The notes beneath the pieces are model-generated. The model was not told the DNA's origin and searched no databases. It was given only the letters and a program-made list of their open reading frames with translations. DNA of 64,000 bases from Alligator mississippiensis. Lineage: Eukaryota > Chordata > Crocodylia > Alligatoridae. The translations under genes were made by a program, and so were the position numbers. The stretch lies in assembly GCF_030867095.1 (NCBI RefSeq), contig NC_081831.1, positions 68,710,716-68,774,715 of the forward strand. Reading direction: 5' to 3'. Below are positions 1 to 64,000 of the stretch, piece by piece. The first letter of the stretch is position 1, and each line of letters starts with the position of its first letter.

Positions 1-440
1 AAAGAAAATGTTATGCAACTTGTGACAAGTTACCTAAAGATATTTTGTCTACGTTTTACTTCCTTCCGGTCCCAGAGCTCGTTATTGATTCCATGAAAAA
101 TCAGCCCAAAACACACAGATTTCAAAGTGCTGTACACCAAACATTATCATTAATATCTGGTTTAACAAATAGAAGGCCATTTGCCTGCTCTCCTGGCTGG
201 AAGAAGAATGCCCAAATTACTCAGCAGATATACAGATTTCTTTTCCCTTAAACAAAATTAGATTTTAAAGCATTAAGTCAATAAAGTGAGCTCTTAGCAT
301 GTCCAGACAGACTATTCAGACCTACAGAACTCTTCTAGTCATTCTAACAAAAAGCATAATTAAGATTAGACATTTTACACAAGCAATCCACTTCTGAATA
401 GACAAAAGATTCAACAAATGCACTTGACTTTGGTGGCTGA
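1..440. other. VBP1 intron sequence, AT-rich, no gene seen
   Basis: This lies downstream of VBP1 exon 2 on the gene's strand, so it is intron 2 sequence. It is AT-rich, single-copy-looking DNA. I looked for the remaining VBP1 exons on the minus strand here and did not find them. Confidence 0.6.
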
Positions 441-765
441 GGGTCACAGAAAGTTAGGGTTGGAAGGGACCGCAGGAGGTCATTTAGTTCAACCCCCTGC
501 TCAAAGCAGGACCAGCCACAACTAGATCATTCCAGCTAGGGCTGTGGAGCCAGGCCTTAAAGCCCCTCCAAGGGTGGAGATTCCACCACCTCTCTAGGTC
601 ACCTGTTCCAGTGCTGCACACCCTCCTAGAGAGAAAGTTTTTCCTAATATCTAACCTAAATCTCCCTTGCTGCAACTTAAGACCGTTGCTCCTTGTTCTG
701 TCATTACTGAGAAGTCTTGCTCCATCCTGTTTTAAATACCTAAAGGGCGATTCCAAAGCTGATAT
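441..765 (-). mobile_element. old CR1 LINE 3' end fragment
   Basis: Read on the plus strand, the segment has the classic reverse complement of a CR1 3' end: AGGGTTGGAAGGGACC, then the ACCCCCTGCTC stretch, then the part matching the ORF2 C-terminus, where minus-strand translation resembles FRLDIRKNF. It is 5' truncated and diverged, so it is older than the CR1 copies at 1969 and 41611. It lies in the VBP1 intron. Confidence 0.85.
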
Positions 766-977
766 CAAATCCTCCCCATACCTTCTCTTCTTCATGGCAG
801 GTCTCAACTCTAACCAATGCAAAGAATTGTCAAGCACAATCATCTGACGTTGCATTAGAGCTGACCGGAAGTTTTCTGAAAGAATAGTTTTTTCCCTAAA
901 TGTGCCAATTCATTGGAACCAAACTGTTACAGGAACACGTGGCAGCTTCAAATCAATGAGATGTCTGGTAAGTTGTT

Positions 978-1952
978 TTCTAGCTCAGGGGTTTCTCAAC
1001 CTTTTCCTTCCAGAGGTCCCCTACAGTATGCTATAAAAACCCCATGGCCAACCTGTGCCACAACAAGTTTTTTCTGCATATACAGTAGATTAAAAGCTGT
1101 ATTAAATTGATAGTTACAGTTAAACACATGCATGTAGTGCATAATATAAAAAGGTGCAAAAAATACAGGGACAAAAAATGACGATTGGCATAAAATAAGT
1201 TACAATTATTATAACTGACAGTAAATAAATCATCATTTATAACAGGCTTCTAACACGCTATATCACACCCAATAACACATGCAGACGTGTTTCACACATG
1301 TGCACAGGTTTTATGCCCCCCCAATCACCCTGGTCACAAACGTGCATGCACAATCATCCCTAGCAACGCACAGATTGCACACACACCACATGCGTGCAGT
1401 CACACCGACAGACACACACATGCACACCTGCTGACACGCAGAGGTTTCAGTGATGCAGATCTGAGAGAGGTGGCTTGCCTTCCAACCACTTGTTTTCCAG
1501 GCAAGAGGCCAGTCCCAGGCACACGCACGCGCTCACACACACACCTGCCACTGACTGCAGGGAGAACTGCCCAAAGGGCCCAGAACATAGGTCACTTCCT
1601 TGCCACGGCTGAAGTGGGTGGGAGCAGCCTGCAGGGTGGAGAGTCCCCGAGATAGAGCAGTCCCCTCCACTGACGTTGAGCCCAGCCCAGAGAGGGGGGA
1701 TCCACCCATCCCACAAAGGGCAGCAGCTCATCACCTCCACCAGGGAAGCACCATTCCTTCCACCCTGCCTGCCTGCCTGTGGGCCCCACAGCACTGCAGC
1801 AGGGGGAGGGCACCGGCCCCTTCCTTGCCAGCTCCTCTGCGCCACCGAGGCCACTGGTTATGCTCTCTAGTTTATTTTGGCAGACACCTCGAATCCTGCT
1901 CATGGACCTCCAGGGGGCCACAGGCCCCCAGTTGAGAACTGCTGATCTAGCT
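978..1952 (+). mobile_element. non-autonomous hAT DNA transposon with 8-bp TSD
   Basis: The element body is 986-1944. It starts CAGGGGTTTCTCAACC and ends with the inverted match GTTGAGAACTGCTG. It is flanked by TTCTAGCT (978-985) and ATCTAGCT (1945-1952), an 8-bp target-site duplication with one mismatch, as hAT elements make. The left third is AT-rich; the middle has CA-rich alternating sequence and the right part is GC-rich. I see no transposase. The CR1 LINE begins about 17 bp beyond its right duplication. Confidence 0.85.
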
Positions 1953-1968
1953 CACTCATCTGAGTTGA

Positions 1969-2632
1969 GTTAGATGCAGGAGCGGCGAGAGACATGCGGG
2001 TGAAAGCTCGCTGCGCCCCCGCTCCCCCGAAGCACCCCAGAAACCCTCCAGCAGCCGCGGAGCCCCCTGCTGACCCCCAGCACAGCCGGGGTAAGCGGGG
2101 CCCGTGGAGAGAAGGGGCTAACCCCCTTAGTGTGTGTGTGGGAGGCGGCAGCTGAGTGGAGTCGGGCCGGGTCAAGCCCCGCCCAGGCCCCTACTTGGCC
2201 CAACCCCCCAGGGAGAGAGAGAGAGAAGGGGGGGTACTCACCAGCCCCCCTCCAGTAAGGCAGGGTCCCCCAAATCCCGGGCAGGGCCCCCTTATTTGCC
2301 TTAAGAGCAGCTTCCTCGACGGCAGGCCCACTGCGCATGCGCGCAGTTTAAAAGGGCCCGCCAACCGGGAAAAAGCCCAGTTAGACGCGGGAGCGGCGAG
2401 AGACGTGCAGGTGAAAGCTCACTGCGCCCCTGCTCCCCCGAAGCCCCCCAGAAACCCTCCAGCAGCCGCGGAGCCCCCTGCTGACCCCCAGAGCAGCCGG
2501 GGTAAGCGGGGCCCGTGGAGAGAAGGGGCTAACCCCTTAGTGTGTGTGTGGGAGGCGGCAGCTGAGTGGAGCCGGGCCGGGTCAAGCCCTGCCCAGGCCC
2601 CTACTTCGCCCAGCCCCCCAGGGAGCCATGCG
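1969..2632 (+). promoter_or_regulatory. tandem 5' promoter units of CR1 copy A
   Basis: Unit 1 (1969-2379) begins GTTAGATGCAGGAGCGGCGA. The same sequence with few changes restarts 411 bp later at 2380 and stays alignable for about 250 bp, to roughly 2627. Unit 1 ends with the palindromic TGCGCATGCGCGCAG (2332-2346), a match to the NRF1 consensus, followed directly by TTTAAAAG (2347-2354), which looks like a TATA-type box. Monomeric repeated promoters are known from mouse L1; using that as a model here is inference. Confidence 0.7.
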
Positions 2633-2889
2633 ACCGGAGCCGCACGAACAGGCTGCACAAACAGGCGCGCTTCTCTGCCGGCGCGTGAGTTAGCGCGGAG
2701 TTCGCGTGGGAGGGCGCCGGACCCTGCCTGCGCACCCCCCAGGGTAGAAAGTCCCAGCCGTAGCCAGCCTACCTGAGGCATGACACGGATGGGCACGCGC
2801 CGCACCCCGAGGGTCCCCTCGGGCTCCGCGGCCCCCCCTCTGGCACCTCAGAGACGGCCACCCAGACGGAGACCCTGGTTCCGGGCTCC

Positions 2890-3876
2890 ATGCAGACGGA
2901 GCCCCTGGCTCTCGGCTGCGGGGGCTGCCTGTCCCTTTTTCAGGCTCTGGGGCCTGGGAGCATGGCGACCTCCCCTTGCGGGGTCTGCTCCCTTTTGGGG
3001 TCTCTGGCACGCCAGCTGGAGGAGCTCCAGGCCACAGTCCAGAGACTGTGTGCCATCAGGGACTGCAAGCAGGAGATAGACTCCTACTGCCAGGCCCTTC
3101 TCCCCCGGGAGGCAGAGGGTAGATCACAGTCTCCCTCCAGGCCAGAGGAGGACTCTGGGACCTCCTGCTGTGTCCAGCCAGGGGCATGGGCCAAGGTGGT
3201 CAAGGGCCCTAAGGCCCGCCGCACCAAGGCCCCTCCCCTGCCAGAACTGAGTGACACGTACGCACCTCTTGCTGCCCCAGCAGAGCCTGCTGAGTTGCCG
3301 GCCCCCACAGGCAACATGGGCCTAACTGCAGCTCCCGCCCCTGCTCTCCCCAAGACAAAATGTAAGGTGTTTGTTGTGGGAGACTCCCTCCTGAGGGGGA
3401 CGGAGGGGCCAATCTGCCACCCTGACCCCTTAGCCCGGCAAGTCTGCTGCTTCCCAGGGGCCCGCATCCGGGACATTGCGGAGAGGATCCCCAAGCTCCT
3501 CAAACCCACAGACCACTATCCCATGCTCCTTATTCATGTGGGCACCAATGACACGGCTCGGAGCACTCCCAGCCAGGTCATGAGGCGCTACAGGGATTTG
3601 GGAGCGGGGCTTAAGGGTCTGGGGGCACAGGTGGTGTTCTCGTTGATCCTCCCAGTCTCAGGCTATGGGCTGAGAAGGGACAGGAGGATCTATGTGGTCA
3701 ACCAAAGACTGCGGCGCTGGTGTCATCAGGAAGGCTTTGGCTTTCATGACCACAGCCCGCTCTTTGGCGAGAGAGGCAGCGAGCTGCTGGGAAGAGATGG
3801 TCTCCACCTCTCTCCCCTAGGGAGGAGGCTCTTCTCAGCTACACTGGCTGACCTGCTCCACCGGGCTTTAAACTAA
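2890..3876 (+). CDS. CR1 ORF1 protein with SGNH (esterase) domain
   Basis: This 328-residue protein is the first ORF of CR1 copy A. Its N-terminus has cysteine pairs (GCGGC near residue 10, CGVC near 36), followed by a short coiled-coil-like stretch, LARQLEELQATVQRL. The C-terminal half is a GDSL/SGNH hydrolase fold: GDSLLRG with the nucleophile Ser166, GTND at residues 218-221, and DGLH at 303-306 supplying Asp303 and His306. CR1 ORF1 proteins are known to bind nucleic acid and to carry this esterase. The first ATG in frame is used; upstream sequence has no better start. The last codons TTA-AAC-TAA form a possible frameshift site with ORF2. Confidence 0.9.
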   Translation: MQTEPLALGCGGCLSLFQALGPGSMATSPCGVCSLLGSLARQLEELQATVQRLCAIRDCKQEIDSYCQALLPREAEGRSQSPSRPEEDSGTSCCVQPGAWAKVVKGPKARRTKAPPLPELSDTYAPLAAPAEPAELPAPTGNMGLTAAPAPALPKTKCKVFVVGDSLLRGTEGPICHPDPLARQVCCFPGARIRDIAERIPKLLKPTDHYPMLLIHVGTNDTARSTPSQVMRRYRDLGAGLKGLGAQVVFSLILPVSGYGLRRDRRIYVVNQRLRRWCHQEGFGFHDHSPLFGERGSELLGRDGLHLSPLGRRLFSATLADLLHRALN

Positions 3877-3881
3877 GCCCG

Positions 3882-6800
3882 TTGGGGGAGGGGAGGACTA
3901 CTGCCACTGCTGGCCCGCTGAACAATCCTTGCAAAGCCAGCGGATCACGGCACTCAAGGGAGCCCACCCCTGCCCCAGCCCTGGTAAAATCTGTGGGCAA
4001 GGAAGGAGCCCCCCAGGGGGCGCTTGCCTGCCTGTACACAAATGCCAGGAGCTTGGGGAATAAGCAGGAGGAGCTCATCCTCCTGCTCAGTGCAAACAAT
4101 TACGATGTCATAGGGATCACGGAGACCTGGTGGGACTCCACCCATGACTGGACCACGGGGATAGATGGCTATACCCTGTACAGGAGGGATCGTGTAGAGA
4201 AAAGGGGCGGGGGTGTAGCTCTCTATGTTAAGGAAAGCTACACGTCCCTGCAAGTCGATATTGGCGACCAGGGTGGACGGCTGGAGACCCTCTGGGTTAA
4301 AATCCGTGGGGAACACGGCACAGGGGACACAATGGTGGGAGTCTATTACAGACCTCCCACCCAAAGTCCTGAGCTAGACCAGGAGTTTGCCCGGGAACTG
4401 GCTGAGGCAGCTTGCTCCAGGACCATGGTTGTCATGGGTGACTTCAATTACCCAGACATCTCGTGGGAGGATCGCTCAGCAAAATCTGAGCGGTCGCAGA
4501 GCTTCCTCTCGTGCGTGGATGACCTCTACCTGACTCAAGAAGTCTATGGGCCAACGAGAGGCAAAGCGCTGCTCGACCTGGTGCTGGCTACTGGGGAGGA
4601 CCTAGTCGGCGACCTAGTGATCGATGGGAAGCTGGGTGACAGCGACCACGAGCTGATCACCTTCACCATCCGCCGAAAAGCTGGCAAGTCGGTCAGCAAC
4701 ACGCAAGTCCTTGACTTCAGGAAAGCCGACTTTAACAAGCTTAGGAGGCTTGTCAGTGAGGCCCTAAGGGACTGTGACCACAGGGAGAGGGGAGTTCAAG
4801 AAGAGCGGTTGCTCCTCAAGGGAGCGATCCTCAATGCACAAACTAAGTCTATTCCATCTCGGAGGAAAGGCAGCAAGAGGGCACAGCAGCCCCCCTGGCT
4901 CTCCAGGGACCTAGCAGACCTCCTGAGGCTAAAAAGAAAGGCCTACAAAGGATGGAGGATGGGAGTCACCTCCAAGGAGGATTATTCTGCACTGGTCCGG
5001 TCCTGTAGGGAGCAGACCAGGAAAGCCAAGGCTGCAACTGAACTCCAGCTAGCTTTGAGCATCAAGGACAATAAAAAGTCCTTTTTCAGATATGTGGGGA
5101 GCCAGAGGAAAAGCAGGGGCAACGTTGGACCCCTGCTGAACCAGATGGGGCAACTGACAACTGACGCCCAGGAAAAAGCCAACCTATTAAATAGGTACTT
5201 TGCGTTGGTCTTTCATCAGCCCCATGGGACGCCCGTGCCTGCTACAGGGCCGGGAAGTCCGGGTGAGGGTGATCCCCTGCCCTCCATTAATGCTGACTTT
5301 GTGAAGGAACATCTTGAGAAGCTGGATACCTTCAAGTCAGCCGGCCCTGACAATCTTCACCCCAGGGTACTCAAGGAGCTGGCGAGCATCATAGCCCAGC
5401 CTCTAGCATGGATCTTTGAAAACTCTTGGCGCTCTGGTGTAGTGCCCGAAGACTGGAAGAAGGCCAACGTGGTGCCTATCTTCAAGAAAGGGAGGAAAGT
5501 GGATCCGGCTAACTATAGGCCCATCAGCCTGACTTCTATCCCGGGGAAGATCTTAGAAAAGTTTATTAAGGAGGCCATCCTTAATGGACTGGCCGACGCC
5601 AACATCTTAAGGGATAGCCAGCACGGGTTTGTTGCGGGTAGGTCTTGCTTGACCGATCTCATTTCCTTCTACGACCAGGTGACCTATCACCTGGACAAGG
5701 GAGAAGAGATTGATGTCATATATCTTGACTTCAAAAAAGCCTTCGATCTGGTGTCCCATGATCGTCTCTTGGAGAAACTGGCCAATTGTCGCCTTGGGTC
5801 CCCCACGATCCAATGGCTGGAAAATTGGCTCCGGGGTCGGACCCAGAGGGTAGTAATTGATGGAAGTCACTCATTGTGGTGTCCTGTGACCAGTGGGGTC
5901 CCCCAAGGCTCTGTCCTTGGACCCATACTGTTCAACATCTTCATTAATGATGTGGACACTGGAGTCAGAAGCGGACTGGCCAAGTTCGCCAATGACACCA
6001 AACTTTGGGGCAAAGCATCCACACCAGAAGACAGGCGGATGATCCAGGCTGACCTGGACAGGCTCAGCAAGTGGGCGGATGAGAATCTGATGGTGTTCAA
6101 CACCGATAAATGCAAGGTTCTCCACCTTGGGAAAAAAAACCCGCAGCATCCTTATAGGCTCGGCAGTGCTATGTTGGTTAGCACTATGGAAGAAAGAGAC
6201 TTGGGGGTCATCATTGACCACAAGATGAACATGAGCCTGCAATGCGATGCTGCGGCTAGTAAAGCGACCAAAACGCTGGCTTGCATCCATAGATGCTTCT
6301 CAAGCAAATCCCGGGACGTCATTCTCCCCCTGTACTCGGCCTTAGTGAGGCCGCAGCTGGAGTACTGCGTCCAGTTTTGGGTTCCACAATTCAAAAAGGA
6401 TGTGGAGAAGCTTGAGAGAGTCCAGAGAAGAGCCACGCGCATGATTAGAGGTCAGGGAAGCAGACCCTACGATGACAGGCTGAGAGCCCTGGGGCTCTTT
6501 AGCCTGGAAAAGCGCAGGCTCAGGGGTGATCTGATGGCCACCTACAAGTTTATCAGGGGTGACCACCAGTATCTGGGGGAACGTTTGTTCACCAGAGCAC
6601 CCCAAGGGATGATGAGGACGAATGGTCAAACTACTACAAGATTGTTTCAGGCTGGACATAAGGAAGAATTTCTTTACTGTCCGAGCCCCCAAGGTCTGGA
6701 ACAGCCTGCCACCAGAGGTTGTTCAAGCACCTTCACTGAACACCTTCAAGATGAAACTGGATGCTTATCTTGCTGGGATCCTATGACCCCAGCTGACGTC

Positions 6801-6884
6801 CTGCCCTTTGGGCGGGGGGCTGGACTCAATGATCTTCCGAGGTCCCTTCCAGCCCTAATGTCTATGAAATCTATGAAAATCTGA
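3882..6884 (+). CDS. CR1 ORF2: endonuclease-reverse transcriptase
   Basis: The frame is open from 3852 and overlaps the ORF1 end in the -1 frame. It has no ATG until about residue 150; position 3882 is only a TTG. The APE-type endonuclease shows TNARS, ETWW, YRPP, GDFN and SDH motifs. The reverse transcriptase shows [25 protein letters not shown] and [10 protein letters not shown]. The catalytic box reads KFANDTKLWG, with Asn (AAT, 5991-5993) where copy B has Asp (GAT); the change is a CpG-to-CpA transition. Near 6625 a 2-bp loss relative to copy B shifts the frame, so the last roughly 80 residues differ from the CR1 C-terminus. Retrotransposition from this copy is probably abolished by the Asp loss. 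Confidence 0.92.
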   Translation: MGEGRTTATAGPLNNPCKASGSRHSREPTPAPALVKSVGKEGAPQGALACLYTNARSLGNKQEELILLLSANNYDVIGITETWWDSTHDWTTGIDGYTLYRRDRVEKRGGGVALYVKESYTSLQVDIGDQGGRLETLWVKIRGEHGTGDTMVGVYYRPPTQSPELDQEFARELAEAACSRTMVVMGDFNYPDISWEDRSAKSERSQSFLSCVDDLYLTQEVYGPTRGKALLDLVLATGEDLVGDLVIDGKLGDSDHELITFTIRRKAGKSVSNTQVLDFRKADFNKLRRLVSEALRDCDHRERGVQEERLLLKGAILNAQTKSIPSRRKGSKRAQQPPWLSRDLADLLRLKRKAYKGWRMGVTSKEDYSALVRSCREQTRKAKAATELQLALSIKDNKKSFFRYVGSQRKSRGNVGPLLNQMGQLTTDAQEKANLLNRYFALVFHQPHGTPVPATGPGSPGEGDPLPSINADFVKEHLEKLDTFKSAGPDNLHPRVLKELASIIAQPLAWIFENSWRSGVVPEDWKKANVVPIFKKGRKVDPANYRPISLTSIPGKILEKFIKEAILNGLADANILRDSQHGFVAGRSCLTDLISFYDQVTYHLDKGEEIDVIYLDFKKAFDLVSHDRLLEKLANCRLGSPTIQWLENWLRGRTQRVVIDGSHSLWCPVTSGVPQGSVLGPILFNIFINDVDTGVRSGLAKFANDTKLWGKASTPEDRRMIQADLDRLSKWADENLMVFNTDKCKVLHLGKKNPQHPYRLGSAMLVSTMEERDLGVIIDHKMNMSLQCDAAASKATKTLACIHRCFSSKSRDVILPLYSALVRPQLEYCVQFWVPQFKKDVEKLERVQRRATRMIRGQGSRPYDDRLRALGLFSLEKRRLRGDLMATYKFIRGDHQYLGERLFTRAPQGMMRTNGQTTTRLFQAGHKEEFLYCPSPQGLEQPATRGCSSTFTEHLQDETGCLSCWDPMTPADVLPFGRGAGLNDLPRSLPALMSMKSMKI

Positions 6885-7750
6885 ACCTCCCCAGCAGCCA
6901 CCAAGCAATACTGGAGCACCCCCAAGCTCACTCTCTCTTTGGCAACACACCAGTCAGGCTAGTTCTCAGGCAGTCAGTTTTATTTGGTTTAAAAAAGAAA
7001 CACTTCACCTTTTCCTAAAAAAATAATATTTCACTTTTCCCTAACCCTGGGAATTTGCATTTTGCTTGTCCTAATTTAGGACTGAAGAAGAAAAAAAGTT
7101 TCCAAAGACTCAGCATCGCTCAGATTTGGAAATCCATTTCCTGACTACCTCTAGCTTAAATGTAATAAGATTCGATTCCAGTTTTGTTGAAAGAGCCCAA
7201 ATAGCTTTTAAAAATTACTACTAGGTAGCTGGTAAAACTTCTCTGAAAGATGCCAAGTGCTTACTTTGGGTCAAGTTCCTCTTTTGGATATGACCGCTCC
7301 TATTTATTCAGATTATGAGAGGAAGTTAGGAAAAAAAAGTTACCAAGAGAATATTAGGCAAGCACTGCAAGATTTCTGATCGAGATCGGATGTGTTTCTA
7401 AGAGATATAATCTTACTAAATCAGAAGTTCTGAGTTGACGTAGAAATGATCTGGTTATGTCAGATGTCAAGTCTGTGTTATGCCAGAAGTCAAGCTAAAC
7501 TTTTAATAGTCTCTTCTGGCCTTCAAATTTACAAATTTATAACCTGGGACTCGTTAATGTTGCTATGCAGTCTTTGAGAAAAAAAGGGGGAGAGAAAAGC
7601 TGCATCTTTCCAAGCATGGTTCATGACTGGCTTTGCTAATACTTCCTATCGCTCCTTAGAACATTAAAAAAAACCCAAAAGACCAAGCTCATTATGTTCA
7701 GAAATATAAATAGTTAACAGTTTCCAAACCCAGAAAAAGTTGTTACTCAC
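6885..7750. other. VBP1 intron 2, 5' part; no gene seen
   Basis: This is AT-rich unique-looking DNA between CR1 copy A and VBP1 exon 2. I recognise no exon or element. Confidence 0.6.
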
Positions 7751-7875
7751 CTCCTTTTCTTTTGAGCAAGATTAAGTTCCATAAATTTATATTTCTGGTA
7801 CTGTTCATCCAGCTTCTTAAGAACTATATCTGCTGTCTCATTTCCAGGCTGTTTCATAAAAGAATCTACATCTTC
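7751..7875 (-). CDS. VBP1: VBP1 exon 2
   Basis: The acceptor TTTTGTAAAG precedes GAAGATGTAG, and the donor is AG|GTGAGT. The exon is 125 nt, phase 0 to phase 2, and encodes EDVDSFMKQP through LAQKKR plus two bases of the next Arg. The only clear change from my memory of the human protein is T to I in GNETADIVLKK. Confidence 0.96.
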
Positions 7876-9545
7876 CTTTACAAAAGAAATAAATAAATCA
7901 AGTGTTATACAGGCTGCAAGTACCATTACTACTAATAATGAAATACTGTATAGTAGATTTCAGACCAAGGACAATTTAGGTAGATGAAACAACTGGACTA
8001 AAGTGCAATGGTTTTGGACCTTCAATAGCTGTTTACCCATCATATTTTGCAGACTACCCACCTTTTCATACACAGAGTCTAGATCAGGGGTGGGCTAAAT
8101 GCTGCCCACCAGGCCATTCTATCCGGCCCACAGGGCCCCCCCCCCAATTTAGAAAATTAATATTCATTTGCCCTGAGCTGCCTATCATGTGGCCTTTAAT
8201 GGCGTGCCAAAACTCAGTAAGTGCCCCTCTGCCCAAAATAATTGCCCGGCCCTGGTCTAGATCATGCACCACAGGCACAGAGTATAGTTCACAACTATAT
8301 TTGTTGGCTCGTTGGTATTTGTTGTTTTTGTCATGGGCAATATGAAACTGCGTGAGCCACTTCCCCACACAAGCGGGAGAACCTTGATACCTCATTTAAT
8401 AAGAGATACTCCAATAAGAGGAAAAACTGAGATGTCAAGAAGTGTTTCAAGTGACATTATTCAGGATAGGAAAAGCTAAAGAAGGGTGGGGAACAGGAGC
8501 CCACTCTGACTCTAAATACAGTAAAACACGGAGAAGAACTTAACTATTTACATAAGGTTTTGGTTTCTAAACAAACTACAATTACTCAGTAAAAGATCCA
8601 GGGTCATCTCAGACAGCTCAGGAACAAATTCTATTCACTACACGGTTATAGCCGGGGCAAGTCTGCAGCTCTGGGTACAGAGGATAAAGAAAGACAACGG
8701 GATCAGAACAGCATCTGAATTTAATACGCCACGGTATAAACTGGCAAACACTCTCTCCGTAAACAAGAGCTCTTATTTTTGCTGTGTTTATTTTTTTAAG
8801 TGCTCACTGATTGCAGGCACCCGATTTGAGGCATTAAGTAGTGCATCTAGCACGGGGCAGCGCTCCCCTACGAGCTGACCAGACGCCAGCGCTTCCTTAG
8901 GTCCTTACTGAGTTTTCAGAAGCATCAAGTTGGGCCCCAACGCCCTCTTCCAAGAGCCCCGTTACCGCGCGGGGTCCGCGCGCACCACAGCAGAGGAAGA
9001 AGGGGAAATTCAAAGAGCGGGAGTCACGGGAAGACGCACGAAGGCCTGCCGAGGTCCCGGCCAACCCTAATTTCCTATGATCCTTCCCTCATTTTCTACG
9101 GCAAAGCGTTTCAAAGAAGCGACGACCGGGCGGGCACAGGGGCCGGGAGTCGCACGCTCCCCGGTAACACTACGGGGCTGAAGAGAAAGCAAAGCCCGGA
9201 TCTCTGCTCCGGGCCGAGGTTTCAGCAGGAGGAAGGGAGGGGCGAGCACAGGGCAGCTCCGGAGAGACCCCGGAGGCGGCGGGTCCGAGCCGGGCAGCAG
9301 CTACTTTCCGCCCCATTCCGCGCTGGCCCCAGGCCCGGGCAGGAGCCGGCAGCGTGTGCGCGCAGGGCCCGGCCCGGCCCGGCCCGGCCCCACCCCAGCC
9401 TAGGCCCGCCCCCCGCTCAGCGCAGCGCAGCCCAGGCCGCGGCGGCGCCGCTCACCACGAAGACTGCCTCGGGGATGCCCAGGTGGCCGCGCCGGCCCGC
9501 GGGCCCCTCGCTGCCCCCCGCCTCGGCACTGGCGGCCGCCGCCAT
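7751..9545 (-). CDS. VBP1: VBP1, prefoldin subunit 3 (exons 1-2 of a gene that continues off the left edge)
   Basis: VBP1 is an alpha-type subunit of the cytosolic prefoldin hexamer, which carries nascent actin and tubulin to the TRiC/CCT chaperonin; it also binds the VHL protein. Exon 1 (9456-9545) and exon 2 (7751-7875) join in phase 0 to encode 71 residues. They contain HLGIPEAVFV, EDVDSFMKQPGNETAD and KLDEQYQKYKFMELNLAQKK, nearly identical to human VBP1. The second half is the start of the long N-terminal coiled coil. Human VBP1 is just under 200 residues, so about 125 residues lie in exons below position 1. The promoter is a CpG island. The next gene upstream on this strand is the PICALM-like gene, about 15 kb away. 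Confidence 0.96.
8077..8262 (+). mobile_element. 170-bp hAT MITE with perfect 8-bp TSD
   Basis: The body is 8085-8254. It starts CAGGGGTGGGC and ends GCCCGGCCCTG. It is flanked on both sides by GTCTAGAT (8077-8084 and 8255-8262), an exact 8-bp duplication. Both internal ends match those of the much larger element at 15801-18268, for example CCATTCTATCCGGCC on the left and CAAAATAATTGCCC on the right, so it is an internally deleted relative. It lies in VBP1 intron 1. Confidence 0.9.
8263..8929. other. VBP1 intron 1 sequence
   Basis: The left part is unremarkable intron sequence. GC content rises towards 8900, where the CpG island begins. No exon or element is recognised. Confidence 0.6.
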
Positions 9546-9760
9546 CTTGGGAACCGACGCCGCGTGCGTGCGTGCGTGCGTAGGCCCGCGCTCAACGTCA
9601 CCGCGCCGCGTCGGCACCGCCCCCTCGGTCGCGCCCATTGGCCGCGCCAGTTGGGTTGGGGGCGGGGCCTGCGAGGAGCCCGGTGTCTCCTTGGCAACGG
9701 GGCTGTGGCGGGCCCCTGAGGAGCGCCAGCCCCGTGCCCCCCCCCACTCGTCACTCGGAT
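8930..9760 (-). promoter_or_regulatory. VBP1: CpG-island promoter of VBP1
   Basis: This is a block of dense CpG and GC, very unlike its AT-rich surroundings, centred on VBP1 exon 1. On the gene strand upstream of the ATG there is a CCAAT box (9637-9641, about 92 bp upstream), a GC box around 9658-9668, and a run of alternating GCGT units near 9563. The start codon itself sits in CCAAGATGGCGGC, a match to the YY1 motif often found at the 5' end of housekeeping genes. No TATA box is visible. I saw no gene on the other strand that would make the promoter bidirectional. Confidence 0.8.
9456..9545 (-). CDS. VBP1: VBP1 exon 1 (start codon)
   Basis: ATG is at 9545-9543. The 30 codons give an Ala/Gly-rich leader (MAAAASAEAGGSEG), then RRGHLGIPEAVFV, and end exactly at the GTG|GTGAGC donor. 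The leader is lineage-specific, as it also varies between mammals and birds; the conserved core begins at HLGIPEAVFV. Confidence 0.95.
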
Positions 9761-10520
9761 CTAAGACGACCCCCACTCCCGCATCTGGAAAACGTAGGGG
9801 CCAGTTATCATTTTACTACAGAAGCGAATTAGAGGAGCTTCGCCTGGAAAGTGCCGAGAGGAAAAAATGGGGGGGGGGGCATTGCTTCCTGCACCCCCGC
9901 CCTGTCAGAGGGCTCGGCCCAAGCGCTTGGAGGTGGGTGGAGTTTGAAAACACCAGCTCTGACGTCAGCGTACCAATAGTCATTTGCATCTAGGCAAATT
10001 ACCCCGAGGCTTAGCTGACCCAGAATGGATGCCCTTGAACCCTTTCCAAAACCGCCACGGGGTTTAGCGCGGGGGCCTCCAGAAACAGGCTTTTAAGCAG
10101 CACTTTTATACCTGTTCATAGGTAGCACGAACTAGGCATATTTGCAGTTGAAGGGTGGACAATAAGGTTTCACTGCGTGTGAATGTAAAACAAGGGGGTT
10201 CCCACCACCCTGACGGGTACGGGGGAAGACTCGTCTTGTATTTGAGTAAATGCGGTGTTTTTCTCCAGTTAGAGAAACCAGAAGCATTATTAATATAATC
10301 AGGGCCCAGGGCGGTGCGACTGGGTTTAAGATCGAAGCCAGAACAAATATAACGTCCCTAGAGTGAGTTAAAAAGCAATCTGCACGGCTGTGAAACAGGA
10401 GCTGCGTCCCCAGCAGCAGCTAATAACCCACAGACCTGCAGCACAACGGTCGGCTTGGGAGCAGCAACATGAAGGCGAGTAGGAGAGAAGAGAGGGTCGT
10501 TAACACTTGTGGAAAGGGGA
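9761..10520. other. upstream flank of VBP1, intergenic
   Basis: GC falls away from the CpG island. Apart from a perfect CRE palindrome at 9960-9967 and a poly-G run near 9870, nothing is recognised. Confidence 0.55.
9960..9967. promoter_or_regulatory. CRE palindrome (CREB/ATF site)
   Basis: TGACGTCA is the full 8-bp cAMP-response element. It lies about 415 bp upstream of the VBP1 start codon, just outside the CpG island. The match is exact; activity is inferred. Confidence 0.45.
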
Positions 10521-10786
10521 GTTTAGGCCAGCGGTTCCCAACCGGTGCGCCATCAAGCACATCGAGGTGTGCTATGCCATTTTGGGCTGGAGCCGCGCCC
10601 CACACCTTAGAACAAGGGGGCCTGACTCCAGCGAGCGATTCAAATGCCGTGCCACCTACTTCCGCCGCTCTGCGGTGGTCTGCCACTTTCTTCCCCCAAC
10701 CCCTACCCGGCCAGTGTGCCGTGGGGTAGGGGAGGCCATGTAAGCATGCTGCGGGGTGAAAAGGGTTGAGAAGCTCTGGTTTAGAC
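10521..10786 (+). mobile_element. 250-bp hAT MITE with 8-bp TSD
   Basis: The body is 10529-10778. It begins CAGCGGTTCCCAACC and ends GGTTGAGAAGCTCTG. The flanks GTTTAGGC (10521-10528) and GTTTAGAC (10779-10786) differ at one of eight positions. There is no coding capacity. Confidence 0.85.
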
Positions 10787-10920
10787 GGGGCGAGTACCTT
10801 ACAGTGGAACGCAGTCAAGTGACAAACTTAGCGCTGCCTGACTAGAAATGCTGCTGCTGCTGCCGCCAGGTGGTTGGTTTTAAACATTGGGCAGAGCAGG
10901 AATCAACAGGGGCCCTGCTC

Positions 10921-11160
10921 CCGCTTTCTAGGCAGCTTTTTCCAATGCCTGACCACTCTCATAGTCAAAAAGTTCCTCTTAATCGCCAGTCTGAATTTCC
11001 CTTGCTGTAGCTTGAGGCCACTGCTCCTAGTTCTGTCCTCTATGGCTACAGAGAAAAAGCCTATCTTCATCCTCTCTGTAATTGTCCTTCAGGTTTTCAG
11101 ATACCTAAAGGGTGATTACAGAGAGGATGAAGGTGGATTTACAAGGAGAGATTTTTCAAT
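10921..11160 (-). mobile_element. CR1 LINE fragment
   Basis: The plus strand reads as the complement of a CR1 3' region (AAGTTCCTCTTAATCG, CTTGAGGCCACTGCTCCTAG, TTTTCAGATACCTAAAGGG), as in the relic at 441. Both ends are missing. An internal 18-bp inverted repeat (11065-11082 against 11115-11132) is not part of the usual CR1 sequence. Confidence 0.75.
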
Positions 11161-11794
11161 TAAAAAAAGAAAAAGAAAAAAGACATTGTTTTTATTCCTC
11201 TTGAAAAACATGAATCAAAGTACCAGAAACTTAATGTGCCTTTGCTTAAGGCACATTAAGGCGATTTAGGCATATTACCCCCAGGCTAGCGGGTGTGCTC
11301 CAGGAAGGGGTCAGCCAGACGTGAGACACCACAGGGAGGCACCCAGAGCCTGAAATGTGGTCAGGCGCAGTGAGGTGGGTGGTTCAGTGCAGGAGCACCC
11401 CCTACTGGCCTGCCACAGGCTCTTCTTCTCCACGTTCACCAGTGCTGTGCACATGGCCACATGCTGCAATCCCGGTGTGAGCAGGTCCAGGGAAAACACA
11501 ATGAATCCAACAGCTCTTTCCCACTGTCCCTAGTCGATGGGGAAGTGCCTTGTTTAGACACCACACCAGAGAGACAGTCTCCTCCGGTGGGTGCCCCAGC
11601 ACCCAGCTGGCCCTGGACCATCTTGCACATTGGGGTCAGCAGAGATGCCGCACAGTGTGGTCCTTGGATTTCCCTGGGACGTCTCCATCTACATCGTGTC
11701 CAAGCACAGCCCTGCAGAGAGAAAAGGGATTGAGTTTAGTCTTTGTAAGGGACCAGCTACACAAAAGAAGGGACTGCACTGCAAAGAAAAAAGG
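11161..11794. other. intergenic sequence
   Basis: It includes a short hairpin of the type AATGTGCCTT / AAGGCACATT around 11232-11258, which resembles the ends of the MITE-like segment at 12067-12425. No gene is recognised. Confidence 0.5.
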
Positions 11795-12066
11795 GAAGCT
11801 TACAAGAAATAATGGCCATAAGCTAGCAGAGAGCAGATTTAGACTGGACATTTGGAAGAACTTCTTCACAGTTACAGTGGCCAAGGTCTGGAACGGGCTC
11901 CCAAGGGAGGTGGTGCTCTCCCCTACCCTGGGGGTCTTCAAGAGGAGGTTAGCTGAGTATCTAGCTGGGGTCATCTAGACCCAGCACTCTTTCCTGCCTA
12001 TGCAGGGGGTCGGACTCGATGATCTATTGAGGTCCCTTCCGACCCTAACATCTATGAATCTATGAC
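11795..12066 (+). mobile_element. CR1 LINE 3' end fragment
   Basis: Plus-strand translation reads NNGHKLAESRFRLDIWKNFF and then VWNGLPREVV, the CR1 ORF2 C-terminus. This is followed by the CR1 3' block (GGTCGGACTCGATGATCTAT, GAGGTCCCTTCCGACCCTAA) and a tail of two ATCTATGA repeats. It is 5' truncated. Confidence 0.9.
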
Positions 12067-12425
12067 TACGCATGGACATGCTAATGCACATTAAGGCACA
12101 TTAAATTTAGGTGTGGACAGCTAAGTTGCATTAGTGCTAGCACATCTGCACTAATATGTATTAATATGGTGTTTATCTATTGACGCACTCTGCATTAATG
12201 CACAATAGCACATCTACATGTGCTAATGAGACTTAGTTATTCCCACCTAAATCTGATACCTGTTTTATGCAGGTATCAAATTTAGGCTCACATAGTGCAC
12301 CTTAAAAATGGCAATGGAAAGTTAAGGGCATGCATGTATAGGCACACACCCTTAATGCGCCTTAAAAATGGCAATTTTAGACTAAGCCTGGCTAAGAGAG
12401 GCACGTGTAGATGTGCCCACTATTC
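12067..12425. repeat. AT-rich MITE-like segment with repeated TTAATGTGC motifs
   Basis: Several copies of GCACATTAA and its complement occur. A short direct repeat (CACCTTAAAAATGGCAAT near 12298 and CGCCTTAAAAATGGCAAT near 12358) is about 60 bp apart, and the right end, GCACGTGTAGATGTGCCC, is typical of reptile Harbinger/hAT MITE ends. I could not define both termini or a duplication. Confidence 0.4.
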
Positions 12426-12500
12426 TCTCAATAGAATTTAATTGTGGACTCAGTTTAAAAAAATAAATAATAATAAAGAGAAGTCTCCCTCATACTAAAA

Positions 12501-12781
12501 TACTTACACTTATAATCTTTGTTATCCAGCATTTAAGTAACCGGAACTTCTATTAACTGGATTTTCCAGCCAGCCGGACACACACAGCAGTGCAGAAAGC
12601 TTGCCCACCACCTTGGGCTGCCCCTGCCCTGCTTGCAGCCCCTGCCACCCCCTCCCTCCCCACCCCACCATGCTCCACGTTATCTGAAAACTCCTGCCAG
12701 TTTATTTCAGATAACTGGAACTTTTACATAACTGGCAATCCCCTTACCCCAGGGATGCTGGACAACAGAGATTTTACTGTA
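12501..12781 (+). mobile_element. Tigger/mariner-like MITE
   Basis: The right end is GGACAACAGAGATTTTACTG followed by TA. The left end is the diverged inverse of it, TACTTACACTTATAATCTTT then GTTATCCAGCATT. Internal GATAACTGGAACTT and TAACCGGAACTT continue the inverted symmetry. Both ends abut TA, the expected Tc1/mariner-type duplication. Confidence 0.6.
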
Positions 12782-14618
12782 GAAGCAAAAGCTAGAGGGT
12801 ACCCTGCATACAATAGGATTATGTAGCCATACATTGTGTTGCCTCTTCAAGATGTTGCAAAAGACTATCCTGAAATTCCAAATTTCTTGTCAATTTCCAG
12901 CTGCTCTGTTGATATACCTGCACCTAGCTCTTTACCAGGCTTGTGTTTTCCTCTGCATTGAGAAACAGAAGGCAACAGAAGGCATGGACTACTCAAATAG
13001 GAGATACTGGAAGGAACATATATTGGAATTCAGGACTGCAGAAAACAAGATTTAAAGTTGTATGCACTACTTTGGAACAAATATGGGATAGAAAGGAGGC
13101 AGCAGAACAATTTTTGCAGGGCTCAGGAATTCCAGTGCAGTTCGGTGGTGGTCGAGGAAGCTGTCTTCTTCAGAATTCAGTCAGCTAGAGAAAATGTGAA
13201 TGCAAGGAATTTGTAATCAGTGCAACGTTCCTTTTCCTCAAGGTTAGTACCAAATAACTTTAACTCAGTCATACGCCCTAAGGAGGCAAATCAGCTCTCT
13301 CCAGTCCCTGAATATAGGACTGTGTATTGTCCTGCAAATGGCAGCTGGAAAGGGCCCTGCTTCTGGTGTGCTAAGAAAGCTGCTGTGAAGAGCCACAATC
13401 ACAGCACTGCAGAGGAAATTTGGACCCAAGACTCAGGGAATGTATCAAAGGGCACAGGAAGTCAATAAACCTCACTAGTTAGCAATGAAACTTGACCAGC
13501 CCCTACCTATAGCAGCAGAACAAGTCAATTCCCTCACTCTTCCTTTCTACCTTATGCAAAGATCCCTATAAAATATTCCTGCACAAACTCAGTGTACTCG
13601 GGCCAGAGCAAGGTTTGTTCCTCAGTGCATACAAAATGGTATTGACCAAGCTTGACTTTTTCAGTTATAAACATGAGTAAAATATCGTATGATTTTTTTT
13701 GTTCATTGCATGATGTTAAAAACAATAGATTAAAAAACATTCCAGTTTCTTCTTATTAATAACCACCACAGGCACATTGTAACACAATTATATTAGTCTT
13801 ACTAGATGTAGTGCAGTAGTGCATAGAGGGACCAGAGCCTTGGACCAGCACCTCACTGTAATTGGCACTGCATAAGTGGAACAGAGGGTGTCCTTACATT
13901 CAGGAGTTCACTGTTTAAGCAATGTTAAATGGATGTGTTGAAAAACTGGTTAACCCATTAAGGTGAATTAAGAAATCATGCGAAAGCCTCTTAGCAGATT
14001 CTGAAAAGAACTTTGATAACCAAGTTGACCAACTGGCAGTCAAGCAAATTTTCCACGGTTTTGTCTGTACAGACAAAGAGGAGGATTCTTGGTGGCAGTA
14101 GAAGAATGCTGAAGCATAAATTTGGACTTAATTTAAATTATATAAATATATTTTAAAGACATCACAGTTGAATGGAAATAGCTAATCCAGCAGCAGCCGC
14201 GTTCACCCATTTGGATGTAGTTGTTGGGACATCCGCGCCCTAGTGCTAAACACCTGCAAAACAGGAATAGATTCATTTTGAAATCCTTAACTTTATATTA
14301 CATCAGTTTGGTTAGCTTGAGATATTTCTATCAGAGAATTTCACTTGTATTTCATTCAAGATCAGAACAACTCCCACCGTAACCAAACTCCAACTGGACC
14401 TGCAGGACACTAGAAATGCAACTTTGCAGCTCACTACTTAGGCTGTTGAATTTTTTGCTTCTACTTCAGGTACTTGCTTGTGTAATTACTAGGCACCTTG
14501 TTACATGTTTGAGCTGCTCAGATGTTAATGTCAGCTTGAGTTTGAAGCAGTCGTACCTTAAGGACAAAAACCTTCTCTGACTGTGCCTGACTTACACAGC
14601 TGTGACTTGCCACTAGAG
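12782..14618. other. intergenic sequence, nothing recognised
   Basis: This is mixed-composition single-copy-looking DNA. Short open frames occur but lack splice context or recognisable similarity on either strand. Confidence 0.5.
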
Positions 14619-14760
14619 CAGTGGTTCTCAACCCTTTTTGTACCAGGACCCATTTGTAAACATTGATGGTCAGTCCTGACCCAGTGCCCCTCACTCCTGA
14701 CATGTGTGGGGCAGGGGTTGGGGAGGGGAGGGGGGCAGGAGTGGAAGGCAGTTGGCTTGG
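14619..14760 (+). mobile_element. hAT element fragment (left end only)
   Basis: CAGTGGTTCTCAACCC at 14619 is a typical hAT terminus followed by the usual TTTTTGTACCAGGACCC. The matching right end GTTGAGAACCACTG and a repeat of the flank CACTAGAG were not found, so it is truncated or decayed. Confidence 0.5.
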
Positions 14761-15792
14761 TGCCAGAACCTCTCCCTGGGCAGTAGAGTTCAAGGGGTGG
14801 AAAGTCTGTCCACACAGGAGGGTGGGGAAGGGAACACTGCATTCTAGGATGCTGGAGGACTGCAGCTTGGACAGCTCATCTGTGGGGAGCGGCCACACAT
14901 TAATGGGACATGAGTTGATTAACACAGATCAGAGATAAACCAGCTCTGGAACGGGGTAACTTTAAAACCCTAAAGTGTGCTTAAAACTAGTTTCAGGTGT
15001 TAACGTGTGGACAATGCAGGGGTTAAAAGGTACAGGAACACTGTAAAATTAATATGCAACAAGGCCCCAGCATGCTTTTCTTTTAAAAAACCACACTAAT
15101 GTCCAACCTGTTAGTTAGATAGAATGGGAGATCTAGTTAGACTGCTGCTAGATAAAAATCTTCCTGAAATTACCTTTTCCTTCCAAAAAAGCACATTAGT
15201 AATTCTTTAAAAAGTCGTAATTTTTTAATTATTTACACACTTTTTTATGAGTACTAAAATATTAGGGCTGAAAGTGAGTTCTGATTTCCCCACCCTTAAT
15301 ACCATCGCATTCTTGCTCTTGTGCATTCCTTCTGGTTAATTGTGCACATCTGCATAGAGCTTTATTGCCAAGCTTGTTTCAGCTGTGAAACACCAACACC
15401 ACCCATAGTTTGTGCTTTCCTTCTGTTAATCCCCACAGGTACATTGTGACATAAAAGATGCAGTGGGGTGCCTGTGCCTCAATCCTTATTGTTTATCCAG
15501 AAATTGCTCCCTACAAAAGCGTATCAAGAGTCTTTTCCTCCAAGCCCACCTACTAACCTAATGACAGGGATAACCTAATAAAAAATTCTTAATTTGGCTT
15601 TCAATTCTGAACTCTACTCACTGAAACAAAGCAGTTACCCACCTTCTTGTAGAGAACAATTTTTGGATAAATGGGGCACTGATACACAGGCACTCCATTC
15701 CCACTCTTTTACAGCACAATGGGATCCTCAGCCTAGCCCATCCTAAATTGTCTCAATTTGTCTTATGTTGTCTATTCATTCAACTGGTGAGT
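14761..15792. other. intergenic sequence, nothing recognised
   Basis: G-rich at the start (probably hAT interior), then AT-rich. No gene or element could be delimited. Confidence 0.45.
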
Positions 15793-16751
15793 GATTAGAG
15801 CAGGGTTGGGCAAAATACAGCCCACAGGCCATTCTATCCGGCCGACAGAGCCCCTAAAAAATTTAGTAAATTAATATTTATTTGCCCCGGCTTCCTGTCA
15901 AAGCTGCCTAGAAGCAGGGGCAGTAGGACCCAGAGGGAGCCCTCAGCAGGCTTGAGCAGCCCAGCCTCACCCACCCCCAGCCAGTTCCCTGCTTTCCTGC
16001 TTCAGCACCACCTGGGCAGAGCGTGTGCGTTTGCATCTCTGCAGGCACAGGGGCAGAGTGTGCGCACGTCTCTGCAGGCACAGGGGCAGAGAGTGTGTGT
16101 GTGTGTATATGTGCCCGTCTCTGCAGGCACAGGGGCAGACTGTGTGTGTGTCTCTCTCTGCAGGTACAGGGGCAGAGTGTGTGCACGTGTGCATCTCTGC
16201 AGGCACAGGGGCAGTGTGTGCGTGCCCATCTCTGCAGGCACAGGGGCAGTGTGTGTGTGTGTGTGTGCCTGTCTCTGCAGGCACAGGGGCAGTGTGTGTG
16301 TGTGTGTGTGTGTGCCTGTCTCTGCAGGTACAGGGGCAGAGTGTGCGTGTGCCCGTCTCTGCAGGTACAGGGGCAGAGTGTGCGTGTGTGTGCATGCCCA
16401 TCTCTGCAGGCACAGGGGCAGAGTGTACACACGCCTCTGCAGGCACGGGGCAGAGTGTGCGCACGCCTCTGCAGGCACGGGGGCAGAGTGTATGTGCGCG
16501 ACTCTGCAGGCACAGGGGCAGAGTGTGCGCGTGTCTCTCTCTGCAGGCACAGGGGCAGAGTGTGCGTGTGTGCGCGCGCGTCTCTGCAGGCACAGGGGCA
16601 GAGTGTGTGCATGTGTGTCTCTGCAGGCACAGGGGCAGAGTGTGTGCGCACGTGCATGTCTCTGCAGGCACAGGGGCAGACTGTGTGTGTGTCTCTCTCT
16701 GCAGGTACAGGGGCAGAGTGTGTGCGCATGTGCATCTCTGCAGGCACAGGG

Positions 16752-16787
<36 letters not shown>

Positions 16788-16890
16788 TGTCTCTGCAGGC
16801 ACAGGGGCAGTGTGTGTGTGCGCGTGCCCATCTCTGCAGGCACATGGGCAGTGTGTGTGCACGCGTGTGCATCTCTGCAGGCACAGGAGC

Positions 16891-16921
<31 letters not shown>

Positions 16922-18276
16922 CCGTCTCTGCAGGCACAGGGGCAGTGTGCATGCGCCTCTGCAGGTACAGGGGCAGAGTGTGCGTGTGCCCATCTCTGCA
17001 GGTACAGGGGCAGAGTGTGCGTGTGCCCGTCTCTGCAGGTACAGGGGCAGAGTGTGCGTGTGTGTGCATGCCCATCTCTGCAGGCACAGGGGCAGAGTGT
17101 GCACACGCCTCTGCAGGCACGGGGCAGAGTGTGCGCATGCCTCTGCAGGCACGGGGGCAGAGTGTATGTGCGCGTCTCTGCAGGCACAGGGGCAGAGTGT
17201 GCGTGTGCCCGTCTCTGCAGGTACAGGGGCAGAGTGTGCGTGTGTGTGCATGCCCATCTCTGCAGGCACAGGGGCAGAGTGTGCACACGCCTCTGCAGGC
17301 ACGGGGGCAGAGTGTATGTGCGCGTCTCTGCAGGCACAGGGGCAGAGTGTGCGCGTGTCTCTCTCTGCAGGCACAGGGGCAGAGTGTGTGCGCACGTGCA
17401 TGTCTCTGCAGGCACAGGGACAGAGTGTGTGCACGCGTGCCCGTCTCTGCAGGGACAGGGGCAGAGTGTGTGCGTGCGTGCCCATCTCTGCAGGCACAGG
17501 GGCAGAGTGTGTGCATGCGTGCCCGTCTCTCTGCAGGCACAGGGGCAGTGTGTTTGTGTGCGGGCGCGTCTCTGCAGGCACGGGCAGCGTGTGTGCGTGC
17601 GTGCCTCTGCAGGCACGGGGACAGAGTGTGTGTGCGTGTGCGCGCGCACACATCTCTGCAGGCACAGGGGCAGAGTGTGTGTGTGTCTCTCTCTCTGCAG
17701 GCACGGGCAGTGTGTGTGTGTGTCTGTCTGCAGGCACGGAGGTTGTGTGCGTGCACACACATGCAGGCACAGGGACAGAGTCTGTGTGTGTGTGTCGATA
17801 GGGTGAGTCCCACACGCACATCCCTCCATACACATTTATCTACATCTCCCCTTGCACTGCCATACACAAAACCCAGCCACCCTCCCCCCATACCCACCCA
17901 CCACCCCCCCAAAATACAAGAATAAGACTTCATTTTAAGCTATTGTGCAATCACCTCTGCATACATTACACAAATGCATGTAAATCAGGACAAAAGTATT
18001 TTTTGAAATAAAATTAACCAATGTTGTAGATGATCACTTTTTATAATATAATTTGGTATTTTTCTGGTTCCGAGATGGCAAAACCCCTTCCTGAAATGAG
18101 TACTTCCAGGGGCAAGGGGAGGGACTGCTAGTGGCAAAGGTCATGGGTTAGGGGGTGGGACTTCTGGTTACAAGATGGCTTCCAGGGGGCAGGGCTACCT
18201 CTGCAGCCCTTGACAGCTTGCCAAAACTCAGTAAGCAACCCTCTGCACAAAATAATTGCCCACCTCTGGATTAGCG
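15793..18276 (+). mobile_element. 2.47 kb hAT element enclosing a minisatellite
   Basis: The body is 15801-18268, starting CAGGGTTGGGCAAAATAC and ending CAAAATAATTGCCCACCTCTG. The flanks GATTAGAG (15793-15800) and GATTAGCG (18269-18276) agree at seven of eight positions. Left and right ends match the 170-bp MITE at 8085-8254. The interior is dominated by the tandem array at 16030-17785; no transposase is seen. Confidence 0.85.
16030..17785 (+). repeat. GC/TG-rich minisatellite, about 45 units
   Basis: Each unit has a conserved core TCTCTGCAGGCACAGGGGCA followed by a variable run of alternating TG, CG and CA dinucleotides. I count about 45 occurrences of TGCAGG, so the mean unit is close to 39 bp. 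Higher-order duplication is visible: the string TGCGTGTGTGTGCATGCCCA recurs at 16381, 17055 and 17237 with matching neighbours. The array has few stop codons, giving open frames of about 600 codons in several frames on both strands. These are composition artefacts, not genes. Confidence 0.95.
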
Positions 18277-21200
18277 TGTGTATTTGGGGGGGGGGGGGGT
18301 GGGATAGGAGATAATGAAAAGCAGTACTGCCAGGAAATATAGACAAAACAGGACACAAAACTAGAAAAGAACTAGACAAAAAGACAAACTTTAATATTAA
18401 CAAGGAAAGGAGAATAAAAACGAATAACAGGAACACCCTCCCCTCCCCCCCAAAGATGTTTAGCAGTAGGAGGTAATGAGGGTCCTATATAAACACAACA
18501 GTCACCTACCTTAGTTACTGTTCCTTCCATGTATGTTGTCTCAATGCAGCAGTGACTACCCAAGCAACATCTGTGGGCACTTGTCTGCACCCTTACTACC
18601 CTCCCCCCCCTAGGGAGAAGTGGGGCTTTTATATGACTATGCACTTCTAATATAGCGAAGAAGGTAAGCAAGTCATGTCATAGGCATTGAGAAGATAGGT
18701 CTATCCAGGACTGATGGAAGAGGAGATGGATCAGTCTGAAATAAAGCCATTTCTCTTCAACTGCCCAGAAGAAGGGCGGTCTGACAATCTATTACAAGAC
18801 GGTCAGGCAAGATGGTCATTTTTATAGTTTAGGGTATGGGCACAGGTTTTCTTGGGTATTGAGATGTGTGCAACGAAGACAACTACCTTTAATGTTTTCT
18901 TTCTCGTGATGAAAGCTTGTCTAATGTGTATTAGTTTTCATTCACTGTGCAATGCACATTAACCATTTTGATGAAGCAGCCTCTCACCAGCCCTCCCCCC
19001 TTTCATTGTGTGCTCATGTCCCAAAACTCCAGGCTTAGGATACATACACAAAAACCAACCAATCAACCAGCCCCCGCCCCACAATTCACCATTAAAAATT
19101 AGAGTTTAATGGTGACTTAGGAAACCAAGTCATCTTTTTCAATATAAATACTGGCCTTTTAATTGATTTTCTAATCAAGCCCACACAATTTGAACTAGCA
19201 TTCCGAATAGGATTTGACCATCTTCAGTAAGGAAGGCAGAATGCCACAACTATATTGAAATATAGCAAAGCAAGCAGACTTGATAATCATATACATTTAG
19301 GAAGCAATGCAATAACATTAAGTCATATCTCATGGCAATCTGTAGTAAGCACTACACTTCTGAGGACACATTAAGGATAAAACACACATGTTATTGCCAA
19401 AGTTTATTTTTCAAAATCTGTTTCATTAACAAATGAATGATTCTGAGCAACAAATCTTAAAAAAAAACCCAAAACATTTTTTGTATACTGTCAAAATTGT
19501 GAAGTGCCACAATCAAATGTCAACATAGCCAGTCTTGTGCTTTAGCAACTTGTTTTATTTTGTAGAATTTTAATCGTTAAATTTTTCTACTTTTTTTTTT
19601 ATGGCTAGTGGATGGCCCCCACTTTCACATTCCGTATTAATTTTTGTAAAACGGAAAAGAACAGCCATATAAGAATAAACCTGTAAAGACCTGACATTAG
19701 ACATCTTCGTGTCTAAAAAAACATTATAGTAAGCTCCTTTTAAATAAATACCCAATAAAAGGCACAAACCTGTTATATGGGGAAAATGAAATGTATAAAG
19801 TGATAAAACACCTGTTAAATAAATAATGCCAAATGAGCGTCTGTTCAGCACCTATTTTGCCAGTGCTCTTTATAGTGACATCCTAGCCAAATATTTGGTT
19901 CAGGATTAACCTTGTGTCACAAGGCTACGGGTTTGAGATGCACCAAAAGCAGATTCTTAATGTAACATCTGTTTTCAGAAAAACTGCACCAGCTATTACA
20001 ATCTCTTTAAATAAATGCACAAGATACTTGTGGAAAAAGAGCGATGCAGCAATGTATTTAGCAATAAATGACAATCAAAAATCAAATACATCTTCAGAGT
20101 AATAGCAACATACCTTTTATATTTCCCTAAGTAATTACCGATAAATGTATAAATGATAACATGTACAGTTTCCATTACTCAAAAAATATAATCTTTAAAA
20201 TGGAATAAATGACTGGTACACAGTGCCTTTAGATGTTGTCCTTACAATACAAACTACCCAAAAGAAAAGTTTTCCCTTTTATGTACAAATAAAGCACCGA
20301 TCCACAGTGCATACTAGTCTAAAATTGTAACCCACCCCCTCCCTGCCACACATCAAAAAACAGATCTGGACACACCCTGTATTCAACCTTGCAGTCAGAG
20401 GTTATTCAATGTTTTACAAAAGTTTGCTCACTATTTTTAACCCTACAAATTTTCCACCACTATGTGCACAGAACTAAAAATTCCTCTATTACATAATTTT
20501 AGTTTGAAATAAAAAAATTAAAATAGAGAACTTTCTGGAGACAGTCATTAATTATGTCTAAAGAACATTAAAAAGGAGCAGGTATTTTAAAAAAGGGACA
20601 CTTTCAAGTCTCAGAGGCCCAATAATCACCATGCTTTCTTATTCCCCCCCCCCACACATTTTTTTTTTTCCCTAGAATGCCCCATCAGAAACAGAAAGCT
20701 TGCCAAAACAACTCCAACAGCATTAAAAAGCCCAAATTATGTGGCCAAAATAACTCCTGGCCAAATGCATCAGGCATAGAAAAATGCAAGCATATGTCAC
20801 CCCACCCCCCTTCCCCTTTCTTAGGGAACAAGGGGCAGGAAGTGCCTCAAGGACCTGCTTTCTGAAGCACTCTGAACATCAACACCCGGAGGGCTCACAA
20901 AAATGGGCTCATTAGTGGTACAGGCTGTGCCGCCCAGCCCATCAGATGCTGCACACCAGCTCTATCTGGCCCAGGGGACTCCCCAAGGGCATAGCAAGGC
21001 AGCTTAACACCCAGGGCCACCATGATAGACAGGGTAGTGACCATTTCTGCATCTCTCCTTTCTCCCATGAGGTGGCTCCTGGGTCTGGAAATTCAGCAAT
21101 GGGGAAAGTGGTGGGAGGTGCAGCAATTAAGGTTGCCACTGCTCCCCTGCTGCCAAATTTCAAAACCCATGGGGAACCCCATGGGCCAGATGGCACAGCT

Positions 21201-22794
21201 CTGCAGGCTGGATCCAGCCTATGTGCCGTAGGTTGATCACCACTGGTATACATGCGTATTATTAACCCTCCCCATGTCCTTCACTGCCTTGTTTTTGTCA
21301 CAGCTACTGCATGTAACACTCACAGGATCTTTGTACAGTAAAATACTTCCATCCTCGAGACTGATGTAAATCAAAGCATCTTTCAGAGGGTTGAAGTGCA
21401 AATACTGAGCCATAAAAATCTTGCTAGTGTCCTAATTTTTTGGAGTTACATTATTCCTTATTTATGAAACTATGTTGTAGTTTAAAAATGGTACTCCAGC
21501 ATTTTACACATTCCAATATGTACACAAGGAAGTAGTTAATAAAAGCATTACTATACACTTTTGTGAAGACATAAGTATGCTAAGCAATCTTTTCTTCACA
21601 AGGATAAACTTACATATGGGTTTTGCTTCAGTCTCCAAATGCATCAACATATGCTGAACATGACTAAAGGGAAAGTAGCGTATAAAGTTTGAAGATGTAC
21701 GTTGTGGCTGTATTTTCCTTTTAAAATACTAAACTAAATCGGTATCAGACAGCCTGATTACAAGAAAGCACTCTAAGATATCCCTGTAAAAAAATCTATA
21801 ATCCATCATAAATTTAAAAAGTACAGCAACCTGTACTAAAAATAAGCCTGTTTCTGACTGAAGGAAGTAGAGAACAAGTACATTCTAGCTATTCAGAAAG
21901 CAAATCTTGACTAGTTACAGCCAATGTACATTTTCAGGTCACTCATATGCATATTTTAGTGTGAATCATTTAAATAATTTAAAACGTAATTGAATAATAT
22001 GGCTATAAAATAATCTGCTGTGGAAAAGAATATTACCATTCCAGTGCAAAATACTAGCTAGTCACAACCTTTTGGGCACTGTCATTGTTGTGCTACTATA
22101 TATTAAAAACAACACAATTGTGTATCGTATGTACTGATCTAACCTGGATTTAAGATAGAAGGAGGATTTTCTGTATTGAGTAGATTCAATTACTTTTGTA
22201 CAAAGTAAAAAAAAAAAGAATATCTTATTTTAAGTTTCAGGTAGGTTTCTCCAGTATATGGAAAAAACACCACACATGCTAGAGAACATGTTAATTTTAA
22301 AATACAATCATACATTTGGTTAACCCAGGAAGAGCTGATTAAAACTAAAAGCCCTTCATAATTCAAATTTCAATATTTAATCCCTATATATTAGTCAGTT
22401 TCTCTCTCTGCCAGTAAGTGTCCAGAGTTTTGGCTTAATACTTCTGCTCCACTTGTAACATTTAGTTTCATAGAAAGTCCATGGTTATAAATTTCAAATA
22501 CATGTCAAAATGATTTTTAAAAATCATGTTTAGTTTGACAAAATATATCTTTTTATGAAATAAGTACGTTTTTCTTGCACACTTGGCACAAAATTAATAC
22601 ACAAAGATACCTAAAGAGAAAAAGGGCTTTACAGAATACCGTTAAGTGCTGTATTTTCCAAAGGTTCCTTCTAGGACAGTTTGGCAAGATCCACCAACTG
22701 ACATGTTGGCATCTGTAACCTTCATGATATCGCTGCTAACAACAGGCCCAAAACAACATGGTCATCACTAACAGGAAGGGACAGCTGTAGAAAC
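18277..22794. other. intergenic, downstream of the PICALM-like gene
   Basis: AT-rich DNA with a poly-G run near 18287 and poly-C runs near 18440, 18604 and 20646. AATAAA signals on the minus strand near 19400 and 19555 could serve a very long alternative 3' UTR of the PICALM-like gene. No coding exon is recognised. Confidence 0.45.
20930..21245 (-). mobile_element. hAT element remnant
   Basis: The right end GGTTGATCACCACTG at 21231-21245 is the inverse of a common hAT terminus (CAGTGGTGATCAACC), and the interior has CCAGATGGCACAGCTCTGCA, a typical MER-type hAT interior. The left end is decayed and no duplication was found. Confidence 0.45.
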
Positions 22795-23075
22795 AATGGG
22801 CGCCTATACACGTACACTGAGGCCACTCCAATGAGCTGTAATTATTGCGTGGTAATTACTGAGCTCCAACAGACTCCAGCAGCATATGCATCAGTGTCCC
22901 TGTGCTGAAAAATGTTGGCTGGGGCACTTTAAAGCTTGTTCAATGAGCTTTAGTTAAAGCACCCCTGCCACCATTTTTCAGTAGGCAGGGATGCTGATAC
23001 ACATGATGCTCTGGGCGCTTTAATTAGAGTGGCTCCCCCACCCCGCTCCCTGGAGCATGTGTATAAACACCCAAT
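22795..23075. mobile_element. 275-bp terminal-inverted-repeat MITE
   Basis: The body is 22798-23072. The left end GGGCGCCTATACACGTAC and the inverse of the right end GGGTGTTTATACACATGC match at about 13 of 18 positions. Both sides are flanked by AAT. The interior is partly palindromic (AATGTTGGCTGGGGCACTTT against GTGGCAGGGG-type sequence). The superfamily is not clear. Confidence 0.55.
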
Positions 23076-24144
23076 ATGAATAAGAAAGGTCTGCTAGTTT
23101 TCTTCTCAGGACAAAACAGTTTAAGATTCTCTCTCAGTTACACGTAGACATTATGAGAGCACTTCTATCACTAAAAATCCTAGAAAATGCATTCTGAATT
23201 GTGTACTTTGTGTACTTTAATGCTGTTTTTATTTTTCAGGTGTTTAGGATGAGGCTATATAAATAGCCATGTATATGGCTAACAACTTATGATTTTTAGT
23301 GGAATAGTTTAATAAACATGAAAATACCTCACCATCTTTTGAAGTTGTTGGGTATACTTGGGTAGGCTGCAGTAACATTTTTCATAGTTAATGATTTAAG
23401 AGATTTTTCTTTTATGAGAAATGCAAATTTCTTAATATAGCATTTCCCTTTTGCTATTACTACACAAGAAATACTGCAGCATTAAATAAATAGTGTACTT
23501 AAAAATTAACACATCAACACATTTAAAATAATTATCATTATCATTTGTAAGGACTGGGTTGGGTTTTGGAACAAGTGGAACAAGCCATTCTCTAAGGCTT
23601 GATAATACCAGGAAGGTAAGTCCTGGTTCTCAGAAGCTAGCACTGCTACTTTTCCTTTTTTTAAAAACACAGTTACCCAAATTTTGAAAGGTCATCTCCT
23701 GTTTAGTGGTTGGCAACAAGATTTTCTATTCCCTCTAGCTTGCTACTGTTGGGTGTGCCTAGTTTTACTGTAACATGAAGGCAACTCTTCCTAGAACTAA
23801 GAATGATGCTGCTATTTGCACACAGGATAGATGCTGTAAGGAAGTGCAGCCAATGCCATCTGTTAAGAAGCTGCACAGGCTCTTCTATGACATACTAGCT
23901 TCCCCTGCTTGGAGACAGATTCCAAGTTCATGCCAAAGCCTGGATCTCTCAGCTAGCAATGTAACACTGACATAATGCCAATAGACCAGTTTTCTGTTAA
24001 TATTTTCATTCATATACTGTTATATTGTTAGATAATTGATTCACAGCATTTAAAACTCACAGTATAAAATTTATGAATTACAAGAAGCTATTCTAGTGAG
24101 AAAGAGCTGTCTGATTTCACACAATATTGGCCTTATATGATAAT
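23076..24144. other. AT-rich flank beyond the likely polyadenylation site
   Basis: No exon or element is recognised. If a more distal polyadenylation site is used, this would be 3' UTR of the PICALM-like gene. Confidence 0.4.
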
Positions 24145-24628
24145 GCAAGCATTACTCTATCAGTACTTTATTAGAGCATATGAAAGTTTTATTGCTCAAC
24201 TTCATGTGAGTCTTGCCTTGATTACAACAGCCACAAAGTTTAGGGAGAAAATAAATAGAATTATGATACCCTCAATTAACTTTCTACAGGCAATCTGTTG
24301 ACGAATAAAATTACAAAACAATCATGTAAGCCCCTCTTCAGAAGGTGCAAGTCAGATTCTTCTCATCTTCTAAACTTAGTTGACCTTTAGCTTCAAAGAT
24401 TTCAGTTTTTAACCAAACAGTCTAAAACCAATGAACAATCATGATTCCATACCACAGTGACTGTTATAAACAAGAATCTCTAAAGCACTGCCATTCAAAA
24501 GTATTTTTTACACTGAACAGGGAGTAGGTAGATGCCCTGCTGAAGACTGCATTGTAAGAAGATCGAAAATTCAGTCTCTTTTTTTTACCAATATTTGGTT
24601 GTTAATGTATCTTGATGCTTTGGTGGCT
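24145..24628 (-). other. probable 3' UTR of the PICALM-like gene
   Basis: The UTR follows the TAG at 24631-24629. On the gene strand two AATAAA signals lie at 24193-24188 and 24172-24167, about 440-460 nt past the stop, with TG-containing sequence after them. Cleavage near 24145 is inferred. More distal signals exist, so longer forms are possible. Confidence 0.5.
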
Positions 24629-24643
24629 CTACATAAACTGCAT
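24629..24643 (-). CDS. PICALM-like: PICALM-like exon 22 (last codons and stop)
   Basis: The acceptor CCTTCCTTACAG is followed by ATG CAG TTT ATG TAG, giving MQFM and stop; PICALM ends IQFM. The rest of the exon is 3' UTR. Confidence 0.92.
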   Translation of the reverse strand: MQFM

Positions 24644-27600
24644 CTGTAAGGAAGGAATTAGATTTAAATGAAAACTGGTTATTACATAGTCTACTACTAT
24701 ATAGTCTTTCTTTCACTAGGATAGGTGAATAAATTACTGTGCCTACAAATGAGATGCCTAACTTAAATCACCTGACAATTATTATTTGGGATGGGGTGAA
24801 GCATATTTTTCAAAAGGTTTACACCATCATATACAAAAAGCTACAAGATCCAAACAAGAATGCAGGGAAAAAAAAGTGATTATTCTCCCACCCCAGTATA
24901 ACGTTTGTACTCTATCTAGTTTTCTATTCCAGCAGTGGGCCCAACCCACCAGAAAACATCTGTTCACTGCCTGCTAACTTGTGTAAAGCTAAACTGCTCA
25001 GGGAATGACTGGGTGACTTTTTTTTTTTTTGCCAAATCTGCCTGACCTGCATTTCTTAACTGCTCTCCATTTGTCTATCCTCCTCCCTTTTATTTTTCGC
25101 AGGCTGCAGAGTCTATCAAAAGCCACCATCCTTACAGAGTAAGCCCATCACATTTTCCAGTGTGGGAATAAATGACTGTGACCCTAATGAGATCCAAGTG
25201 ATGACACCCTGGGCCAAAAGGAAGGTGCAGTTTTACTTAGTGCCATGTTCTTTTAAGGCAGGGGTGCCAAATCCATACTACAGGACTTCTTGCAGGCTAG
25301 ATCCAGCCCAGGGCACGAGGAACTGGGAGAGGAAGCTCCAGTTCTGAGCCAGAGCTGCTGCTGCATGCCCCATATTGGAGCTAGAGCTCAGTCTCCAACT
25401 CTAGCCCAGGTTATGCTGCAAGACCAGAGGCCGGGGAAGTAGGACTGTGGCAGTGGCATCAGGTGAAGCAGCCATAGAGCAACTGGAGCTATGTCATCTC
25501 TCATTCATATCTGCCATGTCCACAGGGGCCCTGGATTCTGGTGGCCCACAGGTAGTCCAGTGGGCCAGATAAAGCAGCTCTGTGGGCTGTATGTTTGAAA
25601 AGGATCCACTAAAACAGAGGTGTCAACTCCACAGTTAAAGAGAATGGCAGTGTCCCCCCACCGCCTCCCCAACAAGTCTGTTAGAGCTTACAGGACCATG
25701 AAGCAACTAAAACTAGACCTTTTTCCTATTGACACACTGGATAATCAATAGAAGCTAGGATATTTTACTGAAGCACAAAAGGAATGTAAAATTCCTAAAG
25801 ATACTGGTTAAACTACAATTCATTTACTTGCTCTTACTGTAACTAGAAAAAAAAAAAAAATCACCTGAGTTCCAGAAACAGGTGCAAAGGGATTTGTTGC
25901 CCGTAGGCCTGGCTGTGTATAAATCATTGGCTGGGGTGCCATCAAAGGAGCCGGTGCAATCTGAGTTGGTACCTACAAAATAGAGTGATTAAACAATAGC
26001 CCAAAAGAGCATATTACGGCCATAAACTGAATCCATGAACTGAAACTTTGTACACTGAATCCAATAACAAGCAATACATACAAACATGGAGCTCCTCTAT
26101 TGTCTTAGGGTGAACAAATATGGGACAAGTCAAGTATATTAAGGTGTGATATTTGAAAATGTATATAATTAGTGTCAGAAGAAATGAAATTAATCAAACA
26201 AGCTGCTTACCATCCCATACACAGGCACTTGAGGTGTGGTAACTGGATAAGTCATTGGAGCAGGTACCTTTAACAGCAAAAAAGAAAGAAAAAAATACTA
26301 GTTACCTAAAAAAAACCCAAACAACAGCTGTATTGGTAACGCATCTTTATTTTACAGAGTACATTGTATTTTGTGTCGTACTTAGTATAGGTTACATGTT
26401 TATGAGAAAGTAACTTACATATCCAGGATAATGTACTCCATTCTGGCATGGCAAAAAGGAGTAAGGACAGAAAATTATTTAAGAGTTATTGAAACTAGAC
26501 AACTTAACCCAGGAATAGGTACCAAAACGAACTACATCTCATCTTGTTGTGAACACTAAATTTAGTGTTCAGTGTTGAACTAGAACAGTTAGTGTACTAT
26601 ATATAATATGCTGTAACAGCATAACTGCAAAAGCACAACCGAAATACAAACAATAAAAAGTTACATTAATCAGGCAATTTGCATAGAAAAGAAGGAAAAT
26701 GTTATCTAAGGGAGGTGGGTGGTCAGGCTAATAATAGAAATGCTGATTAGGTTTTTGCTAAAACAAGCTGCATATGAGTGCTTCTGCTAGCTTTTCAAAC
26801 ATTTGGGGTACAAGGTTTTGAAGCTCCTCTCCAAGCATCCATGCAAACAACAGCGTGTAGGGCATGCTATATAAAAGTGTATTCATGTACGCAAAGCCTG
26901 CTGGTTTTGTTTTAACTTTATACACATGCACACACCCATCGCATAGTTATGGCCAAGTATTAGGTGCAAGGAGAGAGAAAAAAGCCAGTAATCGTTCAAC
27001 AAACAAACAGGGAACCCTTGAGCAACACTGATTCTTTGCCTATTGACACCTTCCATATAATCCTTGTATTTGCAGGGGGTTAGGTACTGAATAGCAAAGG
27101 GAAAAAAATAAAGTCAGCAGTGGGAGCAGCCACTTATAAATTCATTTCTATGTGACATAAAAGCCAATGCGAGGAGTGCACACCAAGGAGGAGCAGTCAT
27201 GGTTACATAAGAGAAAGATACAACTGATGTGGTATCCGAAAGAAAGCATGACCTGGCTACAACATACACAAACGCAGGCTCTATACCACAGAATGCAAAC
27301 TGAGGACCATGGCAAATTATCCAAATAAAGGCAAGAGAGTAACAGAAGGATTAAGCATTTATTAAATTAAGAATCAAGCCTACATTTTAAAACAGTCATG
27401 CCTTTGAAGAGACACTGAGAAAGAGACAGATAATGGAGAATATCAAGAACACACACAGTGGTAACCTGAAGGCACATGTGTACTGTGTAGGATTGCCTGT
27501 CTGTATGTTTTGGGGGGGTTGGGGAGGTGAGGGGTGGGGTGGGAAAGAGGGCAGCAAAGGTAGAATTTATTAGCTCACATTAGCAATACAGACAAATAAC

Positions 27601-30186
27601 TCCGAAAGGAAGATCAAACTTATACTGCCCCAGAACTGTGCTAAGCACCACCACAGTGAGGCAAGCAACACCCACTGCACACATTTCCTCCTTAAACAAA
27701 CAGGACAGGAATGCATCAGTAAACAGTCCTGAGAGACTAAGTTTTTTAGCATGTGCCCAACACATCCTCAAGGCCTTGCATTATATTCATTTCAATAGGT
27801 AGCAAACGTGAAGAGCTTCACTGGGGTGGGTTATACCAGGGTCCTTCTGTGATGGAAACATGCCTCAAGTCAGACATTTGCAATAAGTTCTGGAAGACTT
27901 TTATCAGCATTCCAGGTCTACTTTCTTCAAAGCTGTCATTTCAGGAGACACCATTAGTACATTTGTAAGCAAAAGACAGGAAGATAGTCTGAGTTCTTAA
28001 AGGTTCAGTATAAGAATAAAGTAACCTAGAACATCTCTGGCTCCTGACTCTACAAAAATCAGAAACTGCACATTTTAAACAGCTACACATTATCATTATC
28101 CATTTATTTTTAGCTGGTGATATTGTCAATAAAGGCCAGAAATTGCTACTGAATGACCCACACTTAGGAGTAAGCAGAAATTGAAATATTCTTTAATATC
28201 ATTTAGGACTTTTTATTTATTCAGTTTCAGTGCAACTTTTGTCTCAGCTATAACGTAAATCATATAAATAGTTTTCAGGATGCTTGTCCTTGTTTTGGGC
28301 AATATTTAAAAGTAAACAAAAGCACAGTCTGTGTATTACATTATTATTTAATAACTTACCAGAAAGCCATATATACACTCCCTCCACCCACAAACACACA
28401 GCATACAACCTTTTTCTAACTGCTAATCCCACCCTACCCTGCACAGAAAAGGTAAGATTTTCAAGAGTGCTTAAGCAATTCAAGAATCTTGAAAACACTA
28501 ATTGATAGAAGTGCCTAAATATATATATATGTGTGTGTGTGTGTATATTTATTCCCCCCCCCTCCCCCCCCCCCCATCTAGGATCAATATTTCAAGATAC
28601 TCAATAACTGGTAATTTAAAATGCACTCAAGTGAGCACTGAAGTGTTTGAAGAACAAAAAAAAATCTATCCTTTCTTTAGCTTCTTTTGATGTACTCTTG
28701 AGGGATCTGTTGCAATTCTACACCATGGATACTTATGCAGCAGACAAGTTATTCAACTGGGGAAGCAAAGAACAAGATAAGACTCATCTTCATTTAGTTT
28801 GTCTTGAAAACAAAAAGGAATGGGTATAATGCTCTGCGTGTTTCTTACTTCTATGACTGATTTGACAAAGTATTCCAGTTCATAGCTGACTTGGGGATCT
28901 TCAGTACATTCAAGTGTAGCAAAACCCCCAGTTTTTCTTTTTTTTTTTCTTTTAAAATGCATTCCCTCCTCTTCCCCAACCATTTCTGACTTTTTCTTTC
29001 CCTCTCTATTCCCTATAAATAAGTATAAGTGAGCTAAGACATAGGATAAGCTTCAGCATTTTATTTTGGTAGCAAGTTGTATTTTGTTTTGTTTTTTTCT
29101 CCTTCTTTATATTGCATAATTATTATGTTTATATTGATTTTTACTGTTCTATATTACTGTTTTACTAGTACTATATGATTTAGGCCTACATACGTAAGTT
29201 AGCATAAGTCATGTCAAGTTTCCATTTTGTTTGTCAAGACTCCATCTTGTCCCCAGACCCAGTTGTGTAACGCATGACTCACACCTACCTCTCCTATGTA
29301 ACTTGGTTCCTGAATGAAAAGGGATGAATGAGGGTGCTTGAGATGCACTGGCCCTGCCGGCAACCCCCCTCTGGACAACACCTACTGGACAAGGACCCCT
29401 TTCCAACCTGAATAGTTAGCTTTTACCCCCCACCCCCTCTTCTACTTGAACTCTGCTTCTCTTCCCTATCTGGACTCCAACCCTTCCACTGAGTCTCTTT
29501 CTTCTGCTGCCATTTTGAGTGCGTACATGAACCAATAACTTCATGAGGCTGTTTGGCGTGTTGTCTGTTTAATAAACCTGTTATTTGGACCCCTGAGTTG
29601 GGTTTTGCTTTACTATGGTTCAGACCTGCTCCAACCTCTGCTCCTCGCCCCTCTAACTTCTGTTTCATTTCTCCCTCTCCTTCTTCTGGCTCACTGCCAC
29701 CTTCAACACCTGTCCTGAGTTCCTCTCTGCCTCCAAACCCCCTGTTTCTTTGCCGCTCTCTTATCCCCACTGCCTTTTCGCCCGAGCAACCAGGTTTCTG
29801 CCTGAGTTTCTTTTCTGGCTATCTCCTCTCTGCCACCACTTATCTGCCCCCCCCCCACCCAGTCTCAGCTGTCTGCCTCAGTTTCCAGCCCCAACCTCCC
29901 AGGTTTCTGTTTCTCTCTTTCCTGGCCATCTCCTCCTTGCCACCAGGCTTCCCACCCCCTCCCATGCACCAGTGACCTCGAGTAACCCTGAGGCCACTTG
30001 TTCTTAAGTAAATCCAAGCCTCAGTTCCTCAGCCAGCTTTTCTCTAGTCCACCGGTTCTAATCCCAGTTCTGGCAACTTTAACTCCCTACACTTTAACTC
30101 TCTCTCTCTTACCTTAACCTTCCCCCAAGTATCCCAGATACCCCAAACACACACATACATACTATACCATCCAAGTTAGGAACTTA

Positions 30187-30219
<33 letters not shown>

Positions 30220-33200
30220 ACGCGCGCGTATCATTGTGTGCATGATATACGAATTAGTGATCTGTGTATGTGCACCTGTGTATGTGCGGGTATTGACAAT
30301 TGACTTTTGTCTAATTTTTAGTGTGTAGTGTGTATGTGCTTGAATTGGTGATAGGTATGCATGTGCCTAGGCTAGATTGGATGTGTATGTGCCTTAGCTG
30401 TGTGTGCGTGTGTAGTTTCATAGTTGGTAGGGTCGGAAGGGACCTTAGCAGATTATTAAGTCCGACCCCCTGCCATGGCAGGAAAGAGTACTGGAGTCAA
30501 ACGACCCCGGCAAGGTGTTCATCCAGCCTCCTCTTAAGGACCCCCAGGGTAGGAGCCAGCACCGCTTCTCTTGCAAGTTGGTTCCAGATCCTAGCTGCCC
30601 TGACAGTGAAGTAGCACCTCCTGATATCTAGCCTAAGTCTACCGTCTGCCATCTTGTGACCGTTATTTCTTGTCACTCCTGGTAGTGCTTGGGGGAACAC
30701 GGACTCCCCCGATGCTTGCTGGTCCTCCTGACTTGTTTGTAAAAGGCCATTAGATCCCCCCCTCAACCTTCTCTTGTGGAAGCTGAACAGGTTCAGGTCC
30801 CTTAGCCTCTGCTCATAGGGCCTGCCCTGCTGTCCCCTGATCATGCGAGTGGTCCTCCTTTGGACCCTTCTCCATGTTGTTCACATCCCTCCTGAAGTGC
30901 GGCACCTAGAACTGGACGTAGTACTCCAACTGCGGCCTGAACAGTGTTGCATAGAGGGGAAGGATCACCTCCTTGGACCTGCTTGAGATACATCTGTGTG
31001 CATGTATGCACCTAATTGAGTTGCGTGTTTGTGTCACACCCTCCTGTCTAACAGCACAATATTGAGATCCTGAGAGTTGGCCTGACCCCACAGGCAACAA
31101 AGTTATCTCAGCAGAACAATCAGTAGGCAGACTTGGATACCTCGCAGTATTAGGTTCCTTACCCCCTGCAGAGATGAGGTTTACCAAAGTGACTGGGGTA
31201 TACAGCACCACATCAAAACAGGTGCACTGAGGTGCTCCTGCTGATTATTGTGGCTTTCATTTTAGGAGTGTTGCTTCTCTGATCAACCGCATAGGACTGC
31301 TGACATGTTTCAGCAAAGATAGGAATTCAAGTGAGTTGTGAACTACATGATTATGAATTATCCAGATTCTACTTTACCAAAATGTGCAAAACATTTTTAG
31401 TATTTAGCTGAATAATTATAGTCCAAGATGGCTTAACTTTTCATTAATAAAACCCATTAAGATGATTTGATAAGAAAGCTGTCAAGAAATACAGATGGGA
31501 AGCTACATGAATGCAGAGTACAAGGAGAGATAAAGCAAGAAAAGGGACAGAGCAAGCTGGGAAAGGTAACTGTATGCTTTAAGATGTACTCTTCGGCTTT
31601 TGACAGAAAATGGACTAGTTCCTTTCTTGAAAAGACAATATATTGAGGCTTTTTTGGAAAGCTGTCTCAATATGGGGGGCGAGAGAGAGAAGCAGGGAGA
31701 ATTTGTGTTCTCAACAAGAAACTCAGTATATTATAATTCATTTAAATGGGCAAGTTTTGCAATGGAAGGCCAGCCAGTAGACACTTAAACGATACAACCA
31801 ATATCTGCACAAGTAGGAGAGCTTTCCCTGCCCCACAGGGCTTGATGGATCTTCCAGTTATTAATGCAGAGTAACCAATGCACTAGATCTTTTTGTAAGA
31901 ATAAAGAGGTGGCACCTGCATGAGGCCAAATCCTATTGCCAACAGTCTTAAAATCGAAGAACTGCTGTGACACCTCAAAGTTTTTTTCACCCTCCACCTC
32001 ATTTTGTTCATTTTAACTCAAAATTCATGGGACACTGAGTGCACTTGATAGTGCGGTGCATAATTTTAAAGTCAGAAATGACATAAGAACCTTCCAACTC
32101 CACTCCCCCAGAAAACTTACTATATGTGGAACAGGAGGAATAGGGGCAGGATTCCATGTGGTTGATGTGCTTGTTTTTGCCTGCCAGTTTGTTCCACCAG
32201 TAAGTTTTTTCTCCGTAGGCTGAGTCCACTGCATGTCTGACCTAGAAAAAATAGCAGCAGAACTTCTACACAGAGCTAATTTTTACTGAACACAGCACAA
32301 GCACTTTGACAGGTTAAGATTATTTCTAAGCAGTAAGCAAATATACTATTGAGAAATAAAAATGCAATAGGTAGGTATAGGGGTTTAGGTTGTAGCCGTG
32401 TTGGTCTAAGGACATAGGCAGACAAGGTTCCTTGGGTGAATTTGATATCTTTTATTAGACCAACCCAAATAGTTGGAGAATAGTTATTAAGCAAGATTTC
32501 GGGTTCAAAAACCCTTCGTCAGGCTAAGGAAGTTTCAGCTGTTGGTGTGTGCTTTTCCTGGAGCCATAGGTAGGTATAATAATTCAAGCACCAAATATTT
32601 ATTCAGAAGTTTGTTACGTAAGTCTTGTTCATTTATATTGGTAATTTATTCCAACTATCTAGTTATTTATTTAAATTATCACTTTTATCTGTATGCTGGC
32701 AATTTTCCAATTTTCTTAGAAGCAAGATGAACAGTAAAGTCTATGTACTGAAATGAAGCTTAATTATTCCTTGGACAGTTTTACACAAATTGATTTGTAA
32801 GACCTATTTCAAAAGTGGCTTACTTCAAATGACATGCTAATTGATCTTGCAAGTTAGGTCGTTCAAATTTCCATATTGAGCTTGTCAGTTTAATAAGGGC
32901 TGTTATTGAACGAGTAGGTGAGTTCTTTCCGAACTATTGAAGGTTTTTTATTCATAAAATATTTATTAGGGAAGACAAGAACTCTCTTGATCTATCTATA
33001 CTTTTACTTAATTATTTGACCCATCTAGAATCTGTCTGTACCATTAACTAACAATATTATCCAGTTATGATTCAATTCTGTTGCCAGCAGTAACATTTCC
33101 TAACCAATGCAAATGATTTTCAGAACAAACAATCTTTGTTAGTAAAACCTTCCTTTGATTCTGTCTGACAGTCTATAGAGCATGGTTTCCACAATGAAAA

Positions 33201-36200
33201 GTTCTAAGAAGACATGCACTAGCTGCGCTCAATTTTTCAAAAGGAATTTCAGTAATAAAAGTAATAACATTGCACTTACTTTTTAGCTGGGGTTCCTCCA
33301 AAGCCAAGATCTGTAATTAAAAGAAAAAAACCCAAACCAAAAATTAATAACCTAAACATGCCCTTCTGTAATAAATATGGGAAAAATAAAAAGTCACATA
33401 CTTACTTCCCACAAGGTTAGCAAGCGAAGAATCAAGGTCATTTGCTAAAATTTTTCCACTCTGACTGACTAGTACTGGTCTCTGACTGTGTGTTGGTACA
33501 GTTGGTTGCAATACATCATCTAGAAAATTAAAAACTGCAGGAAGAACAAAGAAACAATGTTATCAAAACAAACACATTACAGTTGAGCCAGAAGATACAG
33601 ACATAAAACCTCTGTTAGTCAAGAGTCTTCTCACATGACATGAATAGTTTAAATATTATGCTCATAGTTTCAATTTACCAAATAGGTTTTCAAGGCTTAA
33701 GAAAAAATTAGGTTAATCTCTTATTTTTCTGGAATACTGGGTTTTGAGTATAACAAAATAATATGTCTGAATATCACTTCATGGGTAACAGGGAGGAATT
33801 TTAGATGAGTTTTGCATTAACTTTTTTTTTTCTTCAGATTTTGTCTGTTTAAGCTCCTTCTAATTTTCAGTGAAAAATACCTGACAAAGTTGTTATAAAA
33901 CAATGAAAATGTTTTTATAACAATGTGTTTTTATAGAAATAATAAAAATCCCTCTTCAAATGGCAAGACCAAATCAAACCACTACTGATGAGCATAAACC
34001 ACATTAAAATATTTGCACATGGACTATTACCTTTACACATCTTACTAAATCTTATTCCTCCATGATGCCAATAGATCACACTTCAAACTGCCACAAACAG
34101 CTTTTACTCAACATTGCAAATTAACTAAATATTGAGAACAGTTTACCAGTTCTCAACTAGTAGATAGGCTTACCAATTAGGAGACATCCAGTGGGCCACA
34201 TTGGAAAGTGATATAAAAAAGGAAAAGAGAAGACATTACACTGTGTATAAAAGATTTAAAATTAATTAAAACAGCCTATTTTTGAAGTAGAACTCAAACC
34301 ATCTAGCTACTTTTAAACTGATTACATATAAATTATCAGTCCTATACTCAATTACATTCAAATGGATTACATTTAACTAATTTAATATCTTAATTCTGAT
34401 TAGTGCTTATGGAAATGCCAGTTACTAAGTCTTACACTATTCTAACTTAACACTTGCTCACTTGATTTGCAGAACACAAGTTAAAAATTTTGAGTTGGTT
34501 TTTACCACTTGTAGCCCTGTACTCAGGTACTGTAGACTTTCCCCCAAACACAGCATCAAAATCCACATTAATTGCTGAAGAGGTGGCACTCTGAAGAGGA
34601 AATCCTAGGACATAAATTAAAGTGATCAGAAGCATACCTAAATAAAGCCATCCTTATAGCCCAAATGCAAAGAAACAAAGTTAAAAATCAAATTACCATC
34701 AACAGTCAAAGGATGATATACAGAAGTGTATGTAGGTTTATGACCACTAAAATCATCTTCATGCAAAAGGGAAAAAGAGAGGAAAAATTAGATGCAATTA
34801 AGGAAGATAAGCCCTGAAATTTGAAACCAAATGTTGTTACCACAGACATTAAGACATAAAAATGTGCATTCAAGCATCTATCATGTACGAAGCAAGTAAT
34901 TTGAAAACTTCAATACTAACAAACATTCTCAGTTTTTAAGTTTCAAATTTTGAGAATTTTGCACAGACTTGCATATGCACACATATTTTGATATTTGATT
35001 AAATCAAGTATAGAAATCAAACTGGATTCTTTCAGCTTTAAACAAATTCTCAAAGGCAAACATTTGCTGTATTACTATATCTAAAATTACAGTGTAATTT
35101 TTACTGGTTGAACACTCTCTTTAGATTGCTACAATTACACCTGAAAGAATCAGAACCCTATACTTTTACACACTCAGTTTTATCATCACTATCATCTTGG
35201 ATTGGAAAGAAATTAGAGGGTATTTTACCACTAAACAGTTCCACTGTTTGTTTGGAGGTAAACGTGGAATTGATGAAAGGGGTGGTAGATTTTACAGCTT
35301 CTTCAACTGGCTTCATGTCAAAGATGTCCAGAGAGGGTGGAGAACCAACACAACCATTTGAGGATGAGAAAGGACCTTTCAGATACAGCAGTATGAAATA
35401 GGAAAAGAAAAAGACTCTAGAGTAAAAATATCATAGAGAAACATAGCAACTATACATGTCCCAGTATGAAAGTTCCCAGAACTGGAGTCAAGCTTATTCA
35501 GAATCAATATGTAAATGCAGGTTATCCACTTAGCAAGATGGCCATTTAACTTTAGTTTCAGAAAACCCACCTGAAAAAACTCATACCAGTGACCATTATT
35601 GGGGGAGAGACTATTCCAGTGTTAAGAAAGGGGACACTTACTTACCTGTGAACAGAACTGTTAGATATATTACTTGTAGGAACACATTCCTAAAGCTCCA
35701 ACTGAGGCAAAACAGCACTCAGTCAATAATGACTCCCCAGGTTAACAAACCACTAATTGTAGTGGTGGTACACTGACTTATTTAAATGCCTTCAAAAACT
35801 GTATGTTACTTAACATAATCATTCCTTGTGGAAAGAGTTCTTCCCCCAGAATATTTAATGACAAATGTGCCTGTTCAAGCCAAGTCGCAGAAGTTAAAGA
35901 AAGGTAAGCATACAAAAGGGATGAGTATTTTGGTTTCATGTCTTCCCAGTTAAGTCTTCTTACTTCTATAATAAAACTCATTTTACATTTCTTTCTGGAG
36001 AAACACAAAAATCTAAAACTTGGAGAATATTTTTTTGGTAGGAGGGAGGGCAGGGGCATTTTGTGTTTAACATGGTTCTCAACTCAGTCTATTACAACCG
36101 ATTGATGTGGTATTTTTCCACTTTTTAATGCATTTAATTTAGGTTAGGGACACAAGTTACACATAAACCAGTTTATGCGACTGGAAACCGGTTTAAGCCT

Positions 36201-39200
36201 GTAACGGAATAGAAAGTCAGTGCACATAAACTGCTTTCAAAAGGATCAAAACCAGTTTAAGGTAGAACTGGTTGGATGTAATATCAGAGTTAACTGATTT
36301 AGGTCAAAATGGTTTATGAAACTTCTGTCCCAGATCCCTTCCTGGTTCAAGATAGGCCTGCATAGGAGAACAGGGGAGCCCCCACCTTGGGGAGCTTCCC
36401 CCCAGCCCAGCCCAGCCCAGCCCAGCCCAGCCCAGCCCAGCCCAGGATCCCCCAGCCCTGGGCAGCCCCAGGGAGCTGAGGGGAATTCTTCCCTTCTGCA
36501 AGGGCAGAGCTGCTTGCTTCAGCCCCTGCAAGTCTCAAGCAGCTTCATGTGCAAAGGGAAGTCTTTAGGTGCTGCAAGCCCGGGCTATCCCTAGTGTAAA
36601 CTCTGCTTCCTGGGCTATCCCTGAGACTCCAGCAGCTAAGGCAAGGGGGTTGGGAAGCGGAAGAGCTCCCCTCAGCTTCCTGGGGCTGCCCCAGGCTAGG
36701 GGACCCTGGGCTGGGGGGGAATCCCCCACGGCAGGGGCTCCCTGGTGCTAGGTTGCACGGGCAGGCACCCAGCTCAAAGACTTCGCCCTCCCTCCTGGGG
36801 CAGCTGCTGAAGCAAGCAACAGCTGGGAAGAAAGAAAGGGGGGAAAACTCCCCTCATCTCCTCAGAGCTGCCTGGGCTGGGGAACACCTCCTGAGGGAGA
36901 GGCTCTCCCAAGGTGGGCCAGCACCCAGATAGCGGGCTCCTGAACCCCTGTGGGGTTCCCCCCGCCAGCAGGCTGGGAGATGTGCTGTAGCACCACCTGC
37001 CTACTGGCTTTGGTCAGTGCAAGCCTCCCCCTGCTTTTCCCAATTCAAAACTGAATGTCAGTTCAGTTGGTTATCGGTTCAACCTATGCAGCTTAGACGA
37101 AGCTGCCTAGATTGAATCAATTCTGCCTTGGGCTTCCTGAGTGTCTGTACTTAGCCTTAATGTCAAAGTGATCTGCTTTACATTTTACCAAGGTAAGAAA
37201 TACTTGGATTTCATACAAATTAAGGATTAATTGAAGAATCAGTTATGTATGTGTTTTGGTTCGAGTGGGACAAAGATAATGGATGAATTCCTAAAAAGTA
37301 GAAATACCATCACTTCTCTTAAATCATAATAGGAACTTACCTCCCCATGCATTACTTGCTGATGTCGCTATAGCTGGAGTACTCTGTACAGTTGGAACAA
37401 AGGCAGGCTGAAGATCAAAGAGATCTGTAGAGAGGTTGGGCATGCTGAAAATATTAAGAGAAAAAGTTGAATTGTACAAGTTTAGAATAAATTAAATGTC
37501 ACAATTTAACCAAGAATAGTTTGTTTGTTTGTTTAAAGAAAAGACAAAAAGTGAATTCCAATCATGTATCCCTCCCTGCAAATCCTAGAAATGCTGTAAA
37601 TCTAAACAAACATCCAAGTACATTAAAAGTGATTCTTAAAATATACAATATATTGTTGATACAACATTCAAGATTCAATTTAATTTTTCTAGACTGTCTG
37701 GAGCAAACAGCATACATTACCTTTCAGAAAAGTAAACTTGATACATTGAAGACCAAGAATAGTACAACACAGGACTTGTTGTAAAAAAACAAAACAAAAC
37801 AAAAAACCTCAAAGGATTTCTGTTAAGTATCATCCACTATTAAGGAGATACTAGTGTCAGCCAGAAAATTAGTTTAAATACTGAAAAGTATAGTCTCTAA
37901 TATGCTAGGCTACTAATTTAGTAGCAGCAGTGGTAAGCAATGCAGTGTTTTAAAACTGCTCAAAGAAACTGTCCCCCACCTATTGGTTGTAGGTGCTGGT
38001 GCTGCAAAGAGGTCAACAGCTGAAGTTGTATTAACACTTTTCCCCGACAAGGTGCTTGGAGATGCTGATGTAGAAGTGGAATTTGACACCACTGAAATCT
38101 CTCTCAATCGCTGTTCCTGGAAGATTAAATGTTAAATTTAACTTATTTTTAAATTAAGTACATATTCTTGGCAAAAAGGGCTTAATTTATTAATTTTTTT
38201 CCTTTTGAAATGTCCTGAAAATAAGACAGCTAGATAAATTGAGCCATGGACATTTTTCATGTAAAACAGAAGAGCCTTAACGTTAATGTTTACCAACAGC
38301 AAAGGTGCATGGAATTAATAAACAGGATTAATTTTGAAACTGGCTGCTAGTACATGTTATGTTTCTGGTGTGATAAAGTATTAATCATACCAGAAACAGC
38401 AAATGGCCACACATTCACAGAATTTATGGTGTCATAAAAATCACACACCAGTCACAAAGCTATTACTCAAAAAACATGTAGTATCTTTGTGCCTGGTATG
38501 TGCACCATAACTGGAATGTGTAGCATGCCATCACCCAGATGCTGGAACCTAGCTGAGGGCTGCCCTGGTTCCAATGCTGACAATTAGCTGGCTTTCAGCA
38601 TCAGGATGCGGTTGCCAGAAGTCACACACTAAAGAGCCTTGCCCTGCAGCCCCAGAAAGGCTCATTAAGGTGCTGAGTCCCAGGTAGCCTCAGGACACGG
38701 GGTAGCTCCAGAGTCAGGGCAACAGCCCACCCTGCCTGATCCCAAGGATCAGATAGGAGGCAGCCTGGGTCCGAACAGGGATGGGGTTGTCTCTTGGCGA
38801 CACCCAACACTCACGCTGAGTGTCAGGGTCTGGCAGGAAGCAGCTATATGGTAGGACAAGGCTAGGGGCAGCTTTGGCCCTGAACCCAGCTGCCCTCTGC
38901 TAATCTCCAGAGAATGTGAGATAGGCAGCTGGAGATGGGAAAAACTTCTTCCATCCCCAAATGGAAGAAGCCCCAGAGGGAGACAAATGGCAGGTGGGGC
39001 AGTGCCTGCTGCTGAAGGGTTCTTTCTGCACAAGTCTCCACTTCTGAGCCATTTCAAATCCATATTTCCAATATAAGCCTTCAAAATAAACAGCTAAATC
39101 CATAGCACTCTATGGCTCTTGTATACCAAGGACTGTATTTGCTTTTGGCCGTAGTAAGCCATCAGGGTCAGCCTTCTGTACAGGGCAATGGAACAGTTGT

Positions 39201-42200
39201 CCCAAGACACAAGTAGCCTAAGAGCTATTAGGGGGCTGGCAGCGTGCCCCTCCAACCACTGCTTTCCCTAACACAGTGATGGGGTGGGATAAACTAAAAC
39301 ACATTTTAAAATTTCCATTTCTAGAATCTAACTATTGGGGGGGGGGGGAGGGGGGCTCTTAAATTTGAAGGTGGGCTTGGATTCAAGTAAATACAGCATA
39401 TTACTGTTCAGATGAACACATTATGCTTAAAAGGCACCATACTAAGCAAAATACTTAGCCCACTAAACCTATGCAAAGGCTCCCACTGACATCAAACGCA
39501 GAGCCAGAATTCTGCCTTTCGTATTTAAGGGATAAGTTTTGTAATACTAAGCCTTAAAAAAATACCTTAAGTGCTTGCAGTCTAGCTTGTTCCTCCTCCA
39601 GTGCTTGCTGTTTCTCTTTCTCATCCATTCGGCTAAATGACATTCCTGTGTTGGCAAGTGTGGAAACAGCACTGGACAGGGTACTTGCTCTAAAATGAAA
39701 AGTTACAGTAAGACACTTGATTAAGAAAAGTCTTTTGCATTCAAAAAAAGGCATGAAAAGTGCTTCTACACAACAAGTATGCTACCTGTCATTTGCACCA
39801 CTACCTCACCCTTGGATGAGAAAATACAGCAGCTCCTCTGAACTAGCATTACCAGACATTTTGTGAGGAGGGGACAAATGCAGACTGAATTCACCTGTGG
39901 TCCCAGCTAAGTGGATATGAGAATATGGATAATGAAATCATCATGTCAGGTGCAGGCAATTGTAAATGCATAATCTGACAAGCCAGGAAAATACCATAGA
40001 CATGATTAAAACAGAGCTGATCACTTTGCTATTCCAGTTTGATATTAAAAATATGTAATTTAACAAGGAGTTTGATGACATACTGAAGACATGCAACTGT
40101 CAACAGATAAGGAGCAATTAATGCACAATCAACTGATATTGCCTTATTAATAGGGAAAAACAATTAGTTAGCTTTTATAGTTTTTCACTCTTACTGAAAA
40201 AGAAAACAAATACAGTCTCTTATAAAAGGAAGTGGAAGAAAACAAGCAGATTAGTTCAAAGAACATCCTCCCCCTTCCCTGCCCAGATTTATGGTCCATT
40301 TGCTGCTTACCTGCTGGCAGCTGAAACTTCTTTTGTTTTCTTCCCTTCCAAAGAAGCCAAATGTTGCTCCAATGCTTCAAGCAAACTGCTGGGTGCCTAA
40401 AGTCAAAGTTCTCATAAAACATCTGCTTGATGACAATGCATTACCATCCTTTTGTACAGACTAATTTTTCCCATTAACCAACTAAAAAAACTTACGCATT
40501 TACTTTTGAAAGGTTGTGTTCAACTTGAATTTTGTTTACAAGATTCACTTTGTGATGACACCCCCTGTAAATCAATGCATACAACATGGTTCTCCACAAT
40601 GTTTTATTGGGGGGCAGAAAAAAACAAAACCAAAGTCTCTCAACCTGAGAACAGCAGCAGAAGTTACTGAAGTGCTTAGCACAGCAATGCCATTGCCAAA
40701 AATTAATTAGCACCCCTAAGCACTGTGGGTGCGCTTACATGAAGCATTACTTTTTTTTTCCCCTCTACAGCAGGACTCTTACAACTCAAAACCCACAAGG
40801 CAAGCAAATCTGTATCAGTACAACACAAAACTAGCTTTAAGAAAGAAAAATTTGATTTGTATAGCTAGTTTACCACCTCACTATCACAGAATACTGTCAT
40901 ACATTTATCACTGATCAAATTATCTAATTGATTTGGTTAATCTAAAGGATCCTGGTTTATTCCCAATCTTCAATAGGCCTCTCCAATATTTTTCGATGCT
41001 GGATTAGATGAACCTTGAGGTCCTTTCTAACTATGATTTAGCTGCAGTATACTGGAGATGCCCTCCTCTTTTTTCTGACCAGGAACTAAACACCATCTTG
41101 AAAACAAAAAAAATCATTTAAAGATTTAAAGGTGGATGATGTCATTTTGATTAAGACCGTGCTTAACACTGCCCTTTTTAAGGGTACTCTCAGGATTGTG
41201 CTATCCCTAGCAAAAAGCTAAATATCGTTTTGATATATTAGATACTTTTTAAAGCCTAAAAGAGCTGAACAGACATCAGTAAATGGAAGCCATAATCTCA
41301 TTGTAAAAAGTGCTAAAGACTGAGTGAATGAGACATCTCAACTACTAAGCAACAATTGAACAGAAGCGAGCATAAAATAAACCATGCCAGAACCCAGCAT
41401 TGACTCAGGGCCAGATCTAAAAAGTAATTAGGCACGTTGGGAGTTCAGTGCCTAAGTACTAGGCACTAAAGGCCAGATCCAAGACACAGTAAGATGCACA
41501 GACAGCTACTGACTAGAGGACCTGCCAATAAAAAGGTACATTTTTTCAAAGTTAAATCAACTGAACCTCCCTTCAGCATCTATGCTAAAAGACGATCAAA
41601 CATGCCAGTATTTCATAGACATTAGGGCTGGAAGGGACCTCAGAAGATCATCAAGTCCAGCCCCCTGCCCAAAGGGCAGGAAGTCAGCTGGGGTCATAGG
41701 ATCCCAGCAAGATAAGCATCCAGTTTCATCTTGAAGGTGTTCAATGAAGGCGCTTGAACCACCTCCGGTGGCAGGCTGTTCCAGACCTTGGGGACTTGGA
41801 CAGTAAAGAAATTCTTCCTTATGTCCAGCCTGAAACGATCTTGAAGTAGTTTGTGACCATTCGACCTCGTCATCCCTTGTGGCGCTCTGGCGAACAAACG
41901 TTCCCCCAGATACTGGCGGTCACCCCCGATAAACTTGTAGGTGGCCATCAGATCACCCGAGCCTGCGATTTTCCAGGCTAAAGAGCCCCAGGGCTCTCAG
42001 CCTGTCATCGTAGGGTCTACTTCCCTGACCTCTGATAATGCGCGTGGCTCTTCTCTGGACTCTCTCAAGCTTCTCCACATCCTTTTTGAATTGTGGAGCC
42101 CAAAACTGGACGCAGTACTCCAGCTGCGGCCTCACTAAGGCCGAGTACAGGGGGAGAATGACGTCCCGGGATTTGCTTGAGAAGCATCTATGGATGCAAG

Positions 42201-45200
42201 CCAGCGTTTTGGTCGCTTTACTAGCCGCAGCATCGCATTGCAGGCTCATGTTCATCTTGTGGTCAATGATGACCCCCAAGTCTCTTTCTTCCATAGTGCT
42301 AGCCAACATAGCACTGCCGAGCCTATAAGGATGCTGCGGGTTTTTCTTCCCCAGGTGGAGAACCTTGCATTTATCGGCGTTGAACACCATCAGATTCTCG
42401 TCCGCCCACTTGCTGAGCCTGTCCAGGTCAGCCTGGATCACCCGCCTGTCTTCTGGTGTGGATGCTTTGCCCCAAAGTTTGGTGTCATCGGCGAACTTGG
42501 CCAGTCCGCTTCTGACTCCAGTGTCCACATCATTAATGAAGATGTTGAACAGTCTGGGTCCAAGGACAGAGCCTTGGGGGACCCCACTGGTCACAGGACA
42601 CCACAATGAGTGACTTCCATCAATTACTACCCTCTGGGTCCGACCCCGGAGCCAATTTTCCAGCCAGTGGATCGTGGAGGACCCAAGGCGACAATTGGCC
42701 AGTTTCTCCAAGAAGCGATCATGGGACACCAGATTGAAGGCTTTTTTGAAGTCAAGATATATGACATCAATCTCTTCTCCCTTGTCCAGGTGATAGGTCA
42801 CCTGGTCGTAGAAGGAAATGAGATTGGTCAAGCAAGACCTACCCGCAACAAACCCGTCCTGGCTATCCCTTAAGATGTTGACGTCGGCCAGTCCATTAAG
42901 GATGGCCTCTTTAATAAACTTTTCTAAGATCTTCCCCGGGATAGAAGTCAGGCTGATGGGCCTATAGTTAGCCGGATCCACTTTCCTCCCTTTCTTGAAG
43001 ATAGGCACCACATTGGCCTTCTTTCAGTCTTCGGGCACTACACCAGAGCGCCAAGAGTTTTCAAAGATCCATGCTAGAGGCTGGGCTATGATGCTCGCCA
43101 GCTCCTTGAGTACCCTGGGGTGAAGATTGTCAGGGCCGGCTGACTTGAAGGTATCCAGCTTCTCAAGATGTTCCTTCAGAAAGTCAGCATTAATGGAGGG
43201 CAGGGGATCACCCTCACCCGGACTTCCCGGCCCTGTAGCGGGCATGGGCGTCCCATGGGGCTGATGAAAGACTGACGCAAAGTACCTATTTAATAGGTTG
43301 GCTTTTTCCTGGGCGTCAGTTGTCAGTTGCCCCATCTGGTTCAGCAGGGGTCCAATGTTGCCTCTGCTTTTTCTCCGGCTCCCCACATATCTGAAAAAGG
43401 ACTTTTTATTGTCCTTGATGCTCAAAGCTAGCTGGAGTTCAGTTGCAGCCTTGGCTTTCCTGGTCTGCTCCCTACAGGACCGGACCAGTGCAGAATAATC
43501 CTCCTTGGAGGTGACTCCCATCCTCCATCCTTTGTAGGCCTTTCTTTTTAGCCTCAGGAGGTCTGCTAGGTCCCTGGAGAGCCAGGGGGCCTGCTGTTCC
43601 CTCTTGCTACCTTTCCTCCGAGATGGAATAGACTTAGTTTGGGCATTGAGGATCGCTCCCTCAATGAGATGGTCTCGTTTGAGATGGTCTCGTTTGTAGC
43701 CTAGGTGGAGCGTAGCCATTTCCAACTCCTCCTTCAAAAAAGAAACTTGCCTTGAAGAAGAGTTGCCTGTTTGGCATGAAGGAGAACTCAGTATCCATCT
43801 CTGTGACATGACATTCCTAGTCCCTTATCAATGTAGCTAGCCATGGTATCATTAACTGACAGGATTAAGTCACATACAAGAAAAAAAATAAAACTCTTTC
43901 CCACAAATAAAACACCAGATCCCAATAACAGAAACATCTTGATTGATTTCAAATGCCTATCTTGGTCTTGAGACCTATTAAATTTCTAGGCACTTCAGCA
44001 CCTTCCAAGAAAATATACAGCAACATTTTGTTGGGGACACTATAGAAAACAAGCATCTGGATTTATAAAGTAGTGGAAATTCTTCCCTCTACTGCTCCAT
44101 TTAGACCAGAGAGTGCTAATCCAGGTATTTCCAGGATAGACAGTGAAAGAAATATGCTACTGTACAAGGTGCTGGAGACCTCACCAGGACTACTGTGTAC
44201 AACTCTAGTTGCTCACAGTGAAGAAAGATAAACTCAAAATAAAACGCAAAGAGAGAAAGGCAACTAGAACCGTTGTCTGGGAAAAGACTGCAGATTGTTC
44301 AGTGTAGCACAACAAAGGCTGGGAGAGAATAACGATTACCACCAATTGATTTAAATAGAACAAACATAAGGGGGAGACGCAAGTCATGTAAGCTAAGCAA
44401 AGCTGGTATAAGAACAAATGGATATCAACTTGCCATGAATAAATTTTGGCTGGAAATCTTAGAAGGACATTTTTAACTATCAAAGGAATTAAATTTTGCA
44501 ACAACCTCACTTCTAAGTGTTTATGATGATGCTCAAACAATTTATGCAGTAGTTTCTTGCATTAGCAGGGGTCTGGACAGAATGATTCCAGGAGGTTCTT
44601 TCCACTGCTATGTTCCAGTTCAAGAAATCCAAGTTTCTAAAATGGTTTTAATATCCTCTAAATCACAGAAAGCATGTTCTGGCCACATTGACTGTGAAAG
44701 TTTTAAAGTTAGTTTTATCAAGGGGGTAAGCTTGAATAGAAACAGTTCATCCTTGCTCATAAACTCTTTTGAAAAGAGGACTTGGCGAAGAGCTGTTGAG
44801 GTTAACTGATTAATTCTGATAAGTGAGACCATAACAAGGTCAAGGTCATCTCTCATCACATAGTTTAACTTGTAATATAGATTACAAGGTAGTGTTAGCC
44901 AGGCTACTTTATTTATGTTATGAAGTGTTAACCAAGTACCCATTTGTTCACTGTTACCAGGGCACATGTAACAGAATCAAACCAAAATAGCAGCAGTTTG
45001 TTCACCACTGGAATAACTAAGGGTTCACATGGCCAACCGGCTGCAGAAGCACAAGAGGCACTGGCAACTTATGTGTGGCACTTGATGAATCAGGTAGGCA
45101 GCACATCAGCACTTAGGGCAGGAAGCAGAAGGTAGAGCAGGAGATTAGGTAGGGAGCACAAAGCAGGGAGCCCAAATATAACAAAGTGCCCCTTCAGAAG

Positions 45201-48200
45201 GTTTTGACAAAACCTAGAAAATGCATCTCTTAGAGCAAGAAAGAAGAAGAATATGGTCAAAACATCAAAACTGCTTTTGATATTTGGGTCATCTTTAAAA
45301 ATGGGGAAAAAAAAAGAGGTTCAGTAGGATGTAAAGAGATTACAGGCCAAATATTCAGCTCAGCCTAACTAGGTCTCAATCATTACTGAAGCATAGTATT
45401 AAACAGAAGTCCTTGATTTGGGTGCATGATTAAAGTGACTTATATTTGGTTGACAAAAATTTAGATGATACACAAAAAATACTGCATACAAAAATATACA
45501 GGAGGGAGTGAGAAATTATAATTAATATTTAAATTAGTTACATACAGGAAGACTTAAAGTAACTTGGAAGCTTTTTTAAATTGAGCAAGTGATAGCAAGC
45601 AAAACTAAAAAAAAAAAACCCAGAAAGTGCAAGGTAGCACACATGGAAAAGTATAAGTTACTCAGACTTTTAATAATAACCTTATCAAAGATGTGGGCAC
45701 TGCTGACAACAGGCAACTGAAAATATAGATAAACAAGCCCAACACACATATTAGGATGAACACTAGCAGATCTTCTATATGTAACAGACTGTATTACATA
45801 GATCATTTGCCTTCTGTAGTGAGACCAGGCTGAGGACATATCAAGACCTCAAGAAAGGCAATGAATGTTAGTAACAGGACAGGACTGGAGAAATTTCACA
45901 GAAGAGAACACTAAAGATTAATACCAGGTTGGTTGGTAAATTAACACAAGATAAGATGGAGAAAGTATAGCTTATAAAATAATGAATGACAGAATGACAG
46001 TCTGATGTTCCAGTTCCACTTTCCATAATAGAAAAGGTGCTGAACAACATCAATAGGCAAGAATTTTAAAGACAACAAGAAATACACTTGTACACGATCA
46101 AGTTATGAAACTCACTGTTGTGGGATACTGTGCATTCTGACAGTGAAAGATTAGACATCAAGGTTTAGTAGAATTTGTGGTCTAGATTGTAACTGTTCTA
46201 ACTAGGCCAGCGGCAACAGGCCCTATAAACCATTCTGGAATGCAGCAGCACTTCAACCCAATCTGCTCTCCCATTCTAGTAGCTCTGCATAAAGCCATTA
46301 TGTCCAGCTTATTAGCTGGGATTCGCCTTCCCATCAGGCTGTTTCTGTTAGCTTTCTGGCTGCCACTCATTGTTGGAGAGACAAATATTACTCTGTTCTG
46401 GTAGGGAAATTTAACATTACAATAAAGTAATTATACATACAAGTTTCTACCTCTTCAAGAAATTTTCCAGGCTGTTTCTACTGCAGTTCAAACCACCCCA
46501 CAAATACCTCTTAAAAACCTAACTAATTCTAAATTTACCCCTGCCGCTCAATTTTCTAGCACATCCATTATTTTGGAATGGGTTTTCAGAGCATGCCTTG
46601 CACCAGCCATGTGTCAGCATTACCAGTGCACTATGGAAAAGGTATGGCAATTGAGTGGAATAGAGTCCCCTCTCCCAAAGAAATGGCACATTATGGCCAT
46701 CTATTTATGCAGCACACTGAATCCTTTGTGAAAAAACAAACCCAAACATTTTAATAAAAATCTTCCTATAAATACCAAATAGTAATTACTGCTAGTACAC
46801 AGAACTCTTACCCTAATTGCAAAAGTGTTTAAATATTGTGTACATATAACAGGCCATGGGAAGAGTGAATATGTGTATTTCCATATATAAATATATGGAA
46901 GAGAATGCATTCTCGGGATGAATATGACGACACACATCAACCATTAAAAACAAAGGGACAAAAGAACTGGATTAAATTAATATGACATGTACACTGACCT
47001 GAGTAAGATCTGGAATGTCACCCTGATCAATTCCAACTTGCTGGGTTCACAAAAAAGGAAATAAAAAAAAATGTACATTACTACATGCAGTGGCAATGAA
47101 AAGAAAACTGAGGTCTGAATGTTACATAGAAACTAGGATATCAGAAAGGGACATGAATAACTTTCTGAACTGGTACAAGTGTAAATGGATAGGCTAACAA
47201 AAGTTCTGAGCCAGAACTTTAGTATGCACAAACAAACTCAAACAGTATTTCTACTTGAAGTGTTTTTCATGCAAAAAAATCTATTGAAAGCATTGCAAGA
47301 AGTATCCACACTGCTTTTTAGAATTTGTCTGCTCAAAATAGAGCATAGTAAAGGAGTCTTTTGCAAGCATTTTACAAACACGTAGCCAACTTGCTGCCAC
47401 CTACTTCTAATTAAAGGTACTAGTACTTCAGACAGGAAGTTTAACTATACTGTTAGTATTTGTGCAACATGCCTTAAAATATCATTTCTATAATGAAAGG
47501 AATTTAAGCAACTCTTACATGTAATAGTCTATAAAAGATGACTTTAGCAAGTCAAACAAACATTAAAATCATGTTTGGCATAAATACTACTGTACCAGTA
47601 CAGATAGCTTAATGACACTGTTTTGATGCACACAAATTTACTTACCTCTGCTACTTTGAGGAATTCTGACAATTTGGTCATTCTGGCTAAGAACTTTTTG
47701 TAAATATCCAAACCTTCTTTGCACTGGTTCTTTTTCATATCAAAATACTTTTCTAAAGACAGAAATAAAGAGTCATTTGTAAAGAATATACAAAAAACCT
47801 AAGATTTCCACACTAATATTAGAGATTGGAAAAAGAACATTGACAGAACTAGTTTGAGACAAATTTTGCAGGTAGAGCCGATTGATTTTTCAGAATAAAT
47901 TCAGTATTTTTAAAATGAGTGTATTTAATGTGTTTCCAGTCAGTCAGACCTTGGCGCACAATTGCTGTAGCCTGGATACAAAGGTACCAGCAGTTTTAAA
48001 GTACTTCAGCTGAACATTTCATAATGAAGAACGCTTGCAAGAATTCAGTTGATCCACAAGATAAAATTAACAGAGAAGCTGACTTTATGCCTGAATATCA
48101 CCTTTTCTAAAGCAATTGGTTAAAAATGCACAAGTATAACCTTGTATACAAAAAGTTGTTCGCAGAATCTAGAGACATTTGAAGTAAAAATGAAAGCCTT

Positions 48201-51200
48201 GATTATTAAATTGATTTGTAACACATGTAATAGGGAACCTCTGCCACTGCTTTTTGGACAAGTTTATACCTGCAATTTGTACCTAAGGGCACGTCCAGAT
48301 GGCCCTGCACATACCCCTTGCCATGTCTCAAAGCAGTTTGAGATGTGACAAGAAGCACGCTGGGAACAAAAAAAAAAAAAAAAATGCTCCCTGAGCTGCA
48401 TATTTGCAGCATGGGCTCAAAGTTTGATACCTAGATTTCCAGGTAACAAAAAAAACAAAACAAAACAACAAAAAACCTGCACTAAAAAAAAAACGGGGCA
48501 GGCAACTGGAGGCCGGGGTCCTTCAAAGTGACACTTTGGTAGCCAGCTAAAGCATATCTATGGCTGCCCCTTGCCCCGGTGCTGAAGCACACTGCCTCCA
48601 TGTGCAGGGCTGCCTGGAGCGGTGCAGGCTGCAACCTAATGGGACCAGGCTCCATCCCAGATAAGTAAGGGACTGGTGGTCAGGGGGACAGGGGGTCCCC
48701 TGCTTGCCCCCTTGCATGGCCCAGCCTCCCCCCACCTTCAGCAGCAGTGGTCACTGGGGCACTCAGGGCCCTCCTGGCACAACCCCCACACGGCACACGG
48801 CAGTGCAGTGTGGCCCCAGCCCCAGTTACTTGGCACCCAGTGCTGTCTGTGACACATTGGTGCGGCGCTGGGCACCTTCAGGCATCTCGGACATGTGGTG
48901 CCGCTTGCAGGGACCACATGTCATGCTGGGTTGGATTCTGCATGCATGGAACCAGCCCAGATGGGGCTCGTGCACACAGGATCTGGCCTGGCACAATGCA
49001 TGGTCCCCATGAGTGATGCCAGGCCCTGGGGGACAGCCCGAGTGGCCCAGAGCTGCCTGAAGGTGTACAGTGCCATGCTGAGGCAGGCCTGTGTGATGTG
49101 GTAAGGGCAGTGCTGCACTGCCCCGTGCTGGAAGGCCCCTGAGCGCCCTGATGGCCACTGCTGCTGCAGGGGAAGGAGAAGAACCTTTGTGGGCCCTGCA
49201 GGGGGGGGCTTGTGGGCTGTGGGAAGCTACCTTGTGCTGGGTCCACACACAGCTAATTAGTACCAAGTACCTAGTCTGATATTATTAATAATTCACACCC
49301 TAGCTTACTGTGTACTATAGCCCCAGGCCCTATTCTACCTCAAATATACCCATGTCTTCGCTCCCAAAAATTAAGCATCTTGCCTTAGGATTGCAAACCT
49401 ATTCCCTTCAAGGGAAATGCACATTTTTCCTTTTTTCTCAAAGGATAGACTTATGTGCTTCAGTCATATTAGGATCCAGCTCAATCCAACTTGCTTGGAA
49501 GGGAGATGTTCTCTGGGGATTCAGAGGTCTCAAAAGAGAGTTGACCAAGTGTGCCTAACTCACAGACAGCAACACTGATTTTAGTACAAATGAGGGAGGG
49601 AAGGAAGGCATACACTGCATCACACTTTCTGCCTCATAGTCCAGTGGTTAGGTCCCTTGACAAGAAGCGAGAGACTTGGATTTAGGTCCCTGAGGAGGCT
49701 TGAACTGGTCCTGGCCCCAGGCTCTAGCTCCCTTTGGCTGCAGGTCTGGGAGGAGCTGGGCAGGGTTTTTTTGCCCCAAGTGGCACAACTTGCCCCATAC
49801 CAAAGTACATGTCCAGGCATGTGCGCCAAGGCAAAAATCACTAGCACAAATTTGTGCTGCTTCTATCTGAGCTGCTGCGAGCACATGTGCCTGCATGTGT
49901 GGACGTAACCATTAGGCATTTAGTTTTACTCTCCTTAATTAGATACATATAGATTCTAAGACTGGCAGAATCAGAAAATTATTCAAGTGGCAGAAATTCA
50001 ACTTAAACACTACTTTCCCCTTACGATTACTCTTGCGGAGACAACCCATTTGTGAACCACACTGGCTTACTAACCATGTTCAAGGGCTTGGCAGGATTTG
50101 AATGGTGAAGCTAAAAAGGCTTAAATTCAGCATCATGCCTGGCATTTGCTACATGTTCCCTAATAAATAAATTCTTTTAAGGCAAGGTTTTAGGCCATAG
50201 GCAGACAAAATCTGGCCCATGGACTGGATCAGGCTGGCAGTGGACTCCTTTCCCAGTAGCCCCTGCCCATGTCACTACAGCCAATTTTCATGGAGACACC
50301 AGGAGCAGTGGGACCATGACAGCGTAGGGCTAGGGTTTCCATAGGGACCGGCCCCAGCTGCACTGGCAGGGTGGACAGCTGGGAGGGGAGCGGCTCCAAG
50401 GCCGGGATCTTGCAGCAATAACAGCATGGTCTGGACCTGGGGCAGAGCTGCAATCCACTGCCCACACACCCTGGGCAAGGGCATGCAGGCAGACTGGAGC
50501 TCTGCCCTGGCTCCAGACCATGCTGTCACCACTGGAAGATCCCAGGTCCGGCCCCAGAGCAGCTCCCCACTCAGCCATGTGTCCTGCCAGTGCTGCTGGG
50601 GCCAGTCTCCACGGGAACCCTGACCCCGCATTGTCCTGGCACCACTACTGGGGTCTCCAAGGAAACTGGCTTCAGTGAGATGGGCAGGGGCTACTGGGAA
50701 ATGGAGTTTAGCTGCTGGCTGGATCTCCCATTTTGCCCACCTGTCTTAAGCCTAAAAATCTCAGAATGGGGCAACCCATTCCACAATGAAAAGAAAGGCA
50801 TATGAATATACCTTGATGCATAATTCTTTCATGAGGCTATTTGTGGAAAAATCCCTGACATTTCTAGTACGTTATTTATTCTTGCCTTAAATTTCTATTT
50901 GAAATTTATTTTGCAAAGGTGCAATGTAAAGCCAATATATTAATGCCAGACAGACATCACTAAGGCTTTAAACAGACATTGCATTTGTCTTAGAAGAAAC
51001 CACTTCCCCCATGACAGAGTTTATCATTCAGACATCCATGTCTGTTGTCCCAGAACAAACCCTAAAAAGAGTCATGAGATAAGAAGTACTAACAGTTTGT
51101 CCCAGGATATCATGAAGTGAGCCTGAACAGTTGTCCCAAGGTTGCAATACTGAATCAATAGCAAGAAAGCGGCAGTGCATTCAGCTGCCAATTAAATCTT

Positions 51201-54200
51201 GACTAGAAGGGAGATGCGTGCATGCCAATTTTGGGACTTCTCAGTTCCAAGATAAAGTCACAACTTGCCCTGGGACAAATGCAGCATCTGTTTCTAGGCT
51301 AAAACTAATGTTAAAGTAACTACCAGAAAACCACTATGGTATGGGGATTGGGACGTGAAGTTGTCAGGTTGCTGCATGGATTCAATTTATCTGTAATTGT
51401 TTTACTTCTTCCTCCCTTCATTTGAAACAACAACAACAAACACCCCCATGAAAAAAGTTTGTTTATGCCACATACCTAACAGGTTAATAATCCCCTCATT
51501 ATAAGCTGCAAAAAGCCTAATGGAATCTTTGAAGAGGAGCATGAAGGCAGCATTAATTACACCATTCGTTAGTTCATTTGGATTTGCCTGTGTAGAAAGA
51601 GAAGACACATAGCAGATTAACATTACTGCAGAAGCAAAAGAATGCATTTTTTCCTATTTCATAAGTGGAAATTTAAAAGTGTTTAGAAAGTGCTCACATC
51701 AAAATCAAGGAGCGCATCAAGCTGGTTCTGAATAATCGGGAGGGTTTTCAGGAGTTTTTCTGTGTTCATTGTTCTCATTGCTCCATCTATCCTATAAAGT
51801 GTAAAATGGTAAATAAGCTATAAATATATAAGCAACCCAGGACATCTATATCCTGATGTTAATACACACTTCCACTTAAAGGCAAGAAGATCTTAAAGCA
51901 AGCACATGCATAAGTACTGCCGTCCTTTATAGGGTGTGAAACAAAATGACAGTATTTCTTACCCTCTTTTCATTTTGGTGAAGTCAACTGCTACAAGTCT
52001 ATAAGAAAGTGCTTTTTCATTCAAGTATCTGCTATACCGCCTAATGAAGGTTGACATATCATAACCTGGAAATCAACATTGCTCATTAGACATTTCAAAG
52101 AGAAGAGAGCTCTTTTCTTTCACAATCTTTTCCCAGTACTATTCCCTAATGTGTTATTATTCTACATTCAATAGGCCTAAAGACAGTTCTCTCAAGTTCA
52201 CATGGTAGAACTCCTGAAACCCCTCGCCATATTCTTCCCCATGTTTATTTATGCCAGCCTTGAGATGTAGTGTTGAAGCCATGTCCTAAACTGCTCCAAT
52301 GATATGCATTTTCTGTGATGAAAGTGGAATTATTCTATATCCTATACCATAAAAGAACAGCTGGATCAGATAAGTAACAAAATGCTACAGACTAAAAAGA
52401 CGTGATTATAGAGCCTCAAATACTGTATAATAAAACACTATTTTTTCTATCATCTGTAAACCAACTCTAAACCATTTCAGAGATATGCATGGTCTTTTAG
52501 CTACACAGCAATGTTTCCGATGTCATTATGCAGTCTTAAAGTTAATATTAACCCACCCTCTAATTGTGAAACACAGCCACCATGCAAAAACAGATGAATC
52601 AGTGTTTGCATTTCTTAGTTCTACATCTCAGTTAGAGGCACTTGTCTTCCACCTGCACAAAGCTTCACCTAGCTCATAACTTTCACTGCTCTCTCCATTT
52701 ACCCTCATTTTTTGCTGCTTAGTGCTATATACACTGTAAGCCGCATTTCATTTATCTAAGCCCACAGTGCTATGCAACTGAGACATAGCTAGAAATGTAT
52801 TTAAGACTGTAATAATAAAAAAAAATCAATTGATTTTTATATACAATTTTCCTTTTATTCTGCTGCCTTGTTACCTTTCAATCCATAAAGTATAATAATT
52901 TTATTGTCTGCAATTTAATTTTCATGAATGAATATTCTTACCCTGCATGGCACTTTTGTCCAGGTAGTTGTTCAGATTGAACAATGTGTTTCGGGATGCA
53001 AGATACTGGATAAAGCGCTATAGGAGTGGGGAAAAAAGTTATTTTTAAGTAATTAACTTTCCCCTCCCTTGCCCCCAACTATAATACATTTAGAATTAGA
53101 TCACAAGTCAGCTTCATATAATTTGGAAATTTTAGAGGCAACAATTGTATTTGGTCTTAGTTACAATATTTTAACTAGTTACAAACTATTCACCAGACCT
53201 TTAAACTAATGTCAGTCACATAACCTAACCAGGAAAAAAAATAGTTTAGTTTGAAGAAATAAAATTCACTGCCATATATGCAGCAACATGAGCACTGAAC
53301 AGCTCCTAGATTGGTGTTTAAATACCTCAAAGTAGGTATACTGTATCAAAAAAAACTGGATGTTCTAAAAAATAAATAAATCTTTGCTCCTCATTTAAAC
53401 AGATGGCAGAAACAGAGAGATGCTTATGAAGAACCTTTTCAAGTTGTTTTTCTCACTTACTAAGCTCCAGGAAAAGCACTGTTAGTTGAGAACACTAAGG
53501 TTTGTGTAGTTAATGGAGACACATTACTGAAAAGCAGGACAAGTGTCGGCTAACAGGTCAACCCTGACCAATTACTATTTTGGTATAATGGATGAAGCAA
53601 GACCACATGTGCATATAATATTTACAAACACACACATTCATATTAATTTAAGATATATTATTTAATGAACAATTAGGCATATTATTTGTTACTTTCTATA
53701 CAACCAATAGCCCCACCATAATGGCTTCCATACTGTAGATGTTTTTTATATAAGAACTCTTTTTAGCAAGACAATATTATGGCTGTCATAGTTACAGGCC
53801 TAGCTGCACCTGTGAGCCTTCCAGTTTGAGAATGCACCTCAGATATTAGGCTTTGTGCCTTCACTTCACTCCTCCCAGGGTAGAATCTCTCATTCTGTCA
53901 CTTAGACCAGGTCCTGGACTACAGCACACTGCATGCTCACCAGGATTTCTCAGTAGGTCTGGCTGGTTCAGCACCTGCAACCAGTGTTTAAAACACTAAC
54001 CAGACAGTTTTCTTAGAAGTAATGAGTTAAGGTTAACAGTTGGAACACAAACTAGAAGAAAAAGAATTTAGAATAACAGAACAGTCTATAACCACATCTA
54101 TCTTTTCTAAAGGTAATCAATCCTTGGAAGCCTAGGTAGTATATTCCCAGAAAGATATGCCTCAGTCACATTTCTTTATTTCAGTGCCTATCATATGTGC

Positions 54201-55030
54201 ACCAGACAACTGCTTAGAAGTAAGGTGATGCACTCCCAGACATGAGTACTGAATCACTGATAACTGGACAGAGACCTAATATTTAATCTTTACACAAATT
54301 TTCAGTAAGAGATGAAATAGAAAAAAAAAAGTGCATTCCTGATGCTTTGTTTTTAACAGAAAGTAAGCAAAGAAGGACTAAATAGCTTTCAGAGGAATTT
54401 TACTGGCAAAGAGATGTGACATGGGTTCAGAGGTCTACTGGGAGCTGGTTTGCTGGATCATATTTCCATATCCCAGTCACAGTTTGTTTAAAAACCATGT
54501 TCACTTAATACTAGGTTACCTACATAATCATGGAAATGCTCTTACAGGTCTTGTCTGCTTTTATACTTTAGAACAACAGCATTCACATTTTAGAAGGCCA
54601 TTAGAACCATAGTGAGTCTCTATTATATAAAACTCAATCTCCCCAACTAAACATTTTAAAATAAAATCTTATTTGAACTACTTAATGCGTTTCCTAATTA
54701 GTGTTGTACAGCACTATTTTCTATAATTTATGACCAATGAGAAATAATTTAATGATCATTCAACACATTATTTTTAAAATTAAAGGGTACATCTAAAGTC
54801 TAATACATCAGTGCCATTGCTGTAGAACATTTACATTTTGTCAGTTACTAATTGCACCAAGGCATCTGTCAAAGTAATAAGTCTTACCTCATTTCCATAC
54901 ATCATGAGGTGGTGTGTTGTAATTAGAGCTTTGAACACTACTACCCAGCTACTATTGGCAGTCCTCTCAAAAAGTGTGTCGGCCAGCTGTGGAATATTCA
55001 CATTCATCTCATTTGTGCACTGGATTAGAT
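24629..55030 (-). CDS. PICALM-like: PICALM-like clathrin-assembly protein gene (exons 2-22; exon 1 outside window)
   Basis: PICALM and AP180 (SNAP91) bind PtdIns(4,5)P2 through an N-terminal ANTH domain and recruit clathrin and AP2 to coated pits. They also sort small R-SNAREs. The 21 exons found encode 633 residues before TAG; with an exon 1 of about 44 residues the protein would be near 677 (human PICALM 652). ANTH exons 2-8 are about 85-90% identical to PICALM by eye; the C-terminal half is far less similar but keeps the exon phases, DLF-type motifs, a clathrin-box-like LFDLQ, an NPF motif and the terminal QFM. SNAP91 is a poorer match. All splice sites are GT-AG and no stop interrupts the frame, so the gene looks functional. 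Exon 1 was not found between 55031 and 64000. Confidence 0.93.
25259..25620 (+). mobile_element. hAT element remnant in intron 21
   Basis: It starts CAGGGGTGCCAAATCC, a common hAT terminus, with GGCTAGATCCAGCCCAGGG and GTGGGCCAGATAAAGCAGCT in the interior. The expected right end is decayed, and no clear duplication of the flank TTTTAAGG was found. Confidence 0.45.
25865..25972 (-). CDS. PICALM-like: PICALM-like exon 21
   Basis: 108 nt, phase 0 at both ends. It encodes [20 protein letters not shown], then [32 protein letters not shown] aligns with IYSQPVMRPPNPFGPVSGAQ; NPF is an EH-domain ligand motif. Confidence 0.95.
26211..26267 (-). CDS. PICALM-like: PICALM-like exon 20
   Basis: 57 nt, phase 0 at both ends, encoding [25 protein letters not shown] has APPVMAYPATTPTGMIGYG. 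Confidence 0.93.
26419..26442 (-). CDS. PICALM-like: PICALM-like exon 19 (24-nt microexon)
   Basis: Phase 0 at both ends, encoding NGVHYPGY. Human PICALM has an alternatively spliced segment NGMHFPQY at the same place, so this microexon is conserved between the paralogs. The borders are TGCCAG|AATGGA and TAT|GTAAGT. Confidence 0.9.
26443..30188. other. intron 18 of the PICALM-like gene, 3' part
   Basis: AT-rich DNA with simple-sequence runs near 28518-28545 (AT then GT) and poly-C near 28555-28575. From about 29190 to 30180 composition shifts to C/T-rich. No exon is recognised. Confidence 0.45.
30190..30228. repeat. (TG)n microsatellite with CG-rich end
   Basis: About 14 TG dinucleotides are followed by CACGCGCGCG. 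Diffuse TG-rich sequence continues to about 30415. Confidence 0.9.
30416..30995 (-). mobile_element. CR1 LINE 3' fragment in intron 18
   Basis: It starts at the CR1 3' end (TCATAGTTGGTAGGGTCGGA). Minus-strand translation gives [20 protein letters not shown] and then [20 protein letters not shown], a different CR1 subfamily from copies A and B. It is 5' truncated near the LVRPQLEY block and has frame damage between the RT thumb and the C-terminus. Confidence 0.88.
30996..32120. other. intron 18, 5' part; no gene seen
   Basis: TG-rich at the left, then AT-rich. No exon or element was recognised. Confidence 0.45.
32121..32241 (-). CDS. PICALM-like: PICALM-like exon 18
   Basis: 121 nt, phase 2 to phase 0. 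It encodes [20 protein letters not shown], then [31 protein letters not shown] is the hallmark of the family (EKKLTGGSNWQ in PICALM). Confidence 0.96.
32367..32578 (+). mobile_element. SINE-like retroposon with 13-bp target-site duplication
   Basis: The body is 32380-32565. It begins GGGGTTTAGGTTGTAGCCGT and is flanked on both sides by ATAGGTAGGTATA (32367-32379 and 32566-32578), an exact 13-bp duplication as made by LINE-driven retroposition. It contains an inverted pair GTTGGTCTAA / TTATTAGACCAAC and a near B-box string GGGTTCAAAAACCC. It belongs to the GTAGCCGTGTTGGTCT repeat type common in reptile genomes; I cannot name the family. Confidence 0.75.
32579..33279. other. intron 17 of the PICALM-like gene, rest
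   Basis: AT-rich; nothing recognised. Confidence 0.5.
33280..33310 (-). CDS. PICALM-like: PICALM-like exon 17 (31 nt)
   Basis: Phase 1 to phase 2. It encodes LGFGGTPAK within [11 protein letters not shown], aligned with NLGIGNGTTKN of PICALM. The borders are TTACAG|ATCTTG and AAAAA|GTAAGT. Confidence 0.92.
33406..33519 (-). CDS. PICALM-like: PICALM-like exon 16
   Basis: 114 nt, phase 1 at both ends. It encodes [20 protein letters not shown], then [22 protein letters not shown] and [12 protein letters not shown] align with PICALM LKPTV and [12 protein letters not shown]. The GFDELGG segment of PICALM is missing. Confidence 0.95.
33520..34505. other. intron 15 of the PICALM-like gene
   Basis: AT-rich; nothing recognised. 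Confidence 0.5.
34506..34604 (-). CDS. PICALM-like: PICALM-like exon 15
   Basis: 99 nt, phase 1 at both ends. It encodes [20 protein letters not shown], then [26 protein letters not shown] matches PICALM LNVDFESVFGNKST. Confidence 0.94.
34697..34756 (-). CDS. PICALM-like: PICALM-like exon 14 (extra symmetric exon)
   Basis: 60 nt, phase 1 at both ends, encoding about 20 residues, [20 protein letters not shown]. The acceptor has a long pyrimidine tract (CTCTCTTTTTCCCTTTTG) before ATGAAG. I know no counterpart in human PICALM, where the flanking exons are joined directly; its symmetric phase would allow skipping. Coding status rests on frame and splice sites only. Confidence 0.72.
35229..35375 (-). 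CDS. PICALM-like: PICALM-like exon 13
   Basis: 147 nt, phase 1 at both ends. It encodes [20 protein letters not shown], then [10 protein letters not shown] and [18 protein letters not shown]. The start PFS and the end STFT..LFSG align with PICALM DPFSATV and [23 protein letters not shown] also recalls LDLFAMKP of SNAP91. Confidence 0.88.
35376..36136. other. intron 12 of the PICALM-like gene, 3' part
   Basis: AT-rich; nothing recognised. Confidence 0.5.
36137..37163. repeat. GC-rich island, probable DNA-element insertion, in intron 12
   Basis: A sharply bounded 1 kb block of higher GC lies in an AT-rich intron. The left edge TAGGTTAGGGACACAAG and the inverse of the right edge AAGGCTAAGTACAGACA are loosely similar, and both touch TTA/TTAA, which suggests a decayed inverted-repeat DNA element. 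It holds the (CCCAG)9 array and several CCCCAGG-type low-complexity stretches. No transposase or gene is seen. Confidence 0.4.
36401..36445. repeat. (CCCAG)9 pentanucleotide repeat
   Basis: Nine exact units of CCCAG. On the PICALM-like sense strand this reads (CTGGG)9, with nine GGG runs separated by two bases, an ideal G-quadruplex pattern. Confidence 0.95.
37341..37444 (-). CDS. PICALM-like: PICALM-like exon 12
   Basis: 104 nt, phase 2 to phase 1. It encodes [20 protein letters not shown], then [20 protein letters not shown] combines a DLF motif with a clathrin-box-like LFDLQ; PICALM has NDLLDLQ at the same place and also ends in WG. Confidence 0.93.
37445..37979. other. intron 11 of the PICALM-like gene
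   Basis: AT-rich; nothing recognised. Confidence 0.5.
37980..38116 (-). CDS. PICALM-like: PICALM-like exon 11
   Basis: 137 nt, phase 0 to phase 2. It encodes [10 protein letters not shown], a Ser/Thr-rich stretch, then [19 protein letters not shown] here corresponds to the AP2/clathrin-type motif at IDIFSTP in PICALM. Similarity beyond EQRL is modest. Confidence 0.93.
38117..39565. other. intron 10 of the PICALM-like gene
   Basis: Between about 38480 and 39330 GC is higher than the rest of the intron, which suggests an old insertion, but no termini were identified. A poly-G run sits near 39337. Confidence 0.45.
39566..39689 (-). CDS. PICALM-like: PICALM-like exon 10
   Basis: 124 nt, phase 2 to phase 0. 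It encodes [20 protein letters not shown], then [20 protein letters not shown] and K. The charged helix [15 protein letters not shown] is shared with PICALM. In human PICALM this region is a regulated cassette. Confidence 0.94.
40311..40396 (-). CDS. PICALM-like: PICALM-like exon 9
   Basis: 86 nt, phase 0 to phase 2. It encodes [20 protein letters not shown], then TKEVSAAS. This is the end of the ANTH region and start of the linker; PICALM has the same length here. Confidence 0.95.
40397..41610. other. intron 8 of the PICALM-like gene, 3' part
   Basis: AT-rich. At about 41000-41032 the string CTGGATTAGATGAACCTTGA with GGTCCTTTCTAAC looks like a much-decayed CR1 3' tail in plus orientation. 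Nothing else is recognised. Confidence 0.4.
41611..43664 (-). mobile_element. 5'-truncated CR1 LINE (copy B)
   Basis: It runs from the CR1 3' end (TTTCATAGACATTAGGGCTG) to a truncation point in ORF2 near 43664, corresponding to about 4820 in copy A. It is very similar to copy A over the whole shared length (well over 90% by eye) and of the same subfamily. It lies in intron 8 in the same orientation as the host gene. Confidence 0.93.
41694..43664 (-). pseudogene. CR1 copy B ORF2 remnant (linker-RT-C-terminus)
   Basis: The remnant covers the region between endonuclease and RT, the RT with an intact [10 protein letters not shown] catalytic box, and the C-terminus ending [10 protein letters not shown]. 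Two breaks are visible against copy A: a TGG-to-TGA stop at the W of PEDWKKAN (near 43022), and a 2-bp loss at RRLRGDL (near 41955) that shifts the frame. The endonuclease is absent, so the copy cannot move by itself. Confidence 0.9.
44130..44625 (+). mobile_element. old CR1-like LINE remnant
   Basis: GTGCTGGAGACCTCACCAGG then ACTACTGTGTACAACTCTAG is a decayed form of the CR1 segment encoding [33 protein letters not shown] then GGAGGTTCTTTCCACTGC is the CR1 3' block. It is much older than copies A and B. Confidence 0.65.
44626..46998. other. intron 8 of the PICALM-like gene, 5' part
   Basis: AT-rich, unique-looking. No exon or element is recognised. Confidence 0.5.
46999..47040 (-). CDS. PICALM-like: PICALM-like exon 8
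   Basis: 42 nt, phase 0 at both ends. It encodes [14 protein letters not shown], against QVGIDRGDIPDLSQ in PICALM. The donor is CAG|GTCAGT. Confidence 0.95.
47041..47645. other. intron 7 of the PICALM-like gene
   Basis: AT-rich; nothing recognised. Confidence 0.5.
47646..47752 (-). CDS. PICALM-like: PICALM-like exon 7 (ANTH domain)
   Basis: 107 nt, phase 1 to phase 0. It encodes [20 protein letters not shown], then [30 protein letters not shown] is specific to PICALM; SNAP91 has KFFEMKKGQCKDALE. Confidence 0.97.
48286..49910. mobile_element. possible 1.6 kb Harbinger-like inverted-repeat element in intron 6
   Basis: The left edge TAAGGGCACGTCCAGATGGC and the inverse of the right edge TAATGGTTACGTCCACACAT share the ACGTCCA core and TAA contact. 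The interior is GC-rich (48570-49260) with a poly-A run near 48368 and a tRNA-like stretch at 49631. No transposase is seen. The two ends may belong to different elements. Confidence 0.4.
49631..49700 (+). ncRNA. tRNA-like pseudogene or SINE head
   Basis: The 70-nt stretch has an A-box match TAGTCCAGTGG (49637-49647), a B-box-like GGATTTAGGTCCC (49678-49690) and complementary ends GCCTCA / TGAGG with AGGC. The B box deviates from GGTTCRANNCC and the anticodon arm does not fold cleanly, so it is not a functional tRNA. Confidence 0.4.
50188..50751. mobile_element. 548-bp palindromic hAT element in intron 6
   Basis: The body is 50196-50743. The left end CATAGGCAGACAAAATCTGG and the inverse of the right end CAGGTGGGCAAAATGGGAG match the hAT ends seen at 8085 and 15801. 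The flanks TTTTAGGC (50188-50195) and TCTTAAGC (50744-50751) agree at six of eight. The two halves are long inverted repeats of each other, folding around about 50467. Confidence 0.75.
50961..51302. mobile_element. 336-bp Harbinger-like MITE with TAA duplication
   Basis: The body is 50964-51299. The left end GGCTTTAAACAGACATTGCA and the inverse of the right end GCCTAGAAACAGATGCTGCA continue into TTTGTC on both sides. TAA flanks each end, the 3-bp duplication typical of PIF/Harbinger elements. There is no coding capacity. Confidence 0.75.
51476..51587 (-). CDS. PICALM-like: PICALM-like exon 6 (ANTH domain)
   Basis: 112 nt, phase 0 to phase 1. It encodes [20 protein letters not shown], then [17 protein letters not shown]. 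The block is almost identical to PICALM. The donor is TTAG|GTATGT. Confidence 0.97.
51698..51791 (-). CDS. PICALM-like: PICALM-like exon 5 (ANTH domain)
   Basis: 94 nt, phase 2 to phase 0. It encodes [20 protein letters not shown], then [11 protein letters not shown]. It follows PICALM ([11 protein letters not shown]) rather than SNAP91 (MVPEKLLK, QGQ). Confidence 0.96.
51963..52065 (-). CDS. PICALM-like: PICALM-like exon 4 (ANTH domain)
   Basis: 103 nt, phase 1 to phase 2. It encodes [20 protein letters not shown], then [19 protein letters not shown] has V, Q, F and V at the four changed places. The donor is AGG|GTAAGA-type. Confidence 0.96.
52066..52941. other. intron 3 of the PICALM-like gene
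   Basis: AT-rich; nothing recognised. Confidence 0.5.
52942..53017 (-). CDS. PICALM-like: PICALM-like exon 3 (ANTH domain)
   Basis: 76 nt, phase 0 to phase 1. It encodes [15 protein letters not shown], then [10 protein letters not shown]. The first 15 residues equal PICALM and SNAP91; the tail differs from PICALM SNFLDKSGLQ at four positions. Confidence 0.96.
53018..54887. other. intron 2 of the PICALM-like gene
   Basis: AT-rich; nothing recognised. Confidence 0.5.
54888..55030 (-). CDS. PICALM-like: PICALM-like exon 2 (ANTH domain)
   Basis: 143 nt, entering at phase 1 (AT completes a GAT Asp codon) and ending in phase 0 at GAG|GTAAGA. It encodes [20 protein letters not shown] through LMMYGNE. 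Four of 47 residues differ from human PICALM (S/T, T/A, S/A, V/M), against about eight from SNAP91. It forms ANTH helices 2-3. Confidence 0.96.
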
Positions 55031-56474
55031 CTAAATTTAAAGAAGGTCAAGCGTTACGTTATAGGTGCATATTCAAAGAAACAACAGGAACAAGTTTCAC
55101 AGACCAAATATGCAATGTAAATGTTAATAGGTGGACAGTTATTTATATCCAGAAGCTTCAACTGGATTCATAAAACAGACAATTTTCCTTTAACAGTACC
55201 ACATAAAAGACAAAAACTGAAGATAGTGAAGTTGCATTATTTGTTTTAAAGCTCTCTCCTCTCGCTTATTTACTGGCTTGAAAACATTAAAACTTAGTTT
55301 GGGAAGGGCTCTGCATTCAAACAATCCGGGAGAAATCTCCCCAGTTTGTTTTTCTGATAGGAAAAAAAAAAAAGAAAAAAAAAAAAAAACTTAGCTAGGG
55401 ATAGATGCCTGAACAGACATTTGAATGGTGAGCCCTTAATATAGGGAACTTTCAGCTTTGATGCTGTGCAGTCTGGGGGCCTCTGTGCACACACCTCAGC
55501 ATACTTTGTAGGCTCCCTCAGACTGGCCAGAGACAGATGGCAGCAGTGCACAAGGCAGCCTTGACTGGCTGACCCAGACTGCTCAGGGGCAGCCCATCTC
55601 CCTGCAGCACACAGTGGGATTGGGAAGGGGCGGGAAGCAGTGACACTATCTCCCAGGGGCTGGAGCAAAGTATGGTGGGATACTGAAGTACTGCCCTATG
55701 GCTCCTCTCGGAAAAGAATGTCTACAGACAGCAGCTTTCCCAGAAGAATCTCTCCTGGGAGTGATTTAAACCTGGCTGTTCCCACATTATTTTTCTCCTG
55801 GAACAGCCTTGTTTTGCTCTGGGAGAAAAATTTTGAACATCTGCACGCTTGTGGTTTCTCCTGGGAGTGCAGCGACTCTCCCAGGATAAACTGAATGTCT
55901 GTACATGGGTTCGGTTCCATGACTCCAAGTGAAGTTGCAAGCCCCCCAGAAACACACTAGCGCAGTCTGACTCAACCCACCCTCCTGGTCCTTGTGGAAA
56001 AGTATTAGGAAGTACCACTTAAAGCTAGAACCCCAGAAGGTACTTGAGCACCACAAAACACAGTTTCAATACTTAGCCATTAGGTGGCCTGGATTCCTGG
56101 GCTCCCCATAAAAATGCTTAGGGAGAGTGGGTTCATAAAGAAGGGATCATCAGAAGTAAACTGAGCAGTAAACCAGTTAAGCTAATCAAAAGTAAAATGC
56201 AGAGGAGGCAGGAAGGGATATTGCCCACTGTTTCAGGAGATTCTTATTGTGAATCCTGTCATAGATTTACATGACATAGATTTATACTAAGTGTTCACTT
56301 AGTATAAATATTCATGGGATCAGACAGAGACCAACAACTACCGTCCAGTGGAAAGGACATGCACCCAGTGGGGGAGGGGAAGGAACAAAGTCCCTGCTCC
56401 AATTTATACCAAGTGAAACAGCTACATAAAATGATATTGGAAAAGATCCACCTTGCTGCTACTAATATCCTATT
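55031..56474. other. intron 1 of the PICALM-like gene, 3' end
   Basis: A poly-A run lies at about 55360-55390. The segment 55560-55920 is GC-richer and has repeated CTCCTGGGA/TCCCAGGAG strings, suggesting a palindromic DNA-element remnant. Exon 1 was not found. Confidence 0.45.
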
Positions 56475-56808
56475 TATTAAGGCAGTGGTTGTCAACTGGG
56501 GGTATGCATACACCCAGGGGTACTTGGGAAGGCCCTAGGAGGTACATGCGGGCAGGCAGGGATGGAGTGCTGCCACCCATCACTGCCAGCTCCCAGGAGC
56601 AGGGCTGGGCCGAGGCAAAGGCAGTGGCGCCCCTCTGCAGGCCGCGCAGGTGCCGTCTGGCTAATCAGACACGCTTGGGGGGGGGGGGGGGAGGTTGCAC
56701 ATGGCGGCTGCTGCCATCTACTGTCTCGTGCCACTGCTCCGTGTTCGGCCACACACCACCCCTTGCGCCACGTCTGGCCACCAGGGGTTGAAAATCCCTG
56801 TATTAAAA
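56475..56808 (+). mobile_element. 318-bp hAT MITE with imperfect 8-bp TSD
   Basis: The body is 56483-56800. It begins CAGTGGTTGTCAACTGGGG and ends with the inverse of CAGGGATTTTCAACCCCTGG. The flanks TATTAAGG and TATTAAAA agree at six of eight. The interior is GC-rich, with a poly-G run near 56678. Confidence 0.75.
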
Positions 56809-57163
56809 AGGCACTCATTTGAAGTGGGGAGAGACTGGGGAAATCAAACCAGAACAAGAATTTAACCATGGATTTCCTATATTCTAGGAGAGTGCTTTGT
56901 AATATTCTTTTAACAAGCATCATAAATGACAGAATACAATAAGTCCTTCTGAAGCTAAATTATGGAAACTTGTACATTTGTCCAACATTCAGTTAACTTG
57001 CAATAAAAATTCAAACTTATTATTAAACTAAGATGCACTGAATTAGTCCAACATCCTCTGTACAATAGAAACATTTGTGACCAGAGGAATGTAATACAAT
57101 ATTAATTCACTGGTAACAACTTAAGATTACAGTAGTTACGAGCACTATATTGTGATAATTTTA
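56809..57163. other. intron 1 sequence between two hAT elements
   Basis: AT-rich; nothing recognised. Confidence 0.5.
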
Positions 57164-59736
57164 CTAATAAACAGGGATCCAGATTTCCCGTTTGCCATGG
57201 AAAAACATGGTAAAACCCGGATTTTCTCATTTTAAGGAGAAAAACCTGGGAAATGGTGGGATTCCCCTTGTGGGCTGGCAGTGAGAGGAGGGCAGTCAGG
57301 AAAGGGGTGCCATGTGCACATGCACAAGGCTGCCACAGCCATGTGAGCAGTTCCTGCAGTTAAGTTGGGGGTCGGGGAGGGAGAACTGAGGGCCCCATAG
57401 TGAAGCCGGAAGGGATTTGGGCTGGTGCCATTGCCTAGCCAGGGTAGTGCATGGGGCCAGAATGCACAGTTGTAGGGCCTGGGTGGAGAGCAGGACAGGG
57501 CTGTGGGTAGCTTGTTTGGGGATGAGGGGGAAAGAGGGAGGAGAGCTTGCTTCTCGCCGCTGCATGCACTCCTGGGTGGTGGAATAGGGGGCATGTGCCC
57601 TCCGGATTTATGTGCCAGGTAGGGGCAGATGCAGGCTACCCACTATGGGCTTGGGGCTCACCACCCTGCTGCCCTCCCCCCAGGGCCTTTGCAGTTTAGT
57701 GGGTGGGACCTGGCATGGCAGGACAGAGCGGGGACAGGTGGGGAAGCTCATTGCTACTGCTGGGAGCTCTGCATCAGTGTGGTGAGGTGCCCCCTGCCCG
57801 CCCAGCAGCAGTGAGGGGCACAACCCTGCACCGCCAACCCCAGTGCTGCTGGGCAGGCAGAGAACGCCTCGGCATGGTGGCGTGGAACTCTGAGCAGCAG
57901 CAACGCGCTTCCCTGCCCAGCCCTGCTATGTCGGATCCTGTCTGCTGGGCTATGGAGGCCCCAGGGGGAGGACAGCAGGGTGGGGAGCCTCAAGCCCACA
58001 GAGGGCAGCCTGTCCCTGCCTCCCCATGGGCTCTGCTCTGGCTGTGCCATTTGTGGAGGAGGCAGGCTCCATGCTCCGCTCTGCTGCAGCAGCTGCTGCC
58101 TCCCACGGATGGCAGTCACACACTGCTATGGGGGTCAGGTTGCTTTAGACCCAGGTCCCTGTCCCCACAGCCCTTGCAGCTAGGGGCCCCATTCTGCTAG
58201 GGTTGTTGGGGGCAGGTGGGGTTTGGGTGGAGAGTGAGGCATCAGCATGGGCAGTGCACTGGCATCTCAGGACTGCTCAGCATCATGAAGCAGCGGGGGG
58301 CAGGGACAGCTGCTGCTGGACCCATGTCCTGGTGCATGAAGAGGACAGGAGGAGCTCTGATTTTCCACGATAAAAAACCCAAAAATCAAACACCAACATT
58401 TATAGCTAGTTAGAATTTATTTTATTACTAGCAAATTGGCTGTCAAGAATGACTGGGGGGGGAGCGGAGGGGGATGGAGCCCCATGCCTCCCCCCATCTG
58501 GGCCTCCTTCCCCTTCCCTCCTGCTGCTGGGGTCCAGGCTCATTGTCCGTCCCCCCCCGCCCCTTGCAGTGGTGGTGGGAGGGGAGGAGCAGATCCGGGC
58601 CTAATGTGGGGAAAGACCGGGCCAGAGGGTGGGGAGAAACTGGGCCATGGCGGCAGCAGGGGGGAGGGAAGCAGCAGACCCAGTCCGACCTGGCAGTGGC
58701 AGGGGAACAGAAGAGAGCTTGAAGCCCATGTGGGGGGTGGGAGAGGATGGGAAATGGGGGACTAGTGGGACTGGGCCCGAGGGGGGAGGAGGCTGGCTCC
58801 CCCCCACTGCCATGATGGGCTGGCTTCTCCCCCCACTTCAGGCCTGGTCCCAATCCCCCCCACCAGGCCCAAGCCCACTCCTCCCGTGCTCCCCTTCCCC
58901 GCCCCCCCTCCCTGTTACTAGGTCAGCTTGGGGCCCACTGCTCCCCCTGCCTTGGTGGCTCAGCTTCTCCCCACCTTTGGGCCTGGTCCTCCCCTGCACT
59001 GGGCCTGTGCCCACACCTTCCCTTCCCCCCACCACCATGGAGACACATCCACCATTCCCCCCACTGCCAACACGTGTTGGGACCTGCAGACAGCAGCGAC
59101 AGAAGGGAGGAGGGGTGGGTCGAGGCCAGTACTGTTGCCATCACCTGCAAGGCGTAAGGGGGGGGGGGGGGGGCAGCGCCCTGAGGCCAGCTCCAGCGGC
59201 CTTGCTTCTCCCCCGCCCCAACACACTCCATCCTCACCACCTGCCGGGGGGGGGGGAGGGGGGGGCACAGCAGGGCAAAGCCAGCACTGCTGGCCTCGCT
59301 CCCTGCCCCACCCGTTCCGTCTGCTTCATTGCCATTGCCTCCAGAGAGCAGGGCAGGGTGGGGGGGAAGGCAAGGCAAGGAGCTGGCCTCACCCCCCTCT
59401 CCATGGCGGTGCTCCACCACCACCACCAGCTCCTGTTCAAATGCTTGTTCGCACTCTGATTGGCTGTTTGTCAGCCAATTAGAGCGCTAATAGAGCATTA
59501 CCGACAGACAGGCAGACTTCCAAACAGAGTTAAAATTGTAAATATAGTCATAAAACATCGTATTCAACTGATACCAATATATACAGTGGCATTTCATTTT
59601 AATCATGGAAAAATGCAGATTTTGGGGGTTTTAATCAGAGAATGCATGAGTGCGTTGGGGGAGGGAACGGAAGAGGAGGCTTTATCAGAGAATTTGCAAT
59701 TTTTAAACAGAGAAAACCAGGATCCCTGCTAATAAA
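57164..59736 (+). mobile_element. 2.56 kb hAT element with perfect 8-bp TSD
   Basis: The body is 57172-59728. It begins CAGGGATCCAGATTTCCC and ends with the inverse of CAGGGATCCTGGTTTTCTC. It is flanked on both sides by CTAATAAA (57164-57171 and 59729-59736), an exact 8-bp duplication. The interior is strongly GC-rich, with long poly-G and poly-C runs (near 59158, 59246 and 58896) and loosely repeated CCCC/TGGGCCTGGTCC-type motifs. Long open frames in several registers, such as 58629-59459, are composition artefacts; no transposase motif is seen. Confidence 0.85.
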
Positions 59737-60312
59737 AATACTGTATGAGAAACTAGCAATATTGATTTGTTGAGGTCAAAGACTATAGACTGACAAATTG
59801 AATATTAAGTTTTACTAATGTGTGCTCTAAAAGGACATTAAGAAAGTACTTGGAGTACACTCATATTCCAACATTTATATGAAATATAAAAAATGTATAT
59901 AGCTTGTCAATGCATATAGCACTCTCATTTGAGAACTTTAGGTAATCCACCCTCCTTGGAACAAATGAGACTACCTGCAAACTTGTTATCTTGGGATGTG
60001 TTAGCACTACAAAATAAGAGCTTTGCCGGAGTTACAGTAGCATCTTCCACATGAGCAAGGATATTGGGGGTAAACTCCTGGTCCCATTAAAGTTAGTGGT
60101 GAAATTCTCAGTGATCTACAAATACTCAAAACAAATTCAAGGAACAAACCAGAAGATAAAATACTGGCTCAACTAAAAAGTTATAAAAGTTGTGGTGTTG
60201 AAAGCAAATAGCACTTGATAAGATCAAGCCCTTTGGTTACAAGTGCTTCCTGAATTAGGAACTGGGTATTGATTTAGTTACCAAAATTTCCTCTTAAGCG
60301 TTCAGACTCTAT
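59737..60312. other. intron 1 sequence
   Basis: AT-rich; nothing recognised. Confidence 0.5.
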
Positions 60313-60792
60313 GGCTGCGTCCAGCCGAGTGTGGCCATGTGGCGTTTCAGACACATGTGATACCATATACACATTCAGCTGTTTTCTGCACTGCAAAGTA
60401 GCAGCATGGTTTGGTTTTTTTTGACCCTTGGATGTCCAGGGGTCAAAAAAACCTGCAAACCCCCCCCCCAAAAACGTGGAGCAGTGCACATGGCGACAGT
60501 GCGTGCCACTCAAAACTGGAGCCTGGCCAGCTGGGGCCATGTTCCAGCTGCTGGCCAGGCTCCAAACAGCAGGATTGCCGCTGCTGCTCAGAGGCCCCCA
60601 GGATCCTAGGTAAAGCTGCTAGGGCTAGCCCAGTGCTGGCCCCAGCCTCCCCAACCCCACTGCAGGTAACCTGCTGCATGCCAGAGGGCACATGGAACAG
60701 GTGTTCCTCAGAGACAAGCAGCAGCAGCACCAGGTGTCCTGCTGCTAGCTGTCACCAGGGAACTAAACATCCATGCTCGTGTGGACGCGGCC
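60313..60792. mobile_element. 480-bp inverted-repeat DNA element
   Basis: The left end GGCTGCGTCCAGCCGAGTGT and the inverse of the right end GGCCGCGTCCACACGAGCAT agree at 15 of 20. An internal hairpin TTTTTTTGACCC / GGGTCAAAAAAA-type lies near 60414-60450. No target duplication was found. The superfamily is uncertain. Confidence 0.6.
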
Positions 60793-62322
60793 TGCAAGTG
60801 TTGTCTCAGCAATTTCACGGTTAGGATCCCATATACTCCAACAGAAATAGTGTAGAATAGTGTTAGACAGTTTGGAATATTTAAGACACTTACATGGAAA
60901 TATTTAAATTTAAAGAGAAGTGTTTTTACAGAATTGGAGAGTAAACATAAGCTAAAAGCATACTTTCAGAAAACTTACTCACTGGACTAAATCTGACTCT
61001 AGAAATCCCTTTAACAGGGCTGTACATGAGAGAGAAACTTAAGGTTTGATCCACGGCAAAGCTTAAACCTTTTACGTTTTTAAGCACCTATGTAAAGAAA
61101 ACAAATCCTGATAAACTGTGGCTGTGTCATCTTGCGCTCATATTAAAGGTATTAATGGCTTTAGTTACATATTAGCTATGTTCCCATATCCTTCAGCTGA
61201 ACTCCACCTCTTCTAGACTAGCTGTGGATACAGAATACAAGGTACCTTTGTAGACTGGGAAGCTGATCAGTATTTTCTCAAACTAAGTAGTTACAGTTTT
61301 CATTATTTAACCTCATCCCCCCCCCCCCCCCAAAAAAAAACCCAAAGAAAAAAAACAAAACAAAACACACGGACCAATTCTGGAGTAGATTCATTTATAG
61401 AGAGAGATATTTTTAGATATTAAATTAAATTTGGTACCATGAGGGGAAAAACAAATCACGGACAAACATGTGACAATCTGCATTCTAGCATCATCTATTA
61501 ACAGCTAGTGATCAATATAAAAGCACTTATGTGCATACAGATGCATTAGAATGAACACTGTAGTACAGGCTTTCATATTAAAAATGTGCATTTTATGAAG
61601 GGAGGAAACTAATGTGCAAGGTACAAGATGCTACTTCTCCATTATCTCCTTGCATTCACCATTCATGTCAAAGTGTCCTGCAAACTACATACTCAAATCA
61701 CTTCAAACAAGTGGTTACAAAGCTATTTCTAGAATGGAACATGGAAATTCTTTAAACTATTTTAGACTACAAATGGTACTGTAGCCAATCAAAACTGAAA
61801 GGGAATTAGGCCTACTTTAATTAACAATATTGATATTTGCCTTGGACACGGAAAAATTAACATCCTACTTTCACATGAAGGTTGCCATGGGATTTTTAAT
61901 GGCCTACAAAAGCACCCAGGACTTCTATTTCATAAGTCATCTGATATACATCTCATATGAAGTCAGGCAGTTACTCACTGAATGACAAACACTTTGATAT
62001 TCACTGGGTTTTCTGTGGAGATTTCATTTATCAAAACAAGTGTTGGCTGTAAATAATGAAGATCATGGCTTAAAGTTCAAAAAAATGGACCTTATATGGA
62101 ATCTGCAGTAGCACCAAAAGCCATGCAGTAAGGTTCAAATTTGTGAATCTCTTCACTTTGTCACTTAAGATTGAAACTGCACTCTTTGTATCTCATTGTT
62201 TTAGATATTCCAAGTCTCCATGATCTACAAGTTCCATGCAACACACATAAGCACCATGGAAATGATTACTAACAAATTTAACATTTAAACTCAGCACCCC
62301 GCGTGCCAAGCCTAGCACATGC
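60793..62322. other. intron 1 sequence
   Basis: AT-rich with a poly-C/poly-A junction near 61320-61340. No exon 1 and no element are recognised. Confidence 0.5.
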
Positions 62323-62522
62323 CCAGAAGAGGTGTTGCGTTAGCTGAACCCAGCTCATCCAACATCTGTATAGATCAGGTGCTTTAGTGGGGCTATTTTG
62401 GTTCTTTTATCCAATATCTGATTGAATCAGCTTTAGATAAATGGCCAAAAAAGCCCCGCTGAAGTGCCTGATCTATACAGACATTGTGGAGCTGGGTCAA
62501 ACTAATACACTGCTTCTTCTGG
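62323..62522. repeat. 200-bp imperfect palindrome (fold-back element)
   Basis: The left half CCAGAAGAGGTGTTGCGTTA ... CTGTATAGATCAGGTGCTTT ... AGTGGGGCTATTTTGG is the inverse of the right half CCAAAAAAGCCCCGCTGAAG ... TGCCTGATCTATACAGACA ... CACTGCTTCTTCTGG. The arms are roughly 95 bp with an AT-rich centre near 62415. It is probably a fold-back MITE. The flanks gave no clear duplication. Confidence 0.7.
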
Positions 62523-64000
62523 TAAAATGCATTTCCCCCCCACGTCTGTCAGAAGCCATAGAGAATACAGTCTGCTTGGGGCTTCACAATGCTATTGTAT
62601 AAGCAGCCGATTTTTTCTGAGCTGCAGTCTAAACTTTCCAACAGGACTTACAACGTGTAAGTTAAAGGTTTTGGGGACATTCCTTCACTGTGGAGTTAGC
62701 TTAGGCATCTGAATTCAATTAGCTTGGTTAGCCTAGTACAGGAATGAGCCGTGCTAGAAAGAAATACTTGGATTCACACTGGCACCACGTTTACCTGCGT
62801 AAAACACCAGGATCTTGGAGGGAGGGAGAGAAAATGCATCCTATGATTCTCAGTCTTCAGTGAGATGAACCATTCTGATGCCATTCTGATGTTCCCTTCA
62901 GTAACTGGTGTGATAAATTATCTGCCGTCTAGTATATATAGGAGAACTGTGGGAAAACACTAAAAGACATTCAACCCTTGAATAGCTTAACCTGAATCTT
63001 CACTGCACAGTGAGCAAGATACCAACCCAAGGCTGGGCAGCAGCTGTTCATTAGCCTACTCTCTAATACAGATCATCCAGTACAGGTGAAAAGCACGATC
63101 GATGGATAGGTGGATGGATGAAGTCTATGGATGGATAAGAATCTCTTTGTGCAAGTGGTGGCCTACCTTTTTATTGTTTCAATATCATTTGTTGGCAATG
63201 GCAGGAGGACTGCATGCCCTGTCCCACAATCCTGCAGGAGTCAAGATAGCCCTCTACCCTCACAGGTAGAAGCAAGCATCCCATGCCTTGTTCCTCTCTC
63301 CTGAGCTCTTCCAGACTCTTTTCCCTCTCTACCCCCCCCCTGCCATTAAGCGACCCGGGGTTGCAGAAGACCTCCTCTGGGCAGAGTGCAAGAATCAAAA
63401 CAAGAAAAGCTACTCCTACTGGCCATCCGCTGTGACTGCAGGTCTCTCCAACTCCAAACAGCAAATTGCTTAGAGTTGGCCTGGTGTGCATTTAGCAGAG
63501 CTACACTTTAAAACCTAACTTTTTTCTTTTACAGTTGATATGTTTTGTTTAATTTTTTTTTTAATTTTGTAACCATCTGGGCTGAACCCAGGGTTTTAGA
63601 ATAAAAGTCAATGAAAAGAACTGTTTAGTTATGAACATGATTCACATTTACACTTACTTAACACTGATAGTCGTTACATTCTAAAAAAATGTAACAAATG
63701 TTGATTTCATAGGTAACTATTATGAAAAACTTATTTTTTGTAGTTAGTAAAAGTATCTAAACTGCTAAAGATTAGTCTCCCTTCTCAGTGTTCTCATAAA
63801 TAAATTCTTCAAATATTTGACTATTATTTGTCAATATTGAATTGGTCAACAGAACAAGAATTTTTGGCTGGCCAAATACCCAAGTCTATCACACTTGACT
63901 GGGAGCTCAAGTCAGCTCTACAGTAAAGTTAAGGAAAACAAACAGGGGTCAAGGGCTTAATTGATATGGTCTGCATTTCTACACAAGATATTTTCTTAAT
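62523..64000. other. intron 1 sequence to the right edge
   Basis: A short GATG/GATA-type simple repeat lies at about 63095-63136 and poly-T near 63546. Exon 1 of the PICALM-like gene is not seen, so it should be beyond the window. Confidence 0.5.

Follow-up and report, generated by a model that had tools for sequence, protein, structure and literature searches.

The element and its reading frames

The stretch of DNA analysed here (the window, 64,000 nt) carries a non-LTR retrotransposon copy with two long open reading frames (Table 1). Pfam finds in this copy the content of the CR1 clade, that is, an esterase ORF1 together with an APE endonuclease and a reverse transcriptase (RT) in ORF2; this class assignment is by domain content, the name CR1 having been carried over from the original prediction.

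Table 1. Features of the CR1 copy in the window (residue numbers refer to the stop-to-stop frames)
Feature	Position	Strand	Basis or remark
ORF1, GDSL/SGNH-type esterase	2890..3876	+	first ATG to stop
ORF1 frame, stop to stop	2764-3876	+	codons at end GCT TTA AAC TAA
Lipase_GDSL_2 domain in ORF1	residues 206-355		Pfam, E 2.8e-11
TGA closing the ORF2 frame	3849..3851	+	sequence; 15 nt 5' of heptamer
ORF2, stop to stop, -1 frame relative to ORF1	3852..6884	+	ORF listing; 1010 codons
Candidate hairpin containing heptamer and ORF1 stop	arms 3859-3868 / 3875-3884, loop 3869-3874	+	one mismatched pair in window copy
Candidate slippery heptamer T_TTA_AAC	3867..3873	+	ORF1 phase
ORF2-frame linker, heptamer to endonuclease motif	3867..4034	+	168 nt; first residues FKL
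ORF1 stop codon TAA	3874..3876	+	sequence
G-runs GGGGG, GGGG, GG	3884..3896	+	first run 10 nt past heptamer
Endonuclease start, YTNARSLGNK	4035..4063	+	
Exo_endo_phos domain in ORF2	residues 70-266		Pfam
RVT_1 reverse transcriptase domain	5490..6143, residues 547-764	+	Pfam, E 2.8e-29

The original prediction held that T_TTA_AAC stands in the right phase directly before the ORF1 stop, and that ORF2 lies in the -1 frame, is open from 3852 within ORF1 and lacks an ATG for about 150 codons, past the start of the endonuclease. All of this is borne out by the window copy. As ORF1 ends GCT TTA AAC TAA, the heptamer has the form X_XXY_YYZ in phase. In the stop-to-stop ORF2, Met first occurs at residue 161, and the endonuclease motif TNARS is at residue 63; therefore, an AUG start at that Met would lose the beginning of the endonuclease.

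Between 2764 and 6884 there are seven such heptamers (with A or T as YYY and any base but G as Z), three of them within ORF1, where the other two (2933 and 2990) are out of phase and the one at the stop is the sole in-phase example. By the window's own codon usage, in which TTA makes up 4.5% of Leu codons, an Ala-Leu-Asn end would be spelled GCT TTA AAC with a probability of 0.0064.

Copies sampled

All comparisons were made within the window's own genome (2.35 Gb, 195 contigs); no CR1 relatives from other species were found in collections of viral, other-genome, phage or plasmid contigs. A query with the junction gave 3,100 first-look candidates, 40 of which were scored, and a degenerate junction pattern allowing up to three mismatches had 13,046 matches versus 2 for its reversed control.

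Two sets of copies were assembled. For the window's own family (family A), the best-scoring places of two similarity searches yielded 41 distinct copies which, being selected by similarity, reflect the state of the recent source only. The second set was selected on the endonuclease motif without reference to the junction: from 100 listed of the 4,872 matches (control 0) we took 50 copies, namely the first 30 listed and 20 of the remaining 70, favouring motifs unlike the commonest. A junction was present in 41 of these 50 copies, one (L077) is deleted across it, and eight proved on inspection to be truncated, deleted or unrecognisable; these eight misses were inspected as a check because the profile used to find junctions had been built from seeds bearing the conserved box and might be biased. 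About half of the motif-sampled copies belong to family B, whose ORF2 protein is 56% identical to that of family A over 511 residues.

Conservation of the heptamer

The original prediction had made its case depend on conservation of the heptamer and its phase among CR1 families, and within this one genome both are kept. TTTAAAC is found in 40 of the 41 distinct family A copies (CTTAAAC in the other) and is intact in 39 of the 41 junction-bearing copies of the motif sample, being broken in L096 (TTTAAAT) and L071 (TTTAAGC); the heptamer of L007 is likewise broken. Since families A and B share the heptamer at 56% ORF2 identity, the site has been kept over a deep split.

Dropping near-duplicates from 40 junction rows left 16 non-redundant junctions, 14 of them with TTTAAAC. 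The box C-TTTAAAC-TA has a mean pairwise identity of 0.96 across these 16, compared with 0.71 in the 23 nt before it and 0.58 at +9..+39. The ORF1 third positions within the heptamer are identical in 16/16, 16/16 and 15/16 rows, and the eight third positions upstream of it in 7/16 to 15/16. The stop that follows is TAG in 12, TAA in three and lost in one, the context being TAAGCC in family A and TAGGC in family B. Judged by its rare spelling together with its recurrence across divergent CR1 families, the heptamer is more than a product of chance, and the comparative argument is the main one.

Four extra copies with a Leu-type endonuclease motif were also inspected. L109, a relative of family A, carries TTTAAAC. 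The very divergent L110, whose pattern is rare (41 matches versus 11 for the control), has TTTAAAC and a linker that is out of frame and interrupted by many stops. No junction was seen in L111, and L112 ends at the site.

Coding changes frame at the junction

The distance from heptamer to endonuclease motif is 168 nt in 58 family A hits, which are overlapping loci of the 41 distinct copies and in which the heptamer was required. Outside family A, linker length is a multiple of three in 27 of 41 rows (165, 180, 198, 216, 240, 243 or 255 nt) and not in the other 14. When the set is reduced to 20 independent copies, 15 have a distance divisible by three (p 1.7e-4), as do 13 of 18 without the representatives of families A and B (p 8.5e-4). 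The five out-of-frame independent copies (L064, L071, L089, L091 and L107) have two to four stops in the endonuclease frame. Cross-matching the coordinates of the match lists gave 9 multiples of three among 15 distances, a count that overlaps copies already included above.

Within the linkers of the 15 in-frame copies, stops occupy 5 of 877 codons in the ORF2 frame, whereas the other two frames together have 89 in 1,724 (one-sided p 1.8e-11); without families A and B, the counts are 5/742 and 82/1,458. Third codon positions are the most variable in both groups of equal-length linkers (0.36/0.37/0.50 and 0.19/0.26/0.28 for the three positions, from pairs that are not independent).

Upstream of the heptamer, 18 copies have stops in 33 of 432 ORF2-frame codons, 5 of 432 in the ORF1 frame and 4 of 414 in the third frame; since the third frame is also low, only the ORF2-frame count is telling. 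A TGA closes that frame 15 nt upstream in 11 of the 18 independent copies, among them the window copy; in three it ends at 24 nt (TAG), in two at 3 nt and in one at 42 nt, and it is open in one copy, L106, which has an upstream indel. Taken together, the linker stop counts and the upstream closure mean that ORF2-frame coding reaches back to the heptamer and hardly further, with FKL at its start. The downstream ORF thus lies in the -1 frame, overlaps ORF1 and bears signs of coding as far back as the heptamer. On this sequence evidence, coding changes frame at the heptamer.

A splice joining ORF1 to the linker, with CAGGTAAG motifs, was also considered and was rejected by eye; L108 keeps GGTAAG and fits a repeat-mediated deletion.

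Start codons for ORF2

One should next ask how ribosomes might enter ORF2. The expectation that ORF2 has no ATG at its start was not refuted in this genome; one older clade does carry an ATG. None is present from the upstream stop to the endonuclease in either the window copy or L061, a copy of the abundant family B, and Met is absent from the linker in the 58 family A hits (41 distinct copies) and in 11 of 12 in-frame B rows. Among the 20 independent copies, five (L064, L074, L092, L095 and L098) have ACG and three (L071, L089 and L104) have ATG as the ORF2-frame codon that precedes the heptamer by 9 nt, the ATG perhaps having arisen by CpG decay of ACG; elsewhere this codon is CCA, CCG, GCA, CTG, ACA or AAA. 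In 4 of the 20 (L074, L089, L095 and L104) a second ATG precedes the endonuclease motif by 21 nt; at this place eight others have ATA, ATT or ATC, family A has CAG and family B has GTC. This ATG is also seen in L093, a copy without a junction. The older clade may thus have had its own ORF2 start codon.

Such codons make initiation in the ORF2 frame a serious rival to frameshifting, albeit one we regard as unlikely. Ribosomes would terminate on ORF1 and reinitiate at a nearby AUG, ACG, CUG or UUG, or would start at the AUG before the endonuclease, and there would be no fusion protein. In the older clade, the ACG or ATG just ahead of the heptamer speaks for this, as does a CTG or TTG at +15 in 8 of 16 aligned rows; because of the second ATG, near the endonuclease motif, we raised our estimate for initiation a little and lowered that for frameshifting by the same small amount. 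Nevertheless, the codons at both places differ, so that no start codon is common to the families. A TAG 3 nt before the heptamer shuts the ORF2 frame in L098 and L102, in the former directly after the ACG, and the linker 5' of the second ATG is conserved as ORF2-frame protein. Furthermore, initiation needs no invariance of the heptamer at ORF1 synonymous sites.

RNA structure and G-runs

The G-runs past the heptamer had been proposed to form a downstream stem or G-quadruplex. The runs themselves are present and conserved at synonymous sites, but a stable downstream fold is not: with pseudoknot-free folding, none of 14 copies reaches a z of -2 for +8..+70 or +8..+120. Rather, the heptamer itself lies in the strongest fold, a hairpin with the loop UAAACU; the two leading U of the heptamer and the final two bases of the stop are part of its stem. 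Its z is -2 or lower in 9 of the 14 copies (two A and two B among them), -1.7 in two and near 0 in three (L102, L104 and L105, the last truncated upstream), values that are not independent because the copies share ancestry.

In the 16 non-redundant sequences, 82.5% of the cells of the hairpin are paired, versus at most 48.8% when the arms are slid; shuffles nearly match this (81.1%), and 102 of 500 reach the observed percentage. Covariation in these 16 sequences is not significant, its score being reached by 82 of 500 shuffles, and CpG decay can mimic paired changes in this test. As pairing is kept and shuffles are similar, the hairpin is best described as conserved complementarity without proven covariation. 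Rfam returned seven weak matches for 3780-4040, none at the gathering score.

Dicistrovirus intergenic elements start translation without a start codon, and the hairpin could by analogy recruit ribosomes to the stop codon, with ORF2 beginning at or near FKL. Although a stable hairpin sits exactly at the junction, with the z-scores given above, internal entry would leave the kept X_XXY_YYZ pattern unexplained, and at about 40 nt the hairpin is far simpler than the known elements of that type. We give this explanation almost no weight.

The G-runs begin at +17 and pass through Gly codons, whose third positions are G in 14 of 16 rows at +20 and in 15 of 16 at +26, while +23 between them is free. 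This conservation suggests that the runs act as RNA. Folding of the 14 copies with a quadruplex option gave three quartets in the two B copies, two in L074, L101 and L104, and none in the other nine. Conservation of G-runs and box at the nucleotide level would also be expected of a DNA or RNA element unrelated to decoding (a promoter, a packaging signal or a protein-binding site), ORF2 then being expressed in some other way. An element of this sort predicts neither that the open frame switches at the box nor that linker lengths are multiples of three, and we find it highly improbable.

Proposed mechanism

We consider it likely that this CR1 element uses programmed -1 ribosomal frameshifting, with U_UUA_AAC as the slip site, to express ORF2; we infer this from the sequence and phase of the heptamer, its conservation and the frame switch. 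The proposal that ORF2 is made as an esterase-endonuclease-RT fusion is likewise supported by the conserved in-phase heptamer and the frame switch, the slippage itself being deduced.

UUA and AAC of U_UUA_AAC are the final sense codons of ORF1. At the adjacent UAA or UAG, most ribosomes would terminate, giving abundant esterase ORF1 protein. Some, at an efficiency that is presumed here, would slip back one base, re-pairing UUA AAC as UUU AAA and bypassing the stop, to produce a rarer ORF1-linker-endonuclease-RT fusion, putatively the active protein, with a ratio control like that of Gag-Pol. By the time UUA occupies the P site, the ribosome would have opened the hairpin, and the G-rich 3' arm would lie at the mRNA entrance; there the freed arm, as a quadruplex or a re-paired stem, might act as a roadblock that stimulates -1 slippage.

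A bolder reading makes this the ancestral device of CR1, with heptamer and stop held in a hairpin whose melting frees the G-rich roadblock, and with ORF2 made only as the esterase-endonuclease-RT fusion. We put it forward tentatively and think it rather doubtful; were it true, a major amniote LINE group would make ORF2 only as a fusion.

Comparison with known systems

Coronaviruses and their relatives use -1 programmed frameshifting at U_UUA_AAC. CR1 shares with them the heptamer, its phase and a downstream replication protein in the -1 frame. It differs in that no downstream structure was detected in the folds described above, the stop directly follows the heptamer, the heptamer lies inside a hairpin, and the system is a genomic retrotransposon.

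Gag-Pol -1 frameshifting is described for animal LTR retrotransposons in the accessible part of PMC5009743, and the arrangement there is similar in that a structural-type protein comes first and the RT second, in the -1 frame. Those elements differ from CR1, which belongs to the non-LTR class, has an esterase as its ORF1 and carries an APE endonuclease. In the same portion of that source, the frameshifted non-LTR gene named is HeT-A gag, not CR1, and LINE ORF2 is thought to rely on an unknown kind of initiation.

The part of PMC4316615 available to us describes CR1 as the most abundant transposed family in birds, crocodilians, turtles and snakes. The elements treated there resemble ours in having two ORFs, with endonuclease and RT in ORF2, and in the many CR1 families per reptile genome; that part holds no statement on the mode of ORF2 translation. 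A search of the open-access literature for "CR1 LINE" together with "ribosomal frameshift" returned no papers, and none of the open-access titles and abstract openings listed describes translational frameshifting in CR1; a prior description in the founding CR1 papers (Kapitonov and Jurka 2003, Haas 1997 and 2001, Kajikawa 1997) is possible. Frameshifting itself is thus known, and its use for a vertebrate LINE ORF2 was not found in the open-access literature, a scope outside which those founding papers fall.

For most LINE clades it is an open question how ribosomes translate the second ORF. If frameshifting is the answer here, the conserved in-phase slippery site would give a non-LTR element a ratio control of the Gag-Pol kind, and it suggests that ORF2 annotations beginning at an internal Met would be wrong. 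The junction is a short cassette and thus directly testable.

Further LINE parallels come from PMC2881922, which, in the part accessible, treats the UAAUG stop-start coupling of SART1 and the translation of L1 ORF2. The likeness lies in an unusual translation of the second LINE ORF that depends on translation of ORF1. Unlike in SART1, no AUG overlaps the ORF1 stop in family A or B, and coding in the linker extends back to the heptamer.

Junction and linker in other CR1 copies

The very divergent genomic copy L110 has TTTAAACTAA with GGGGG after it, in the position corresponding to that in the other copies, and could represent an older CR1 lineage that retains the slippery site. In copy L108, the junction is missing through a deletion that fuses the GGTAAG of ORF1 with the GGTAAG of the linker, the ORF2-frame stretch from the heptamer to the endonuclease motif. 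Splice-donor-like CAGGTAAG motifs are found repeatedly in the linker across several families (copies L059-L104), where they read Q-V-R/S in the ORF2 frame.

A clade-specific ATG lies 21 nt upstream of the endonuclease motif (L074, L089, L093, L095, and L104), and the peptide that begins there is Met-Gln-Gly-Leu-Lys-Cys-Leu in L074 and L095. This ATG could be a later, second ORF2 start.

Other repeats in the window

The direct repeat upstream of ORF1 possibly comprises 5' UTR units in repeated form; tandem-array calling on the window did not report the pair as an array. Both strands of the minisatellite retain long open frames. The further CR1 copy, in which the reading frame is broken, is 97% identical to window positions 4819-6870.

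Repeat features located in the window
Feature	Coordinates	Strand	Description
Direct repeat	1968-2215 and 2379-2625		94% identical; 5' of the window CR1 ORF1
Minisatellite	16118-17791		37 bp unit, ~43 copies
CR1 copy	41610-43661	-	Family A, 5'-truncated
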